Part shown: in pieces, positions 1 through 61,147 of the stretch
Position numbering within the stretch: position 1 is the stretch's first letter
Layout: every line of letters begins with the position of its first letter
NCBI GenBank assembly: GCA_017417055.1
Contig: JAFPZX010000095.1
Coordinates: forward strand, 1 to 61,147
DNA length: 61,147 nt
Origin: Anaerolineaceae bacterium
GTDB lineage: Bacteria > Chloroflexota > Anaerolineae > Anaerolineales > Anaerolineaceae
Direction of reading: 5' to 3'
Made by a program: the position numbers and the translations under genes
Notes under the pieces: model-generated
Told to the model about the DNA's origin: nothing
The model's database searches: none
Seen by the model: the letters and a program-made list of their open reading frames with translations, nothing else

Positions 1-47
1 TCCAACGCTGTCATTTCATCTGCTGCATACAGCTGCGTGTATTCCAT
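1..47 (-). CDS. 5' end of an unidentified gene, cut by the window edge
   Basis: Only the first 15 codons are present. Read on the minus strand they give MEYTQLYAADEMTAL, starting at the ATG complementary to 45-47. A good ribosome-binding site (AAGGGAG, complement of about 53-60) lies six bases ahead, which supports a real start. The product cannot be named from so few residues. The gene is divergent from ffh, and the two share the upstream region 48-365. Confidence 0.5.
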   Translation of the reverse strand, partial: MEYTQLYAADEMTAL

Positions 48-60
48 CAGTTTCTCCCTT

Positions 61-175
61 CTGTTAGTGTGAAGTGTTCAGTAGCCAGCAGTCAGTGGTA
101 AGTGATCAGTGAAGTGTCAAGTGTCCGGTGGACTGGAAACTCCTCACTCCTCACTCCTAACTCCTAACTGATAAC
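61..175. repeat. CAGT-rich fold-back repeat tract, copy 1
   Basis: The left half repeats variants of CAGTGGTAAGTGATCAGTG. The right half repeats variants of CTCACTCCTAACTCCTAA. The two halves are roughly complementary (for example ATCAGT near 98-103 against ACTGAT near 167-172), so the tract could form a long imperfect hairpin. The same two-part architecture recurs at 53203-53412. No coding potential is apparent. Confidence 0.6.
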
Positions 176-300
176 CAGAGTTTACAACAGAATTTCAAAA
201 AAGAAAACGGGCAATGTTGTCCGTTGACTTTTTTTGAAAAATGTGGTAGGGATATAGAACATAGTGTATGAACCCCTTTTTTTTGTTTTGTCATACATTC
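176..300. other. AT-rich spacer upstream of ffh
   Basis: This is the rest of the divergent intergenic region between the truncated minus-strand gene and ffh. It has several A and T runs, but I see no gene, convincing hairpin or operator in it. Confidence 0.4.
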
Positions 301-329
301 TTTACGGAAATTTGAAATAAGCGTATAAT
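301..329 (+). promoter_or_regulatory. Probable sigma-70 promoter of ffh and the genes after it
   Basis: A perfect -10 box TATAAT lies at 324-329. A partial -35 box TTTACG lies at 301-306, giving a 17-bp spacer. Transcription would start near 336, leaving a leader of about 30 bases before the ffh start codon. This is assigned by eye from consensus and spacing. Confidence 0.55.
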
Positions 330-365
330 TCTTAAGGTTTTTTGAGCCGGACAAAAGGATTGTTT

Positions 366-1685
366 ATGTTTGAAGGTCTTTCTGAACGATTTGATAAAAT
401 ATTCTCATCCCTGAAACGGAAAGGAAAACTTACCGAACAGGATGTAGATTTAGCCATGCGGGAAGTGCGTATCGCGCTTTTGGAAGCGGATGTACATTAT
501 TCCGTTGTGAAAAAGTTCGTTGCTGATGTCCGTGAACGCGCCATCGGTATCGAAGTATCCGAAGCGCTCAACCCAGGGCAGCAGGTCATTAAGATCGTCA
601 ATGAAGAACTGAAAAAAACACTGGGAGAACCGGAAAAGCTGAACCTGAGCGGAGAAAAACCTCGGGTGATCATGTTTGTTGGTCTTCAGGGTTCCGGTAA
701 AACCACTCACTCCGCAAAAGTAGCCAAAATGCTCCGCCATCATGGGGAGCGTGTTCTGCTTGTGGCGGCTGATCCTTACCGACCAGCTGCTGTAAAACAG
801 CTGCAAACCCTTGGTGAAAAAATCGGGGTCGAGGTCTTTTATAAAGAAGGCGTCAAACCGCCTGATCTCGCTAAACAGGCTTATGATTATGCCAAACGTG
901 CCGGATTTTCAGTAATGATCGTCGATACGGCCGGACGTTCCCAACTCGACCAGGCTCTGATGGATGAGCTGCAGGCAATCCAGCGGAATATCCCCATCAA
1001 TGAAATTTTGCTCGTAGTCGATTCCATGATCGGTCAGGAAGCGCTGAATGTAGCGGAAGGTTTCCGCGATAATGTTTCCATTACCGGTCTGGTTCTTTCC
1101 AAGATGGATGGTGACTCACGCGGTGGCGCAGCGATTTCAATTCGCAGTGTGACCGGTGTGCCAATCAAATTTATCGGTACCGGTGAAGGAATTGACGCAA
1201 TTGAAGCGTACGATCCGTCACGATTATCCTCCCGCATTTTGGGAATGGGTGATATCATTGGTCTGATTGAAAGAGCTGAAGCCGCTTTTGATGCCAATTC
1301 GGCAAAACAGGCCAAACGCATGATCAATGGCCAGTTTACATTGGAAGATTTTTCCGATCAGCTCAAAAGCATGCGGAAGATGGGTCCTCTTTCCAAATTG
1401 CTGGACATGCTTCCGGGTGATTTAGGTAAAGCCGCCCGGCAAGTCGACCCGAAAGAGGCAGAAAAATCAATTAAAACTACTGAAGCGATTCTGAGTTCCA
1501 TGACACCTTATGAAAGACGTCATCCGGATGTTTTGAACGCAAGCCGAAAACGCAGGATCGCAGCGGGTGCCGGTGTGGATGTTCCCGCAGTCAACAGACT
1601 GCTGAAACAATTCCGGGATTCGCAGAAAATGATGAAAATGGTAAAAAAGACAGGCGGAAAGGGTCTTTCCGGTCTGTTTCACTGA
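366..1685 (+). CDS. ffh: Signal recognition particle GTPase Ffh
   Basis: This is the protein subunit of the signal recognition particle. It binds signal peptides of nascent membrane and secreted proteins with SRP RNA and delivers them to FtsY. The 439-residue product has an N-terminal helical bundle, the GTPase P-loop GLQGSGKTT (about residues 106-114), DTAGR (about 187-191), a KMDGD motif, and a methionine-containing M domain ending near the C-terminus. The ATG at 366 fits best: AAAGGA at 354-359 is correctly spaced, and the protein then begins MFEGLSERF as family members do. A TTG at 342 would add eight unneeded residues. The rpsP-khpA-rimM block follows, a common arrangement. Confidence 0.97.
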   Translation: MFEGLSERFDKIFSSLKRKGKLTEQDVDLAMREVRIALLEADVHYSVVKKFVADVRERAIGIEVSEALNPGQQVIKIVNEELKKTLGEPEKLNLSGEKPRVIMFVGLQGSGKTTHSAKVAKMLRHHGERVLLVAADPYRPAAVKQLQTLGEKIGVEVFYKEGVKPPDLAKQAYDYAKRAGFSVMIVDTAGRSQLDQALMDELQAIQRNIPINEILLVVDSMIGQEALNVAEGFRDNVSITGLVLSKMDGDSRGGAAISIRSVTGVPIKFIGTGEGIDAIEAYDPSRLSSRILGMGDIIGLIERAEAAFDANSAKQAKRMINGQFTLEDFSDQLKSMRKMGPLSKLLDMLPGDLGKAARQVDPKEAEKSIKTTEAILSSMTPYERRHPDVLNASRKRRIAAGAGVDVPAVNRLLKQFRDSQKMMKMVKKTGGKGLSGLFH

Positions 1686-1790
1686 GCCTAAGACCAAACC
1701 ACATTGACCCGGGCACATCCCTTCAGTGCCAACCCTCGGTGAATTTGGCGTCAGGCAGCCGATTAATAAAAATATAGGAGAAACCTTAGA

Positions 1791-2147
1791 ATGGTTAAAA
1801 TTCGTTTACGTCGTCAAGGCTTGAAAAAGCAAGCTTCTTTCCGTCTCGTTGCCGCTGACAAAGAAAGTCCGCGTGATGGACGTTTTCTGGAAATTCTTGG
1901 CAGCTATAATCCCCGCACAGAACCTTTCACCTTTGATGTGAAAGAAGACCGCATTTACTATTGGCTTTCTGTCGGTGCACAGCCGAGTGAATCCGTCGCA
2001 AAACTGTTCAAATCTGTTGGTTTGGATGAACGCTGGGCACGTGTCAAAGCCGGTGAAGATTGCGAAAAGGTTTTGGAAGAAGCAAAAGCCTACTACGCCA
2101 ACCGCCCGGTCGAAAAGAGAACCCGCGTTGCTGCTGCTCACAAATAA
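1791..2147 (+). CDS. rpsP: 30S ribosomal protein bS16
   Basis: This is the small-subunit ribosomal protein S16. The N-terminus (MVKIRLRRQGLKKQ, then RDGRFLEILGSYNP) is the standard signature of the family. At 118 residues it is longer than the usual 80-90 because of a basic, alanine-rich tail after about residue 95, which is variable in this family. AGGAG lies just upstream of the ATG. It leads the block rpsP-khpA-rimM, with short gaps to the next genes, so it is probably co-transcribed with the RNA-binding protein and 16S processing factor that follow. Confidence 0.97.
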   Translation: MVKIRLRRQGLKKQASFRLVAADKESPRDGRFLEILGSYNPRTEPFTFDVKEDRIYYWLSVGAQPSESVAKLFKSVGLDERWARVKAGEDCEKVLEEAKAYYANRPVEKRTRVAAAHK

Positions 2148-2169
2148 TTAACCACGAAAGAGTGTACCA

Positions 2170-2442
2170 GTGCAGAGAAATAATTCCGCGAAAGTTGATT
2201 ACGCTAAGGACCTTGTGGAATATATTGCACTTTCACTGGTGGATGATCCGAGCAGTGTGCAAGTTTCACAGGAAAGAAATGGTGGACGCGTTCGCTTAGA
2301 ACTTCATGTTGCAAAGGAAGACATGGGAAGAATTATCGGAAAGAATGGACGTGTGGCCAATTCAATTCGAACTCTTCTGCGTGTCACTTCTGCCAGAGAC
2401 GGAAGACAAGTCACTTTAGATGTGATGGAGCCTGAAGCATAA
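2170..2442 (+). CDS. khpA: KH-domain RNA-binding protein KhpA
   Basis: This 90-residue protein has a single KH domain of the KhpA/YlqC type. The KH GXXG loop reads IIGKNGRVA (about residues 57-65). Family members bind RNA, often with KhpB, and influence ribosome maturation or cell division. The start is a GTG at 2170, preceded by a GAAAG-type ribosome-binding site. Its place between rpsP and rimM is the conserved bacterial context. The stop codon lies one base before the rimM start, consistent with translational coupling. Confidence 0.93.
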   Translation: MQRNNSAKVDYAKDLVEYIALSLVDDPSSVQVSQERNGGRVRLELHVAKEDMGRIIGKNGRVANSIRTLLRVTSARDGRQVTLDVMEPEA

Positions 2443-2443
2443 T

Positions 2444-3013
2444 ATGGCAATAACTTCCGGTGCAGAACGAGGTAACGCAAATCAAAACAATAATGAAGGC
2501 TCGCTGCAAGTCAGCGGGCCTGAATTTATTTGTATCGGAAAGATCCATAGAACACATGGCATCAAAGGCGATGTGATTTTGGATCCTATGACTGATTTTC
2601 CCGAACGAATTCGAAGAGGAAGATCAGTTTATGCCGGGGATGAGCATCGTCCCCTGACGATTGCGAGAGCAAGACAAAAACCACCTTACTTGTTGGTAGG
2701 TTTTAAAGAAATTGAGGATGAGACAGCGGCAGCAGAGTTTCGGAATAAATTCCTTTATGTCAAAACATCCGATCTTCCGGAACTACCGGAAGGTGAATAT
2801 TATTATCACCAGTTGATTGGATTGGATGCGGTTGACCAAAATGGGCAAAGAGTTGGTACTCTCAGCGAGGTTCTGGAAACAGGCGCGAATGACGTTTATG
2901 TCATAAAAAAGGATGATGGTGCGGAAGAGCTGGTTCCGGACGTGCCGCAATTCATTCAAAAAATTAATATTCCCGGACATAAAATAGAAATTATATTTCC
3001 TGAATGGATATGA
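2444..3013 (+). CDS. rimM: 16S rRNA processing factor RimM
   Basis: RimM binds ribosomal protein S19 and assists maturation of the 30S head. The product is 189 residues. After a polar, poorly conserved N-terminal extension of about 28 residues comes the RimM core, beginning near FICIGKIHRTHGIKGDV. A PRC-barrel domain follows, containing YYYHQLIGL and ending VPDVPQFIQKINI. If the extension is untranslated the true start could be internal, but the ATG at 2444 directly abuts the khpA stop. Its 3' end overlaps dprA. Confidence 0.93.
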   Translation: MAITSGAERGNANQNNNEGSLQVSGPEFICIGKIHRTHGIKGDVILDPMTDFPERIRRGRSVYAGDEHRPLTIARARQKPPYLLVGFKEIEDETAAAEFRNKFLYVKTSDLPELPEGEYYYHQLIGLDAVDQNGQRVGTLSEVLETGANDVYVIKKDDGAEELVPDVPQFIQKINIPGHKIEIIFPEWI

Positions 3014-4119
3014 CAACAGATTCTGATAAGCCCTATTGGGTTGCCTTTAATCATGTCAACGGAGTCGGCGCGGTTCGTGCCGGACAGCTGTTGAAACGGT
3101 TCGGGAATCTTCAGGATGCCTGGACTGCTTCCAGAAATGACCTGCTTTTTGCCGGAATTTCAGATAAAGTAGCTGATCAAATCATTTATTCCCGTTCTAA
3201 AATCAATCCAATTGAGCTTACAGAATCAATCGAAAAAAGAAATATTCACATTTGTATCCGCACCGAAACGGAATATCCCAAACTTCTCAAAGAAATAGAC
3301 AATCCTCCAACAGTCCTGTATTATGTTGGCAGGCTGCCTGAAAATGACATGAGCTTGATGGGTGTTGTGGGAACCCGGCGGATGACATCCTATGGACAGA
3401 ATGTCGCGGAAGAATTGGGAAAATTCCTCGCATTGAACGGTATCGGTGTTGTCAGCGGATTGGCACGCGGCGTTGATGGTGCTGCGCAAACTTCTGTAGT
3501 CAATTCCGGCGGAATGACTTATGCCGTTCTTGGCTGTGGTGTTGATCACATCTATCCGCCGGAACACAGAAACTTGGCACGGGCAATTGTCAAAAATGGT
3601 GCTGTTATCAGTGAATACGCGCCCGGGACGCATCCGGATAAATCAAATTTTCCCCAGCGGAATCGCATTATATCCGGAATGAGCAACGGGGTTATAATCG
3701 TGGAAGCCGGTGAAAAATCCGGATCTTTGATTACGGCCCGTTTTGCAGTCGAACAGGGACGGGAAGTGTTTGTCGTTCCGGGAAAAGTAACGGATGTTCA
3801 ATCCCGTGGAACCAATCGCCTTATCCGTGACGGCGCCAGACCTTTTTATGAAAAAAAAGAAATCCTTGAATTTCTAAACACCTGGCAGGCTGCTGAACCA
3901 CAGAAATTAAACAAGCCCTTGCAGCAGGCATTCAGCACACCTGAAGAAAAGACCATTTTGTCTTTAATCACAAACGAGCCGCTGCATATTGATGAAATCG
4001 TAAGGAAAAGCGGCATTCCGCTTAGTAAAGTTTCGTCTTCTATTGTATTATTGGAGCTGAAAGGGCTGGTTCTGGAAACAGCTCCGCAAACTTACCAGAA
4101 AACCAGAGAATTATTTTAG
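3004..4119 (+). CDS. dprA: DNA-processing protein DprA (Smf)
   Basis: DprA loads RecA onto incoming single-stranded DNA during natural transformation. The 371-residue protein has an N-terminal helix-hairpin-helix/SAM-like region. The Rossmann-like core follows, with GTRRMTSYGQ, SGLARGVDGAAQ, FPQRNRIISGMSNGVIIVEA and SGSLITARFA. A C-terminal winged-helix (DML1-like) domain begins near residue 310. Two starts are possible: ATG 3004, or ATG 3010, which forms an ATGA overlap with the rimM stop. Either implies coupling to rimM. No competence pilus or uptake genes are visible nearby. Confidence 0.93.
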   Translation: MDMTTDSDKPYWVAFNHVNGVGAVRAGQLLKRFGNLQDAWTASRNDLLFAGISDKVADQIIYSRSKINPIELTESIEKRNIHICIRTETEYPKLLKEIDNPPTVLYYVGRLPENDMSLMGVVGTRRMTSYGQNVAEELGKFLALNGIGVVSGLARGVDGAAQTSVVNSGGMTYAVLGCGVDHIYPPEHRNLARAIVKNGAVISEYAPGTHPDKSNFPQRNRIISGMSNGVIIVEAGEKSGSLITARFAVEQGREVFVVPGKVTDVQSRGTNRLIRDGARPFYEKKEILEFLNTWQAAEPQKLNKPLQQAFSTPEEKTILSLITNEPLHIDEIVRKSGIPLSKVSSSIVLLELKGLVLETAPQTYQKTRELF

Positions 4120-4131
4120 GAGAAAAACGAA

Positions 4132-5250
4132 ATGGCTGGAAATCTTCTTTCGGAACAGGATCAAAATCGATATTACGCGGTCATCATGGCAGGCGGAGGC
4201 GGAACGCGTTTGTGGCCATGGTCCAGAAAAGGCAATACAAAACAAATGCTTCGCATCGTTGATAGCCGTTCGATGTTCCAAATTACAGTAGACAGAATCA
4301 AAGATCTGATCAACACCGATAACATGCTGGTGATCACAACCGCTGAACAGGCTGAAAAACTTGAGAGCCAGTCGGATGAAGTTTTGCATAAAAATTATAT
4401 TCTGGAACCGATGCCAAAGGGTACCGCCTCTGTAGTAGGTATGGCTGCTATTCAATTGCTTGCGCGGAACAGGGACGCGGTTATGGCTATTCTGACCGCG
4501 GATCATTATATCCGCAATGAACAGTATTTCCGCAGTCTGTTGGAAAGCGCGTTTGTGGAAGCTGAAAAAGGTCATCTGGTGACGCTTGGTATTCAGCCGA
4601 CTTTCCCCTCAACCGGTATGGGATATATTGAACAGGGTGAATTTCTGGAAAAGGAAGCAGGCAATGATGTCTACAAGGTCAATACGTTCCGGGAAAAACC
4701 GGATCATGATACAGCTGTGGAATTTTTGAAATCCGGTAAATTTTCCTGGAATTCCGGAATGTTCATCTGGCGGGCTGACAGAATTCTTGATGAAATACAA
4801 AAAGATCTTCCTGATCTTTATAAAAAACTGATGGAAATCTATCCTTCCATAGGTACGGATGATTATGACAGGAAAGTTGCCGAGATTTGGCCGACAATTC
4901 AGCCGACAACAATTGATTATGGCGTGATGGAAAAAGCCGATGATGTTGTGGTACTGCCGGCAGTTGAACTTGGATGGAATGATATCGGTTCATGGGAATC
5001 AATATACGATGTCATCGATGGAGACGAAAACGGTAATATCTACATTAATTGCAGAACTTTAAATATTGATTCGAAAGGAATCTTGTCTTGTTCTGAAAAC
5101 AAGGATAAAATGATTATCGCAGTAGGAATGAAAGATGTTGTGGTCGTTGAGACGGATAAAGCTGTCATGGTCTGTCCCAAACAGGATACACAGCGGGTGA
5201 AAGAAATAGTTCAGTATTTGAAAGATCACAACCTGGACTTTTACCTGTAG
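4132..5250 (+). CDS. manC: Mannose-1-phosphate guanylyltransferase
   Basis: This enzyme makes GDP-mannose from mannose-1-phosphate and GTP, for glycans or mannosylated solutes. The nucleotidyltransferase signature is GGGGTRLWPWSR near residue 20, and FREKPD is the sugar-binding motif near residue 188. At 372 residues it matches the short single-domain form and lacks the C-terminal phosphomannose isomerase domain of the bifunctional enzyme. AGGAG at 4118-4122 precedes the ATG. The gene starts 12 bases after dprA and is followed closely by topA, so co-transcription is likely although the functions are unrelated. Confidence 0.9.
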   Translation: MAGNLLSEQDQNRYYAVIMAGGGGTRLWPWSRKGNTKQMLRIVDSRSMFQITVDRIKDLINTDNMLVITTAEQAEKLESQSDEVLHKNYILEPMPKGTASVVGMAAIQLLARNRDAVMAILTADHYIRNEQYFRSLLESAFVEAEKGHLVTLGIQPTFPSTGMGYIEQGEFLEKEAGNDVYKVNTFREKPDHDTAVEFLKSGKFSWNSGMFIWRADRILDEIQKDLPDLYKKLMEIYPSIGTDDYDRKVAEIWPTIQPTTIDYGVMEKADDVVVLPAVELGWNDIGSWESIYDVIDGDENGNIYINCRTLNIDSKGILSCSENKDKMIIAVGMKDVVVVETDKAVMVCPKQDTQRVKEIVQYLKDHNLDFYL

Positions 5251-5269
5251 AGGAGAGGAGAACAATTCA

Positions 5270-7699
5270 TTGGAAGCATATTGTATGAAATGCAAAGAAA
5301 AGCGGGAAATGCTGAACCCTGTCCCGACTTTTACCGCAACCGGTACTCCGATGACAAGAGGTGTCTGCCCGGTTTGCGGAACAAATATTATTAAAATGGG
5401 GAAAACACCGGAGCATGAAGGACTGGAAAAACCGATAATTGAAAAGAAACCTGAAAAAAAAGCTGTAAAAAAAACATCTGCAGCGGCAAAAAAAACAACG
5501 AAAAGCCAAAAATCAAGCGCGAATAGTACCGGAACGAAAAAAACTTCTGCTGCGCATATCAGAAAGGACCAGAGCCTGGTAATTGTTGAATCTCCGGCAA
5601 AAGCCAAAACCGTCGGGAGATTTTTGGGAAATAATTATGTCGTTCGTGCGTCTGTAGGACATGTCCGTGATCTGAACAAATACTCCATGTCCATTGACCT
5701 GCAAAATGATTTTGCGCCAAAATACTACGTTCCCAAGGAAAAAAAAGAACTGGTTCAGGAATTGACCGATCTTTCAGCCGGGGCAAAAAAAGTGTATCTG
5801 GCAACAGACCCTGACCGCGAAGGTGAAGCTATTGCATGGCATCTGTTGGAATCAGCGAAAATTGATCCGGCTAAGGCTGAACGTGTGGTTTTTCATGAGA
5901 TTACGGAACCCGCAATTAACGCCGCGTTTTCCCATCCGGGTAAAGTTAATATGGATCTGGTTGACGCTCAGCAGGCTCGGCGGGTTTTGGATCGTCTTGT
6001 CGGTTACAGTCTGAGTCCGCTGTTGATCAAAAAGGTTCATCAACGCAACCTTTCCGCAGGACGTGTACAATCTGTCGCATTGAAGCTGGTTGTTGACCGC
6101 GAGCGGGAAATTCAAAATTTTGTTCCTCGGGAATATTGGACGATAAAAGCGGAATTGACACCTGAAAATAGCAAGGAATCTTATGTTGCCCAGCTGGCGA
6201 AAATCAACAAAAAAGATCCTGAACTTTCCAATGAAAAACAGGTGAACGAGCATCTTGAAAACCTGAAATCTGCTGTTTATAAGATTTCTTCTTTGAAGGA
6301 AGGTGAAAAGAAACGTCATCCTTTCCCTCCATTCACAACATCTACGCTGCAGCAGGAAGCTTCCCACAGACTGGGTTTTTCTTCGAAAAAGACCATGATG
6401 CTCGCGCAGCAGCTTTATGAAGGTTTGCCGATTGGGGAAGAAGGAAGTGTTGGTTTGATTACCTACATGCGTACTGATTCTACTAACATATCCCCTGTTG
6501 CTCAGGATGAGGCACGAAAATACATTACGGCTGTTCATGGTAATTCGTTTGTTCCGGAAAAACCGCCTGTTTACACAAAAAAGGCGAAAGGGGCACAGGA
6601 AGCTCATGAGGCAGTGCGTCCGACTTCTGTAATGCGGGTTCCGGATAAGCTGAAAGCCTATCTTGATAAAGACCAGTTACGCCTCTATCAGTTGATCTGG
6701 CAGCGTTTTGTTGCTTCACAGATGGCTGATGCCCGTTATAAGACGGAAACAGTTGAAGTGGAGGCAAACAAAACGAATCTTTACTTGTTCCGTGCATCCG
6801 GTCAAAAAGTGATCTTCCCCGGATTCCTGACCGTCTATGCTGATGTAAAAGATGAAGACAGCAAAGAAGAAGAGGAAAATACGATTTTCCCAAATTGTCT
6901 GGCACAGGGACAAACACAAAACCTGAAGAAACTTATCCCGGATCAGCATTTTACCCAGCCGCCTGCCCGCTATACCGAAGCTACGCTGGTTCGTGCTATG
7001 GAAGAAAACGGCATCGGACGTCCTTCAACGTACGCCTCCATCATTTCAACCATCGAGGGTCGGAATTATGTGAATGTTGAAAAGCGTCATCTGGTACCGA
7101 CGCAAATCGGCTTTACGGTGAATGACCTGTTGAACGCTCATTTTGATGAAATCATGGATATCAGTTTTACTTCTCAAATGGAAAATGAGCTGGATCAAAT
7201 CGCTGATGGCGAAAAGGGCTGGGTGGACGTGATCCGCCAGTTTTATGAGACCTTTGAACCGGAACTGGAAAAAGCAAAGGAAAATATGCCGGAGCTTCCA
7301 AAGGCTGAACCCGAACCGGTCGGCAGAGATTGTCCGGATTGCGGAAAGCCGCTCGTATATCGTGAAGGCAGGTTCGGTAAATTTATTTCCTGCAGCGGTT
7401 ATCCCAGCTGCCATTATACGGAAAAACTGCAAAAACCGGTTGAAAAAATCGGGGTTTCCTGTCCGAAGTGCGGCGGAGATCTGATCGTAAAACGGACACG
7501 CCGGGGAAAGATCTTTTATGGTTGTGTGAATTATCCGACCTGTGATTTCGCGGAATGGAACCGTCCGATCAGTCAGCCTTGTCCGGTATGCGGCAGTTTG
7601 ATGGTGATGAACGGGAAGGATTCCGCACAATGCACGAATGATAACTGCAAGACCCGTATTCACATTGAAGACCCGGTAACGGCCGATGCAGAAAACTAA
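5270..7699 (+). CDS. topA: DNA topoisomerase I with N-terminal zinc-ribbon extension
   Basis: This type IA topoisomerase relaxes negative supercoils. The 809-residue protein begins with a zinc ribbon (CMKC near residue 5 and CPVC near residue 33) resembling DUF5679, then a Lys/Ala-rich linker to about residue 100. The TOPRIM domain starts at SLVIVESPAKAK. The catalytic tyrosine lies in ITYMRTDST (about residue 399). Three C-terminal zinc fingers carry CPDCG, CPKCG and CPVCG. The TTG start at 5270 is preferred because AGGAGAGGAG at 5251-5260 is well placed for it. The alternative ATG at 5285 is too distant and would remove the first Cys pair. Confidence 0.95.
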   Translation: MEAYCMKCKEKREMLNPVPTFTATGTPMTRGVCPVCGTNIIKMGKTPEHEGLEKPIIEKKPEKKAVKKTSAAAKKTTKSQKSSANSTGTKKTSAAHIRKDQSLVIVESPAKAKTVGRFLGNNYVVRASVGHVRDLNKYSMSIDLQNDFAPKYYVPKEKKELVQELTDLSAGAKKVYLATDPDREGEAIAWHLLESAKIDPAKAERVVFHEITEPAINAAFSHPGKVNMDLVDAQQARRVLDRLVGYSLSPLLIKKVHQRNLSAGRVQSVALKLVVDREREIQNFVPREYWTIKAELTPENSKESYVAQLAKINKKDPELSNEKQVNEHLENLKSAVYKISSLKEGEKKRHPFPPFTTSTLQQEASHRLGFSSKKTMMLAQQLYEGLPIGEEGSVGLITYMRTDSTNISPVAQDEARKYITAVHGNSFVPEKPPVYTKKAKGAQEAHEAVRPTSVMRVPDKLKAYLDKDQLRLYQLIWQRFVASQMADARYKTETVEVEANKTNLYLFRASGQKVIFPGFLTVYADVKDEDSKEEEENTIFPNCLAQGQTQNLKKLIPDQHFTQPPARYTEATLVRAMEENGIGRPSTYASIISTIEGRNYVNVEKRHLVPTQIGFTVNDLLNAHFDEIMDISFTSQMENELDQIADGEKGWVDVIRQFYETFEPELEKAKENMPELPKAEPEPVGRDCPDCGKPLVYREGRFGKFISCSGYPSCHYTEKLQKPVEKIGVSCPKCGGDLIVKRTRRGKIFYGCVNYPTCDFAEWNRPISQPCPVCGSLMVMNGKDSAQCTNDNCKTRIHIEDPVTADAEN

Positions 7700-7723
7700 G
7701 AATGCACTGATAAATTGAATTTC

Positions 7724-7758
7724 GGGGACGGTTTTGCGCGAAGCACAGAACTGTCCCC
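7724..7758. repeat. GGGGACGGTT...CTGTCCCC palindrome
   Basis: This imperfect hairpin has ends GGGGACGGTTTTGCGCG and AGCACAGAACTGTCCCC, and lies just downstream of topA. It belongs to the same family as the elements at 9414, 37630, 39601, 48465, 56521 and 58440-60769. Flanking sequence (CACTGATAAATT at 7705-7716) also resembles the ends of the MITE-like element at 9386. No T-run follows, so it is not an obvious terminator. Confidence 0.6.
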
Positions 7759-7869
7759 TCGTATTTATGGAATATTTCGACATTTTCCAGGTGAGAATTA
7801 CTGAAATAAGTCAGGTCAGGTATTATTTTCGTCCTGATTTATGATATAACAGAATGAAATTTCGTATAT

Positions 7870-8655
7870 ATGTTTGATACTCATTGTCACATTGACCTTC
7901 CGGATTTCGATGAAGACCGTGAAGAAGTTATTTCCCGTGCAAAAAAAGCCGGCTTCAGCCATTTTATGATTCCCGGAATCGAATTGGATTGTATGGATAA
8001 AATTATTCAAATTACTGAATCCAATTCAAATATCTATTTCGCATCCGGAATTCATCCGAATAACGCTGCTGAGCTTGTACCGGATTGGGCAGAGCATGTT
8101 CGGAAAAATGCTTCACACCCAAAATGTAAGGCTATCGGAGAAATCGGAATCGATTATTATCGGGAATATTGTCCCCATGATATTCAGCGAAAAGTATTTT
8201 CACAGCAGCTGGAACTGGCGTCTGATCTCGGTCTGCCAATCATCATTCACTGCCGGACTGCTTATGAAGATTTATGGCCGCTGCTGTCTGACTGGATGAA
8301 ACAGGGACATGGCAGGAAAGCAGTCTTACATGCCTTTGATGAAGATGCTGAAAAGGCCTTGCTTGCTGTTGAATTGGGTATTATGATCGGTATGGGCGGT
8401 CCATATACTTATAAGAAAAAAAACGAGCGCAGAATCGAAATCGTGCAGGTTGTCCCGATGGAATCTATACTGCTCGAAACAGATTGTCCATATCTCAGCC
8501 CGATCCCGCATCGCGGAGAACGTAATGAACCCGCCTATGCCGCGCTGACACTTGCTAAAATTGCAGAAATCAAAGGCGTTTCCGTTGAAGAGGCAGATGC
8601 ACAAACCACCGCAAACGGTCTGGATTTTTTCAGTATTGATAAACATTCTATATAA
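7870..8655 (+). CDS. TatD-family metal-dependent DNase
   Basis: TatD proteins are TIM-barrel metal-dependent hydrolases with 3'-5' exonuclease activity in DNA repair or turnover. The 261-residue protein has the metal ligands HCHID at the N-terminus, GEIGIDYYRE near residue 93, IIHCR near residue 118, HAFDED near 154, and LLETDCPYLSPIPHRGERN near 200. All expected motifs are present. The ribosome-binding site is weak. A possible -10 (TATGAT near 7841-7846) lies upstream. It stands alone between topA and a secreted protein gene. Confidence 0.93.
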   Translation: MFDTHCHIDLPDFDEDREEVISRAKKAGFSHFMIPGIELDCMDKIIQITESNSNIYFASGIHPNNAAELVPDWAEHVRKNASHPKCKAIGEIGIDYYREYCPHDIQRKVFSQQLELASDLGLPIIIHCRTAYEDLWPLLSDWMKQGHGRKAVLHAFDEDAEKALLAVELGIMIGMGGPYTYKKKNERRIEIVQVVPMESILLETDCPYLSPIPHRGERNEPAYAALTLAKIAEIKGVSVEEADAQTTANGLDFFSIDKHSI

Positions 8656-8840
8656 AGTACATCGGATCTGATTTTTGGTTGTCGCGCAGCCAACACAAAA
8701 GACTGCACTGTATGTTGCGGCACAGCAATACCGGTTTCTGTATAACGTATAGTTTATAACAGAAATTTCAATAAAATTCATTTCAAAAATTAAAATTATG
8801 TTATGCTTTAAATCGGAGAGAGAATATTTTTGGAGTACAC

Positions 8841-9383
8841 ATGAAAAAATATTCTTTGGTTTTAATTGCTTTCTTCTGCCTTTTTTCCAATATTTTCGTC
8901 TGTTCTGCAGAAAAGGATATTTGGGACGATACTACTGTAGAAAAAATGCATGAAGTTGATTCCATTATGGCGGAGATCAAAGGACTTCCTGCTGCGATCG
9001 ATGAAGATCTTTGCAGTAATGACTTGTCCTTATATAAGCAGCATATGACTTTGCTGGCACAAAAAATTATCGATGCCAATACACTGATGCAGGATGTAAA
9101 AACAGTATATCCCATTGACCTGTGGAGCGTTTATAATACAATCAGTTCCAATCCGGTCTGCGGAATCGGTAAACAAGCCGCTTCAGTTTTCGGTGTGGCT
9201 GATGTTAGCCGGTATTCTAATGAAGAGCGTATGGGCATGCTCGAAAACGATGATCTGTGCCCGTGCTGGAACATCATCACAGGACGGGAAGAACTAACCG
9301 GTTATTATAAAGACGGCGCCTGCCGCTGCATTTACGGAAAAAGCAATCACAACCCAAATATCGGGATCGTTGATATCCCCTGA
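8841..9383 (+). CDS. Small secreted cysteine-containing protein, function unknown
   Basis: I do not recognise this 180-residue protein. It has a clear signal peptide: MKKYS, a hydrophobic stretch to about residue 20, and a likely cleavage after CSA near residue 23. The mature part is helical and acidic in its first half. The second half has several cysteines (NPVCGIG, LCPCWN, ACRCIYG) that could form disulfides or bind metal. GGAG followed by a five-base spacer precedes the ATG. It is monocistronic, ends directly at a MITE-like element, and has its own AT-rich upstream region (8656-8840). Confidence 0.75.
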   Translation: MKKYSLVLIAFFCLFSNIFVCSAEKDIWDDTTVEKMHEVDSIMAEIKGLPAAIDEDLCSNDLSLYKQHMTLLAQKIIDANTLMQDVKTVYPIDLWSVYNTISSNPVCGIGKQAASVFGVADVSRYSNEERMGMLENDDLCPCWNIITGREELTGYYKDGACRCIYGKSNHNPNIGIVDIP

Positions 9384-9385
9384 TG

Positions 9386-9616
9386 TTAGGGAAACACTGA
9401 TTAATTGAGGAGCGGGGACGGTTCTCCCGAGGAACGAGGGGAACTGTCCTCCCGCCTTCACCGGAATTAATCAGCGGTTCCTTAGTTATAGCGGAATGTG
9501 GTCTGCTCTGATGTTGAGACGAAGCCAACAAAGCAGACTGTATTTTGAGTGCGAGCTCCTAATTTATTTATCGTGGCGCCTGTGATGTCATGTTGGATTA
9601 ATCAGTGCTTCCCTAA
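9386..9616. mobile_element. MITE-like element with 20-bp terminal inverted repeats
   Basis: The left end TTAGGGAAACACTGATTAAT (9386-9405) and the right end ATTAATCAGTGCTTCCCTAA (9597-9616) are inverted copies with one mismatch. Within it lies a shorter nested copy ending at about 9485 (AATTAATCAGCGGTTCCTTAG). That copy contains the GGGGACGGTT palindrome at 9414-9451. A further hairpin lies at 9501-9538 (GTCTGCT paired with AGCAGAC). There is no transposase inside, so it is a non-autonomous element. A sister copy lies at 56493-56592. Confidence 0.7.
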
Positions 9617-9820
9617 ATAATTTTGCATACTGAAAAAAGTGAATCTGTCACATGATAAATGTGATTTTTTTCAGCCTTTAAAACATTGTCAGACAGGAGA
9701 TGAATTGATAAAATAGAAATACGGAGGTCGGCAGTTTTTCTGTCGGCGTTGGCAATATCCATCGAAAAGTGCCGCCGTTGGGGGTATTGGACAGATGGCA
9801 AAATTATTACAAATTCAGGA
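9617..9820 (+). promoter_or_regulatory. Structured leader region ahead of the xdhD attenuator
   Basis: This 204-base stretch has no gene. It contains a hairpin that can pair over 8 bp (GTCGGCAG, about 9727-9734, with CTGTCGGC, with two wobbles). It also has complementary segments CAATATCC (about 9754) and GGTATTG (about 9783). Together with the terminator that follows, it resembles a 5' leader with a sensing domain. I cannot match it to a known riboswitch class by eye. Confidence 0.4.
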
Positions 9821-9858
9821 AACTCAAATAAACCTCAACGGTTTGATTGAGTTTTTTT
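9821..9858 (+). terminator. Intrinsic terminator (attenuator) just before xdhD
   Basis: Arms AACTCAAATAAACC (9821-9834) and GGTTTGATTGAGTT (9840-9853) pair almost perfectly around a five-base loop. A run of seven T follows (9852-9858). It ends six bases before the AGGA ribosome-binding sequence and 16 bases before the ATG of the hydroxylase gene. That is the position expected for transcription attenuation rather than for ending an upstream gene. Confidence 0.7.
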
Positions 9859-9874
9859 GTTATCAGGAAGAGCT

Positions 9875-12427
9875 ATGACCACTTTAAAAGTAAACGGACA
9901 AATCTATCAATGCAATGAAACCAAAACGCTGATCCGTTTTTTGCGTGATGATTTGCGCCTGACATCTGTTAAAGATGGCTGCAGTGAAGGCGCATGCGGA
10001 ACATGTACGGTGCTGATCAACGGAAAACCGACCAAATGCTGCGTTCAGCAGATAGCAAAAATGGATGGAAAAGAAATCATTACAGTTGAAGGCCTTTCTG
10101 ACAGAGAAAAAGAAGTGTATTCCTATGCATTCGCTTCCTGCGGCGCTGTTCAATGTGGTTTCTGTATTCCCGGTATGGTGATTTCCGCTAAAGCACTGAT
10201 CGATCAAAACCCGGATCCCACTCGTACTGAAGCGGCTTTTGCGATCCGCAACAATATCTGCCGCTGTACCGGTTACCGGAAAATCATCGATGGAATATTG
10301 CTAAGCGCGAAAATGCTCCGTGAAAATTTGCCTGTCCCGGATGATGACCCGGAAGGGAAAATGGGCGACAGGATCAAACGGATCGACGCGAGAGATAAAG
10401 TTCTTGGAAGAGCTCAATTCACCGATGATATTTATCTTGACGGCATGATATACGGGAAGGCGGTACGCTCTGCCTATCCCCGTGCACGTGTACTTTCTAT
10501 TAATACAGAAAAAGCCAAAGCTTTGCCCGGTGTGATTGCGGTATTTACGGCAGATGACATTCCCGGCGTAAATCAAATCGGTCACATCAAACATGACTGG
10601 TACACAATGATACCGGTTGGGGAAATCACTCGTTACCTCGGTGACGCCATTGCTCTGGTGGCCGCGGAAACACAGGCTTTGGCGGATCAGGCAGTTAAAC
10701 TGGTTGAAGTTGAATATGAAGAGCTTCCTTTTATTGATTCTCCTCAAAAGGGCCTTGAAGAAGGGGCTCCGTTTGTTCACATAGATGACAATATCCAGGC
10801 GCATGAACACCTGATCCGCGGGGATGCTGATGCTGCGATTGCTGCCTCCAAATATAAAGTGACTCGACATTACGAAACACCATTTACGGAACACGCGTTT
10901 CTGGAACCGGAGACGGCTGTTGCTTTCCCGTTTGACGGTGATGGGGTTTTTATCTACTCCAGCGACCAGTCAACCCATTCCACCTCTCATGAATGTTCAA
11001 TGATGCTCGGCCTTCCACCGGAAAAGGTTGTTGTGGAAAACAAGTTCGTCGGTGGTGGATTCGGCGGAAAAGAAGATATGACTGTGCAGCATCATGCTGC
11101 CTTGATCGCATACCTCACAAAACGTCCGGTGAAGGTAAAACTGACCCGCAAAGAAAGTTTGCTGATCCATCCAAAGCGGCATCCTATGTCTATTGACATG
11201 ACCACAGCCTGTGATGAGAACGGTATTCTGACCGCAGTCAAAGCGAAAGTAATTTCCGATACCGGAGCGTATGCTTCCCTGGGAGGCCCGGTGCTGCAGC
11301 GTGCCTGTACACATGCTGCGGGGCCTTATAACTATCAAATTATCGATATCGAAGGAATTGCCGTTTATACCAACAATCCGCCTTCCGGTGCGTTTCGCGG
11401 TTTTGGCGTTACTCAGACCTGTTTCGCGACCGAAAGAAATCTGGATTTATTGGCGGAAATGGTTGGAATATCGCCATGGGAAATTCGCTATCGCAATGCT
11501 ATCAGACCGGGACAGGTCCTTCCGAACGGACAAATCGCGGATGATTCGACCTCTCTTGTGGAAACGTTGGAAGCGGTAAAGGATATTTACGAAAATAATA
11601 AATACGCCGGCATAGCCTGTGCGATGAAAAACGCGGGTGTGGGTGTAGGATTGCCTGACTGGGGACGGGTGAAACTGGTCATACAGGATGGAAATGTTCA
11701 TTTTTATTCCGGAGCAACTTGTATGGGACAGGGACTTGCGACAACGATGCTGCAAATCCTTGAAGAAACGCTTCATGTTGGAATGGATCATCTTGTTTAC
11801 CATTTTCCGAATTCTCTCAACAGTCCGGATTCGGGCGTTAGCTCCGGTTCCCGCCAAACGCTGGTCACCGGTGAAGCTGCAAAACAGGCTGCGGAATTAC
11901 TTGCGGAAGATTTGAAAAATCACCCATTGAAGGAACTTGAAGGAAAAGAGTACAATGGGGCTTATCTGGCAAAAACGGATCGGATGGGATCACCAAAACC
12001 GAATCCCGTTTCCCATGTCGCCTATGGATATGCCACGCAGGTCTGCATCCTGAACGATGATGGTACGGTCAAAGAGCTTGTCGGCGCACATGGAGTTGGA
12101 AAAGCCGTAAACCCGATCAATGTCGAAGGTCAGATTGAGGGCGGACTGGTGATGGGCATGGGGTATGCGCTTACTGAAAATTTCAAGGTTCAGAATTGTG
12201 AAGTTCTGAGTAAATTCGGAACGCTGGGATTGTTGAAAGCCGATAAAATTCCGGTACTTCGTCCGATCATTGTTGAGAAAAAAGGAACGGATATGGCTTA
12301 TGGCGCTATCGGGATCGGTGAGATCACTTGTATTCCCACTGCGCCTGCCATTGCGAATGCGTATTATAAGTGGGACGGCGAATTCCGTACGGAGCTGCCG
12401 CTTCCTCATACGCCTTATCGAAAATAA
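9875..12427 (+). CDS. xdhD: Fused selenium-dependent xanthine dehydrogenase-type molybdenum hydroxylase (XdhD-like)
   Basis: The enzyme would hydroxylate a purine or other N-heterocycle. Residues 1-160 form a 2Fe-2S ferredoxin domain (CSEGACGTC) and a second 2Fe-2S helical domain (CGFCIPGM, NNICRCTGY). The rest is the molybdopterin-binding chain, with GGGFGGKED, PSGAFRGFG and a late GAHGVGKAVNP. At 850 residues it fits the fused selenium-dependent XDH family (TIGR03311; E. coli XdhD/YgfN). It lacks the AYRCSFR signature of CO dehydrogenase. I see no FAD subunit gene (YgfM-like) nearby. ATG 9875 has AGGAAGAG upstream; an earlier TTG at 9857 falls in the terminator. SsnA and YgfK follow. Confidence 0.88.
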   Translation: MTTLKVNGQIYQCNETKTLIRFLRDDLRLTSVKDGCSEGACGTCTVLINGKPTKCCVQQIAKMDGKEIITVEGLSDREKEVYSYAFASCGAVQCGFCIPGMVISAKALIDQNPDPTRTEAAFAIRNNICRCTGYRKIIDGILLSAKMLRENLPVPDDDPEGKMGDRIKRIDARDKVLGRAQFTDDIYLDGMIYGKAVRSAYPRARVLSINTEKAKALPGVIAVFTADDIPGVNQIGHIKHDWYTMIPVGEITRYLGDAIALVAAETQALADQAVKLVEVEYEELPFIDSPQKGLEEGAPFVHIDDNIQAHEHLIRGDADAAIAASKYKVTRHYETPFTEHAFLEPETAVAFPFDGDGVFIYSSDQSTHSTSHECSMMLGLPPEKVVVENKFVGGGFGGKEDMTVQHHAALIAYLTKRPVKVKLTRKESLLIHPKRHPMSIDMTTACDENGILTAVKAKVISDTGAYASLGGPVLQRACTHAAGPYNYQIIDIEGIAVYTNNPPSGAFRGFGVTQTCFATERNLDLLAEMVGISPWEIRYRNAIRPGQVLPNGQIADDSTSLVETLEAVKDIYENNKYAGIACAMKNAGVGVGLPDWGRVKLVIQDGNVHFYSGATCMGQGLATTMLQILEETLHVGMDHLVYHFPNSLNSPDSGVSSGSRQTLVTGEAAKQAAELLAEDLKNHPLKELEGKEYNGAYLAKTDRMGSPKPNPVSHVAYGYATQVCILNDDGTVKELVGAHGVGKAVNPINVEGQIEGGLVMGMGYALTENFKVQNCEVLSKFGTLGLLKADKIPVLRPIIVEKKGTDMAYGAIGIGEITCIPTAPAIANAYYKWDGEFRTELPLPHTPYRK

Positions 12428-12452
12428 AAAACTCATAGAAACAGGAGGAGAA

Positions 12453-13811
12453 ATGATCATTTATAATGCTCGGGTTATTACTTGGGAGGATGAGAATCGT
12501 GTTCTGGAAAATCACGCAGTGTTTATACAGGGCAAGCTCATCAAAGATTTGGGACCATCTGATGAGATGGTGAAAAAATATCCTGATGAAGAGAAGATCG
12601 ATGCCGGCGGGAAGATCCTGATGCCGGGACAAATCTGCTCTCACACGCATTTTTATGGCGCGTATTCCAGAGGGTTGAGCAATAATTTGCCTCCTGCAAA
12701 GGATTTTCCGGAGATTTTGAATAATCTATGGTACAAACTGGATCGTGCACTGGATGAAGAAAGCGTTAGACTTTCCGGTGAAATTTTCATGATCGACGCT
12801 ATCAAAAACGGCTGTACGAGCTTTTTCGACCATCACGCCTCCCCGAATTTCATCGACGGCTCGCTGGATGTTCTGGAAGATGTTGTCGACAAAAGCGGCT
12901 TGCGTGCCTCGCTCTGTTACGAGGTGACCGACCGCAACGGAAAAGACGGAACCAAAGCCGGTATCGCGGAAAATGTCCGCTTTCTCAAGAAAATCGCGAA
13001 GGACAATCTGGGCGGACGGATCGGTGGGGCTTTCGGCATTCATGCCTGCCTGACGGTTGATGAAGATACTCTCGAACAGTGTGCAGCTGCAAAGCCGGAT
13101 GGATTCGGTTTCCATATCCATGTGGCGGAATCCCAGGAAGATGAATGGGACAGCCTCTATAAATACGGACAGCGCTGCGCTGAACGGCTTTACAAACATG
13201 GCATTTTGGGCGATCGAACGATTGCTGCTCATTGTGTCCATGTCAACAAGCGGGAAATGGATTATCTAAAGGAAACCAACACCTGGATCTCGCACCAGCC
13301 GCGTTCCAATATGAATAACGCAGTAGGCGCTGCTCAGATCGAATCCATGCTGGATGACGGCATGAAAGTCTGTTTGGGAAATGACGGATTCAATTTTGAC
13401 ATGTGGACCGAGTGGAAATTTGCTTATTATCTCCACAAAGTTATCAATCGCGATCCGCGCCGCGGGAACGGCTATGATATCCAGAAAATGGCGGTTTATA
13501 ATAACGCTGCTCTGGCCGGTCAGGCCTTCGGCTACGGGGATAAATTCGGCAAGATCGTAGTCGATGCGCCGGCAGATTTGATCCTGGTTGATTTCCAGCC
13601 GTTTACCCAGTTTACTGCCGGCAATCTGCCCTGGCAGATCATCTTTGGGTGGAGTGAAAGAATGATCACGGATACGATCTGCGACGGAAAATTCCTGATG
13701 CGCAACCGTGTTCTGACTACAATTGATGAAGCTGCAGTTACTGCTCATTCCCTGGAAGTTTATCCGCGTGTCTGGGCAAAATATCATGAATTATGCGATA
13801 AAGAAGGCTAA
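12453..13811 (+). CDS. ssnA: SsnA-type amidohydrolase
   Basis: A 452-residue member of the TRZ/ATZ amidohydrolase superfamily, closest in length and context to SsnA of the selenium-dependent molybdenum hydroxylase clusters. Metal and active-site motifs visible are SHTHFYGAYSRG (about residue 62), HIHVAESQ (about 222), AHCVHVN (about 255) and LGNDGFN (about 309). It probably hydrolyses or deaminates a heterocyclic intermediate, but the exact substrate is unknown. A strong AGGAGG precedes ATG 12453. It lies 25 bases after xdhD and 12 bases before ygfK, so it is part of one operon. Confidence 0.88.
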   Translation: MIIYNARVITWEDENRVLENHAVFIQGKLIKDLGPSDEMVKKYPDEEKIDAGGKILMPGQICSHTHFYGAYSRGLSNNLPPAKDFPEILNNLWYKLDRALDEESVRLSGEIFMIDAIKNGCTSFFDHHASPNFIDGSLDVLEDVVDKSGLRASLCYEVTDRNGKDGTKAGIAENVRFLKKIAKDNLGGRIGGAFGIHACLTVDEDTLEQCAAAKPDGFGFHIHVAESQEDEWDSLYKYGQRCAERLYKHGILGDRTIAAHCVHVNKREMDYLKETNTWISHQPRSNMNNAVGAAQIESMLDDGMKVCLGNDGFNFDMWTEWKFAYYLHKVINRDPRRGNGYDIQKMAVYNNAALAGQAFGYGDKFGKIVVDAPADLILVDFQPFTQFTAGNLPWQIIFGWSERMITDTICDGKFLMRNRVLTTIDEAAVTAHSLEVYPRVWAKYHELCDKEG

Positions 13812-13823
13812 AGGAGGTTCATA

Positions 13824-16730
13824 ATGGGCGATCGAATGCACCCGATGTCATTTGGTGAATTAGTCACACGTATCTGTAAGCAATATGCGAAAACCGGTCA
13901 GCTCTTAGGCGTTGACCCTGTGAGCCTCAAAGGTCGTCAGGCGATCCCGCTTTTCGGCGGAAAGATCGAAACACCCTTCGGACCGGCCGCCGGTCCGAAC
14001 ACACAGCTGGCGGGGAATCTTGTGGCTGCTTACGCTGCCGGTGCGCGTTTCTTTGAATTGAAAACTGTTCAGAAGATGGACGGGGAGGAATTGGCGGTCT
14101 GTGTTCCGCGTCCCTGTATTCTGGCTTATGATGAAGGGTACAACGTTGAGTGGTCTACGGAACTGACCATTACCGATGCAGCTTCGGAATATATCCGCGG
14201 CTGGTGGGCCATCAAGCTGCTGGCAAAAGAACTGGATCTTGGGGATCCGGATGGATTTATCTTCAACATGAGCGTTGGTTATGACCTTGCAGGCATCAAA
14301 CTGCCGAAAGTTGATAACTTCATCAATTCGCTGATCGATGCATCCGGAACAGATACCTGGAAGGAATGTCTGGATTGGACACTGGCTCATCTGGATCAGT
14401 TCAAGAAGGTCGATGAAGCCTACGTTCGCGGCATCACACCTCATGTGTCCAACAATGTGACCATTTCCACACTGCATGGCTGTCCGCCGGATGAAATTGA
14501 ACGCATTGCTGTTCATTTGATCACAGAAAAGAAGCTGAATACCTACGTAAAGTGCAATCCGACACTTTTGGGATATGACTTCGTACGGAAAACACTGGAC
14601 GGATTGGGATTCACCAATGTTCAGTTCCCGGACCTGCATTACCGCGAAGATCTGCAGTGGGAAGATGCCGTACCGATGTTCCATCGCCTCAAGAAACTGG
14701 CAGCGGAAACCGGTGTGGCTTTTGGTCTGAAGCTGACCAACACAAAACCGGTCGATATCACCGGCGGTTTCCTGCCCGGTCAGGAAGCTTATATGTCCGG
14801 ACGTGCGCTGTTCCCGCTTTCCATCAACCTGGCGGCGAAGATCTCACGTGAATTTAATGGAGAATTACCGCTTTCTTTCGCCGGTGGAGCGGATGTTTAT
14901 AACATTGGTGAAATTTACGGATCAGGCATTTACCCAATCACGATGGCAACCAACATCCTGAAGCCGGGCGGTTATCAGCGTATGACACAGCTGATCGACA
15001 GCGTTGGTACTGAAATGCCCGCGGACAAGATCGATGTGGAACGGTTGAGCGCATTGGCGGAAGATGCCAAGTCTAACAAACATTATCAGGGGTTGATCAA
15101 ACAGACACCGCGCAGAAAAATATCCGGTAAACCGCCTGTTTTCGACTGCTTCACACCTCCGTGCAGCTATATTTGTCCCATCCATCAGGATATTCCGGCA
15201 TACCTGCGGGCACTGGAGCATGGTGATGCCAAGAAGGCCGCGGAAATCATAATCGAAAAGAATCCGCTGCCGAACATTACCGGTACGATTTGTCCGCATA
15301 CCTGCATGGATTCCTGCAACCGCAAACAGTATGAAGGTGCGGTCGATATTCGCGCCTGCAAGCTTGCAGCAGCTGAACAGGGTCTGGATGCGGCAATCGC
15401 GGATTTGAAAGCTGCTCCGAAGGTCGGAAAATCCGCTGCAATTGTCGGCGGCGGACCTGCCGGTATGGCTGCAGCTTACTTCCTGGCGAAAAACGGATGG
15501 GATGTGGATCTTTATGAACAGGAAAAGGTACTGGGCGGTATTGTCCGCAACGTAATTCCGGGATTCCGAATCTCAGACGAGGCGATTGAGAAGGATGCCG
15601 ATCTGATCCGTAAGCTTGGTGTGAATATCCACCTGGGAACAAGAGTGGATGACATCAAGGCACTTTGTGCGGAAAAGGATGCCGTGTTGCTGGCAGTTGG
15701 TGCTAACAAGAGCACAAAACTGGAACTGGAACAGGGTGACAGCCTGAATGCGATAAAGTTCATGTATGATTTGAAGGCCGGGAAGAAAATGGATCTCGGC
15801 AAACATGTGGCAGTTGTCGGAGCCGGAAATACCGCTATGGATGCGGCACGGGCCGCAAAACGCGTGGAAGGTGTTGAGAATGTCTCAATCGTCTACAGAC
15901 GCGATATCGCCAATATGCCTGCAGACCTGATTGAATTACAGGAAGCTATGGAAGACGGTGTGATTTTCCGCCCGCTGCTTGCACCTGTGTCACTGGAAAA
16001 CGGTAATTTGATCTGTGAAATCATGAAACTGGGCGAAGCAGATGCATCCGGACGCAGAAAACCTGTACCGACCGGTGAAAAATGTGAAATTCCATGCGAT
16101 ACTGTCATTGCTTCACTTGGCGAAAAGGTTGATGGTGATTTTTACAAGAGTCTCGGTCTTGAACTCGATGAAAGAGGTCTGCCGATTGAAAAGGATAATA
16201 TCCAGATCATCGGCGATGGCTTAAGCGGCCCGAAGACCGTTGTGCTGGCGATCGCCTCCGCCGCAAAAGCCGTATATGATATTTGTGGACCGGATTACTG
16301 GAAATATACACCATTGAACTTTGAATACGCCGGCATGAGTAAACGAGGTGTCCTGAAACCAAACTTTGAAAATCGTGATGCTTCCCGCTGTCTGGAATGC
16401 GGCGGACTCTGTGGCTTGTGTGTGGAATCCTGTCCGAACCGCTGCAATGAGTATCTGGAAGTCAACGGGAAAAAGCAGGTTATTCACATTGATTGTATCT
16501 GCAACGAGTGCGGCAATTGTGCTGTCTTCTGTCCGTATGAAGGACATCCGTTCCGCGATAAGATCACAGTCTTTTCTGACAGGGCATCACTGGATGACAG
16601 CACGAATCAGGGCTTTGTCAATCTCGGCGGCGGCAGATATGCCATCCGCTGGAATAACGAGGTCTGCGAGTGCACGCTCGATGAAGTTCCTGCTGAACTG
16701 AAAGAGGTTATCAAAGCTTACGAAGCATAA
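13824..16730 (+). CDS. ygfK: YgfK-like iron-sulfur flavoprotein oxidoreductase
   Basis: This 968-residue multidomain protein resembles E. coli YgfK (often annotated as a putative selenate reductase subunit). The order of parts is: an N-terminal dihydroorotate/dihydropyrimidine dehydrogenase-like barrel (FGPAAGPNTQLAGN; TLHGCPPDEIE); a GltD-like Cys-rich segment (CSYICPIHQDIPAYL; CPHTCMDSCNR, about residues 445-505); FAD- and NAD(P)-binding folds (IVGGGPAGMAAAYFLA, then VVGAGNTAMDAARAA); and C-terminal 4Fe-4S ferredoxin motifs (CLECGGLCGLCVESCPN; CICNECGNCAVFCPYEG). It probably passes electrons between the molybdenum enzyme and NAD(P) or a quinone, taking the place of the missing FAD subunit. 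AAAGGAGG precedes the ATG. Confidence 0.88.
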   Translation: MGDRMHPMSFGELVTRICKQYAKTGQLLGVDPVSLKGRQAIPLFGGKIETPFGPAAGPNTQLAGNLVAAYAAGARFFELKTVQKMDGEELAVCVPRPCILAYDEGYNVEWSTELTITDAASEYIRGWWAIKLLAKELDLGDPDGFIFNMSVGYDLAGIKLPKVDNFINSLIDASGTDTWKECLDWTLAHLDQFKKVDEAYVRGITPHVSNNVTISTLHGCPPDEIERIAVHLITEKKLNTYVKCNPTLLGYDFVRKTLDGLGFTNVQFPDLHYREDLQWEDAVPMFHRLKKLAAETGVAFGLKLTNTKPVDITGGFLPGQEAYMSGRALFPLSINLAAKISREFNGELPLSFAGGADVYNIGEIYGSGIYPITMATNILKPGGYQRMTQLIDSVGTEMPADKIDVERLSALAEDAKSNKHYQGLIKQTPRRKISGKPPVFDCFTPPCSYICPIHQDIPAYLRALEHGDAKKAAEIIIEKNPLPNITGTICPHTCMDSCNRKQYEGAVDIRACKLAAAEQGLDAAIADLKAAPKVGKSAAIVGGGPAGMAAAYFLAKNGWDVDLYEQEKVLGGIVRNVIPGFRISDEAIEKDADLIRKLGVNIHLGTRVDDIKALCAEKDAVLLAVGANKSTKLELEQGDSLNAIKFMYDLKAGKKMDLGKHVAVVGAGNTAMDAARAAKRVEGVENVSIVYRRDIANMPADLIELQEAMEDGVIFRPLLAPVSLENGNLICEIMKLGEADASGRRKPVPTGEKCEIPCDTVIASLGEKVDGDFYKSLGLELDERGLPIEKDNIQIIGDGLSGPKTVVLAIASAAKAVYDICGPDYWKYTPLNFEYAGMSKRGVLKPNFENRDASRCLECGGLCGLCVESCPNRCNEYLEVNGKKQVIHIDCICNECGNCAVFCPYEGHPFRDKITVFSDRASLDDSTNQGFVNLGGGRYAIRWNNEVCECTLDEVPAELKEVIKAYEA

Positions 16731-16737
16731 AAAAGAA

Positions 16738-16850
16738 GCACGTGTGGGACTGACACCGAGTGTTGCGAAGCCAACATGAGCCCCGCTCTGTAAGGTATCG
16801 ACTTTGTCTCGTAAATCAGAGCGGGAGCTTCGTCTGTCCCCATGTGCGTC
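16738..16850. repeat. Inverted-repeat element, GGGACTGACACC family
   Basis: Outer arms GCACGTGTGGGAC and GTCCCCATGTGC enclose a perfect 9-bp inverted repeat, CCCGCTCTG (16782-16790) and CAGAGCGGG (16817-16825). The left part (GGGACTGACACCGAGTGTTG) and right part (CTGTCCCCATGTGCG) recur in reverse orientation at 56788-56850. The element separates ygfK from mocA and may also stop ygfK transcription, although no T-run follows. Confidence 0.5.
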
Positions 16851-16932
16851 ATCGCAATTTTGGCGAACGTATGAATTGTAAAGCTGGTTTCGATGAAACG
16901 TCGCTAATTATTTGTTTACTTTCTAAGAATGT

Positions 16933-16995
16933 TATAATCGGGTTTATAATAAACAGCGCCATTTGTTTGGAGCTGTTTTATTTTGAGGTGAACCG
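16933..16995 (+). promoter_or_regulatory. Possible promoter and short leader hairpin ahead of mocA
   Basis: A perfect TATAAT occurs at 16933-16938, with a poor -35 candidate (TTGTTT, 16912-16917, 15-bp spacer). Downstream, AACAGC and GCTGTT form a small stem followed by TTATTTT, then GAGGTGA, which serves as ribosome-binding site for the GTG start. The stem could act as a weak attenuator. Confidence 0.35.
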
Positions 16996-17577
16996 GTGCG
17001 AACTGCCGCTGTAATTCAAGCTGCCGGGAAGGGCAGTCGATTCCATTCAGATCAATATAAATTATTGACGGAAATTGACGGAAAACCTATGATCGTTCAT
17101 ACCATTGAATCTGTTCTTCGTTCCGGATTCGATGAAATTGTTGTTATTATTGGCTGTCATGCGAATGAAATGCGGAAAACATTAGTGAATTATCCGGTGA
17201 ATATCATTCGTAATGAAGATTGGGAAAAGGGACAGTCAACTTCTTTGCGGCTAGGTGTACAGGCAGTGACCGGATCATCCGAAAGAGCCTGTCTGATGCT
17301 GGGCGATCAGCCTTTTTTAAAAACAGAAACCCTTTTTGCACTGCTTGCGGAATCAGACGCTCATCCGGATGAGATCATTGTTCCTTTTTATAACGGAAAA
17401 CGCGGCAATCCTATTATCGTTCCTTCATCCCGTTACACTCAGCTATTGGAACTCACAAAAGGCGACCAGGGTGGAAAACAGCTGTTGACAGCAGTTGGTT
17501 ACCGTAAGCTTTCGGTGAAAGATATTGGAATTCTAAAAGATATTGACACAGTTGAGGAGTTGAAACAATATGAGTGA
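16996..17577 (+). CDS. mocA: MocA-like molybdenum cofactor nucleotidyltransferase
   Basis: This 193-residue NTP-transferase of the MobA/MocA family probably adds CMP to molybdopterin, giving the MCD cofactor needed by XDH-family enzymes. The N-terminal nucleotide loop is AVIQAAGKGSRF, followed by a K in YKLL. LMLGDQPF (about residues 96-103) supplies the metal-binding Asp. RGNPIIVPSSRY is the substrate motif. The GTG start at 16996 is preceded by GAGGTGA. Its presence beside xdhD, ssnA and ygfK matches the SDMH cluster. Its 3' end overlaps the next gene by eight bases, implying translational coupling. Confidence 0.85.
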   Translation: MRTAAVIQAAGKGSRFHSDQYKLLTEIDGKPMIVHTIESVLRSGFDEIVVIIGCHANEMRKTLVNYPVNIIRNEDWEKGQSTSLRLGVQAVTGSSERACLMLGDQPFLKTETLFALLAESDAHPDEIIVPFYNGKRGNPIIVPSSRYTQLLELTKGDQGGKQLLTAVGYRKLSVKDIGILKDIDTVEELKQYE

Positions 17578-18445
17578 AATATTCTGGCAGTCAGATACAA
17601 ATTTCTGGACCATCTTCAACGGGAAAATTGATACCATCGAATTAGGGACAAAAACGATTGCGGAAACGGAAAAATGCACCCCAATCGGCGCTTATACATC
17701 CTTCCGCACCTATAACAGTTTTGGTGTTTTGAGGCTCGAACAGCATTTTGACCGACTGGAGGAGACCGCTCGTTTGGCCGGATTTGATATCCAGCTGGAT
17801 CGTGAAGACCTGAGAAACACGCTGGTAACCTTGATTGCAGGCACACCCAACAGTTCAGAGCCGACTCCTGAAAGACGCATACGGATCACGATTGACCTGG
17901 AAAGACACATCGGACGGCTTTATTTTGCCATGGAACCGCTGAAAGTTCCTGCCCCGGAGAAATATGAACTGGGGATTATCTGCCAGACAACTCAAGCCCA
18001 TCGCGAGAATCCCAAGGCTAAACTCAGTAATTTTCTCTCTCGCGCAGCAGACATTCGGGATCAGGAAAAGGATGAATTTGATGAGATCCTGATGGTTTCT
18101 CCTCATGGTGATCTGTTGGAAGGCTTGAGTTCCAATTTCTTCGGCATCAAAGGCAATACGGTTTATACGGCGGAAGAGGGCGTCCTTTCCGGCACTACAC
18201 GTGATTTCATCCTGCATCTTGCGGAAGAGCTGGAAATTCCGGTGGTTTTCAAAGCGATCAAAAAAGATGAAATCGCTGATTTGGATGAAGCGTTTATCTC
18301 CAGTACCAGCCGTGCGATCCTTCCGATCCGGTCCATTGATGGGATCCCCATGAAAGGATCAATGCCCGGTTCCGTGACGAAGCGCCTGATGGAAAAGTTT
18401 GATGAAGAACTTTCGTCCGGAATTGAATCGCTTTTCGTTGACTAA
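17570..18445 (+). CDS. Class IV PLP aminotransferase (D-amino acid/branched-chain/ADC lyase family)
   Basis: A 291-residue fold-type IV PLP enzyme. The probable Schiff-base lysine lies in AKLSNFL (about residue 145). LLEGLSSNFFGI (about 183) and VLSGTTRDFIL (about 204) bind the cofactor phosphate, and AFISSTSRAILPI is the late strand. The family includes D-alanine aminotransferase, IlvE and PabC, and motifs alone do not decide among them. It overlaps mocA by eight bases and lies 47 bases before a glutamate racemase. That makes a D-amino acid aminotransferase role attractive, but this is inference. Confidence 0.8.
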   Translation: MSEIFWQSDTNFWTIFNGKIDTIELGTKTIAETEKCTPIGAYTSFRTYNSFGVLRLEQHFDRLEETARLAGFDIQLDREDLRNTLVTLIAGTPNSSEPTPERRIRITIDLERHIGRLYFAMEPLKVPAPEKYELGIICQTTQAHRENPKAKLSNFLSRAADIRDQEKDEFDEILMVSPHGDLLEGLSSNFFGIKGNTVYTAEEGVLSGTTRDFILHLAEELEIPVVFKAIKKDEIADLDEAFISSTSRAILPIRSIDGIPMKGSMPGSVTKRLMEKFDEELSSGIESLFVD

Positions 18446-18492
18446 TCGAGATACAGGAAAAATCTGTAAAAAAATAAAGAAAGAGTGAATGC

Positions 18493-19290
18493 ATGGCGGA
18501 AAACATAAGTGGGAAAACATTGATGATCGATTCCGGTGTGGGGGGAATTTCCGTTCTCGCGCTGGCTCATCAAAAACTTCCAAACGAGGACTTTTGTTTT
18601 TATGCCGATGCGGCTTATGCTCCTTACGGCGACAAAACCCCGGCAGAGATTCGAGATCGACTCCATGCGATACTGAAAGAACATGAAAATGAGGATCTGA
18701 AAGCTATCCTGCTGGCCTGTAATACGGCAACTTCAGCTACCGCGGCAATCTTGCGTCAGGAGCTGAATATCCCTGTGATTGGTATGGAACCGGCATTGAA
18801 GCCTGCTGTGCTCAACAGTGAAGGACAGATTATTGTGATGGCAACAGCTCTGACGATTCGGGAAGAGAAGTTTCAGAAACTGTTGGCTCAATACGGAGTG
18901 GGACGGAATATCGTTCCCATGCCCTGTCCGGGTTTGATGGAACTTGTTGAAAAAGACCCTGTAGGAGCGGAAACCGAAGCTTTTCTGCGAAATGCTCTGG
19001 CTCCTTATGAAAGCTCAATGTCTTCTCTTGTTCTCGGCTGCACGCATTATGTTTTCTTGCGGCCGCTTTTACAAAAAATATATCCGCATGCTGCACTTTT
19101 TGACGGCAACGATGGCGTCGTCCGTCACCTGGAAGCGATTCTGCGGGAACGGAATGCTTTGGGGGGCAGCGGCGAGATTTTGATGCGGTCGTCGCTCAAA
19201 AATCCTGAAACATGTAATAATTATCATGAAAAATGCGTGAAAATGTTCAATTTCTGTACAAACATGTATCTCGAAAATAAAAACTCTTAA
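18493..19290 (+). CDS. murI: Glutamate racemase
   Basis: This enzyme interconverts L- and D-glutamate without cofactor, supplying D-Glu for peptidoglycan. In the 265-residue protein the N-terminal IDSGVGGISVL motif, the first catalytic cysteine in LACNTATS (about residue 74) and the second in LGCTHY (about 181) are all present. APYGDKTP is the usual substrate-loop motif. The last 25 residues are Asn/Cys-rich and atypical. It follows the aminotransferase in the same direction. Position after an SDMH cluster is unusual for murI and may reflect operon fusion. Confidence 0.88.
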   Translation: MAENISGKTLMIDSGVGGISVLALAHQKLPNEDFCFYADAAYAPYGDKTPAEIRDRLHAILKEHENEDLKAILLACNTATSATAAILRQELNIPVIGMEPALKPAVLNSEGQIIVMATALTIREEKFQKLLAQYGVGRNIVPMPCPGLMELVEKDPVGAETEAFLRNALAPYESSMSSLVLGCTHYVFLRPLLQKIYPHAALFDGNDGVVRHLEAILRERNALGGSGEILMRSSLKNPETCNNYHEKCVKMFNFCTNMYLENKNS

Positions 19291-19324
19291 TCAGCGTAAT
19301 CCCTTCGACCTTTAGCTTACAGAG

Positions 19325-19330
19325 TATAAT
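19325..19330 (+). promoter_or_regulatory. Probable -10 box for the DUF2200-DUF1801 gene
   Basis: A perfect TATAAT lies at 19325-19330, followed by a short leader with AAAGGA at 19342-19347. The -35 region is poor (TTCGAC near 19304-19309, about 15 bp away). A start here would separate this gene from murI. Confidence 0.4.
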
Positions 19331-19356
19331 TCAACACGATTAAAGGATTGGTAAAC

Positions 19357-20046
19357 ATGGCACGAAAAACTGTCTTTGAAATGAACGCACGCTCTGTCTA
19401 TGAGATGCTGGTGCAGAAAGCTGAACGAAAAAACCGGAAACAAGAGGAAGTTGATGCTGTTTATTGCTGGCTTCTGGGATATTCCGCGGATCAGCTCAAA
19501 GATCTTTTGGTAACAGAAATCACATATGGTGAGCTTTTCCGAAACGCCCCTTCTGTAAACCGGAAATATACGGCTGTGACCGGAGTTATCTGCGGTATTC
19601 GTGTAGAAGAAATTGAAGATGTTCAAATGCGCCTGGTCCGCTGTGTTGACAAAATGGTGGATGAACTGGCAAAAGGAAAGAAATTGGAAAAGGTGCTGCG
19701 GTCAGACAGTGAGCCTGCCGATGTTGATGAATACATCGCTTTACAGGGTGAAACAGAGCAGAAATGTCTGACTGCAATTCGCAAAACGATAAGGGAAGCA
19801 TTGCCGGACGCTAAGGAAATTCTTTCTTACGGAATGCCTACCTATTGGAGGGACCGGAACCTGATCCATTTTGCTGCTCAAAAAAAGCACATCGGCATTT
19901 ATCCGGGCGGTGAGGCTGCAGAGGTTTTTGCGGAACAATTGAAAAATTACGATGTAAGCAAAGGAACGATCCGGATCCCCTATTCCGCGGATTTGCCTTT
20001 GGATCTGATCTCTGAAATCGCCGGATGGTGCGGAAAGAATAATTGA
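19357..20046 (+). CDS. DUF2200-DUF1801 fusion protein
   Basis: The first half (residues 1 to about 115) resembles the small DUF2200 family: VYEMLVQKAERKNR, WLLGYS, and VICGIRVEEIED followed by DELAKGKKLEKVLR. The second half (about 120-229) resembles DUF1801/YdhG: IRKTIREALPDAKEILSYGMP, HFAAQKKHIGIYPG and IRIPYSADLP. Neither family has a firm function; DUF1801 has a fold related to frataxin/CyaY-like small proteins. The two are normally separate genes, so this is a fusion. ATG 19357 has AAAGGA at a proper distance and is preferred over TTG 19348. Confidence 0.78.
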   Translation: MARKTVFEMNARSVYEMLVQKAERKNRKQEEVDAVYCWLLGYSADQLKDLLVTEITYGELFRNAPSVNRKYTAVTGVICGIRVEEIEDVQMRLVRCVDKMVDELAKGKKLEKVLRSDSEPADVDEYIALQGETEQKCLTAIRKTIREALPDAKEILSYGMPTYWRDRNLIHFAAQKKHIGIYPGGEAAEVFAEQLKNYDVSKGTIRIPYSADLPLDLISEIAGWCGKNN

Positions 20047-20066
20047 TTTTATAACAGGATTTATAG

Positions 20067-20792
20067 ATGATAGGTTTGGGTACATTAATCAATACCTGTG
20101 CAATTGCTGCCGGTGGATTTGCTGGACATTTTTTCGGAAAAATCTTCAAGGAAGACCAGCAGGATGCCATTACAAAAGCCAATGGTGTCGCGGTGTTATT
20201 TATCGCGATTTCCGGAGCGATGGAAGGCATGCTGAAGATTGAGGACAATTCGCTTGTCAGCGGAAAGGCTATGCTGATTACGATCTGCATAGCGCTGGGA
20301 ACTATTATCGGTGAACTGATCGGTATAGAAAACGTGTTTGAACGATTTGGAGAATGGCTGAAGATTAAAACCGGAAACGCCAAAGATGCCGGATTCGTAG
20401 ACGCTTTTGTTACCGCATCTTTGACAGTTTCGATCGGAGCAATGGCCATTGTTGGTTCCATTGAGGATGGCGTGATGGGTGATTATTCTGTGTTGGCTGT
20501 GAAATCCGTGCTGGACTTTATTATCATTATCATGATGACCGCATCCATGGGAAAAGGTGCGGGATTTTCCGCCATTCCGGTTTTTGTTTTTGAAGGCTGC
20601 ATGACGCTGCTTGCCCGGCTGATCGCACCGCTGATGACCGACCTCGCAATCAATTATTTATCGCTGGTGGGATCTATATTGATTTTCTGCGTAGGTGTTA
20701 ATCTGGTATGGGGAAAGAAACTGCGGGTTGCCAACATGCTGCCTGCAGTAGTTCTGGCTGTGATTACCGCGTATCTGCCGACAAACTGGTAA
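20067..20792 (+). CDS. DUF554 family membrane protein
   Basis: This 241-residue integral membrane protein matches the DUF554 (YdfK/YqgA) family. It begins MIGLGTLINTCAIAAGGFAG and contains FVTASLTVSIGAMAIVGSIE and a late NLVWGKKLRVANMLPA. About six to seven hydrophobic segments are visible. Members are often annotated as possible transporters, but no substrate is established. It begins 20 bases after the DUF2200-DUF1801 gene and is probably co-transcribed with it. Confidence 0.88.
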   Translation: MIGLGTLINTCAIAAGGFAGHFFGKIFKEDQQDAITKANGVAVLFIAISGAMEGMLKIEDNSLVSGKAMLITICIALGTIIGELIGIENVFERFGEWLKIKTGNAKDAGFVDAFVTASLTVSIGAMAIVGSIEDGVMGDYSVLAVKSVLDFIIIIMMTASMGKGAGFSAIPVFVFEGCMTLLARLIAPLMTDLAINYLSLVGSILIFCVGVNLVWGKKLRVANMLPAVVLAVITAYLPTNW

Positions 20793-20866
20793 GTGAAAGG
20801 TTTTATGTGTTGGGTTTTAGATGTCAGACACAATGATATGTACTGAAATAAAAAATACTGTAATTA

Positions 20867-21325
20867 ATGATAAATAATACAATAAAACAATGGACGTTAT
20901 TGATGAATCGTCAGATAAATACTGCAGTCAGGACATATCCGTTTGGATCTTTGGAATCGTATGATTATGTTGTTATGCTCAGCAGGTATGATGGAAAATA
21001 TTTACTGAGTCGTCATAAAGGACGAACAACATGGGAACTGCAGGGCGGGCATATTGAGCATGGTGAATCTCCGGATAAAGCCGCGAAACGGGAGCTTTAT
21101 GAAGAGTCAGGTGCTGATTCGTTTGATATCAGACCTCTTTGTGATTACTGTGGAGAGGAACCCGGCAGAAACAATTTTGGACGAGGAAAAGTATACACGG
21201 TTGAAATCAAACACATTAGCAATCTGCCAGAGAGTGAAATGGCAGAAATAAGATTGTTTGATACCGTGCCGGATGAACTGACATACCCGGAAATTACCCA
21301 TGCAATCCTTTCCTATAAGAGATAA
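20867..21325 (+). CDS. Nudix hydrolase
   Basis: The Nudix box is intact: GGHIEHGE, seven residues, then RELYEESGA (about residues 65-88). The family hydrolyses nucleoside diphosphates linked to other groups. The central CDYCGE and KVYTVEI segments resemble the YtkD/MutT-like phosphohydrolases. The product is up to 152 residues; the ATG at 20903 (140 residues) is an equally good start because neither ATG has a clear ribosome-binding site. It stands alone between DUF554 and fni. Confidence 0.82.
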   Translation: MINNTIKQWTLLMNRQINTAVRTYPFGSLESYDYVVMLSRYDGKYLLSRHKGRTTWELQGGHIEHGESPDKAAKRELYEESGADSFDIRPLCDYCGEEPGRNNFGRGKVYTVEIKHISNLPESEMAEIRLFDTVPDELTYPEITHAILSYKR

Positions 21326-21442
21326 GTAGAACTATTTATTGCCGCATTTTTTATTTCCTGGAATAAAATAAACTATACACGATAAAAAATATCGGATTCA
21401 TCAGCTTCATTACAAAATTTTTCATTTTTTCCTTTATGCATT

Positions 21443-21448
21443 TATAAT
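21443..21448 (+). promoter_or_regulatory. Probable -10 box of the fni operon
   Basis: A perfect TATAAT lies at 21443-21448 in an AT-rich stretch. The -35 candidate TTCATT (21421-21426) is weak. GGAG at 21457-21460 follows as ribosome-binding site for fni. Confidence 0.4.
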
Positions 21449-21472
21449 ACTTATATTGGAGTAACTACCGGA

Positions 21473-22477
21473 ATGTCAATAACTTTACGGAAAAACAATC
21501 ATATCGATATATGTTTACGGAAAGATATACGTTCAAAACAGTCAAATGGTTTTGAACACTATCATTTACTCCATAATGCCCTTCCCGAAGCTGATTTTGA
21601 AAAGTTTTCAACTGAATGCCAATTTCTTGGAAAAAATATTTCTGTCCCGATCCTGATATCTTCCATGACGGGAGGAACAGAAGAAGGAGAACAGATCAAC
21701 CGCAGATTGGTTGAGGCGGCGGCTGAATTGAAGGTGCCGTTTGCAATCGGTTCACAGCGGATTTATATAACCGAAAAACGGAAACCGATTTTTCCATATC
21801 GTACGATTGCACCGAACATACCGATTTTGGCGAATTTAGGCGCGGTTCAGATGAATTACGGGTTTACGCGCGATGATTATTTACGGGCAGTTGAAATGAT
21901 TCGTGCGGACGCGTTGATAGTACATCTGAATCCGCTTCAGGAATTGATCCAGAAGAACGGAGATACGAATTTTTCCGGTTTACTGAAAAAGATCGAAAAA
22001 CTATGCCACGATTTTCCTGTTCCTGTAATTGCGAAGGAAGTTGGCTGGGGAATACAGGCTGAGACCGCAAAAAGATTGATCGATGCAGGTGTTTCCATCA
22101 TCGATGTTGCTGGAGCCGGCGGAACTTCCTGGTCCCGGGTGGAAAGCTTGATTCATGACGATGATATCATTCAAAAAATCGCTGAACCGTTTGATGATTG
22201 GGGAATCCCAACGGCTGAATGTATTGCCATGATCCATAGACAGTATCCGGATATTGAACTGATTGCTTCCGGAGGTATTCAAAACGGCGTAGAAGCCGCA
22301 AAAGCGATCCGGCTTGGCGCCAACCTTGCGGGATTTGCGGCCCGACTTCTGCCGGCAGCTGCAAAAAATACAGAAGCTGTAACGGAAGAATTGAAAATTA
22401 TCATGCATCAATATAGAATTGCTATGTTTTTATCATCCGGAATTCAAAAAACAGAAAAAGAACAGGAGCGGATATGA
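21473..22477 (+). CDS. fni: Type 2 isopentenyl-diphosphate delta-isomerase
   Basis: This FMN- and NADPH-dependent enzyme interconverts IPP and DMAPP. The 334-residue protein shows the family features: RK-N-HI-ICL near the N-terminus, the FMN-binding ISSMTGGT, GSQR, ANLGAVQ, HLNPLQE, PVIAKEVGWG, and DVAGAGGTSW, then SGGIQNGVEAAKAI. It overlaps the downstream prenyl synthase by an ATGA junction, so the two isoprenoid genes are translationally coupled. GGAG lies upstream of the ATG, slightly far from it. Confidence 0.95.
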   Translation: MSITLRKNNHIDICLRKDIRSKQSNGFEHYHLLHNALPEADFEKFSTECQFLGKNISVPILISSMTGGTEEGEQINRRLVEAAAELKVPFAIGSQRIYITEKRKPIFPYRTIAPNIPILANLGAVQMNYGFTRDDYLRAVEMIRADALIVHLNPLQELIQKNGDTNFSGLLKKIEKLCHDFPVPVIAKEVGWGIQAETAKRLIDAGVSIIDVAGAGGTSWSRVESLIHDDDIIQKIAEPFDDWGIPTAECIAMIHRQYPDIELIASGGIQNGVEAAKAIRLGANLAGFAARLLPAAAKNTEAVTEELKIIMHQYRIAMFLSSGIQKTEKEQERI

Positions 22478-23460
22478 ATCAGGAAATAATTGAAAACACC
22501 AATAAAACAATTTACCGATATTTGACCGATAATGCTGTTTTGAAAAGCGATGAGACCTTACAGGAAATGCTGCTTTATGCATTAGGTTTCAATACGGATG
22601 GCAGTTTATTGAGCGGAGGAAAACGGCTGCGTCCATTGTTCTGCTGCCTGACCTGCGGAATTGTATCTGGGCACTACGAACCTGCTGTTCTATATGGATC
22701 TGCGCTTGAATTGCTGCACAATTACACTCTGGTTCATGATGACATCGAAGACAAAAGCGATACCCGGCATAATCGTCCTGCTTTATGGAAAAAATATGGA
22801 TTAGCACTGGCCATCAATGCCGGAGATTTGCTGTATGAAATCGCACTTTCTGCGGGAGCTGAAGCGGACGTCATCAGCAAAAAAAATGGACTTCGAAAAA
22901 TCATGCAAATGTCTGAACAACTTTTTCTCGGACAGCATCGTGATATCATGCTTGAAACAAAGTTGTATATACAACAATCAGAATATTTGCAAATGGTAAG
23001 GGGAAAAACTTCTGCTTTGATCGGCTGCTCTTTCGCCTTGGGCGCCTTAGCAGGCGGTGCAGATGAGGAAACTGCGGTCAAGTTTGAATATGCCGGACAG
23101 CGACTGGGTATTGCTTTCCAGATTCGGGATGATTATCTGGGTACCTGGGGTGATTCCTCGAATCTCGGGAAATCAGTTTCTGCTGATATTATGGATAAGA
23201 AAAATACTCTTGCAGTTGTCTATACAGCAAATAAAAATCCTGAATTTCTTGCAAAATGGGAAAAATATGATGGCAATCCCGGACAGGTCTCCGAATTTGC
23301 AGCTATGATGACGGAAGCCGGGGCTGATGATTATTTGAACCAGCAATGTACAAAATATACGGATGAAGCGCTTGAAACACTCAAAGAATTTCGTTCTCAT
23401 GGTGAATACAGCACTGTTTTGGAAGAATTGATTTCTTCCCTGATTAATCGAAAAAGGTAA
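22474..23460 (+). CDS. Polyprenyl (farnesyl/geranylgeranyl) diphosphate synthase
   Basis: This trans-prenyltransferase of 328 residues elongates allylic diphosphates with IPP. The first aspartate-rich motif is DDIED (in LVHDDIEDKSDTR, about residues 89-93) and the second is DDYLGTWGD (about 212). GGKRLRP near residue 49 binds IPP. Chain length cannot be fixed securely; residues before the first DDxxD suggest a short to medium product. It is coupled to fni by a four-base overlap, so DMAPP supply and chain elongation are co-expressed. Confidence 0.92.
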   Translation: MNQEIIENTNKTIYRYLTDNAVLKSDETLQEMLLYALGFNTDGSLLSGGKRLRPLFCCLTCGIVSGHYEPAVLYGSALELLHNYTLVHDDIEDKSDTRHNRPALWKKYGLALAINAGDLLYEIALSAGAEADVISKKNGLRKIMQMSEQLFLGQHRDIMLETKLYIQQSEYLQMVRGKTSALIGCSFALGALAGGADEETAVKFEYAGQRLGIAFQIRDDYLGTWGDSSNLGKSVSADIMDKKNTLAVVYTANKNPEFLAKWEKYDGNPGQVSEFAAMMTEAGADDYLNQQCTKYTDEALETLKEFRSHGEYSTVLEELISSLINRKR

Positions 23461-23463
23461 AAA

Positions 23464-24024
23464 ATGAAAAATAAAATAAAAGTGCAAAATGCAGTTCGAA
23501 CGATATTAACCGGAATCGGAGAAGATCCGGAAAGAGAAGGGCTGAAAGCCACTCCGGAACGCGTACAGCGGATGTACGGGGAGCTTTGTGCCGGTTATCA
23601 AATGGATCTCGATACAGTTGTTAACGGCGCAATTTTTGAGGAACCGTGTGAAAGTATGGTCGTTGTAAGAAACATATCGTTTTACAGCATGTGTGAACAC
23701 CATATGCTGCCGTTTTACGGAAAAATCCACGTGGCCTATTACCCGGACGGGAAAATCATCGGTCTTTCCAAGATCCCGCGTATTGTGGAGATGTATGCCC
23801 GCCGGCTTCAAGTGCAGGAACGTCTTACCGAACAGATCTGTGACGCAATTGAAAAAGCTCTTGCTCCCAAAGGAATCGCGATTTTGACAAGCGGGATCCA
23901 CATGTGTTCTGTTATGAGAGGCGTGAAAAAGGAAAGCGCAGAGTTGGTAACTACACGTTTTACCGGCGTATTTAATGAAAATTCAGAATTGAAAAATGAA
24001 TTTTACCGTCAGATCCGCTTATGA
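23464..24024 (+). CDS. folE: GTP cyclohydrolase I
   Basis: FolE converts GTP to dihydroneopterin triphosphate, the first step of folate and related pterin synthesis. The 186-residue protein has the zinc and active-site motifs [11 protein letters not shown] (about residue 77), [28 protein letters not shown] and a late MCSVMRGV. The length is typical. It begins three bases after the prenyl synthase stop and is preceded by AAAGG, so it belongs to the same operon despite the different pathway. Confidence 0.96.
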
Positions 24025-24042
24025 GTCCCAATGGAAAAATAA

Positions 24043-25254
24043 ATGAATCAGCGAAAATTATTATTGATTTTGGATATTGACGGTGTTTTACTGGAAGCGG
24101 AAGGATATCGTGCTGCCTGTGTCGACACTATCAATCATTTTATTCAATTGATGGGACAGGAAAATCTTTCCATTACGCGGGAAATAGCCGATGTCTTTGA
24201 GGTTTCCAGGATCGCGTGCGAATGGGATATGGTGCCGTTGTCATTGGCTGCATTCGTGAACTGGTATTGCGAAAAAACAGGTGAATTTTTTACAGATAAT
24301 TCCTTCCCGCCCAAGTGTGAGAAACCTTTGAACTGTGATAATGTTGAATTCCGTGCTATGCTGCTTGATAAAATCCGGGAGTACGCATCCTTTTTGAATG
24401 ACTCTGAAACCACTATCAATTCAGTTTATCATGGATATCAAAGGAAAAGCGGCGAGGGAATGGATGCATTATGGGAACAGCCATTTCGTGACCGTTTTTT
24501 CGTTGATACATTGAACCCGTGGAAAAGCCCTTTTTTTGCGGAACTGATGACCAGATTGCTGGGAAAGAGCACTTTTGAAAATTTTTACGGAATTCCTGCC
24601 CCATTGGATTGTGAATCTTATCTTGAAACGAAAGATCATTTGCTGATATCTGAATATTACCGGAAGCTCCTACCAAATTTATCAGATAGAAGTATTTATC
24701 CGGCAGTGATGACCTACAGGCCGTCATTGCTTCCCGAAAAGGGGAACAAAAAGAGCTCGTATTTCGTTAATACACCGGAAGCTGAATGTGCGCTCCATTT
24801 ACTGGGGTGGTCAGAAGGAAAAGTGCCGATGATCGGAGGCGGAAGTATATGTTATATCGAAGAAAAATATAATCTTCGCAGAGAACATTATGTCAAACCA
24901 CATCCTTTCCATGCACTGGCTTCTGCGTTGATCGCTATTTGCAAAGACGATATACAGTCTTTAGAACTTGCAAGACAGCTGTGTGAATTTGATCCTGAAA
25001 CGCAAGAAAATCCGATAAAGGATTTGCTTTCACAAGAAGATCATATCGAACTTGCGGTTTTTGAAGATTCAATTTCCGGTATAGAGAGCGTACGGAATGC
25101 AGCAAAAATATTAAAAAAATGGAAGTATAATGCTGAAGTTGTTTGCTGCGGAATCAAGACGACTGATGCGAAAAATGAAAAACTGAAAAATAACGGTGTT
25201 ATGGTTTATAATAATGTCAATACAGCCTTTGATTCTATTATAGGTAAATTTTGA
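24043..25254 (+). CDS. Large HAD-superfamily-like hydrolase, substrate unknown
   Basis: The N-terminus LDIDGVLLE contains the DxD of HAD motif I (Asp11 and Asp13). KPHPFHAL (about residue 286) may supply the motif III lysine, and AVFEDSISGIESV (about residue 345) resembles motif IV. At 403 residues it is much longer than typical HAD phosphatases, because about 270 residues separate motif I from the presumed lysine. That insert contains no domain I recognise. It lies 18 bases after folE and its stop overlaps the possible upstream start of the next gene, so it is in the same operon. The phosphatase role is inferred from motifs only. Confidence 0.65.
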   Translation: MNQRKLLLILDIDGVLLEAEGYRAACVDTINHFIQLMGQENLSITREIADVFEVSRIACEWDMVPLSLAAFVNWYCEKTGEFFTDNSFPPKCEKPLNCDNVEFRAMLLDKIREYASFLNDSETTINSVYHGYQRKSGEGMDALWEQPFRDRFFVDTLNPWKSPFFAELMTRLLGKSTFENFYGIPAPLDCESYLETKDHLLISEYYRKLLPNLSDRSIYPAVMTYRPSLLPEKGNKKSSYFVNTPEAECALHLLGWSEGKVPMIGGGSICYIEEKYNLRREHYVKPHPFHALASALIAICKDDIQSLELARQLCEFDPETQENPIKDLLSQEDHIELAVFEDSISGIESVRNAAKILKKWKYNAEVVCCGIKTTDAKNEKLKNNGVMVYNNVNTAFDSIIGKF

Positions 25255-25277
25255 AAGAAAGGAAATTCGTAAAAGAG

Positions 25278-26045
25278 ATGAGAAAAATGTTGATATCAGT
25301 CATGGCAATTCTGTATGTCATGTGTGTTATGGCATCTGTTGCTGCGCAGGATGTCATTATACGGCCAACAGCTGCTCCCCAGGAAACGATTACTATTGTA
25401 AATTCCCATCTAAATGTAATTAGTGGTGACAATATTATTTCCGGTGTAGGGAATAATACTATTACACTTTGGGATCGTTCTAAATATGTCAATCAGCCGA
25501 AAAGTGTGGTGCTGCCAAATGCGGTTGAAGTGTTTGCTGATGGCATGGAAGTTCCGAAACCAAGTCTGGACCGTCCCATCACCGATCCATGGGACGATCT
25601 AAAAGATGGATATGCCTGTCAGGCAATCCTGAACAGTCCATACTATTTTCAAAAACTGGCTTTTGGTGAACCATTTGAATTGGATATTACCTTCCGTAAT
25701 GTAGGTACGCAAACCTGGGATTTCAATATTGATTTCATGATGTATACCGGTGACCAGCTGCAGCAGGACACGAGCAGAATCGTTTTTGATTTGTGGCAGA
25801 CCATTGATCCTAACAGCGAAAATAAACGAACCCATATTGTGAAACCCGGTGAGTCGATCCGCGTAAAACTTCCTATGATCGCGCCAAGAGAAAAGTATCA
25901 TGATGACAACAAATATTATGCAGCTTACACATTGGTTCGCAACTGGAATTTGTATGGCATGGATGCACTTCATGATGGACATTGGGACCGCATGGAAGGA
26001 AATGCTCTTTTTTGTCCGGTATATTTTTATATCTACGTGCCGTAA
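25278..26045 (+). CDS. Secreted protein with NBR1-Ig-like domain
   Basis: A 255-residue exported protein. The N-terminus MRKMLISVMAILYVMCVMAS is a signal peptide or anchor. The C-terminal half contains a stretch resembling the NBR1 Ig-like domain, including FELDITFRNVGTQTWDFNIDF followed later by VKPGESIRVKLPMIAP. Such domains occur in extracellular proteins of Anaerolineae, probably as adhesion or cell-surface modules. The protein is also Asn-rich (residues 40-65). ATG 25278 is preferred; an earlier TTG (25251) overlaps the HAD gene. Function is unknown. Confidence 0.65.
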   Translation: MRKMLISVMAILYVMCVMASVAAQDVIIRPTAAPQETITIVNSHLNVISGDNIISGVGNNTITLWDRSKYVNQPKSVVLPNAVEVFADGMEVPKPSLDRPITDPWDDLKDGYACQAILNSPYYFQKLAFGEPFELDITFRNVGTQTWDFNIDFMMYTGDQLQQDTSRIVFDLWQTIDPNSENKRTHIVKPGESIRVKLPMIAPREKYHDDNKYYAAYTLVRNWNLYGMDALHDGHWDRMEGNALFCPVYFYIYVP

Positions 26046-26065
26046 AAAAAGCACTGAGCTGTGTT

Positions 26066-27145
26066 ATGAATACGAAAATTGAAGAAATAATTTCAAAATT
26101 TGATTTCGGAAGCCCGGTAATCGCTTACAATCAATTTGGAAACGGTCATATCAATTGGACGTATCGGGTCGAAACGGAAAACGGCGGATTATTCGTCCTG
26201 CAGCGGATCAATACTTATGTGTTCCGTGATCCTGTTGGTTTGATGAGGAACATTGAACTGCTGACAAACTTTATGCGGAAGAAGGAAAAAGACCCGCGGA
26301 AAGTTCTTGAACTGGTACCGGCTAAAGACGGAAAAACATTTATCGTTACAGATGATGATGAATATTGGCGAGTGTATGTGTTTGTAAAGGACAGTGTCTG
26401 TTATGACCAGGCGGAAACACCGGAATTGTTCAAAGAAAGCGGAAGAGCATTTGGAAATTTTCAAAATATGCTTGCTGATTTCCCTGTAAGCGAATTAATA
26501 GAAACCATTCCGAATTTTCACAATACACCTGCCAGGTATGCCGCATTTGAACAGGCTGTTTCAGAAGATTCTGCAAAACGGGTGTCCGGTGTTACCGTGG
26601 ATATCGAAAATTACCTTTCTGAAAAGGGTTTCGCTTCATTCCTTCTGGATAAAGCGGCAGCGGGTGAAATTCCGTTGCGTGTGACGCATAATGACACAAA
26701 AATCAACAATGTGTTATTTGACTGTAAGACAAATAAAGCCCTTTGTGTTGTTGACCTGGATACGACGATGCCGGGGTTCGCTGCGATGGATTTTGGTGAC
26801 TGCATCCGTTATGCAGGAAACAATGCTGCTGAGGACGAAAAGGATCTTGATAAAGTATTTGTGCGGATGGATTTGTTCCGGACCTTTGCCGAAGGGTTTT
26901 GCGGTATCTGCGGAAAAAATCTAAGCCGTGCTGAGCTTATTCTCTGTCCGGAAGCCGCAAAATTGATAACACTTGAAACAGGACTGCGGTTTTTGATGGA
27001 TTATCTCCAGGGGGACGTGTATTTTCATACCGCCTACCCTGAACATAACCTGGTCCGTGCGCGAACGCAGTTTAAACTTGTCCGGGATATGGATGTACGG
27101 ATGAATGAAATGCGGCAGATCATCATTTCTATTTTGGATAAATAA
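26066..27145 (+). CDS. Aminoglycoside phosphotransferase-fold kinase, NahK-like
   Basis: This 359-residue small-molecule kinase has the APH fold. The catalytic loop is VTHNDTKINNVLFD (about residue 208) and the metal-binding motif is VVDLDTTMPG (about residue 231). The N-terminal YNQFGNGHINWTYRVE is the nucleotide loop. Length and motifs fit N-acetylhexosamine 1-kinase (NahK) and related sugar kinases, suggesting salvage of GlcNAc or GalNAc, though substrate cannot be fixed from motifs. ATG 26066 is chosen because the protein then begins at the conserved core; the longer reading overlaps the upstream gene. It is in an operon with the PAP2 gene 7 bases downstream. Confidence 0.8.
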   Translation: MNTKIEEIISKFDFGSPVIAYNQFGNGHINWTYRVETENGGLFVLQRINTYVFRDPVGLMRNIELLTNFMRKKEKDPRKVLELVPAKDGKTFIVTDDDEYWRVYVFVKDSVCYDQAETPELFKESGRAFGNFQNMLADFPVSELIETIPNFHNTPARYAAFEQAVSEDSAKRVSGVTVDIENYLSEKGFASFLLDKAAAGEIPLRVTHNDTKINNVLFDCKTNKALCVVDLDTTMPGFAAMDFGDCIRYAGNNAAEDEKDLDKVFVRMDLFRTFAEGFCGICGKNLSRAELILCPEAAKLITLETGLRFLMDYLQGDVYFHTAYPEHNLVRARTQFKLVRDMDVRMNEMRQIIISILDK

Positions 27146-27152
27146 TATAAAA

Positions 27153-27722
27153 GTGAATTTAATTAAAAAATTAACGGACTTCGATGAAAAAATCTCTTCC
27201 TCCCTGCGGATCATACCGCAGGAAGGTTTTTTATTTAATATCGCGGCATTGATTGCTCATTCAGGAGATTCCTGGATTTGGTGCGGCGTTTTGTTTGTTT
27301 TATGGCTGTTTTCATCGGGAGAGAGGGAACGAACCATTGCCTACTGGGGTGGGACAATCGCACTGACTGCCTGCTTTGTTTTTGTATTAAAACGGATCAT
27401 TGCGAGAACCCGACCGGAGGGGAATTGGGGGAATGTTTACAGAAAAACTGATCCATATTCTTTCCCATCAGGGCATTCTGTGCGAGGTGGATTGATTTTG
27501 ATGCTTGCCATCCATACATTCAGCCAAAAATGGATCATTCTGATTTTCGCAGTCTGGGCGATATTGATGATTCTTTCCCGAGTAGCAACAGGGGTGCATT
27601 ATTTTCTTGATGTAATTGCCGGTTTTTTGCTTGGTATTCTGATTGGCCGGTTTTGGATCTTGCTGCAGCCCTGGATATACAGTAAATTTTACTTCTTATT
27701 CAATAAATCTCTATGGTTCTGA
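27153..27722 (+). CDS. PAP2-family membrane phosphatase
   Basis: A 189-residue type 2 phosphatidic acid phosphatase-like protein with about five membrane segments. The three PAP2 signatures are present: KRIIARTRP, PSGHS and SRVATGVHYFLD. Bacterial members dephosphorylate undecaprenyl diphosphate, phosphatidic acid or similar lipids. Proximity to a prenyl diphosphate synthase in the same operon makes a polyprenyl (di)phosphate substrate plausible. GTG 27153 is the likely start, seven bases after the kinase stop. The earlier start overlaps the kinase. Confidence 0.85.
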   Translation: MNLIKKLTDFDEKISSSLRIIPQEGFLFNIAALIAHSGDSWIWCGVLFVLWLFSSGERERTIAYWGGTIALTACFVFVLKRIIARTRPEGNWGNVYRKTDPYSFPSGHSVRGGLILMLAIHTFSQKWIILIFAVWAILMILSRVATGVHYFLDVIAGFLLGILIGRFWILLQPWIYSKFYFLFNKSLWF

Positions 27723-27782
27723 AAAGCAACATAATTGCACAATCATAAGCGATATATCTTTGTAATAAAATAATACAGAAAA

Positions 27783-28496
27783 TTATCGTTTTGTTTTCCA
27801 ATACGGATAATCAGAGCGAGGAGAAAAATATTCCAATCCGACTGTCCAGCGATTCCGATCCTGTGTCATGGCGAAATCTGTGTTATGAAGAACCCACTGA
27901 TTGAATTTATAATCACTCGGGAAAAAAATCTGCGTGATATAAGAAGGCGCAACCGGGAAAAAGGAAAGAATTTCACTGGTGGGATCTGTCGGAAAATCAG
28001 ACGATATTTCCAGATCTTTTCTTTTCACATCTTCCCTGTCATCAAAAAGAGCTTTGAAATCTGACGAACTTTGGTAGTCTGTCAGAAATTGTCCGGGAAT
28101 AGATGCCTGTTCAATGAAAATCGATGCACGACCCGGAAAAAAATAGCAGGGAAAATCGAGCAGCACACGGAGATCGATCAACAGAACTACCCAGTCGCTT
28201 GGTTCATATTTTTGCAGCTGGTTAAAAAGCTTGTAATCCGGGAAAGAGAGATTCATGGAAACAAAGCCGCTCCATTCCGGCGGCAGTGTTACGGAATTCC
28301 GCTGGACGGAGGAAAAAATTCTATTGCTGCTAAGGATAGAGGAAGGAAGAATTCCGGTCTGCAAGATAGATTTCAGATTATCTGCCCTGGTAAAGTGAGT
28401 TAAACAGTTCAGTTTATTTTTTTTTATGAACTGTTTGAGCGATTTGATTTTCTTTTCACTTTGTGTTGTGTTGATCTGCGGCAGATATCTATACAT
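27783..28496 (-). CDS. DarT-like (DUF4433) ADP-ribosyltransferase
   Basis: The 237-residue protein resembles DarT, which ADP-ribosylates thymidine in single-stranded DNA. Features are LTHFTRADNLKSILQTGIL (about residues 32-50, the NAD-binding segment), FVSMNLSFPDYKLF, a central FPGRASIF, and SEILSFFPVAPSYITQIFF (about 174-192), whose Glu is at the position expected for catalysis. The first 30 residues are basic and atypical. No DarG-like macrodomain antitoxin is adjacent. The upstream minus-strand gene is a HerA-type ATPase 149 bases away, and the downstream neighbour is convergent. It may be a solitary family member or have an unrecognised partner. Confidence 0.65.
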   Translation of the reverse strand: MYRYLPQINTTQSEKKIKSLKQFIKKNKLNCLTHFTRADNLKSILQTGILPSSILSSNRIFSSVQRNSVTLPPEWSGFVSMNLSFPDYKLFNQLQKYEPSDWVVLLIDLRVLLDFPCYFFPGRASIFIEQASIPGQFLTDYQSSSDFKALFDDREDVKRKDLEISSDFPTDPTSEILSFFPVAPSYITQIFFPSDYKFNQWVLHNTDFAMTQDRNRWTVGLEYFSPRSDYPYWKTKR

Positions 28497-28645
28497 GACG
28501 AATTCCTGAAACTGCTCAATAAAAATGAGTCATCAATAGGTTTTATTCCTGATTTTTGCATGAATCAGGCCAAAACCATATTAATGACTCATAAATTTAT
28601 TTTATACTGATATAAATGACTATTCCTATATTCTTATTCAAAAGA

Positions 28646-31156
28646 TTAGAACGCCTTTACCAGCTTCCCCATGCTGTTGGTGTAATACGGTTCCCAGAGA
28701 ATACCGAAAGCATCAACATAGATATCTTTTTTGGCAACTGAGACCTTGATCTGTTTGTTCAGGTCAAGAATCTCATCCCATTTATCGCGAATCTCATCCA
28801 ACTTGGCTTCGTAGTCGTCAATAGCGGTTTGGATCTGTTCGGTTACAGCTTCAATATCAACTTCCACTTTCTCCTGAGCCTTTTTTGCGTTAGAAGTCTG
28901 TGTAACTTTATTCAAAGAAGTTGAAACGGATTTGCGGCGTTTCTGGAACAGGGAAAGGATCAGTTCACCTGCAGCGGCCGCAGTCTGAACACCACGCTGT
29001 TTGACCTGGCTCTGTTTTTCTTCCAATTGAACATTTAGTTTTTTCAATTTTGCTTCCAGTTTATCCAGCTGTGCTTCATGCGTTTTCTTGACCTTTTCGA
29101 TTTCAGCGGCACTCTTTTCTTCGATTTTGGCGCGGCATTTTTCGAGAAAATCGTCTTCCGTATCGTCCTCATCAGCATAAACACCAAGCTTCTCATTTGC
29201 CCATATCGTAATACTTGCATCACGATAAATATAATTGACAAAATCGGTTTCGTAGGTACGGGCAGCTTTGGCATCCATCATCCAGGCCGGCGGCGTCTGG
29301 AAATAAACGTCATTGAATTCCGGGCGGGTGAACATGTTTTTATGGTCGAACGGTTCGCAGAGATAGTCACCCCATCGGATGGTTGTCCCACGCATATCAT
29401 CTTCGTCGATCTTTGCAGCCTTAACTGTCCGAAGAGAGAAGTTGTATTTTTCTTTCTCCGCCAGGGTTTCTGCCTGGGCGATCCAGACCGGACGATAGGT
29501 TACCAGTTTCCCATCGGAATCACAATCCGCAGGACGTTTTTCCGCGGGCAGGAAATATTCATTGATCGTAGCCGGGACTGCCGGTCGCTGCCCGTCTTTT
29601 ACTTCTTCTACTGCCATAGTTTCATTCTCCTTCAGGCTATTGCTGATTTCTTCAGGCTCTCCTGTGATAAGATTGAGTTCTGAATCATCATCAGCTTCAT
29701 CGTTTTTATTAACCGCAGATTGTTTAGCGGCTTTTGCGTCTTCTTCAGTATACGGTACACACAATCCCTCATTGTAGAGCTTGGGTACCTGGGTTTTGGT
29801 AAGCGGGCCGGCAAGATAGTTCATCGTCCAGCGGGTTGTCATCACCTTCAGCCCTTTTTCATGCACGTTCATATAAAGGAAGGCTCGTTTTTTCAGGTCC
29901 GAGATCAGTTTATCCGCATCAGAACGATTGATATTGCCATCGGTAGTCGTCAGACCGTCCAATAGTCTGTTTTTATCCTGTTCGGTTTGAAGCCGTCCGA
30001 CAAACCATGTTCCGGCATTGGAAAGCCCTTTGTAGTCGATATCAACAGGGTTTTGGGTGGCAAAGATAAGCCCGACACCGAATGCTCGTGCTTGTTTCAT
30101 CATGCGCATAATAACTGATTTGGATGAGGGATTCGCGGTTGGGGGAACATATCCGGCCATTTCGTCAAAGTAAACAGCCAGGCGAAGGTTTCCTGTGCCG
30201 GTCTGGTTCCGCATCCATGCTTCGATTTGGGAATACAGCATGGTGACGAAGAACATTTTTTCCTGATCGCTGAGATGCTGAATATAAAAGATGTTGAACC
30301 GGGGTTTGTCGTCTTTGCTGCGGATCAGGCTGCCAATGTCAAGGCCGGGACCTTCATTCCAGGCTTTGAAAGTCGGAGAAGCAAGAAAATTATTGATCTG
30401 AAGCGCCAGATTGAAGCGCTCTTTTGGCGGATAGATTTTGTCAATGGGAAGTGCTCCCAGCGTATTAAAAGGAGGATCATTAACAGCGTTGATGAGATCT
30501 ACCAGTGTTACATCTTTCCCGAGTGTCCAGTAAAATTCAATAATATTGGAAAGCAGGATGTGTTCCTTGCTCTTGAGTGGATCGATGTTGTTGTATCCGA
30601 TCAGCCCTAACAGAGCGGTTACCGACGTCGCAATCTCTTCCCGAGTAGCTTCTTCATCGTAAATTGTCGAACCGTCAGGTGCGGCAAAACTGGCCATGAT
30701 ATTGATTGGATTCCCGATGGAGGATCCCGGTGTGAAAATGGTGTAATCGACACCGGAAAGAGCCTCAATATCTTCCGGAGTGTAACCCCAATCTTCCTGA
30801 CCTTTTTTCCATGCGGCTGCTTTTTCATTGGCGTATTCGTACAGCTCTTTTCCTTCACGGATCGGAGCTTCCTGATCCAGCCATGGTGCGATATCTTTTC
30901 CGGTTATATTGGGAAAGTGCAGCAGCAGATTTGTCAGATCGCCTTTTGGGTCAATGATGATAGCCGGTATTCCTTTTAGAGCAATTTCTTCCAGCATCAA
31001 GATCCCTAAACCGGTTTTTCCGGATCCGGTCATTCCTGTGATGACACAGTGCGTATTAAGATCTGCCGGGTCGTAATACATTTTTTCATCGGTAACCTGG
31101 TTTTGGTTGTTGTAAAGCTTTCCAAGAAATAATTTATTCGGATCGGTTTCGGCCAT
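28646..31156 (-). CDS. HerA/DUF87-type ATPase with C-terminal coiled coil
   Basis: The 836-residue protein has a VirD4/HerA-like motor domain. Walker A is GMTGSGKTGL (about residue 40), followed by IIDPKGDLTNL. YFDEMAGYVPP is the Walker B region (about 330), and FATQNPVDIDYKGLSNAGTWFVG is typical of HerA/DUF87. Residues about 660-800 form a long charged coiled coil. Such ATPases act in DNA end-processing, conjugation-like transfer or defence. Here no NurA-like nuclease or coupling partner is adjacent. ATG 31156 is selected because GGAGGG lies six bases upstream; the 20-residue extension has no such signal. Confidence 0.82.
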   Translation of the reverse strand: MAETDPNKLFLGKLYNNQNQVTDEKMYYDPADLNTHCVITGMTGSGKTGLGILMLEEIALKGIPAIIIDPKGDLTNLLLHFPNITGKDIAPWLDQEAPIREGKELYEYANEKAAAWKKGQEDWGYTPEDIEALSGVDYTIFTPGSSIGNPINIMASFAAPDGSTIYDEEATREEIATSVTALLGLIGYNNIDPLKSKEHILLSNIIEFYWTLGKDVTLVDLINAVNDPPFNTLGALPIDKIYPPKERFNLALQINNFLASPTFKAWNEGPGLDIGSLIRSKDDKPRFNIFYIQHLSDQEKMFFVTMLYSQIEAWMRNQTGTGNLRLAVYFDEMAGYVPPTANPSSKSVIMRMMKQARAFGVGLIFATQNPVDIDYKGLSNAGTWFVGRLQTEQDKNRLLDGLTTTDGNINRSDADKLISDLKKRAFLYMNVHEKGLKVMTTRWTMNYLAGPLTKTQVPKLYNEGLCVPYTEEDAKAAKQSAVNKNDEADDDSELNLITGEPEEISNSLKENETMAVEEVKDGQRPAVPATINEYFLPAEKRPADCDSDGKLVTYRPVWIAQAETLAEKEKYNFSLRTVKAAKIDEDDMRGTTIRWGDYLCEPFDHKNMFTRPEFNDVYFQTPPAWMMDAKAARTYETDFVNYIYRDASITIWANEKLGVYADEDDTEDDFLEKCRAKIEEKSAAEIEKVKKTHEAQLDKLEAKLKKLNVQLEEKQSQVKQRGVQTAAAAGELILSLFQKRRKSVSTSLNKVTQTSNAKKAQEKVEVDIEAVTEQIQTAIDDYEAKLDEIRDKWDEILDLNKQIKVSVAKKDIYVDAFGILWEPYYTNSMGKLVKAF

Positions 31157-31479
31157 ATTTTTCCCTCCAGCGGAATTTTGTATGTGTTTATGAAGATTCA
31201 GGACGATGCAATACAACTTTTATTCGCATTTTTAATGATATAAAAAATGAGCCGCAGTTTCTATTACAGGGTTCTGATTCATAACTGTTTAAAATAATTA
31301 TACCAAGAGAAAAGCACTATGCAAAATTTTTTTTAAATTCCTGCAAAATTGATTTATTCGAAATACTGTGAGATTTTTGATTTTAAACTATAATATATAT
31401 AGTATGAATATATGCTGCGATTCAAAACGGAATATATCGGCTTTTTGAGCTAATTAAAAGACACCTAACGGATTATTTT
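31157..31479. promoter_or_regulatory. Divergent intergenic region between the HerA-like and kinase genes
   Basis: This 323-base AT-rich region must hold promoters for both divergent genes. A perfect TATAAT at 31389-31394 is the best -10 candidate for the kinase; no convincing -35 box lies 16-18 bases upstream. I find no repeat element or small gene in it. Confidence 0.4.
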
Positions 31480-34400
31480 ATGGAAGTCACGGAACTGAAC
31501 TATTGCTACAATTGCATGGAACCTTTGCCGTCCGGGCAAAAGGTTTGTTCCGTTTGCGGCCATGACAACAGTATACGTGAGAACCCAGAAAATGTGCTTT
31601 CCGAAGGATCAATTCTTGCCGGCAAATATATTGTCGGTAAGGTGTTGGGACAGGGTGGATTTGGTGTAACCTATCTTGGATTTGATCTTTCACTGGAAAT
31701 TCGTGTAGCTATAAAAGAGTATTTCCCGATTGGGTTGGGATCGCGAGCTTCAAATTCACTTACTGTTATACCTATTGTTTCCAAATCAAACGAAAAGGGC
31801 TTCGAAAAAGGGTGTGATGAGTTCCAATCAGAAGCAAAAGTTTTAGCCCAATTCAACAGCTTGAATATTGTTCATGTTCGTGATTATTTCCGTGAAAATG
31901 GTACAGCTTACATCGTAATGGACTATATAACCGGGAACAGTTTATCAAAAGAAATTCACGAAAACGGTAAAATTGAATGGGAACGGGTTGTTTCCCTTTT
32001 TAGCCCGCTGATTCTTGAACTGGATAAATTACACAAGAAAAAACTGATCCATCGGGATATCAAGCCTGATAATATAAAAATTGCAGCAGATGAAGATAAT
32101 TTTGAGCATCTCGTGTTATTGGATTTCGGAGCAGCGCGGCGGTTTATTTCAGAAAAAATCACAAAAACTTACACCGCTTTAGTCACTCCCGGATATGCTC
32201 CTTTTGAACAGTACACACAAAAAAGTCACCAGGGACCCTTTACGGATGTTTATGCGCTTTGTGCGACAATGTATGCCGCATTGACAGGCAAAACACCGAT
32301 TGCCGCTCCTGACCGTGTGACAGGAGACGCTGACCTGGAACCGCTTCAAACTTTTGTCCCGGATATTCCTGATTCCATCAATGACGCGCTCATGCATGGC
32401 CTGAGCATCAGAAGTGCTGAGCGTACTCCGACAATGAGCAAATTGTATGAAGAACTGAACGGAATGGACTCAACGATTCAAAATAAAACCCGGATGGACA
32501 GCATTACGAGTGGAATGGAGAATCCGGAGAAAAACTTTACCAATCACATAGCGACGGAACCTGATCAGGCAAACTCACTTGTAAATAATGCCGAACATAA
32601 GAAATTCTATCAAAAAGAAAAATACACTGTTCAACCGGAAAATAAAGCATTAGAACCGGAACAAGTAAGCCTTACGCAAATGCTTTTAGCCGATCAGGAA
32701 AATAATGAAATACCAAAAGCAGAATCGGTAAAGAAAGAAAAAAACAATAAAACTTCTCGTAAAAAAGAATCCGGGAAAAAGATTCCGTGGGCTGTTGTGA
32801 TTGCTGTAATTTTCGTTTTAATTGCGGGCATATTCCTGGTTGTTCGGAATTCCGGAAAAAAGGTCGATAATAGCAATACTATCATTGTTACTGATACGTC
32901 CGACCTGACATTTTATGATCAGCAAACAGAAACTGCTGAGATGCTCGAACAATACGTGGTTCAGACTGTTCAGGTGCAGGTGGTTCAAACTGCCACGCAA
33001 TCAGAGCTTTATGCCCGTCAGACCGGTACAGCGGAGGCGATAGCGGCACAGCGGGCAACACAGATCGCTGAGATGCAGATGGCTCAGACTGCCACACAGT
33101 CAGATCTTTATACCCGCCAGACCGGGACAGCGGAAGCGATAGCGGCACAGCGGGCAACACAGACCGCTGAGATGCGGGTGGAACAGACTGCTGCACAATC
33201 AGAGCTTTATACACAGCAGACCGGTACAGCGGAGGCGATAGCGGCACAGCGGGCAACACAGACCGCTGAGATGCAGATGGCTCAGACTGCCACACAGTCA
33301 GAGCTTTATACCCGCCAGACCGGAACAGTGGAAGCAATAGCAGCGCATCAGGCAACACAGACCGCTGATATGCAGATGGCTCAGACTGCCACACAGTCAG
33401 ATCTTTATACCCGCCAGACCGGAACAGCGGAAGCGATAGCGGCACAGCAGGCAACACAGACCGCCGATATCCAGATAGTTCAAACCGCCACACAGTCAGA
33501 GCTTTATACCCGCCAGACCGGAACAGCGGAAGCAATAGCAGCGCATCAGGCAACACAGACTGCTCAGACGCAGATGGAACAGGATGCTACGCAGGCAGTA
33601 CTTTTCCTACATATGCTGCAAACTGAAAACGCCATCAAAGAATCCTCTTTACCATCTATTGATTATATGTTCCTTTCCCCTGAATCCGGATACCCGGGTG
33701 AGGCAGCAAGCTTATATTGGCAAGTTTCAAATGCAAAATCTGTTTTAATTATTGTTGACGGAAACGTAATTGAAGAGAATTACAACGACCCAGTGGGATA
33801 CACTCCATTAAAAAATGCCGTCATAAGTATTGGAACTCATGAAATAAAAATTATTGTACGATCAGACTCAGAGGAAACTGCAAAAACTATATATTATACA
33901 ACACTGCAAAATGAAGAATTATTAGCACAGCAGGCGACAAAAACTGCAGAGATGTATATAGCTCAAACCGCCACACAGGCAGAGTTTTATGCTAAGCAGA
34001 CCGGGACAGCGGAAGCAATGGCCGTTATTCAAGCAACGCAGACAAAAGCAGATGAACCTACAGCAACAGTACCGGTTCCAACGAATACCTCTACAATTCA
34101 GCCCACGCCGGTTCCGACTTCAGCAGCACAGTCTACACTTGCTCAGCTTCCGTTTGATCCCGAAACGCTGAAAGTCGGTGATACTGTGACTTTCGGACAT
34201 TACGAACAGGACAATGACATCGTAAATGGTTCTGAACCAATCGAATGGCTGGTTCTTTCTGTTGAAAATAATAAGGCACTTCTTATCAGCAAATACGGTC
34301 TGGACGGAAGAGCTTATGACAACGGCAAAGATGAGGAAAAAGCGACCTGGGAAAAGAGCGAATTGAGAAAATGGTTAAATAGTGATTTTTATAACCGTGC

Positions 34401-36069
34401 CTTTTATAGAGATGAAAAGAACAGAATTTCTCTGGTTACCAACGAGAATCCCGATAATGCTATCTACAATACATCGGGAGGAAAAGATACTGAAGACAGA
34501 ATTTTTATTTTGAATATAGATGAGGCACGGAAATATTTCACTTCTGATCCTCTACGGCAATCCATGCCCACCAGATATGCCATTACAAAATGGCCGGATG
34601 TTTATCAGATTTCCAAACCGATGTGGTGGTGGCTGCGTTCTCCGGGCGGGTGGTCCGGAACCGAAATCGCAGTGGTCAAAACAAGCGGACAAATCGATCA
34701 CTTTGGTATAGCGGCAGATAAACCGGTTGGTGTGCGGCCTGCCTTCTGGCTTGATATGAGTGATGAACAGGAAGTGACAGGATATACTGAAATGAATGCG
34801 TATCAGGCACATTCAGATAACCTGAATACGGGTGATATTATCTACTTTGGTCATTATGAGCAGGACAATGACCTTCAAAACGGCGCGGAACCAATTCGAT
34901 GGCAGATATTGGATATCACGGACGGAAAAATGCTGATAATCAGTCAATATGGTTTAGATGCAAAGCAGTTTCATGAAGATTTATCCGGTTCGGGTTATCA
35001 GGAAAGTACATTGCGGAAATGGCTGAACACAGATTTCTATGAAAATGCCTTTCAATTACGGGAGAAAAACAATATTATCCTGACAAATATTGACAATTCT
35101 TCAGGCATTCAGACGAAAGATAAAGTATTTCTGCTGAGTCATGATGAAGTTGAGCGATATTTCCCCAGTGATGAAGAAAGGAAATGCACTGCAACCGAAT
35201 ACGCGACAGCAAACGGAGTCAGTACAAATCAGTCTTCAAAATCCGTATGGTGGTGGCTGCGAACTCAGCCTAAAAATAAATTCAGCGTTGAAGTTATTTC
35301 AAATTACGGTTGGTTTAATGAATACGGGATTTATGTGGATGCAAAATATACAGCTGTCCGTCCGGCATTATGGTTAAGTATGTCAGCACCATTTAAAAAG
35401 GTTGCTGAAGATACAGCAGCTGAATCAAATACAAATTCCGTGAATGAAACCCGTGAAATATTTTCCGTTTTTTTATCTGAACCGAAAATCGGTGAACTTG
35501 TCTCTTTTGGACAATATGAACAGGATAATAATGTGAACAATGGGAAAGAACCGATCGTATGGAAAATTCTGTCAATAGAAGAAAACAGGGCATTGCTGCT
35601 GAGTGCTTATGGATTAGATGCAAAAATGTACAATGACTCCGATGCAGATGTGACCTGGGAAACCTCTGCGCTCAGGTCATGGATGAACGGCGAATTTTTT
35701 GAAAACGCGTTTACTCAAAGTGAACAGGAACAGATCATTCAGGTAGAAAACCTGAATTACGTTAACCTGCTTTACAAAACCCCTGGCGGTGAGCGAACAT
35801 TGGATAAAGTTTTTCTTCTCAGTATCAATGAAGCAAGAAATTATTTCGAATCAGCGGAAAACCGCCAATGTGAAGGAACAGTTTTCGCAAAACACAGCCA
35901 CTTATGGATAGATGAAAACAATGGATATTCGTGGTGGTGGCTGCGATCTCCGGGAGAGGAAAAAAACTTTGGGGCCATCGTTGATTCCGATGGAAATATA
36001 ATTAATTCCGGAACTCAGGTAGACAATAACGAAGGACTCGTCCGCCCGGCATTATGGATTTCATTTTGA
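31480..36069 (+). CDS. Transmembrane Ser/Thr protein kinase with tandem repeats and three DUF6273-like modules
   Basis: This 1529-residue protein begins with a zinc ribbon (C9, C12, C23, C26). A Hanks-type kinase domain spans about 45-330: P-loop GQGGFG near 58, Lys79 in AIKE, HRDIKPDN near 191, DFGAAR near 215. After a charged linker, one membrane segment (about 436-456) places the remainder outside. Six 33-residue Gln/Thr/Ala-rich repeats (about 503-700) are followed by a possible Ig-like segment (YMFLSPESGYPGEAASLYW) and three related modules (about 895-1090, 1115-1305, 1335-1529). Each module has VxFGxYEQDND, LRKWLN-type and WWWLR motifs, as in DUF6273. The outer part probably senses or scaffolds at the surface. 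Confidence 0.85.
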   Translation: MEVTELNYCYNCMEPLPSGQKVCSVCGHDNSIRENPENVLSEGSILAGKYIVGKVLGQGGFGVTYLGFDLSLEIRVAIKEYFPIGLGSRASNSLTVIPIVSKSNEKGFEKGCDEFQSEAKVLAQFNSLNIVHVRDYFRENGTAYIVMDYITGNSLSKEIHENGKIEWERVVSLFSPLILELDKLHKKKLIHRDIKPDNIKIAADEDNFEHLVLLDFGAARRFISEKITKTYTALVTPGYAPFEQYTQKSHQGPFTDVYALCATMYAALTGKTPIAAPDRVTGDADLEPLQTFVPDIPDSINDALMHGLSIRSAERTPTMSKLYEELNGMDSTIQNKTRMDSITSGMENPEKNFTNHIATEPDQANSLVNNAEHKKFYQKEKYTVQPENKALEPEQVSLTQMLLADQENNEIPKAESVKKEKNNKTSRKKESGKKIPWAVVIAVIFVLIAGIFLVVRNSGKKVDNSNTIIVTDTSDLTFYDQQTETAEMLEQYVVQTVQVQVVQTATQSELYARQTGTAEAIAAQRATQIAEMQMAQTATQSDLYTRQTGTAEAIAAQRATQTAEMRVEQTAAQSELYTQQTGTAEAIAAQRATQTAEMQMAQTATQSELYTRQTGTVEAIAAHQATQTADMQMAQTATQSDLYTRQTGTAEAIAAQQATQTADIQIVQTATQSELYTRQTGTAEAIAAHQATQTAQTQMEQDATQAVLFLHMLQTENAIKESSLPSIDYMFLSPESGYPGEAASLYWQVSNAKSVLIIVDGNVIEENYNDPVGYTPLKNAVISIGTHEIKIIVRSDSEETAKTIYYTTLQNEELLAQQATKTAEMYIAQTATQAEFYAKQTGTAEAMAVIQATQTKADEPTATVPVPTNTSTIQPTPVPTSAAQSTLAQLPFDPETLKVGDTVTFGHYEQDNDIVNGSEPIEWLVLSVENNKALLISKYGLDGRAYDNGKDEEKATWEKSELRKWLNSDFYNRAFYRDEKNRISLVTNENPDNAIYNTSGGKDTEDRIFILNIDEARKYFTSDPLRQSMPTRYAITKWPDVYQISKPMWWWLRSPGGWSGTEIAVVKTSGQIDHFGIAADKPVGVRPAFWLDMSDEQEVTGYTEMNAYQAHSDNLNTGDIIYFGHYEQDNDLQNGAEPIRWQILDITDGKMLIISQYGLDAKQFHEDLSGSGYQESTLRKWLNTDFYENAFQLREKNNIILTNIDNSSGIQTKDKVFLLSHDEVERYFPSDEERKCTATEYATANGVSTNQSSKSVWWWLRTQPKNKFSVEVISNYGWFNEYGIYVDAKYTAVRPALWLSMSAPFKKVAEDTAAESNTNSVNETREIFSVFLSEPKIGELVSFGQYEQDNNVNNGKEPIVWKILSIEENRALLLSAYGLDAKMYNDSDADVTWETSALRSWMNGEFFENAFTQSEQEQIIQVENLNYVNLLYKTPGGERTLDKVFLLSINEARNYFESAENRQCEGTVFAKHSHLWIDENNGYSWWWLRSPGEEKNFGAIVDSDGNIINSGTQVDNNEGLVRPALWISF
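32986..33579 (+). repeat. Six tandem 99-bp coding repeats in the kinase stalk
   Basis: Six units of exactly 33 codons follow each other. Each begins QTATQSELY or a close variant, continues RQTGTAEAIAA, and ends ATQTAEMQM or similar. A degraded seventh unit follows, and one isolated unit lies near 33920-34040 beyond the Ig-like segment. DNA identity between units is high, so copy number may vary between strains. The composition predicts a long helical stalk. Confidence 0.85.
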
Positions 36070-36195
36070 CTGTCAGTCAATTTGATCCAAATCAACTCCC
36101 TATCAACTTCATTTCCTATTCCCTATATTCTGTTTAAGTGGAATTATTCATGTATAATTGATAAATAAAATCGGAAACAGCGAATAAGGTGGACT

Positions 36196-37500
36196 ATGAG
36201 CAGTATCGTTAAGAAAATAAACAACTGGAAAATCTTTCGGGATTTGAATGAACAGGAATTATCCTGGGTTTTGTATGATGTAGGTAACTCAGCCTATACG
36301 ATGCTGGCATGTTCTCTGATTCCGATCTGGTTCAAAAACATCGCTATCGGCGATACGGTGGGGAAACTTACGGGTGATAAAGCCACCGCGTATTATTCTT
36401 TAGCTATTTCCATCACCACAATTCTGGTCGCACTTATCGGACCGATTATCGGAACCATTGCCGATCATAAAGACCGCAGAAAAGTTATGTTTAATACGGT
36501 AGTTGCCGTTGGGGTTTGTCTGTGTATTCTCAATGGCTTCATCAATGCCTGGCTGCCATTCCTGATCATTTTTGTTTTGACCCGATTGTTTTATACGTCG
36601 GCCAATACGATTTATGACTCCATGCTGAATGATGTCACCACAGAGGAGCGTGCCGACCAGGTTTCTTCCTATGGGTTTGCCTGGGGGTATATCGGTTCCT
36701 GCATACCTTTCCTAATTGCTTTGATTGCATATGTAATGGGACCGGACATGCTCGGAAAAATATCTGAAAGTCTTTCCAAAATCATCGGCTTCAGTGTGAC
36801 CGCGATTTGGTGGGCTTTAGTGACGATGCCGCTGCTGAAAAACTACAAACAGAAGAATTATATAGTCGGCGAGGCCGGTTCAGTGGGCGCTGTGTTCAGG
36901 AAAATTTTTAAAACCTTTGGAAATATATTCAGAAAAGACAAAAAGGTTCTCTTCTTCCTGATAGCATTTTTCCTTTATATTGACGGTGTCGGTACCATCA
37001 TTGACAACTGTATTAATATCGGTACCGATCTCGGCCTGCCGACTGTCGGACAAGTTGTTTTTCTCCTCGCGACTCAGGTCGTTGCCTGGATTGGTTCACT
37101 CGTTTTCGCAAAGCTTTCCAAAAAGTATGACACTGTCCGTTTAATCCTGGTTTGTATTGTCGGTTATTTTTGTGTTTGTTTGTACGCACTGACGCTGAAG
37201 TCACTGCTGCATTTCGGCATTCTCGCCTTCGGCGTCGGCTGTTTCCAGGGGTCTATCCAGTCCCTGAGCCGTTCCTATTACGCCAAGATCATCCCCGCAG
37301 AAAATTCTTCCGAATATTTTGGTATTTACGATATTTTCAGCAAGGGCGCGTCATTTCTTGGTTCAGCTCTGATTGCAGCGGTAAAACTGGCAGGCGGAAC
37401 GATCAATGTTGCAGTGGCTTCACTGGCGGTCTTCTTTGCTCTCGGGTTTGTTTTCCTCGTAATTGCCGATAAACAACCGATTTTGCACCGCAAAGCATAA
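36196..37500 (+). CDS. MFS transporter of the UMF1/Atg22 type
   Basis: A 434-residue, roughly 12-segment major facilitator of the UMF1 (Atg22-like) family. The hallmark ELSWVLYDVGNSAYTM is present (about residues 20-35). IADHKDRRKVM is the MFS loop between segments 2 and 3, and GVGCFQGSIQSLSRSYYAKIIPAE is typical of the family's second half. Bacterial members are poorly characterised; Atg22 exports amino acids. TATAAT at 36153-36158 is a likely -10 box, and AAGGTGG precedes the ATG. It is monocistronic, followed by a strong terminator. Confidence 0.9.
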   Translation: MSSIVKKINNWKIFRDLNEQELSWVLYDVGNSAYTMLACSLIPIWFKNIAIGDTVGKLTGDKATAYYSLAISITTILVALIGPIIGTIADHKDRRKVMFNTVVAVGVCLCILNGFINAWLPFLIIFVLTRLFYTSANTIYDSMLNDVTTEERADQVSSYGFAWGYIGSCIPFLIALIAYVMGPDMLGKISESLSKIIGFSVTAIWWALVTMPLLKNYKQKNYIVGEAGSVGAVFRKIFKTFGNIFRKDKKVLFFLIAFFLYIDGVGTIIDNCINIGTDLGLPTVGQVVFLLATQVVAWIGSLVFAKLSKKYDTVRLILVCIVGYFCVCLYALTLKSLLHFGILAFGVGCFQGSIQSLSRSYYAKIIPAENSSEYFGIYDIFSKGASFLGSALIAAVKLAGGTINVAVASLAVFFALGFVFLVIADKQPILHRKA

Positions 37501-37528
37501 TTCTTATAAATAGATAGTTAGGTACAAA

Positions 37529-37563
37529 AACAGGGCTGGAATTGTTTCCAGCCCTGTTTTTAT
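37529..37563 (+). terminator. Intrinsic terminator of the UMF1 transporter gene
   Basis: AACAGGGCTGGAA and TTCCAGCCCTGTT form a near-perfect 12-13 bp stem with a short loop, followed by TTTTT. It lies about 30 bases after the transporter stop. Confidence 0.88.
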
Positions 37564-37622
37564 AATAGATATCAGTATCTTCTTAGCTGAATTATTTTAT
37601 ATATTTCACTGTTTACTTTCTA

Positions 37623-37664
37623 AAAAAAAGGACGATTCTGCGCTTCATGCAAAACCGTCCCTGA
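37623..37664 (-). terminator. Intrinsic terminator of metG, built on a GGGACGGTTTTGC palindrome
   Basis: Read on the minus strand, AGGGACGGTTTTGCATG pairs with GCGCAGAATCGTCCT, and a run of T follows. The stem matches the dispersed palindrome family (compare 7724-7758), so a repeat element appears to serve as terminator here. It lies about 18 bases past the metG stop. Confidence 0.75.
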
Positions 37665-37681
37665 CAATTATTGAGAAGAAA

Positions 37682-39460
37682 CTATCCTAATTTAGCTCTT
37701 TCGGTTTCAACAATGGAATGATCCAGTTTCTTGAACAGCGGGCTGATTTGACCGAATTTCTGACCTGCTTTCAGTTCAGATTTCTGCCATTTACCTTCCG
37801 CATCCTTAGGATCGTAGCGGTTCACGCGATGCTCTCCGAGAGAATCCGTTACAGATTGGATATATTGATTTCCAAAAATCTGATGATCATAACCGAGAAT
37901 TTTATTCAGACGTTCCGAGGTGAAAGGCAAAACCGGCGCGAAGAGGATTTTGAGGTTGTCAATGGCGCGGAGAGCTGTATAGATCTTTCGTCCGGCTGCT
38001 TCTTTGTCAGTTTTGACCAGCTGCCAGGGGGCCGCGACATCAAGATATTTATTGACTTCCGTTGCCAACCGCATTGTTTCGCCTAAAGCAGCGCGAAGAT
38101 GAACAGCCTCGTATTCCTTTGCGACAGTCTGGAAACCGGCTTCAATGGTGTTGATCAATTCTTTGTCCATATCATCCAATTCGCCCGGTTCCGGAACTTC
38201 TCCCCAATGTTTGTTGGCAAAGGAGATAACGCGGTTGCAGAGATTCCCCCAGGTGGCGACGAGCTCATCATTGTTGCGCTTGTAGAAATCTTCCCAGTCC
38301 CAATCGGTATCTTTGGATTCGGGCATGTTGACGGTCAGGTAATAACGCAGCGGGTCCGGATCATAATCGGCAAGGAAGTCATTTACCCAGACAGCCCAGT
38401 TCCTGGAACCGGAGATTTTCTGTCCTTCCAGATTCATGAATTCGTTCGCGGGAACATCATAAGGCAGGTTGAGCGGTTTTCCTTCTTCGCCGTTGAAAAT
38501 GACATCGAATTTTGTTCCCATGCCGGCAAGCTGTGCGGGCCAGATGACAGCATGGAAGGGAATGTTGTCTTTCCCGATGAAGTAGTAAGTTTTGCTTTCC
38601 GGATCTTCCCACCATTTTTTCCATTCGTCCGGTGTGCCGTTCAGTTTGCACCATTCAATCGCTGCGGAAAGGTAACCGACCACCGCTTCAAACCAGACAT
38701 ACAGGCATTTTCCAGCGGCATCCTGTACAGGAACAGGGATACCCCAGTCCAGGTCACGGGTAATGGCACGGCCGTGAAGCTCGTTGGCAAGGATTTGACC
38801 GAGAGACTGTCTGACTACATTGGGACGCCAGTAATCTTCCCTTGCTTTCAGGAAATCGACGACATTCTGCTGCAATTTTCCTAAATCGAGGTAATAATGT
38901 TCGGTATCGCGAAGTTCCGGTGTGGATCCATCGATCTTTGATTTTGGTTCAAGAAGTTTTTCCGGATCAAGCAGGCTGCCGCATTTGTCGCATTGATCAG
39001 AGCGGGCGCCTTCGTATCCGCAAATGTAGCATTTTCCCTCAACGTAGCGGTCGGGGAGGAACTTTCCCTGCGATGGGGCATACCATTGTTTTTCAGTGTG
39101 TTTATAAAGATAGCCATTTTCCATCAGGGAAAGGAAAACATCCTGAGAAACTTTGAAATGGTTTTCTGTGTGTGTGCTGGTGAACAAATCATAGCTGATG
39201 CCGACCTTTGTCTGCATTTCAAGAAATGATTCATGAAATCTTTTGTAAACTTCTTCCGGTGTGGTTTTTTCAGCATCAGCGCGGACGGTGATTGGAGTAC
39301 CGTGGGCATCAGAGCCGGAAACGAACAGAACATCACGGCCTGATAAACGCTGATAGCGCGCAAAAATATCGGCAGGTAAATAGGAACCTGTAAGGTTGCC
39401 AACATGAATATAAGCATTTGCATAAGGCCAGGCGGCTGTAACAAGAACGGGTTTTGTCAT
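37682..39460 (-). CDS. metG: Methionyl-tRNA synthetase
   Basis: Charges tRNA-Met. The 592-residue protein has the HIGH-type motif YIHVGNLTG (about residue 17), a knuckle with CYICGYEG and CDKCGS (about 142-162), and the KMSKS-equivalent QKISGSRNWAV (about 350). The class Ia anticodon-binding helical domain follows. It lacks the C-terminal EMAP/Trbp111-like tRNA-binding domain found in many orthologues, so it is the shorter form. It is flanked by a repeat-type palindrome on its 5' side (39601-39627) and by its own terminator. Confidence 0.95.
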   Translation of the reverse strand: MTKPVLVTAAWPYANAYIHVGNLTGSYLPADIFARYQRLSGRDVLFVSGSDAHGTPITVRADAEKTTPEEVYKRFHESFLEMQTKVGISYDLFTSTHTENHFKVSQDVFLSLMENGYLYKHTEKQWYAPSQGKFLPDRYVEGKCYICGYEGARSDQCDKCGSLLDPEKLLEPKSKIDGSTPELRDTEHYYLDLGKLQQNVVDFLKAREDYWRPNVVRQSLGQILANELHGRAITRDLDWGIPVPVQDAAGKCLYVWFEAVVGYLSAAIEWCKLNGTPDEWKKWWEDPESKTYYFIGKDNIPFHAVIWPAQLAGMGTKFDVIFNGEEGKPLNLPYDVPANEFMNLEGQKISGSRNWAVWVNDFLADYDPDPLRYYLTVNMPESKDTDWDWEDFYKRNNDELVATWGNLCNRVISFANKHWGEVPEPGELDDMDKELINTIEAGFQTVAKEYEAVHLRAALGETMRLATEVNKYLDVAAPWQLVKTDKEAAGRKIYTALRAIDNLKILFAPVLPFTSERLNKILGYDHQIFGNQYIQSVTDSLGEHRVNRYDPKDAEGKWQKSELKAGQKFGQISPLFKKLDHSIVETERAKLG

Positions 39461-39600
39461 TGTATCCTCTTATCAATTCCTTCGTCTTTCATAATGATAC
39501 GAATTGATTTTATCACAAGATGATTATGAATCCTAATAATTAAGCCATGTCAAGACAAGAATTACGAAATAAATGATTGATAATCTTGGTGTTAATTATA

Positions 39601-39627
39601 GGGACAGTCCCATAAAGGGACAGTCCC
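39601..39627. repeat. GGGACAGTCCC...GGGACAGTCCC palindrome
   Basis: Two copies of the self-complementary GGGACAGTCCC are separated by ATAAA. It lies between metG and the metallopeptidase gene, in both cases outside coding sequence. Confidence 0.7.
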
Positions 39628-39649
39628 TTGCTGCCAGCAGAATAATAGA

Positions 39650-41050
39650 TTACAGATTTGTTCCGTTTTCTATCAGCTTAAGCATATTTTGTGTATCAAA
39701 ATTATCCGGCAGGATCATCCAATACAGAATATCGCCTTTGCGGATCAGGTGAGCGGTGGATTGCTCATCAGTATTCCAGATTTTATCATCTTCCGATACA
39801 CCGAACCGCTTGTCCATATAGACCCCAAACAGCGTTTGGGCTTCTTTAGCTTCATTTTCATCATCCCAAACGATTTTGGCAAAGAACAATGGTTTATCAT
39901 CTTTTTTCGCAAAAATGAAAGACCCACCGCCCCAACCATCGGCGCCTACAGCAGCTTGTCTGTCACTTAGCTGCCAGGATGCATCATAGCCGCAGGAGAG
40001 CAGCATCAGGATATCAGCTTCGTTCATCACGTCTTCGTTGACAATGTCAAATTCTTTGGCTATCATCGACCGGAACGGTTCCGTTGTCACATTCACAGGT
40101 TTGTCAATCAGATATTTTTCCGGGTGCATGATTTGTTCAACGCTCTGTGGAAGGTTGATATACATTTTATTGACAGCATCAAATCCGCCTTTCATATAAT
40201 GATAGGCCACAAAATCATATCCATAAACATAAGGGAACACCAGAGAATCCTGGAAAAACCGCGGTGAATTGTCAAATATTGTGCTTGAAGCTCCGCTGCT
40301 GCCCGAATTATCGTTGTAGCTCCCGATAATCGCATCCGGATCGATCAGGCTTTCCGTCAAAGAAGCATCCCCTTCAATGAGCGCGTCAATGACCATACAT
40401 TCCTCTCCATGATCTTCGCAATAATCGTCATTGTGAATCAGCGCTTTGGAGAAATCAGGGGTGTTATATTGAAGGAAATGCGTATATTCATGTGCCAGTG
40501 TCAATGCGTTTTCATAAGGAGAATCATCTTCAATCAAATACATTTGATTATCTTCCGGATCATAAAAACCGGCAATTTGTTCGGTATAAAGATCAACATA
40601 AAATTGACGCAGGTCAAATTCCTCGGGAGTGAATCCAAGAATCGTGTATAGGCCAAGCTCATCTTCAAATTCTTCATCGGTCACTTCATCAAGCTGGCTG
40701 ACCATATATTCCCTCAGTTCTTCTTCCGTTTGATAAACAGGAGCCAATTTTTCATCAGCTTTCAGACCTCGGATTTTTTCCGTTTCTGCAATGATCAAGC
40801 GTTCAGCCTGTGATAATCCTTCACTGTCGAGGTCGTCATTCTCGAATGAAGCACTGGGCGAATTGTTCTGTGTGTTGTTATCAGTCTGGATGAAGGCGTT
40901 AGACGATCCGGATAAAATTTCCCGTATCGTATCACGGTCAGCATGGGAAAACGCAAACATACTTGCCGCGCAGCATGACATAATCAAACAACCGAACAAG
41001 GCTACGAACGCCAGAATCACTATTATTATTGTTTTATCTTTTTCGCTCAT
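39650..41050 (-). CDS. Membrane-anchored HEXXH metallopeptidase-like protein
   Basis: A 466-residue protein with one N-terminal membrane segment (about residues 7-32, with CCAAS) and an extracytoplasmic remainder. A zinc-protease motif LAHEYTHFLQ lies near residue 190, and EGDASLTESL about 40 residues later could supply the third ligand, as in gluzincin-like enzymes. The substrate is unknown and I do not recognise the family. It is the last gene of a four-gene minus-strand operon of exported proteins and starts 16 bases after its upstream neighbour. Confidence 0.7.
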   Translation of the reverse strand: MSEKDKTIIIVILAFVALFGCLIMSCCAASMFAFSHADRDTIREILSGSSNAFIQTDNNTQNNSPSASFENDDLDSEGLSQAERLIIAETEKIRGLKADEKLAPVYQTEEELREYMVSQLDEVTDEEFEDELGLYTILGFTPEEFDLRQFYVDLYTEQIAGFYDPEDNQMYLIEDDSPYENALTLAHEYTHFLQYNTPDFSKALIHNDDYCEDHGEECMVIDALIEGDASLTESLIDPDAIIGSYNDNSGSSGASSTIFDNSPRFFQDSLVFPYVYGYDFVAYHYMKGGFDAVNKMYINLPQSVEQIMHPEKYLIDKPVNVTTEPFRSMIAKEFDIVNEDVMNEADILMLLSCGYDASWQLSDRQAAVGADGWGGGSFIFAKKDDKPLFFAKIVWDDENEAKEAQTLFGVYMDKRFGVSEDDKIWNTDEQSTAHLIRKGDILYWMILPDNFDTQNMLKLIENGTNL

Positions 41051-41066
41051 AATATGGGTCTCCTTA

Positions 41067-42464
41067 CTAATTTAGCATGGTATCTTTGTATCTTAGTGCA
41101 TAACGGACAGATTCGCTATGCGGATTGATTTTTTCCGCTTTTTCGAAAAAAGAAATGCCTTCCTTGTAATTATTTCTCAAAATTTCAGCCCATCCAAGGT
41201 AGAGTGTCAATATTTCATCGTTATTATTCCGATCCCAAAGTGGTTTGACAAAATCTGTCAGATCATCGGCAAAACCAAGTTCCAAAGCTGTTTGAAGCAT
41301 ATCCGTTTGCAAATTGAAATATCTTTGCGGAAGGGAAAGTTCCTGTGCTTTTTGGAAAGAATCCCAGGCACCGCCATTGTCGTTATCTTTGTGCAGCATA
41401 GCGGCATAATTGTATTGCGCATAGGGATTCTCCGGAAGCATTTCGCTGTCGTTTTTAAATTTTGCCAGGGCCCGTTGTGTGTTTAATTCCTCAAAATAAT
41501 TTTCTTTCAATGCTTCTTTTACATCCTCATCTTTTTCCGCAGGATAAATCACAAGATATTCACGCTGGTATGGATACCAGGCGGAAAGCAATTCGCTTTC
41601 GGATATCTTCATCGTATTTCCTCTGATTGTATCCTGAAATGAGAATTCTGATTTTTGACTGTCATAACCTAACAGGAGAACATACTGGCAGCCGATGTGA
41701 TCATCCTGCAGCCAAAATGCGTATGGAAGATGAAATTGTATCAAAAGGATTACCGGGATTCCACGCTGGAGCAGCCCGACCATATCATCTGTGGTCCCAT
41801 TCAGCCTGGTGATACTCAGAAGATTTTCATAGCTTTGCGAAATGTAATTCTGGATATCAGAAAAGGATGTAAACGGATCAAATTGATTCGGATGGATCAT
41901 CTGCGCTATGTGGTATTGATTTTCGGTGATGCCCCAATAGCGCAAATCCGCGCTGAGAATTGCCGGACCGTCATTGAACAAATCAGCATGTTCAAAAACC
42001 GGCGGAATGAGCTGAATAGATACCGTTTCTTCTTTTGGCAGCCCGCCTGAGCTGATGGCGTAGTTCAAATTTGGATCGAGATATTCCCATGCAGCGACTT
42101 TGGAATATTCAGATGGCGTGGGAGTCTGTCTTAAATCCGCGAGAGGATCTTCTTGTGAGATAGCCGATAAATTTTCAAGACTCTCTGCAAAAAGAACCTG
42201 TGAATCCGGGAACTCCAGCGGTTCATAAACATTCTTTTCGCTTTTCTCTTCATGATACATTCTTGTCATATTGAACAGATCCCTGGCTGAATTTACCAAA
42301 AAAGAAGCAGCTGCATAAATCGGCTCAACGATTCTCTGCCGGACTGTCGGAATCTGCAAACCGATAATGATCAAAACAGCCGCGATACAAAGAAAAATCA
42401 ACAGCCATTTCCATAACGGTGTTTCCTTTTTTTCATAGAAAAAAGGTCGGTTTTTATTTTTCAT
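41067..42464 (-). CDS. Membrane protein with C39-like papain fold (Cys replaced) and TPR-like helices
   Basis: The 465-residue protein has one N-terminal membrane segment (about residues 18-40). A domain resembling Peptidase_C39_2 spans about 145-300: FNDGPAILSADLRYWGI, then GIPVILLIQFHLP and HIGCQYVLLLGYD. In active relatives the first motif reads with a catalytic Cys before GPA; here that position is Asp, so it is probably catalytically dead. TPR-like helical repeats follow (NPYAQYNYAAML; GWAEILRNNYKEGISFFEKA). ATG 42464 overlaps the upstream gene by 11 bases; an in-frame GTG at 42488 is less likely. Confidence 0.7.
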   Translation of the reverse strand: MKNKNRPFFYEKKETPLWKWLLIFLCIAAVLIIIGLQIPTVRQRIVEPIYAAASFLVNSARDLFNMTRMYHEEKSEKNVYEPLEFPDSQVLFAESLENLSAISQEDPLADLRQTPTPSEYSKVAAWEYLDPNLNYAISSGGLPKEETVSIQLIPPVFEHADLFNDGPAILSADLRYWGITENQYHIAQMIHPNQFDPFTSFSDIQNYISQSYENLLSITRLNGTTDDMVGLLQRGIPVILLIQFHLPYAFWLQDDHIGCQYVLLLGYDSQKSEFSFQDTIRGNTMKISESELLSAWYPYQREYLVIYPAEKDEDVKEALKENYFEELNTQRALAKFKNDSEMLPENPYAQYNYAAMLHKDNDNGGAWDSFQKAQELSLPQRYFNLQTDMLQTALELGFADDLTDFVKPLWDRNNNDEILTLYLGWAEILRNNYKEGISFFEKAEKINPHSESVRYALRYKDTMLN

Positions 42465-42762
42465 TATTCCGTATCGAAATAAGGACACCGATCAAAATAA
42501 TCAACACAAGAACGACACTTCCTGCGAGAAGTCCGTTGGTCATATTTTGGTTTTCAAAATAATCCTGGATCACATTCGGAAAATTTGTTGGAAGTTCAGT
42601 GGGTGTTGGTGTAATTGTCGGTGTATATAATGGCGTTTTTTGAGGAATCATTGGGCTGATTACAGACGGCCATAACATGATACCGGTAAATGCCAAAACT
42701 ACGAAAAGAGCCAGGAGAAGGAGAACCATAAAATAGCGTTTATCAGTTATGTATTTTCCCAT
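42454..42762 (-). CDS. Small two-segment membrane protein
   Basis: The 102-residue product has a hydrophobic segment near residues 10-32 (MVLLLLALFVVLAF), a Pro/Thr-rich extracytoplasmic loop (TPTITPTPTELPT), and a second hydrophobic segment (about 77-96), ending RNNEK. I do not recognise a family. GGAG five bases before ATG 42762 defines the start. It sits between the solute-binding lipoprotein (13-base gap) and the C39-like gene (11-base overlap). It may therefore be a membrane component linking them, which is inference from position. Confidence 0.7.
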   Translation of the reverse strand: MGKYITDKRYFMVLLLLALFVVLAFTGIMLWPSVISPMIPQKTPLYTPTITPTPTELPTNFPNVIQDYFENQNMTNGLLAGSVVLVLIILIGVLISIRNNEK

Positions 42763-42775
42763 TAACACTCCATTC

Positions 42776-44155
42776 CTAATTGAAACTTGCTATGGCTTCT
42801 TTTGCCGCATCTTCAGGTACAGCCTGGTTTTTGATAACCTGCAGCACAGCCGAATTAATAACGGGGATAACTTTATTAACGATTTGATTGTTCGGGACTA
42901 ACGTGGAATTTTCGCTCATAACTTTTATCATATTATATTCAGGTTCATCGAGCCAGCTTTCATGTATTCCATATCGTACAGGCAGATATCCCGCTGCATA
43001 CGACAATTTTTCATTCACTACCGGGTCGCATAGATATTCCGCAAATTTTGTAACTTCCTGCTGCATCACAGGATCATCTTCTATCATAACCAGGTTCCAG
43101 GTGCTGATTAATGGGTATTCCGTAACATTTTCCAATAATGGAAGGAGGTGTGAGGCAATTTCATTTGTCCGATAATGGCGGTAGCTTGACAGTTGAGAAA
43201 CGATTATGGACATCGTACCCTCATTGAAACGCTGCCATACCTGTGTTTGATCAACCAATTGTGCGAGGGAAGGGGGAAAGGCTCCGTTTTGCCCGCCGGT
43301 AAGGAAAAAATTCAATGTTTCGATCAGTTTTTGCTGATCGAGATATGGCTGTCCCTGGTCATTGACCAGTTTTCCGCCTCTGCTGAGGTAAATAAATGTA
43401 CCAAAAAAGGATTGTGAGGAAGACGGAGCAAATCCAATCGGCAGGCCGCGTGTAAGGATATCCTGCCAGTCCGTAAGTTCTGCTCCTGTTTTCGCCGGTT
43501 TGTATGTTAAAATCCAGCCATCCCCAAAAATCGGGAGACCGTAAATCGAGCTGTCGATAAATGCAGATTGCCGGGCAAATCCATTCCATGTACTGGTATC
43601 GGAAAATACATTTGTTGTAATAGGTTTCAACAGACCGCGTTGAAGTGCCAGTTCCATATCGCTGCGGGAAATCAATGCCAGGGATGGCAGAACATCCTTG
43701 GCAATATGGTTTGCTGATGTTAATGTGTTCAGTATGCTGCTGTCTCCGGAAGTCGCCTTTACCCGAAGTGTAATATTCACATTTTGATGCTGACTGGTAT
43801 AGTCTGAAATGGCTGCGGCAAGTGCTTTCCCGGCTGGAGTGTCCTGTTCAATATCAAATTGAGGAGGAACCCACAATTGGATTGTATAAACAGCCGGAGT
43901 CGGTTCCGGGGTAGGAGCTGAATTTTTTACTTCTGATAATTCAGAAACGGATGACGTTTCATTTGGCGTAACAAGAAGAGTGGAAGAATCGGAAGCCGCA
44001 TTTCCGATAATTCCATCAGATTGTGAAACAGGTTCAGGCGTCTGATTCCCTGCCAGGTTCAATGCAGTTTTTACATCATCAATTACAGTGCATCCGGAAA
44101 GAATCACTGTCAGAATAATAACCGCGAATAATGAGGTAATTTTCAAACGATTCAT
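42776..44155 (-). CDS. Extracellular solute-binding-like lipoprotein
   Basis: A 459-residue lipoprotein with signal peptide and lipobox LSGC (about residues 19-22), then a Ser/Thr/Pro-rich linker. The body resembles family 1 ABC solute-binding proteins: IQLWVPPQFD at the first strand, YGLPIFGDGWILTY, WQRFNEGTMSII and a C-terminal helical lobe. No ABC permease or ATPase genes accompany it, so it may not serve uptake. AGGAAGC precedes the ATG. TATAAT on the minus strand (44195-44190) is a likely -10 box, giving this four-gene operon its own promoter. Confidence 0.8.
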   Translation of the reverse strand: MNRLKITSLFAVIILTVILSGCTVIDDVKTALNLAGNQTPEPVSQSDGIIGNAASDSSTLLVTPNETSSVSELSEVKNSAPTPEPTPAVYTIQLWVPPQFDIEQDTPAGKALAAAISDYTSQHQNVNITLRVKATSGDSSILNTLTSANHIAKDVLPSLALISRSDMELALQRGLLKPITTNVFSDTSTWNGFARQSAFIDSSIYGLPIFGDGWILTYKPAKTGAELTDWQDILTRGLPIGFAPSSSQSFFGTFIYLSRGGKLVNDQGQPYLDQQKLIETLNFFLTGGQNGAFPPSLAQLVDQTQVWQRFNEGTMSIIVSQLSSYRHYRTNEIASHLLPLLENVTEYPLISTWNLVMIEDDPVMQQEVTKFAEYLCDPVVNEKLSYAAGYLPVRYGIHESWLDEPEYNMIKVMSENSTLVPNNQIVNKVIPVINSAVLQVIKNQAVPEDAAKEAIASFN

Positions 44156-44201
44156 ACAGCTTCCTGTTACAAATATATCAGTCTATACAATTATAAACTG
44201 T

Positions 44202-46685
44202 TTATACCGCCTTTTCTTTCGGTGTCTTTTTCCTCACCGGAGAGGATTTCATTTTCGGTTCTTTTCCGTCAAAAATATGAGGAATTACATCATCCATGGT
44301 TTTGATAGGAATAATGATCAGGTCATTTTTTGCCTGAGCTGGGAGTTCTTCGAGATCCCGCATGTTCTTTTCCGGGATCAAAACCTTTTTAATGCCAAGT
44401 CTGTGAGCGGCAAGCAGTTTTTCACGGATCCCACCAACCGGCAGTACATTCCCGCGCAGGGTAATTTCTCCCGTCATGGCGGTGTTCTTTTTGGCTTCCG
44501 TGTTTGTTATGGCGGAAATAATGGCAGAAGCCAGCGTCACACCGGCACTTGGACCGTCTTTCGGAACAGCGCCTTCCGGGACATGGATATGGATATCATA
44601 TTTTTCAAACCAGGCGGGTTTGATATTGAACTGTTTTGCATGAGACCGCACATAGGAAAATGCGGCCTGAGCGGATTCCTGCATCACATCCCCGATTTGA
44701 CCGGTTATCTGCAGTGATCCCTTTCCTTCAAAAACAGCCGCTTCCACTTTCAGCGTATCCCCACCGTTGGATGTCCAGGCCAGGCCGTTGACAACTCCGA
44801 TTTCATCGTTGGTTTCTTTGTCTGTCTGGAAATAATAAGCGGGACCCATAAATTCGGCCAGGTTTTCATCGGTGACCGTGTAAGACTCTCCCTCTTTTCC
44901 GGCAACACGTCTCGCAACCTTGCGGCAGACTTTTCCAAGCTCCCGTTCGAGGTTTCTCACGCCGGATTCATAGGTGTATTCCCGGATAAGCTTGATGATA
45001 CCCTCATCGGTGATATGGAATTGTTCGTTTGTCAGGCCGTTTTCTTCAATTTGGCGGACAAGCAGGTAGTCTTTGGCGATTTGCAGCTTTTCCTCTTCCA
45101 CGTACCCGCTGAATTCAATCACTTCCATGCGGTCCAGAAGGGCTTCCGGAATCGTTGAAGTGGTATTGGCGGTCGTGATAAACATAACTTTGGACAGATC
45201 ATAATCCACTTCCAGATAATGATCCGCGAATTTATTGTTCTGTTCCGGGTCAAGGACTTCCAACAGCGCAGATGACGGATCACCGCGGTAATCACTGCCG
45301 AGCTTGTCAATTTCATCCAGCATAAAAACCGGGTTGATGGTTCCGGCGCGTTTCATTGTCTGAATGATCCGGCCGGGCAATGCCCCGATGTAGGTTCTGC
45401 GGTGACCGCGGATTTCTGCTTCATCCGTTACGCCGCCGAGTGAAATGCGGACAAACTTCCTGCCCAATGCTTCAGCTATGGATTTCCCGATAGAAGTTTT
45501 TCCTGTCCCCGGAGGACCAACGAAGCAGAGAATCGGCTGACGTTCTTTTTTCGGTTTGAGGGAGCGGACCGCGATGTATTCGATGATCCTGTCTTTGGTC
45601 TTTTTCAGACCGTAATGATCCCGGTCGAGGATATCTTCAGCATTTTTGATTTCGAGATTATCTTCCGTGGCCTTTTTCCATGGCAGGTCCAGCAGCCAGT
45701 CGATATACGTCCGGGAAATACCGACTTCCGGAGACATCGGCGCCATCATCGCGACCCGTTCAAGTTCCTTCATGGCGACCTGACGGACATCGTCGTTAAA
45801 CTCGGCCTCTTCGATGCGTGTCCTGAGCTCATTGAGTTCACGGTTGAAGATATCACCCTCGCCCAGCTCGTCCTGAATCGCCTTTGCCTGTTCCCTCAGG
45901 TAATATTCCCGCTGCGTCCTGTCCACCTCATTCTGAACCTTTTTGCTGATTTTTGATTCCAATTCCAGCACTTCCGCCTCTTCCGCAAGGTAGCGGTTCA
46001 GCAGGTTCAGACGCTTCATCGGATCCAGTGTGAGAAGGATGTTGCGGCGCTTTTCAGAGGAAATATTGACCGTTGTGGCGATCATATCCGCGATCCAGGA
46101 TGGGTCATTGATCGACGTAACGAACGGCAGTGCTTCTTCCGGCAGTTTTTTATCCAAAACCGCACAGCGCTCAAACAGGTTCCTGGTTGTCCGCAAAGTC
46201 GCGGTCAGGCGCTTTGATTCATCTACTTCTTCGTCGTTGACAACAAATTTCCCGATAAGGACCGGACTTTTACTGACGATTTTTTGCAGGATCACCCTCC
46301 GGCGTCCCTGAATGAGCGTTGAATAATTATTTTCCGGCAGGGAAATGAGCCTTCCTACAGCGATTTCCATACCGACATGGTAATAATCGCGGATTTTTGT
46401 GGGCATCAACTGGTCCGGATTTTTCGGCATCATGATTACCGCTGTTTTGCTGTTTTCCAGAGCATATTGAATTGCGTAAAAATTCTCCTGCTGTTCAATA
46501 AACACAGGGGAAATCATGCGCGGGAAGATAATACTGTTTCGCAGGATGATTATAGAAGCGAGAAAAGTTCCGTCCTCATCAACTTCAGCATCAGGGATCC
46601 GGAACAGTTCTTCTGTCCGCTGGCTCAGGCTGGATACGAGATCCTGATAGCTGTCCTTTTCTTCATTATAATCTTGTTCTGACAT
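44202..46685 (-). CDS. lon: ATP-dependent protease Lon
   Basis: An 827-residue LonA. The N-terminal substrate-binding domain begins after an acidic head. The AAA+ module has Walker A GPPGTGKTS (about residue 390) and FMLDEIDKLG as Walker B. The protease domain has the catalytic Ser in KDGPSAGVT (about 713) and Lys in REKLLAA (about 756), the spacing expected for the Ser-Lys dyad. The tail is Lys-rich. It degrades misfolded and regulatory proteins. It lies 26 bases downstream of folC in the same direction; its promoter is not obvious. Confidence 0.96.
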   Translation of the reverse strand: MSEQDYNEEKDSYQDLVSSLSQRTEELFRIPDAEVDEDGTFLASIIILRNSIIFPRMISPVFIEQQENFYAIQYALENSKTAVIMMPKNPDQLMPTKIRDYYHVGMEIAVGRLISLPENNYSTLIQGRRRVILQKIVSKSPVLIGKFVVNDEEVDESKRLTATLRTTRNLFERCAVLDKKLPEEALPFVTSINDPSWIADMIATTVNISSEKRRNILLTLDPMKRLNLLNRYLAEEAEVLELESKISKKVQNEVDRTQREYYLREQAKAIQDELGEGDIFNRELNELRTRIEEAEFNDDVRQVAMKELERVAMMAPMSPEVGISRTYIDWLLDLPWKKATEDNLEIKNAEDILDRDHYGLKKTKDRIIEYIAVRSLKPKKERQPILCFVGPPGTGKTSIGKSIAEALGRKFVRISLGGVTDEAEIRGHRRTYIGALPGRIIQTMKRAGTINPVFMLDEIDKLGSDYRGDPSSALLEVLDPEQNNKFADHYLEVDYDLSKVMFITTANTTSTIPEALLDRMEVIEFSGYVEEEKLQIAKDYLLVRQIEENGLTNEQFHITDEGIIKLIREYTYESGVRNLERELGKVCRKVARRVAGKEGESYTVTDENLAEFMGPAYYFQTDKETNDEIGVVNGLAWTSNGGDTLKVEAAVFEGKGSLQITGQIGDVMQESAQAAFSYVRSHAKQFNIKPAWFEKYDIHIHVPEGAVPKDGPSAGVTLASAIISAITNTEAKKNTAMTGEITLRGNVLPVGGIREKLLAAHRLGIKKVLIPEKNMRDLEELPAQAKNDLIIIPIKTMDDVIPHIFDGKEPKMKSSPVRKKTPKEKAV

Positions 46686-46711
46686 CTTTTCTCCGTAATA
46701 ATTTATGGTGT

Positions 46712-48091
46712 TTAGTCGAAATATTTGATTGAATGATCTTTCATGTAAAGTTCCCGGATGCCGCCCGCCACGAACAGACTCCCGGTAACAATATAGCAGA
46801 TGTTTTCCCTTGAATCAGCACTATAAAGCGCATAGGCGTCCTCAAGTGAATCGGCGGTTCTGTTTTCCCTGCCGATTTTTGAGGAAATTTCGGATAAAAC
46901 TTTTGGCTTCGCCGCACGGGGATGTGTAGAGCGGGTCATAATAAAGCGATCCACATGCGGCGCAAGCTCGGAAATCATGGCTGCCAGTTCTTTATCTTCC
47001 GATGCGCCGAAGATGCAGGTGATCTCCTTTGTTCCGTAATAACGATCGATCGTCTGGCATAGTTTCCGGATGGAGTCCATGTTATGAGCGCCATCGGCAA
47101 CAAGAGGCTTGTTTTCGTCAAGCAGCTCAAACCTGCAGGGCCAGAAAGTATTTCCGATGCCCGCGATAGCTTTTTCAATGTCCAGGTAGGGAAAAACAGA
47201 TTTGACTTTGCAAATCGCGGCATAAACAGCGGCTGAATTTTGAATCTGATGCAGACCGCGAAGTGGTAACGGAATAGTGACAGGCTGCCATGTGGAACTG
47301 ATTTTATTTCCGCACCAGTTTTCCATGAGCTCCTGATCTTCAACACGCCAGATCAGCATGCTTTCATGGGATTTTTCCCATTTGTTGATGAAATGATAGC
47401 GGTCCGGTACATTGATCCAGGGACTGTTTTTCTTTTGTGCGTTTTGTTTGATTATTTTAACCGCTTCCGGATAAGGCTGGCATCCGCAGATAACCGGAAT
47501 ACCGGGTTTGATAATACCTGCCTTTTCGCCGGCGATTGCTACGATCGTATTTCCAAGGAATCCGGTATGGTCATAAGATATTGATGTTATGACGGAAAGG
47601 ATCGGAGTCACGATGTTCGTTGCGTCCAATCTGCCGCCGAGACCTGTTTCCACCACAGCGATATCGACTTTTTGATCGCGGAAATATTCAAACGCCATTG
47701 CGGTCATAATCTCAAAGCTGCTTACATGACCGACAGCGTTTATCGGCTCGATAAAACGATTCGTCAGGTCAATGATCTCCTGATCGGTGATCATTTTCCC
47801 ATCCACCATGATCCGTTCATTGAAGCGAATCAGGTGTGGTGATGTGTAAAGCCCTGTTTTGAAGCCGGCTGCCTGAAGCGCGGAAGCGAGCATGGAACAA
47901 ACAGAGCCCTTCCCCTTAGTGCCTGCCACATGAATAATCGAAAATCTGTCCTGTGGATTACCGAGTTTTTCCGTTAATGCCTGAATTGCGTTCAGCGAAA
48001 AAACATCAGCCGAGATGTCTTTTGCGTGAGTCATGCTGTAATCAATATGTGAATATATATAGTCAAGTGCTTCGTCTATTGTATTAACCAT
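46712..48091 (-). CDS. folC: Folylpolyglutamate synthase/dihydrofolate synthase
   Basis: FolC adds glutamate to dihydropteroate and to tetrahydrofolate. In the 459-residue protein the Mur ligase-type P-loop is VAGTKGKGSVCSML (about residue 46), followed by TSPHLIRFNERI, VVETGLGGRLDATN and SYDHTGFLG. VADGAHNMDS (about 315) is the C-terminal domain motif. The start is uncertain: ATG 48091 gives a normal N-terminus, while an in-frame TTG at 48121 adds ten residues; neither has a strong ribosome-binding site. Confidence 0.93.
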   Translation of the reverse strand: MVNTIDEALDYIYSHIDYSMTHAKDISADVFSLNAIQALTEKLGNPQDRFSIIHVAGTKGKGSVCSMLASALQAAGFKTGLYTSPHLIRFNERIMVDGKMITDQEIIDLTNRFIEPINAVGHVSSFEIMTAMAFEYFRDQKVDIAVVETGLGGRLDATNIVTPILSVITSISYDHTGFLGNTIVAIAGEKAGIIKPGIPVICGCQPYPEAVKIIKQNAQKKNSPWINVPDRYHFINKWEKSHESMLIWRVEDQELMENWCGNKISSTWQPVTIPLPLRGLHQIQNSAAVYAAICKVKSVFPYLDIEKAIAGIGNTFWPCRFELLDENKPLVADGAHNMDSIRKLCQTIDRYYGTKEITCIFGASEDKELAAMISELAPHVDRFIMTRSTHPRAAKPKVLSEISSKIGRENRTADSLEDAYALYSADSRENICYIVTGSLFVAGGIRELYMKDHSIKYFD

Positions 48092-48155
48092 AAGAAACAA
48101 TTCTAATCTGTTTTTTTTCAAATTGATTTATTATCCTTACAAAGGATGTAATTAT

Positions 48156-48425
48156 TTAAATATCAATTACATTATCATCATCTTTTTGATGATTTGCTGA
48201 TTTTTCTTCTTTCACTTTATCGTAAATGATCTTTCCGCCCAGACCGATCAGGGCAGCCGCCACGATCGTATCATCAACGATGCCGAGCGGCAGACCAATA
48301 TCGGGAATAATATCGGTCGGCAGAATAAAATAAGCGATTGCGATCCCTAAAAGAACTTTTACGGATGTCGGCAGGTTGTTTTGTTTGATTGATTGAAAAA
48401 GCATCGATACATAATCCTTGTACAT
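48156..48425 (-). CDS. DUF1232 (YkvA-like) membrane protein
   Basis: This 89-residue protein matches DUF1232: LPTSVKVLLGIAIAYFILP followed by TDIIPDIGLPLGIVDD, the signature of the family, with two hydrophobic stretches. The C-terminus is charged. Function is unknown. GGAGGG four bases before ATG 48425 fixes the start and excludes the six-residue extension. It lies 64 bases upstream of folC, so it may lead a folC-lon transcript. Confidence 0.85.
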   Translation of the reverse strand: MYKDYVSMLFQSIKQNNLPTSVKVLLGIAIAYFILPTDIIPDIGLPLGIVDDTIVAAALIGLGGKIIYDKVKEEKSANHQKDDDNVIDI

Positions 48426-48464
48426 AATGCCCTCCATATTCATGCGTTAGCATTTTTTTTTGTC

Positions 48465-48493
48465 GGGGACTGTCCCTTTATGGGACTGTCCCC
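48465..48493. repeat. GGGGACTGTCCC...GGGACTGTCCCC palindrome
   Basis: The inverted repeat GGGGACTGTCCC / GGGACTGTCCCC with TTTAT between lies between the DUF1232 gene and the ornithine cyclodeaminase-like gene. Read on the minus strand it is downstream of the latter gene, but no T-run follows. Confidence 0.7.
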
Positions 48494-48511
48494 AATATAC
48501 ATCGCAATTAG

Positions 48512-49618
48512 TTATTGCTGTTCAAATTTCTTTTGAATGCCCTTTGCGACCAGAACCACGAAATCCTGGGCATTGGTGACGATGCCGGTGGCGGTCAGGC
48601 TGCCTCTGTCGACGAGTTTGTTGATGGCAAATTCAGAAACATCGACGGTATAGATGAACAGCGGACGCACCTTTCCGTCAACGACACGATAGCAGGGTGT
48701 CATATTGCAGGCAGCGATCGTATGCAGTTGTGTCGCCAGACAAATGACAGTGGTCGCTTTGCGGATCAGGTTCCGCATTTTGTCTTGAGCCTGATAGACA
48801 TCGGAACAGACTTCCGGCAGCGGTCCGTCATCGCGGATTGATCCCGCCAGGACGTAGGGAATATTGTTGTGAACGATACTCTCGATAATCCCGTCTTCGA
48901 TCCGGTACTTGTCGATGAATTTTTCGATGGAGCCTTCTCTCCGGACACGGTTGATGATTTCAATGTGATTATAATGTCCGTTGTGCTGCGGCTTTTGCGA
49001 GTAAATGTTTTGTCCGAGAGCTGTTCCGAACAGGCCCGCTTCCAGATCATGCGTAGCCAGTGCATTGCCGGCCATGAGTCCCTGTACGAATCCATTTTCG
49101 ATCAGGTAGCGCATGGAGGCTCGGGCATCGGCATCAAATGCGCAGGCCGGGCCCATGACCCACAAAACGTTCCCGTGGTTTTCCCGTTCATACATCAGCA
49201 GGTTATACAGCGTGTCATAATCCTGGGAGAACGGTGTTTCCCGGGAGCGGCCGGTGCGGAATTGGAAACTGTCACCGGGAATATATTGCTCATGGAATCC
49301 GTTGCTGTGAAGATAAATACCGTCAGTTCCGTTTTCGGTGCGGCCAAGGATCACACGGTCTCCCTTTTTGAGATTGCGGAATTCAACAACGTCCAGATTT
49401 CCGTTGTCACGGACAACAACACAGCAGTCCATCCTGCTTTCTTCAGCAAGTTTCCACTCCCCATTGACCTTGAAATATTCCGGGTACATGGAAGTCCCAT
49501 GAAATTGTTCCGGAGCGACGCCATCAGCCTGTACGATGGCTGTTGTGACATCGGGAGCATCTGCCAGTTCATCCTGAGTGAAATCAGGTTCTTCATAAAC
49601 AGGTAGTTTAAATTCCAT
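48512..49618 (-). CDS. TIGR00300-type ornithine cyclodeaminase (LOR/SDH domain family)
   Basis: The 368-residue protein resembles the family annotated LOR/SDH bifunctional enzyme conserved domain (TIGR00300), whose archaeal member converts ornithine to proline and ammonia. Supporting segments are LWVMGPACAFDADARASM, LMAGNALATHDLEAGLFGTALG, GHYNHIEIINRVRREGSI and ICLATQLHTIAACNMTPCY. GGAGG precedes ATG 49618. It follows the isocitrate dehydrogenase gene after about 110 bases, which contain a small hairpin (TGCCGC/GCGGCA). An operon with glutamate-precursor enzymes would fit an arginine/ornithine/proline theme. Confidence 0.8.
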   Translation of the reverse strand: MEFKLPVYEEPDFTQDELADAPDVTTAIVQADGVAPEQFHGTSMYPEYFKVNGEWKLAEESRMDCCVVVRDNGNLDVVEFRNLKKGDRVILGRTENGTDGIYLHSNGFHEQYIPGDSFQFRTGRSRETPFSQDYDTLYNLLMYERENHGNVLWVMGPACAFDADARASMRYLIENGFVQGLMAGNALATHDLEAGLFGTALGQNIYSQKPQHNGHYNHIEIINRVRREGSIEKFIDKYRIEDGIIESIVHNNIPYVLAGSIRDDGPLPEVCSDVYQAQDKMRNLIRKATTVICLATQLHTIAACNMTPCYRVVDGKVRPLFIYTVDVSEFAINKLVDRGSLTATGIVTNAQDFVVLVAKGIQKKFEQQ

Positions 49619-49731
49619 CAAGCCTCCATCAAAAAACGATTAATCAAACGAAACGAAGTGTGCAGTCTTTTCATGCCGCCTGTGCGGCAGCAAAAAGGCC
49701 AAACCACGGTGTGCTTTCAATCCGCTTTATT

Positions 49732-50937
49732 TTATGCGGCATCAAATGTTTCACGCACTTTTTCAAGAAAAGCGGTCGTTGTGAGCGCTGTCGGTTCTGT
49801 TCCTTCATATAGCGCAGACAGGTCTTTAGTGCAGAATCCGTTTTCAAGGGTCGTCAGGACTGCCTTTTCCAGCTTTTCGCTGAATTGGATCAATTCCTGA
49901 TTGTGATCCTTTTCTCCGTTTTTCTTCAGTGCACCGGTCCAGGCAAAAATCGTCGCGACCGGATTTGTTGAAGTTTCTTCACCCTTCAAATAGCGGTAAT
50001 AATGACGTGTGACGGTACCGTGGGCGGCTTCATATTCATAATTTCCATCCGGGCTGACAAGCACAGAGGTCATCATCGCGAGAGACCCAAAGGCTGTGGA
50101 AATCATATCGCTCATCACGTCTCCGTCATAATTTTTGCAGGCCCAAATAAAACCGCCTTTGGAACGGATCACGCGGGCGACCGCGTCATCAATGAGCGTA
50201 TAGAAATAGGTGATGCCGGCTTTTTCAAAAGAATCCTTATAGGTTTCATTATAGATTCTTTCAAAAATGGCTTTGAATTCCCCATCGTAAGTCTTGGAAA
50301 TGGTATCTTTTGTGGAAAACCACAGGTCCTGTTTGGCACTCAGCGCATATTGGAAGCAGGAGTGGGCAAAGGATTCAATGGATTTATCCTTGTTGTGCAT
50401 TCCCTGCAGAACGCCCGGGCCTTCAAAATCATAAATCAGAGCCCGCTGGGTCGTTCCGTCTTTGGCAGTGAAAAGCAGTTCGGCCTTTCCTTCCCCTTCG
50501 ATGCGCATTTCCACATCCCGATAAACATCCCCGTAGGCGTGACGGGCAATGGTGATCGGCTTCTCCCAGTTCTTGACGACCGGTTTGATTTTGTCGATAA
50601 GGATCGGGCTTCGGAAAACAGTTCCGTCAAGGACCGCGCGGATGGTTCCATTCGGACTTTTCCACATCTTTTTAAGATGATATTCATCCATACGCTGGGC
50701 ATTCGGGGTGATGGTGGCACATTTTACACCCACACCGTATTTTTTGATCGCATTCGCGGCGTCAACTGTCACCTGATCATCAGTCTGATCCCGGTTCAGC
50801 AATCCCAGGTCATAATATTCCGTATTCAGTTCAACAAAAGGCTCCAGCAGGATCTGTTTGATCTGAGCCCAGATAATGCGGGTCATTTCATCTCCGTCAA
50901 TTTCTACTAACGGAGTAATCATCTTGATTTTATCCAT
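49732..50937 (-). CDS. icd: NADP-type isocitrate dehydrogenase
   Basis: Converts isocitrate to 2-oxoglutarate. The 401-residue protein belongs to the homodimeric subfamily shared with eukaryotic [18 protein letters not shown] at the N-terminus, [40 protein letters not shown], and [23 protein letters not shown]-like metal ligands appear as [11 protein letters not shown], and [10 protein letters not shown] is the cofactor loop. ATG 50937 is chosen; it lies six bases after the stop of the aconitase-like gene, so the two are one operon supplying 2-oxoglutarate for glutamate synthesis. Confidence 0.93.
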
Positions 50938-50942
50938 AAAAT

Positions 50943-53186
50943 TCAATCTCTTTTCATTTGGGCCGCGTAATAATTCATCAGGCAGCCGTCGAGGATAATC
51001 TGTTTTTCTTTATCACTGAGGTTTTCACAATTCAGTGTAATTTGCGTTGTTTTCTTTCCGCTGATAACCACCGCGGGGATGGCTGTCTGCCCGCTTTCGA
51101 TCGCTTCGCGGATCCCAGGGACGAATACATAATCACCCGGTTCATAATCAAACGGTGTTTCAGCGCTGATGGTAAAGGGAAGGATTCCCCAGTTGATGCA
51201 ATTGGAGCGGTAACGCTTGGTAGCGTAATCTCTCACAATGTTGGCACGGCCGCCGAGAACACGCTGGCAGGAGGCTGCCTGTTCCCGTGCGGAACCGTCT
51301 CCCGGTTTTTCCGCAAAAATGGCGGAGCCGTATTCTGTGGTTTCAAGGATGGATTTGTCCATGCCGCATTGTTCCAGCACCGCTTCCAATTCCGGCAGCG
51401 ATTTCCCTACTCTGCGTTCACTTTCATCCTTCATGACCGCTTTGCTGCGTCCGACATATTCCGGAACGCGGCGGGAAAGGGCGAATTCTGAAAGCTTGAG
51501 CGGGTTGGAACGGTAGGATGAGGTTTCTCCCGAGGGAATCAGCTCATCCGTTGTCGTTACCGGGTCATGGATCACCGCGGCAAGCTTCAGCAGCATGTTT
51601 TCTGCCAGCGGATTGAATTTCGGCCAATCGGTGATGTTGGGGCCGAAGTGAAGCTCTTTTTCCGCTTCCGCGTGCCGGTAACCGTTATAGATGCGTTTTT
51701 CATACATTTCCTGTGAGAAGGTATAGGCGTGCGGGGTGGTAGTAAATTCAATATCGGTTGCGGCGGTCAGTTTTCCGCCGTTAGCGGCTGTTGCGGCGAT
51801 TGACCGCGCGTCCATCAGCGCCACGAAGGAAATCTGTCCCTGATCCGGTTTGGAACCTTCGCGGTTCGGGAAGTTGCGGGTGGTGTGACGGATTGAAAAT
51901 TCATTGTTCGCCGGGACGTCTCCGGCGCCAAAGCATGGTCCGCAGAAGGCGGAGCGGAGAATTGCTCCGTCAGAAAGCAGCCGGGCAGATACGCCGTTTT
52001 CCAGCAAAGCTTTCTGGATCGGCGTGCTGGAGGGGTAAACGCTGAGACCGAAGTGACCGTCACCGATCGATCCGTTTTCGAGAATATCGGCGGCGATGCA
52101 GATGTTGTCGAACATACCACCGGAACAACCGGCGATGACGCCCTGATCGGCATAAAAGGCGCCGTCATGGAATTTGCTGCGCAGGTCCGGTTTGACTTTG
52201 CTGCCGAATTGTTTGATGGTGTCTTCTTCCACTGCCGCGAGCAGTTCATCCGCGTTTTCCAGAAATTCATGGATGGTGTAGGCATTGGATGGATGGAACG
52301 GCAGTGCGATCATGGATTCGATTTGAGAAAGATCCAGCTCGATCGCTCCGTCATAGTACGCGCCCTCCTCCGATTCCAGATGTTGATACGCGTCCGGTCT
52401 GCCGTGATTGCGGAAGAATTCCTCTGTAACCTTGTCAGTGATCCAAATGGAGGAAAGACAGGCAGTTTCCGTGGTCATTACGTCAATACCGGTGCGGAAA
52501 TCCATGTGTAATTCCGCCACGCCCGGTCCGGCGAATTCCAGGATCTTGTTTTTGACAAAACCGGATTTGAAAACCTCGCGGATCAATGCCAGTGCCACGT
52601 CGTGCGGGCCGATCCCTTTGCGCGGGGAACCGGTCAGATGCACCAGGATCACCTGTGGATCTTTGAGGTCGTAGGTGTTTTTCAGTAGCTGTTTGACAAG
52701 CTCAGGGCCACCTTCCCCAAAACCCATGGTGCCGAAGCATCCGTAGCGGGTATGGCTGTCGGAGCCGAGGATCATCTTTCCGCATCCGCTGAGCATCTCC
52801 CGGGCATATTGATGGATGACTGCCTGATGTGCGGGCACGAAAATGCCGCCGTATTTTTTCGCGGCGGAAAGCCCGAAAAGATGGTCGTCTTCATTGATGG
52901 TGCCGCCTATCGCGCAAAGGCTGTTGTGGCAGTTGGTGAGCGCATAGGGCAGCGGAAATTCTTTCATTCCGCTGCCGCGTGCGGTCTGTATAATTCCTAC
53001 ATAGGTAATGTCATGTGAAACCATCGCATCAAAGCGGATTCGGAACGTTCCATCCTCTGATTTACTGCTGTGGCTCCCCATGATTTTGTAAGCCATTGTT
53101 TTGTTTTTTGCTTCTCTGATGTCAGCAGGAATTTGTTCGAGGATTTTCCCCCCGGAATAAATAACGCCATGATCGATCAATTTCAT
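50943..53186 (-). CDS. Aconitase-superfamily hydratase, YbhJ-like
   Basis: The 747-residue protein has the full aconitase fold in one chain. Motifs include [30 protein letters not shown] and [11 protein letters not shown] near the 4Fe-4S site, and [13 protein letters not shown] and [10 protein letters not shown] in the swivel domain. Length and several motifs fit the YbhJ-type hydratase family rather than AcnA or AcnB. Because it is directly upstream of isocitrate dehydrogenase in one operon, it probably is the working aconitase (citrate to isocitrate), though a related 2-hydroxyacid hydratase role is possible. It is preceded by a CAGT-rich repeat tract. Confidence 0.85.
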
Positions 53187-53202
53187 ATTTTTTTACCTCG
53201 TT

Positions 53203-53412
53203 TTCAGTGACCGGTTGTCAGTGGCCGGTGGCTAGTGGTCAGTGGACAGTTGCCAGCGGACGGTGGCCGGTAGTCAGTTGCCAGTGTCCACTGGCCGGTA
53301 GTCAGTAGCCAGTGTCCGGTGGTCGGTAGTCAGTGACCGGTAGTCAGTCGTCAGTGGCTAGCCACCTGACACCTGACACCTAAAACCTAAAACCTGACAC
53401 CTAAAACCTAAA
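53203..53412. repeat. CAGT-rich fold-back repeat tract, copy 2
   Basis: The left two-thirds is a run of variants of GGTAGTCAGTGACCGG and CAGTGGCCGG. The right third repeats ACCTGACACCTAAAACC. At the junction is a perfect palindrome GTGGCTAGCCAC (53357-53368), from which the flanks continue to pair (GTCAGTGG with CCACCTGAC), so the tract can form a long hairpin. It separates malQ from the aconitase-like gene and contains no ORF. Copy 1 is at 61-175. Confidence 0.65.
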
Positions 53413-54954
53413 TTACGGCTTTTCATAATGAATATCAGGCCGAACGTACGTCTGGGAGCTGATTTCAGGAATACGATTATAAGTGCGGTTCAGGTCCAGG
53501 ATGCGGAAGGCAAGTTCCGGTGTTAAATCGGAATTGATATAACGGAAGCCCCAATTTCCAAACATTCTCCCCGGAAAGTTCATTCTGGCTTCGTCACCTA
53601 ATTCCAAAAAGTCCTGCAGCGGAGCAATGGAATAAACAGCAACCGACTGCCAAATCGCGCGGATGGCATCCCAGGAAATGTGTTCGCCGTTTGAATTCAA
53701 ATAGCGTCTGGCAAAATCCTGTGACTTTTTATCCGCGTTTTCATACCAGCCCCTGAAGGTTTCATTGTCGTGGGTGCCGGTATAAGCTACGAAATTCTTT
53801 TCGTAGTTGCAGGGGAGGAAGCCATCATTGGCCGCACCGCCGAAGCCGAATTGCAGGATCTTCATACCCGGAAGACCATATTTCAGGCGCAGGTCATTCA
53901 CATCCTGTGTGATCTCGCCAAGATCTTCCGCGATGATCGGCAGATCACCGAAGGTTTCCTGCATCTTCTGCAAAAAGGCATCGCCCGGACATTCAACCCA
54001 ACGACCGAATTCCGCGGTGGGATTGCCGGCAGGGACTTCCCAATAACCGCAGAACCCGCGGAAGTGGTCTAAGCGGATTAAATCGCACACTTTGAGCGTC
54101 GCGCGGATGCGATCCATCCACCAGGAGAAACCCTCTTCCTGATGTTTCGGCCAGCGGTAAAGCGGGTTCCCCCACAATTGACCGGTGGGTGAGAAATAAT
54201 CTGGTGGTACGCCGGCAACAACGGTCGGATTGCCTTCACCATCAAGATAAAACAGATCCGGGTTGCTCCACACATCGGAGCTGTCCATGGAAACGAAAAT
54301 CGGAATATCCCCAATGATCTTGATGCCTTTTTCATGGGCATAATTCATCAGGTTGTTCCATTGCTTGAAGAAATAAAACTGAAGGAACTTATAGAAGTTT
54401 ATTTCAGCTGAATTTGCAACGGAAAATGCATTGATGGCTTCTTTGTCGCGTTTCTTCAGACCTTCCGGCCAGTACTGCCATGCGACACCGCCATTGTCAT
54501 TTTTAATAGCCATGAACAATGCGAAATCATTCAGCCAGCGCGCGTTTTCTTCACAGAATGTTATATATTCTGGGGTTTGTAGACCACCCTTTGCAGTGAA
54601 ATTTTGATACGCACGGGACATGATCTTCTGTTTCCACTCAATGGCTGGGCCGAAATCAACCTGATGGAGCGGGAATGCCGGGCGATCATAAAAATCTTCC
54701 GGGCTCAAATAGCCCTCATCAAGCAGCAAGGTGGGACTGACCAGCAGAGGATTTCCGGCACAAGCCGAAAAACACTGGTAAGGAGAATCCCCATATCCGG
54801 TTGGACCCAAGGGCAGTGTCTGCCAGATAGTGCAGCCGGAAGATTCCAAAAAGTCGATCCAGGCGTAAGCCTGCGGTCCCAAATCACCAATCCCGTCCGG
54901 ACCCGGGAAGCTGGTCGGGTGCAATAAAATTCCGGAAGTTCGTATTTGTTTCAT
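53413..54954 (-). CDS. malQ: 4-alpha-glucanotransferase (amylomaltase)
   Basis: A GH77 enzyme of 513 residues that transfers alpha-1,4-glucan segments. Conserved stretches are HPTSFPGPDGIGDLG, WQTLPLGPTGYGDSPYQ, IIGDIPIFVSMDSSDVW, IRLDHFRGFCGYW (with the catalytic Asp near residue 300), IIAEDLGEIT (acid/base Glu near 348) and YTGTHDNETFRGWY. All catalytic positions are present. It is 26 bases downstream of glgA, so the pair forms a glycogen/maltodextrin operon. Confidence 0.95.
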   Translation of the reverse strand: MKQIRTSGILLHPTSFPGPDGIGDLGPQAYAWIDFLESSGCTIWQTLPLGPTGYGDSPYQCFSACAGNPLLVSPTLLLDEGYLSPEDFYDRPAFPLHQVDFGPAIEWKQKIMSRAYQNFTAKGGLQTPEYITFCEENARWLNDFALFMAIKNDNGGVAWQYWPEGLKKRDKEAINAFSVANSAEINFYKFLQFYFFKQWNNLMNYAHEKGIKIIGDIPIFVSMDSSDVWSNPDLFYLDGEGNPTVVAGVPPDYFSPTGQLWGNPLYRWPKHQEEGFSWWMDRIRATLKVCDLIRLDHFRGFCGYWEVPAGNPTAEFGRWVECPGDAFLQKMQETFGDLPIIAEDLGEITQDVNDLRLKYGLPGMKILQFGFGGAANDGFLPCNYEKNFVAYTGTHDNETFRGWYENADKKSQDFARRYLNSNGEHISWDAIRAIWQSVAVYSIAPLQDFLELGDEARMNFPGRMFGNWGFRYINSDLTPELAFRILDLNRTYNRIPEISSQTYVRPDIHYEKP

Positions 54955-54980
54955 AATTCGAATCCTGTTGCTTTTTCGGT

Positions 54981-56435
54981 TTACAAGGATTTATAAAGGT
55001 CATAGTACTTTTTCGCGGATTTTTCCCACGTAAAGTCCTGAACCATACAACGCTTTTGAAGGGTTTCCCAGCTTTTCCTGTCATTCCAGGCTGTCAGCGC
55101 ACGGGAGACAGCTTCCGAACAGGCTTCAGCTGTCGGTGTATCAAACAGGAAGCCGGTGTACTGACTGCTGTTTTTCGGGTCGGCGATGGTGTCTTTCAAA
55201 CCGCCGGTGGAATGGGCAATCGGAATGCAGCCGTACAGCATGGCGATCATCTGTGCGATCCCGCAGGGTTCATAACGGGAAGGCATCAGCAGCATGTCGC
55301 CGCCGGCATACATTTTTCGGGAAAATGCCGCGTCATAACGGATCTCAGCCCGGACACGGTCGGGGTAAGCGGCAGCCAACGCCAAACAATCATTCTGAAT
55401 TTTGGGGTTGCCGGATCCAAGGATCAGCGCCTGCCAGTTTTGTCCCAGAACTTTCCGCAGCGCGGCAAACGCCAGATCGAAGCCCTTTTGGACATCCAGA
55501 CGACCGATCATGATGATGAGGGGAATATCGTCCCGCTGGGGCAGACCGACTTCCGCCTGCAGCATCCGTTTGTTTTCCGCCTTCTTTTCCAGGCTGTTGA
55601 CGTCAAAATTCTGATACAGCACGCGGTCGATCGCCGGATTCCACTGGTCCGGAATGATGCCGTTGACAATACCGGTAACTTTTTCTTTATGGGCTTGCAG
55701 AAAATACTGATAGCCATGACCGAATTCATCTGTCAGAATTTCTTTCGCATAGGTTTCTGATACGGTAGAAATCATATCCGCCGCGCTGAGACCCAGCGAC
55801 ATGGGACATCCGCGTGAACCGGAAGGAATTTCTTCCGCATAGGCTTCTTCAATTCCGTATTTTTCAAGAATATCGGGGCTGTTGGGCCCGGCATAAGGCA
55901 GGTTGTGGATGGTGTACAGCATGCGTACATTGTGGAATTTGGGATCATATGCCCGCATCTGCTTCATTTTCATCACAGAGGAAGCGGCGTGCCAGTCATG
56001 CGCGTGCAGCACGTCCGGGATCCAATCAATGTGGCGGAACAATTCGTCAGCTGCCGCGGAGAAAAAGATGTATTTATAAGCATCATCGATCGGATTGGAG
56101 CTGTAAACGCCCTTGCCGCGGATGGGGGCGCCGTCAATGAGGTAAATCGGCACTTCCATTCCTTCCGCCTGGGAGACGTAAACATCCTGGAATAATCCGT
56201 TTTCATAGGGAATTTTGTAGTTGCAAATCCATCTTGTCGGGATTTGTTTTTGTTTCAAGACATCGTGAAACGGGATGACAACACGTACATCAACAGCTCT
56301 TCCATCAGTCATTTCCCGCGGCAGGGCGGTCAGTGCGCCGGGAAGCGTCCCGCCCACATCACCCAGTCCGCCGACTTTGATCAATGGTTCAGCTTCTGAA
56401 ATCACAAAACAAACTTTAAATGAGGGTTCCGTCAT
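54981..56435 (-). CDS. glgA: Glycogen synthase
   Basis: A GT5 ADP-glucose-dependent starch/glycogen synthase of 484 residues. The N-terminal substrate-binding KVGGLGDVGGTLPGAL (KxGGL motif near residue 21), LHAHDWHAA, YTIHNLPYAG, and C-terminal GRLDVQKGFDLA and PSRYEPCGIAQMIAM (nucleotide-binding region with the Glu near 385) identify the family. AAAGG lies upstream of the ATG. It leads the glgA-malQ pair; a MITE-like element is inserted about 60 bases upstream, close to where its promoter should be. Confidence 0.95.
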   Translation of the reverse strand: MTEPSFKVCFVISEAEPLIKVGGLGDVGGTLPGALTALPREMTDGRAVDVRVVIPFHDVLKQKQIPTRWICNYKIPYENGLFQDVYVSQAEGMEVPIYLIDGAPIRGKGVYSSNPIDDAYKYIFFSAAADELFRHIDWIPDVLHAHDWHAASSVMKMKQMRAYDPKFHNVRMLYTIHNLPYAGPNSPDILEKYGIEEAYAEEIPSGSRGCPMSLGLSAADMISTVSETYAKEILTDEFGHGYQYFLQAHKEKVTGIVNGIIPDQWNPAIDRVLYQNFDVNSLEKKAENKRMLQAEVGLPQRDDIPLIIMIGRLDVQKGFDLAFAALRKVLGQNWQALILGSGNPKIQNDCLALAAAYPDRVRAEIRYDAAFSRKMYAGGDMLLMPSRYEPCGIAQMIAMLYGCIPIAHSTGGLKDTIADPKNSSQYTGFLFDTPTAEACSEAVSRALTAWNDRKSWETLQKRCMVQDFTWEKSAKKYYDLYKSL

Positions 56436-56492
56436 AAAATCAACCTTTCATCAATTGGTTCTTACGATGCGACATCCCAAAAACCGATTCCC

Positions 56493-56592
56493 GGGGAAGC
56501 ACTGATTAATTGTGCGGTTCGGGGACGGTTCTCCCGAGGAACGAGGGGAACTGTCCTCAAGCTTTCACGCGGCTTAATCAGCGTTTTCCTAA
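56493..56592. mobile_element. MITE-like element, second copy
   Basis: Ends GGGGAAGCACTGATTAATT (56493-56511) and CTTAATCAGCGTTTTCCTAA (56573-56592) are inverted repeats matching those at 9386-9485. The centre carries the same GGGGACGGTTCTCCCGAGG palindrome (56521-56558) nearly unchanged from 9414-9451. No transposase is present. Confidence 0.7.
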
Positions 56593-56787
56593 TTCTCCAA
56601 TTAATTATTATAAATGCAAGATTGCAAAAAAGGGGAAAACTGGTCCTGAAAAAATCAGAAAAATGACGCTTTCCCTTTCCCGAAGCACATGCGGGTCTCA
56701 TCCAGCGTGCGACCCTCACCCCCATGTACGTCTCTTCATCCTACGAAGTTCCGCTCATCAGGACAGCATTCTTCCTTCGCTCATTTC

Positions 56788-56850
56788 CGCACATAGGGAC
56801 AGGCACGCTCGCGTCGGCTAACGCGGCACTTGGTACCAGTCCCGTATGTA
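56788..56850. repeat. GGGACTG(G/A)(T/C)ACC element, reverse copy
   Basis: Read on the minus strand this begins near ACATACGGGACTGGTACC and ends CTGTCCCTATGTGCG. It matches both ends of the element at 16738-16850 but lacks that element's central 9-bp inverted repeat. It is therefore either a shorter member or a deletion derivative. Confidence 0.45.
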
Positions 56851-57128
56851 CTCCGTGAAAAGCAGCCGGAAATGATGCCAATTGTGCCATCTGACTTCTT
56901 ATAAGAAAAAAATAAACACTGGACAAACGTGTTATAATATAAGAAATCCGAGGTGATTTGCAGGAAGGTGGGCTGTATTGTATCCGGAAAACGGCAGAGA
57001 AAAAAGCCGAACAGACCATAAGCAAAAATCACAAGTCCATTTTGGTTCAGGGAGATGGCTATAAGGAAACAAAACATGATTATCCGGGCGGTCCATTTCC
57101 CATCAGAATGAGAATGAGGTGCAGACGA

Positions 57129-58226
57129 ATGAGTTACACATACGCACAGCAGAAAAAACATGGTTCCCAAAAACACGGAGCGGAGCCGCACGCCGGCGGG
57201 GAGACCGAATTCTCCCTCCCCAACAGCGCTATGGTAGAGAACCTGGGGCATCAGGTCGATATGCCCGTGGTGATGCGCGAGAAGATGGAAGGTGCCTTCG
57301 GCATGGATCTCTCTGCCGTGAAGCTCTATGAGAACAAGGCCGTAGGTGAGGCCGGAGCAGAAGCCGTCACGCAGGGCAGCAATATCGCCTTCGCACCGGG
57401 CAAGCTGGACTTTTCCTCAACACACGGTCAAGCGCTTCTGGGGCACGAGATCTCCCACGCCGCATCCCAGGCAAAGGGGGAAGTGAAGGGCAGCGGGCTT
57501 GTGAACGATTCCGCTCTCGAAGCCCGTGCCGACCGGGAAGGCCTGATGGCAGCCCGCGGGGAAAGCGTCGCAGATGGCTACGGCGGTGCCTCTGCGCCGC
57601 TCTCAAGCGCCTCTGCCGTCTCCGCTGCAGGCCCGATGCAGGCTAAATCCGGAAAGAAAGAGGCGGAGGAGCCGAAGTCTAAATTGCAGCCAGAATTAAT
57701 CACTGAAGCTGAGATAGAGAAGACAGAGAATGGAGAGAAAAAATCCCGTGTGCCATATACCGCTCCGAGTCTGGGAACAAGGCTAAAGAACTATTTTAAA
57801 AATGTCCTGTTTCAGCCGCACCCAATAGCGTTTTTTGAAGAGCCATTAAGCGTGCGTGAGAGGATGAGTTATGAAAATAAACACATGTGGGACACATACG
57901 ACGCGGATGAAGATGCCAAGATAGATAATTATAAAGAAACAGATAACGTGTTCAAGAAAAACGCCGGATTAGAGCATGTTTATAATTTGGGAAGACATGA
58001 TCCTGATACCGGTAATAGTTTGATCTATCCGGAAAACCATAAGCGCTATGTGAATCCGTATAAACAAATAGGAGATATCGACGATATTGATACACAACTT
58101 GAAGTAATCGAGGATCCAGATGAGAATGAGGAAGAAAATGGAGAGAATTTAATTCAGATTCCGTCACATAATAAGAAGTTGGGAGATTTTAAGAAATTCG
58201 AAGAGGAAGTAGAGAATTTAATTTAA
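57129..58226 (+). CDS. DUF4157 (eCIS-core) protein, paralogue 1
   Basis: The 365-residue protein has a DUF4157 module in residues about 25-115: SLPNSAMVENLGHQVDMP, FGMDLSAVKLYENKA, AFAPGKLDFSS, and the zinc-protease motif LLGHEISHAASQA (HEXXH). ALEARADREG about 35 residues later could supply the third ligand. After an Ala/Ser-rich stretch ending GPMQAKSGKK (about 165-175) the sequence turns acidic and AT-rich with no domain I recognise. There is no signal peptide. GAGGTG eight bases before ATG 57129 fixes the start. DUF4157 occurs in cargo or effectors of contractile injection systems and in toxins; that role here is inference. Confidence 0.82.
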   Translation: MSYTYAQQKKHGSQKHGAEPHAGGETEFSLPNSAMVENLGHQVDMPVVMREKMEGAFGMDLSAVKLYENKAVGEAGAEAVTQGSNIAFAPGKLDFSSTHGQALLGHEISHAASQAKGEVKGSGLVNDSALEARADREGLMAARGESVADGYGGASAPLSSASAVSAAGPMQAKSGKKEAEEPKSKLQPELITEAEIEKTENGEKKSRVPYTAPSLGTRLKNYFKNVLFQPHPIAFFEEPLSVRERMSYENKHMWDTYDADEDAKIDNYKETDNVFKKNAGLEHVYNLGRHDPDTGNSLIYPENHKRYVNPYKQIGDIDDIDTQLEVIEDPDENEEENGENLIQIPSHNKKLGDFKKFEEEVENLI

Positions 58227-58270
58227 GTATGACGAAATGCCAAGAAAAAGCAAAAAAGCGCCAAGACTAA

Positions 58271-58417
58271 GACTTTTGTTACTATACATGGTTTTGTGGG
58301 TTTCTGGCTAAGCTTATGCTGATGCTGTTCAATCAAGGCAGAACTGAGGACGCCAACCGGGCCGCAGCGGACCCGGAATATCGGAATAAACTTTATCAGG
58401 AATTCCAAATCGCCTGA
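58271..58417 (+). pseudogene. Possible 3' remnant of an unidentified gene
   Basis: A short open frame ends LFNQGRTEDANRAAADPEYR then NKLYQEFQIA and stop (58415-58417). The composition looks protein-like and resembles the tail of some recombination-promoting nuclease/transposase families, but I am not certain of that. No start or ribosome-binding site is visible, so it would be a decayed 3' fragment. Confidence 0.3.
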
Positions 58418-58439
58418 TTGAACCCAAGAGAGGATTTGC

Positions 58440-58655
58440 GGGGACTGTCCCTTCACGGGACTGTCCCCGCAAAAATGAATAGCAATGAGATGGGGACAGT
58501 CCCATGAAGGGACAGTCCCCGACAGGATTCTTTACACCATTTGATGATGGGGACGGACCTGAAGGACAGCCCCGTTGGCTGGCGTATGAATAATAGTCCC
58601 CCGACAATGCGTGAGGACAGTTCCCCTCGGCTGACGCCTCGGGCGAACCGTCCCC
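58440..58655. repeat. Cluster of four GGGGAC-type palindromes
   Basis: Members are at 58440-58468 (GGGGACTGTCCC/GGGACTGTCCCC), 58492-58520 (GGGGACAGTCCC/GGGACAGTCCCC), a degenerate one at 58549-58573, and 58613-58655 (GAGGACAGTTCCCC/GGGCGAACCGTCCCC). The second is preceded by AAAATGAATAGCAATGAGAT, a phrase that recurs before the palindromes at 60705 and 60741. Confidence 0.7.
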
Positions 58656-58855
58656 GATTACCCGCCGTCCCCTCGGAATTATATGTCAGATATCAAAACG
58701 GGATATGAAAAATACGGAAACTATGCTAAAATAAAATATCCGGGTAAAATTACAGTGAGCGCAATATGATAACATCGTAAGCGCAGACCAGTATTATCTA
58801 TTGGGTACAGGCCCGCAAGCAGTCCGGTTCATGGAAAATAAATATGAGGTGTTAA

Positions 58856-60388
58856 ATGAGTTACACTTACGCACAAGCGAAAAAGAAGAACATCCAAAAA
58901 AAAGGCACGGAGACGTTCAGCGGCGGGGAGATGAAATCCACCCTTCCCAACAGCGCAATGGTGGAAAATCTTGGCCATCAGGTCGATATGCCCTCCGTGA
59001 TGCGGGAGAAGATGGAAGGGGCCTTCGGCATGGACCTCTCTGCCGTGAAGCTCTATGAGAACAAAGCGGTGGGCAAGGCCGGGGCAGAAGCCGTCACGCA
59101 GGGCAGCAACATCGCCTTCGCGCCGGGCAAGATGGACTTTACCAGCACCCACGGACAGGCGTTGCTGGGCCATGAGATCTCACACGTCGCATCCCAGGCA
59201 AAGGGCGAGGTGAAGGGCAGCGGTCTGGTGAACGATTCTGCTCTGGAAGCCCGTGCCGATCGCGAAGGCCTGATAGCAGCCCGAGGGGAAAGCGTCACAT
59301 CAGGCTATGACGGCGCGTCTGCGGCGCTCTCGAACGCTTCCGCCGCCTCCGCGGCCGGCCCGATGCAGGCAAAAAGCGGGAAGAAGAATAGAGTACATGA
59401 AGATCGTATGAGACAAATACACGAAGATAGCCTGAATGATATGAAGGCTGCAAATTACTGGTCTACCAGTGATGCGGACTTTGAAGATGAACTGGACAAA
59501 GTAGATCCGAAGATATATAAAAAACAAGAAGAACCGAAGAATATAGAAGAACCGAAGAATATAGAAGTACCGAAAAATATAGAAGTACCGAAAAATATAG
59601 AAGTACCGAAAATAATAGATGAACCGGAAATAATAGAAGAACCGGAAAATCAAAAGGAAAACGAATATACCGGAATGAAAGGTGGTTTCGGGTACTATGG
59701 GGATGAAGACTCTATCGACATGGATGAAGACCTGGAAAACGATATTAGAGAGAGAGAAAATAGGATCAAACAAGCAAACAATGACAAACAAGAAGAACAG
59801 GAAATAATAGAAGAACTGGAAGACAATAATTTAGGAGGAAATAGAGCTGAAACTGGGTACGGGTATAATGACGATGCAAACTCTTTCATAGATGAAGACT
59901 TACCAGTACCAGAGGAAGAACAACCGATTAAATATTTCCCTATGCCTCCGGGTTCTGTTTACCGACATAAAGATGGGTCGCCGATCGAGCTAATTTATTT
60001 AGAAGAACCGGAAAAGAGTTTTGGACAAAAGATAAAGGATTGGTTTAAGAGCCTATTCTCGAGCAAGAGTCCCTATCCGAGTCCTGGCTCCAACAAACCC
60101 GAAGACGTGAGGAATAGAATGAATGCGGAAATGAATTCCTTGTATTCAGGATATGAAGGACAGGCAGATGAAATCCTTGATAAGATAAATGAAACCGATG
60201 ATACTGAGTCAAAAGAAAAATTGTCAAACTATTATGAGAAAATAAAAGATGAAAAAAAGAAGAATGTTCTTTATAAATATGATCCGGAAGAAATTGACGA
60301 CGACGAGTCCCCGTACGAATGGGATCCTGAAGAAATAAAAAGAAGAGAAGAAGAGATGAGGATTTTGATTGATAATAAAGATGAATAA
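58856..60388 (+). CDS. DUF4157 (eCIS-core) protein, paralogue 2
   Basis: The 510-residue paralogue shares the N-terminal module almost residue for residue with paralogue 1 up to GPMQAKSGKK (about residue 177), including LLGHEISHVASQA and ALEARADREG. Its C-terminal 330 residues are different: six to seven Pro-Lys-Asn-Ile-Glu-type repeats (about 226-265), then long Asp/Glu-rich segments and a patch KDWFKSLFSSKS. The module is GC-rich and the tail AT-rich. GAGGTG precedes ATG 58856. After the TAA stop the same frame stays open for 18 further codons containing ENLI, which also ends paralogue 1. The present stop may therefore be a late mutation. Confidence 0.82.
   Translation: MSYTYAQAKKKNIQKKGTETFSGGEMKSTLPNSAMVENLGHQVDMPSVMREKMEGAFGMDLSAVKLYENKAVGKAGAEAVTQGSNIAFAPGKMDFTSTHGQALLGHEISHVASQAKGEVKGSGLVNDSALEARADREGLIAARGESVTSGYDGASAALSNASAASAAGPMQAKSGKKNRVHEDRMRQIHEDSLNDMKAANYWSTSDADFEDELDKVDPKIYKKQEEPKNIEEPKNIEVPKNIEVPKNIEVPKIIDEPEIIEEPENQKENEYTGMKGGFGYYGDEDSIDMDEDLENDIRERENRIKQANNDKQEEQEIIEELEDNNLGGNRAETGYGYNDDANSFIDEDLPVPEEEQPIKYFPMPPGSVYRHKDGSPIELIYLEEPEKSFGQKIKDWFKSLFSSKSPYPSPGSNKPEDVRNRMNAEMNSLYSGYEGQADEILDKINETDDTESKEKLSNYYEKIKDEKKKNVLYKYDPEEIDDDESPYEWDPEEIKRREEEMRILIDNKDE
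59531..59650 (+). repeat. 18-bp coding repeats (about 6.7 copies) in DUF4157 paralogue 2
   Basis: Six-codon units encode EPKNIE, EPKNIE, VPKNIE, VPKNIE, VPKIID, EPEIIE and a partial EPEN. Nucleotide identity between the first five units is high, indicating recent slippage-type expansion of a proline-spaced acidic linker. Confidence 0.85.
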
Positions 60389-60794
60389 AAAAATATCATA
60401 GAGAATCTAATTAAAAATTTGATAGATGATGAAGAAAATGGTTGAGAGAGTGGAAAAAACCAGAAAAGACCAAAACCACGAAATAATAGATCAGGGAGAA
60501 TTGGAAGACGAAGTGCTGGAAGAGGCACCGTCTCATATAAAGAAAGAATGAACCCTATTAATGACGGATACTCCCGATGCGCGTCACAGCAAATCCCGCA
60601 GTGTCATTAACAGTATCAGTTAATCGAGTTTGTATGCCGGGCGTACGACCACGGGGACTGTCCCTTCATGGGACTGTCCCCACGAAAATGAGCAGCAATG
60701 AGATGGGGACAGTCCCCGAAAAAATGAGCAGTAATGAGATGGGGACTGTCCCTTCACGAGACTGTCCCCAATAGGATAAAAAGGGAGGTAAGAT
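60389..60794. other. 406-base intergenic region with palindromes and decayed coding sequence
   Basis: The frame of paralogue 2 continues after its stop to TGA at 60443-60445 (18 codons). A separate 41-codon charged frame (60426-60551, MMKKMVERVEKTRKDQNHE and on) overlaps it and could be part of a former longer C-terminus. Palindromes occupy 60653-60769. GGGAGGT at 60783-60789 is the ribosome-binding site of paralogue 3. Confidence 0.45.
60653..60769. repeat. Cluster of three GGGGAC-type palindromes
   Basis: Members are 60653-60681 (GGGGACTGTCCC/GGGACTGTCCCC), the short 60705-60717 (GGGGACAGTCCCC) and 60741-60769 (GGGGACTGTCCC/GAGACTGTCCCC). The last two follow repeats of AAAATGAGCAGCAATGAGAT. 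It sits between DUF4157 paralogues 2 and 3. Confidence 0.72.
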
Positions 60795-61147
60795 ATGAGT
60801 TACACTTACTCGCAATTGAAAAAGAAAAGCAGTAAAAAGGCGGATGCAGATTCAAACGCCCGCGGGAAGCAGGAAACCTCCCTCCCCAACAGCGCAATGG
60901 TGGAAAACCTGGGGCATCAGGTCGATATGCCCACGGTGATGCGCGAGAAGATGGAAGATTCTTTCGGCATGGACCTGACGGCCGTAAAGCTTTATGAGAA
61001 CAAAGCGGTGGGCGAGGCCGGAGCCGAAGCCGTCGCGCAGGGCAGCAACATTGCCTTTGCCCCGGGCAAACTGGACTTTTCCAGCACCCACGGACAGGAG
61101 CTGCTCGGTCATGAGATCTCCCACGTCGCCTCCCAGGCAAAGGGGGA
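60795..61147 (+). CDS. DUF4157 (eCIS-core) protein, paralogue 3, cut by the window edge
   Basis: The first 117 codons are present. After MSYTYSQLKKK and a divergent basic stretch, the sequence joins the shared module (SLPNSAMVENLGHQVDMP, FGMDLTAVKLYENKA, LLGHEISHVASQAKG). The HEXXH motif is intact. Differences from the other copies are scattered (EDSF for EGAF; GQELLG for GQALLG). GGGAGGT six bases before the ATG is a strong ribosome-binding site. The C-terminal region lies outside the window, so whether it differs again cannot be seen. Confidence 0.82.
   Translation, partial: MSYTYSQLKKKSSKKADADSNARGKQETSLPNSAMVENLGHQVDMPTVMREKMEDSFGMDLTAVKLYENKAVGEAGAEAVAQGSNIAFAPGKLDFSSTHGQELLGHEISHVASQAKG

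What the first reader, a model, noticed from the sequence alone, without database searches (positions are those of the whole stretch)
57129..61147. Tandem array of DUF4157 (eCIS-core) proteins with a constant head and changing tails
Three consecutive genes share a nearly identical module of about 170 residues with an intact HEISH motif and a downstream ARADREG segment. The two complete copies then switch to unrelated acidic C-terminal regions. A constant N-terminal module with exchangeable tails is how polymorphic effectors or toxins are built. DUF4157 is known from cargo and toxins linked to extracellular contractile injection systems, but no sheath, tube or baseplate gene is in this window. 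The array continues past the right edge. It is the best candidate here for an undescribed system, for example a set of cleavable carriers delivering different C-terminal payloads.
Basis: partly seen in the sequence, partly recalled or inferred. Interest (0 to 1): 0.78.

Follow-up and report, generated by a model that had tools for sequence, protein, structure and literature searches.

The report
Injection-system cargo genes with swapped tails
A bacterium whose named relatives come from ruminant guts carries a row of genes that share one constant front end, probably an address label for a phage-tail-like injection machine encoded elsewhere in its genome, while their back ends vary and appear to have been re-paired with different front ends.

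Summary
The array is real: two complete genes and one cut off by the contig end share a 176-residue head (77-86% identical). It belongs to a family of DUF4157 (eCIS_core) proteins in gut Chloroflexota near Flexilinea. In the genus this head family occurs in 5 of 14 genomes; the CIS markers Pvc16_N and gp25 occur in exactly the same five. The two window tails are not wholly unrelated: they share a diverged 66-residue segment. Other members carry a 400-residue tail modelled as helical, a short basic tail and, in one congener, the front part of an ADP-ribosyltransferase in a gene broken by a frame change. Heads of two shared tail classes are rejected as clades (AU p 6e-9 and 4e-4), and homology ends near the gene borders, so tails have been re-paired with heads. 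Best reading: CIS cargo encoded in trans, with a constant address head and exchangeable tails. That is a known kind (DUF4157 cargo/EATs) in an arrayed, recombining variant. Toxicity, loading and cleavage are untested, and no function was found for either complete window tail.

The parts
57129..58226 (+). Copy 1 (w1), 365 aa, DUF4157 cargo-type protein, tail class B
   Evidence: same tail class in G006 contig C25 (60% over 189 aa)
57129..57659 (+). Constant head of copy 1: leader MSYTY..KK, SLPNS, eCIS_core, LEARADREG, junction GPMQAKSGKK
   Evidence: eCIS_core at 57261-57479
57444..57458 (+). HEISH zinc-binding motif of copy 1
   Evidence: translation; HE[IM]SH in 19 of 19 family members
57660..58226 (+). 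Acidic tail of copy 1, mostly low-confidence in AlphaFold2 (whole model mean pLDDT 46)
   Evidence: omega about 0.94 against its G006 counterpart
57768..57959 (+). Tail segment of copy 1 homologous to 60017-60214 of copy 2
   Evidence: blastp 30% over 66 aa, E 5e-7; 0 of 1000 shuffles
57855..57935 (+). Short motif m1 (modelled as a helix, DTYDADEDAKID) recurring in tails of this family
   Evidence: home-made HMM from six rows, this one included; all its matches among 2636 ORFs lie in this family
58439..58521 (.). GGGGACTGTCCC inverted repeat in the spacer between copies 1 and 2
   Evidence: also elsewhere in window and in other contig stretches
58856..60388 (+). Copy 2 (w2), 510 aa, DUF4157 cargo-type protein
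59171..59185 (+). HEISH motif of copy 2
   Evidence: translation
59501..59662 (+). 18-nt (6-residue, PKNIEV-like) tandem repeat in the tail of copy 2
60017..60214 (+). Tail segment of copy 2 homologous to copy 1; its first part (IKDWFKSLF) also aligns with G005_C59c
60652..60770 (.). GGGACTGTCCC repeats in the spacer between copies 2 and 3
60795..61147 (+). Copy 3 (w3), head only (117 aa), cut by the contig end just after HEISH (61110-61124)
   Evidence: contig length 61147

Best explanation
The genes encode cargo (effector-type) proteins of a contractile injection system whose structural genes lie on other contigs of the same genome. The constant 176-residue head is inferred to be the address: a short basic leader (MSYTY..KK...LPNS) that is probably read by the loading machinery, plus an eCIS_core zincin-like domain that docks the protein to the spike or tube or helps load it. 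The variable tail is inferred to be what is delivered. The family diversifies by duplication, by recombination in or next to the head, and by re-pairing of tails with heads, so lineages keep their own heads while some tails are shared across lineages. Shown here: the array, the genome's CIS, the co-occurrence, the tail classes, the head/tail conflict for two classes, and one member with an ADP-ribosyltransferase stretch. Inferred: loading, injection and activity on a target. Unknown: what the tails of the two complete window copies do.
For: Own genome has 8 eCIS_core genes; one sits inside a CIS locus with AAA ATPase, Pvc16_N and sheath. Pvc16_N is in 5 of 14 congeneric genomes, gp25 in the same 5 of 14, and the HEISH head family in the same 5 of 14. 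In G006 the locus lies on one contig; 8 of the 10 proteins given to Pfam matched CIS or phage-tail families, one of them below cut-off. The leader, also seen in two other DUF4157 families, is found in 5 of 5 CIS-positive and 0 of 6 tested CIS-negative congeners (model partly built from the same genomes). One member has PF03496 at 4.6e-7, over cut-off. Heads paired with tail class A are rejected as a clade (AU p 6e-9), class C likewise (p 4e-4). Class C tails are 96% identical in DNA between G005 and G012 (dS 0.00 over 47 codons) while their heads have dS 0.77. Homology stops near the gene borders in the gene sets examined, one pair each for A and B and three genomes for C. Heads are under purifying selection, omega 0.08-0.23 in seven comparisons. 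Published (passages): DUF4157 cargo fills the AlgoCIS tube (PMC8894135); [quoted passage not shown]
Against: No Pfam, PHROGs or NCBIfam domain in either complete window tail. AlphaFold2 gives copy 1 a mean pLDDT of 46. The tail of copy 1 evolves with omega about 0.94, so it is weakly constrained. 6 of 18 tails are only 30-51 residues. No immunity-like ORF of 60 aa or more follows the two complete window genes on their strand. The array is not on the CIS contigs. The co-occurrence rests on 14 related genomes, and the five CIS-positive ones are also the five largest. Heads do not group strictly by genome: those of G000 and G006 are intermixed. Class B shows no head/tail conflict. The only recognisable toxin stretch is in a gene broken by a frame change.
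Confidence: 0.72

Rival explanations
1. Adaptor or chaperone proteins: the head binds the CIS spike and the tails are mostly disordered docking arms for other cargo; the tails are not themselves payload.
For: 6 of 18 tails are 30-51 aa; copy 1 is mostly low-confidence; S. lividans Sle2, a DUF4157 protein, was tested for binding to spike proteins and interacts with the N-terminal region of cargo Sle1 (PMC13277306, passages); PMC11297309 suggests DUF4157 may act as a chaperone in cis or trans (passages).
Against: Class A tails are 416-447 aa and the one modelled is all-helical, mostly at pLDDT 60-86 with pTM 0.39 for the whole model; one member has an ADPrib_exo_Tox stretch; the variety of tails is more than a generic adaptor needs (inference).
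Confidence: 0.2
2. A decaying multigene family: duplicated heads with random tails, kept by repeat-driven duplication and without a current function.
For: Fragments and broken copies exist: 3 of 22 matches in the genus were fragments or carried stops, and the G013 member is split by a frame change. Tail omega about 0.94 for class B; tail dN 0.15 above dS 0.06 in one class C pair.
Against: Head omega 0.08-0.23; class A tails omega 0.34 and 0.55; 16 of 16 indels in three tail pairs are multiples of 3, and 10 of 12 in a fourth; HE[IM]SH kept in 19 of 19.
Confidence: 0.1
3. The head itself is the toxin, a zinc metallopeptidase as in VgrG2b, and the tail only aids delivery.
For: HE[IM]SH in 19 of 19 and LE[AE][RK]AD in 18 of 18 heads long enough to show it; the related VgrG2b domain is toxic in the periplasm through HEXXH (PMC6899460, passages); a DUF4157 protein, BDI_2459, was active in E. 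coli only with a periplasmic tag (PMC12210884, passages).
Against: Heads are nearly constant while tails vary; Cgo1 growth inhibition was independent of its metalloprotease motifs (PMC8894135, passages); no immunity-like ORF seen beside the complete window genes.
Confidence: 0.1
4. Self-cleaving carriers: the zincin head cuts at the invariant GPMQAKS junction and frees the tail. This is a special case of the best explanation and its odds overlap with it.
For: GPMQAKS at the head/tail border in 18 of 18 tailed members; HE[IM]SH plus a candidate third ligand (recalled for zincins) are intact; other DUF4157 families of the genus bear a [VI]Q[MLR] element after the domain, partly read by eye.
Against: No cleavage evidence of any kind; PMC6899460 could not identify a substrate cut by a DUF4157-type peptidase; the junction could equally be a linker or docking strand.
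Confidence: 0.1

Closest known systems
DUF4157 cargo of AlgoCIS, Cgo1/Cgo2 (PMC8894135, passages)
   Same: Two proteins with a similar disordered N-terminus, a central DUF4157 domain and different C-termini; cargo in the tube lumen.
   Different: Encoded inside the CIS cluster, two genes; here up to six HEISH copies per genome plus fragments, on other contigs than the CIS locus, with near-constant heads and head/tail re-pairing.
eCIS-associated toxins, EATs (PMC8213781, PMC11297309, passages)
   Same: N-terminal DUF4157, varied C-terminus, often a long linker, genome with an eCIS.
   Different: 88% of EATs in that training set lie within ten genes of the eCIS operon; here the array is on other contigs, and toxicity is untested.
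Halogeometricum DUF4157 proteins with sheath-dependent export (PMC11566945, passages)
   Same: Several DUF4157 proteins of one genome; only two of the five are placed in or beside the CIS cluster in the passages read.
   Different: Archaeal, several with downstream partner or immunity genes; no such ORF seen after the complete window genes.
Polymorphic toxin systems (PMC3482391, abstract start in a search listing; otherwise recalled)
   Same: Constant N-terminal trafficking part, recombining C-terminal parts.
   Different: No downstream immunity genes seen; no known toxin domain in most tails examined here.

Membership tests
eCIS_core / DUF4157 (PF13699) | Profile match over the curated cut-off | tested here: met
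   62-66 bits against 22 for the three window copies
eCIS_core / DUF4157 (PF13699) | HExxH motif | tested here: met
   HE[IM]SH in 19 of 19 HEISH-family members
eCIS-associated toxin (EAT) | Genome encodes a CIS | tested here: met
   Sheath, Pvc16_N, AAA on C138 and gp25 on C135. Tube profile PF06841 not found in own genome, in a search whose controls did not ring either; found in G006
eCIS-associated toxin (EAT) | Within about ten genes of the CIS operon (usual, not obligatory) | tested here: inconclusive
   Window contig has no match to sheath, Pvc16_N or gp25 and ends in the array. In G006 the CIS stretch seen is at 24-44 kb of the 286-kb contig C2 while the arrays are on C20 and C25
eCIS-associated toxin (EAT) | Loaded into or secreted by the CIS | not testable with these tools
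   no proteomics available
eCIS-associated toxin (EAT) | Toxic C-terminal domain | tested here: inconclusive
   No known domain in the window tails; ADPrib_exo_Tox stretch in one congeneric member whose gene is broken
Polymorphic toxin system | Constant head with C-termini exchanged by recombination | tested here: met
   AU tests reject head clades for tail classes A and C, not for B; tail dS 0.00 against head dS 0.77 for one class C pair
Polymorphic toxin system | Immunity gene directly downstream | tested here: not met
   For the two complete window genes: on the + strand from 58227 to 60794, outside copy 2, one search lists no ORF of 60 aa or more that fits. One 65-aa ORF (60577-60774) reads the palindromic repeats; one (58801-59058) overlaps the start of copy 2 in another frame. 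Shorter ORFs were not listed; two - strand ORFs (77 and 92 aa) lie in the first spacer
Standalone mobile element (phage or plasmid gene) | Close relatives on phages or plasmids | tested here: not met
   No phage record; no relative among 65 pattern-matched viral stretches; 6 of 72,556 plasmid records, all under 60% identity and only over residues 42-147 of copy 1

The most novel reading that the evidence does not exclude
The head is a self-cutting, reusable loading handle. It carries the tail to the injection machine, and the zincin site (HExSH plus the Glu of LEARAD) cuts or is gated by the invariant GPMQAKS junction, releasing short or disordered tails into target cells, possibly gut microbes or protozoa. 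New tails are tested by recombination onto the lineage's own heads. The target is speculation.
Probability: 0.1. Interest if true: 0.75.

Novelty: new variant of a known kind. Interest (0 to 1): 0.47.

Why it matters
The role of DUF4157 in CIS cargo is called unknown or elusive in papers read here (PMC8213781, PMC11297309; passages). A family with near-constant heads, an invariant junction and naturally re-paired tails separates head from tail as a natural domain-swap set. It predicts which part is the address and where the border lies. It also points to CIS cargo in gut Chloroflexota; the one search made for 'contractile injection' with 'Anaerolineae' listed a single sponge-microbiome paper.

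Tried and rejected
Rejected: the two window tails being wholly unrelated. Rejected: a missing injection machine. Rejected: a phage or plasmid element. Contamination as the link between array and CIS was considered (the assembly is 5.5% contaminated), but the same pairing recurs in four other assemblies. Strict homogenisation of heads within each genome was my first idea and is not borne out: only the four G005 heads form one group (94/92, just under the tool's mark for firm support), G012 heads need two changes, and G000 and G006 heads are mixed in one firmly supported group.

Rows dropped: 3 of the 22 genus matches (a short fragment in G006, a copy with stops and a 52-residue fragment in G005) were left out of the family of 19. 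G006_C20c and G013_C3 were left out of the structure alignments (17 of 19). The leader model used 13 of the 34 leaders listed and one more, all from genomes in which it was then searched, so its positives are partly circular. Only 6 of the 9 CIS-negative congeners were given to that search.
Full report
Observation. One search lists the three + strand genes at the reported place: 365 aa (57129-58226; the listed ORF is longer, and the ATG at 57129 is chosen by likeness to the others), 510 aa (58856-60388) and a 117-aa piece (60795 to the contig end). The window is the whole contig C191 of a 4.4-Mb, 200-contig, 85%-complete assembly. Heads are 85.8% identical between copies 1 and 2 over 176 aa, and 82% and 77% against copy 3 over 117 aa. 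All three pass the Pfam cut-off for eCIS_core. This is far beyond chance. Copies 1 and 2 share a 66-residue segment (30%, E 5e-7 against a set of four tails; score 96, best of 1000 window shuffles 93). Copy 2 carries extra sequence, including six-residue repeats, between head and shared segment. The tail of the fourth own-genome copy (C145) does not align significantly by this test with copy 1 or copy 2 (200 and 366 of 1000 shuffles reach the score).

The organism and the missing machine. Nine loci with the same head in named genomes are all Chloroflexota MAGs: two are Flexilinea sp. from goat jejunum, seven are uncultured Chloroflexi 'RUG' isolates (RUG as rumen is recalled). The own genome has eight eCIS_core genes: three here, one more with the same head on C145, three of other families (C104, C195, C153), and one on C138 between an AAA ATPase and Pvc16_N with a sheath gene beside them. 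The locus runs off the end of C138; gp25 is on C135, with genes there resembling the G006 spike and baseplate proteins by eye, not by profile. In G006 the locus is on one contig. Of ten proteins given to Pfam, eight matched: Baseplate_J, gp25, spike, CIS_tube/LysM, gp19-type tube (one over and one below cut-off), sheath and Pvc16_N; a 1171-aa and a 122-aa protein did not. Its DUF4157 gene is recognised by blastp and its AAA ATPase by eye. The gp19 tube profile was not found in the own genome; the controls of that search did not ring either.

Co-occurrence. Of 14 congeneric genomes, the HEISH head is in 5, Pvc16_N in the same 5, gp25 in the same 5, and eCIS_core over cut-off in the same 5 (2 further genomes have matches below the cut-off). 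The sheath profile is in those 5 plus one other genome, where I take it for a phage gene (not tested). If the genomes were independent, an exact match would have a chance of 1 in 2002; they are not, and the five are the five largest. In the wider set (101 genomes), ten genomes outside the genus have weaker matches (best E 2e-13), read here as other DUF4157 proteins. A model of the shared N-terminal leader finds 7-16 matches in each of the 5 CIS-positive genomes and none in 6 of the 9 CIS-negative ones at E up to 1, with the circularity noted under Tried and rejected.

The family. Nineteen members were compiled (22 matches less 3 fragments). HE[IM]SH is in 19 of 19 and LE[AE][RK]AD in 18 of 18 heads long enough to show it. 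The head ends in GPMQAKS in all 18 tailed members. Tails by blastp: class A in three genomes (41-60% over 410-440 aa), class B in two (copy 1 and G006_C25b, 60% over 189 aa), class C, a 44-47-aa basic tail, in three genomes, and others. A short motif (m1) recurs in class A, class B, copy 2 (weakly, E 0.08 and 0.25 per site), G012_C178, G005_C59c and G012_C1a (E 0.005). A home-made model of it, built on six rows, matched only this family among 2636 stop-to-stop ORFs of the fetched stretches. One G013 member has ADPrib_exo_Tox at 4.6e-7, 29.8 bits against a cut-off of 23.4, covering profile positions 9-88 of 196. That gene stops soon after, and a 215-aa ORF follows in another frame with no Pfam or NCBIfam match. 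It may be a real break or an assembly error.

Head and tail have different histories. In a codon tree of 19 heads the deepest split separates G000+G006 heads from G005+G012+G013 heads (99/98). The four G005 heads form one group (94/92), although two of their tails belong to classes A and C, shared with G000, G006 or G012. G000 and G006 heads are intermixed. Forcing the class A heads into one clade is rejected (p-AU 6e-9), class C as well (p 4e-4); class B is not in conflict. For the class C pair G005/G012 the tail has dS 0.00 over 47 codons while the heads have 0.77; for G006/G005 the tail has dS 0.06 and dN 0.15, the heads dS 0.46. These stretches are short, and nucleotide-level constraint is not excluded. 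DNA homology begins shortly before the start codon and ends at the stop codon for one pair each of classes A and B and for the three class C genes, apart from about 40 nt after the stop shared by G012 and G006. Upstream of the genes only the ribosome-binding region looks alike, by eye. The genes therefore sit in unrelated immediate surroundings (400-700 nt examined).

Selection. NG86 omega is 0.08-0.23 for heads in seven comparisons, 0.34 and 0.55 for class A tails and 0.94 (5-95% 0.70-1.35) for the class B tail. Indels are multiples of three in 16 of 16 gaps of three tail pairs and 10 of 12 of a fourth; the fifth pair has none. Reading frames are kept, but the copy 1 tail is fast-evolving.

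Structure. The model of copy 1 has mean pLDDT 46. The class A model (mean 61.9, pTM 0.39) has an all-helical tail, mostly at pLDDT 60-86, without a convincing fold match.

Literature (passages only, unless noted). DUF4157 as a core eCIS domain, found at the N-terminus of many putative toxins, with long linkers: PMC8213781. EAT features, and DUF4157 as possible chaperone: PMC11297309. Tube-lumen cargo with shared N-termini and different C-termini: PMC8894135. Sheath-dependent export of five DUF4157 proteins: PMC11566945. DUF4157 protein co-eluting with CIS baseplate proteins: PMC11126660. DUF4157 partner of a cargo: PMC13277306. A DUF4157 cargo candidate active only with a periplasmic tag: PMC12210884. 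DUF4157 among export domains of alarmone synthetases: PMC12691689. DUF4157-type peptidase as T6SS toxin: PMC6899460. The general idea is therefore known. The arrayed constant-head form with head/tail re-pairing is what I file as the new variant.

Conclusion. Most likely the window holds CIS cargo genes, encoded away from the machine, with a constant address head and exchangeable tails. That they are toxins is plausible but not shown for the two complete window copies.

Noticed in passing
L012:4675-6675 (-), L014:8536-10323 (-) and relatives in four other genomes: A second DUF4157 cargo-like family with the same leader and a tail holding a second HELGH...E zincin-like motif (recognised by eye; no Pfam match beyond eCIS_core in the two own-genome members).
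   Followed up: partly
L011:11447-14170 (-), L154:521-3343, L155:572-3175: A third, large DUF4157-type family with hydrophobic glycine/alanine-rich stretches; two members (L154, L155) are not in the eCIS_core listing but keep a HEL[VS]HT motif and PNSVMREM-like repeats in the leader.
   Followed up: partly
L014:14003-17203 (-): A 1066-aa protein near a DUF4157 gene, without a Pfam family over cut-off, with a GFYDRNCTTFV stretch that looks by eye like a catalytic site.
   Followed up: no
window 39601-39627, 48465-48492, 58439-58521, 60652-60770 and stretches of other contigs: Dispersed GGGACTGTCCC palindromic repeats, also between the array genes; possible recombination or REP-like element.
   Followed up: partly
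L091:11460-12791 (-), L090:4883-5451 (-): Small toxin-antitoxin-like gene pairs (by eye) lie between or next to HEISH genes in G005 and G006.
   Followed up: no
L097:6127-9642, L098:14373-18701, L099:13776-19184, L156:3-3704: A CIS-locus protein of very different length between species (1171, 1442, 1802 aa) with a conserved start; no Pfam match in G006. The own-genome piece on C135 reads as long VEKQAVKATP...DTIQREPVKT-like repeats.
   Followed up: partly
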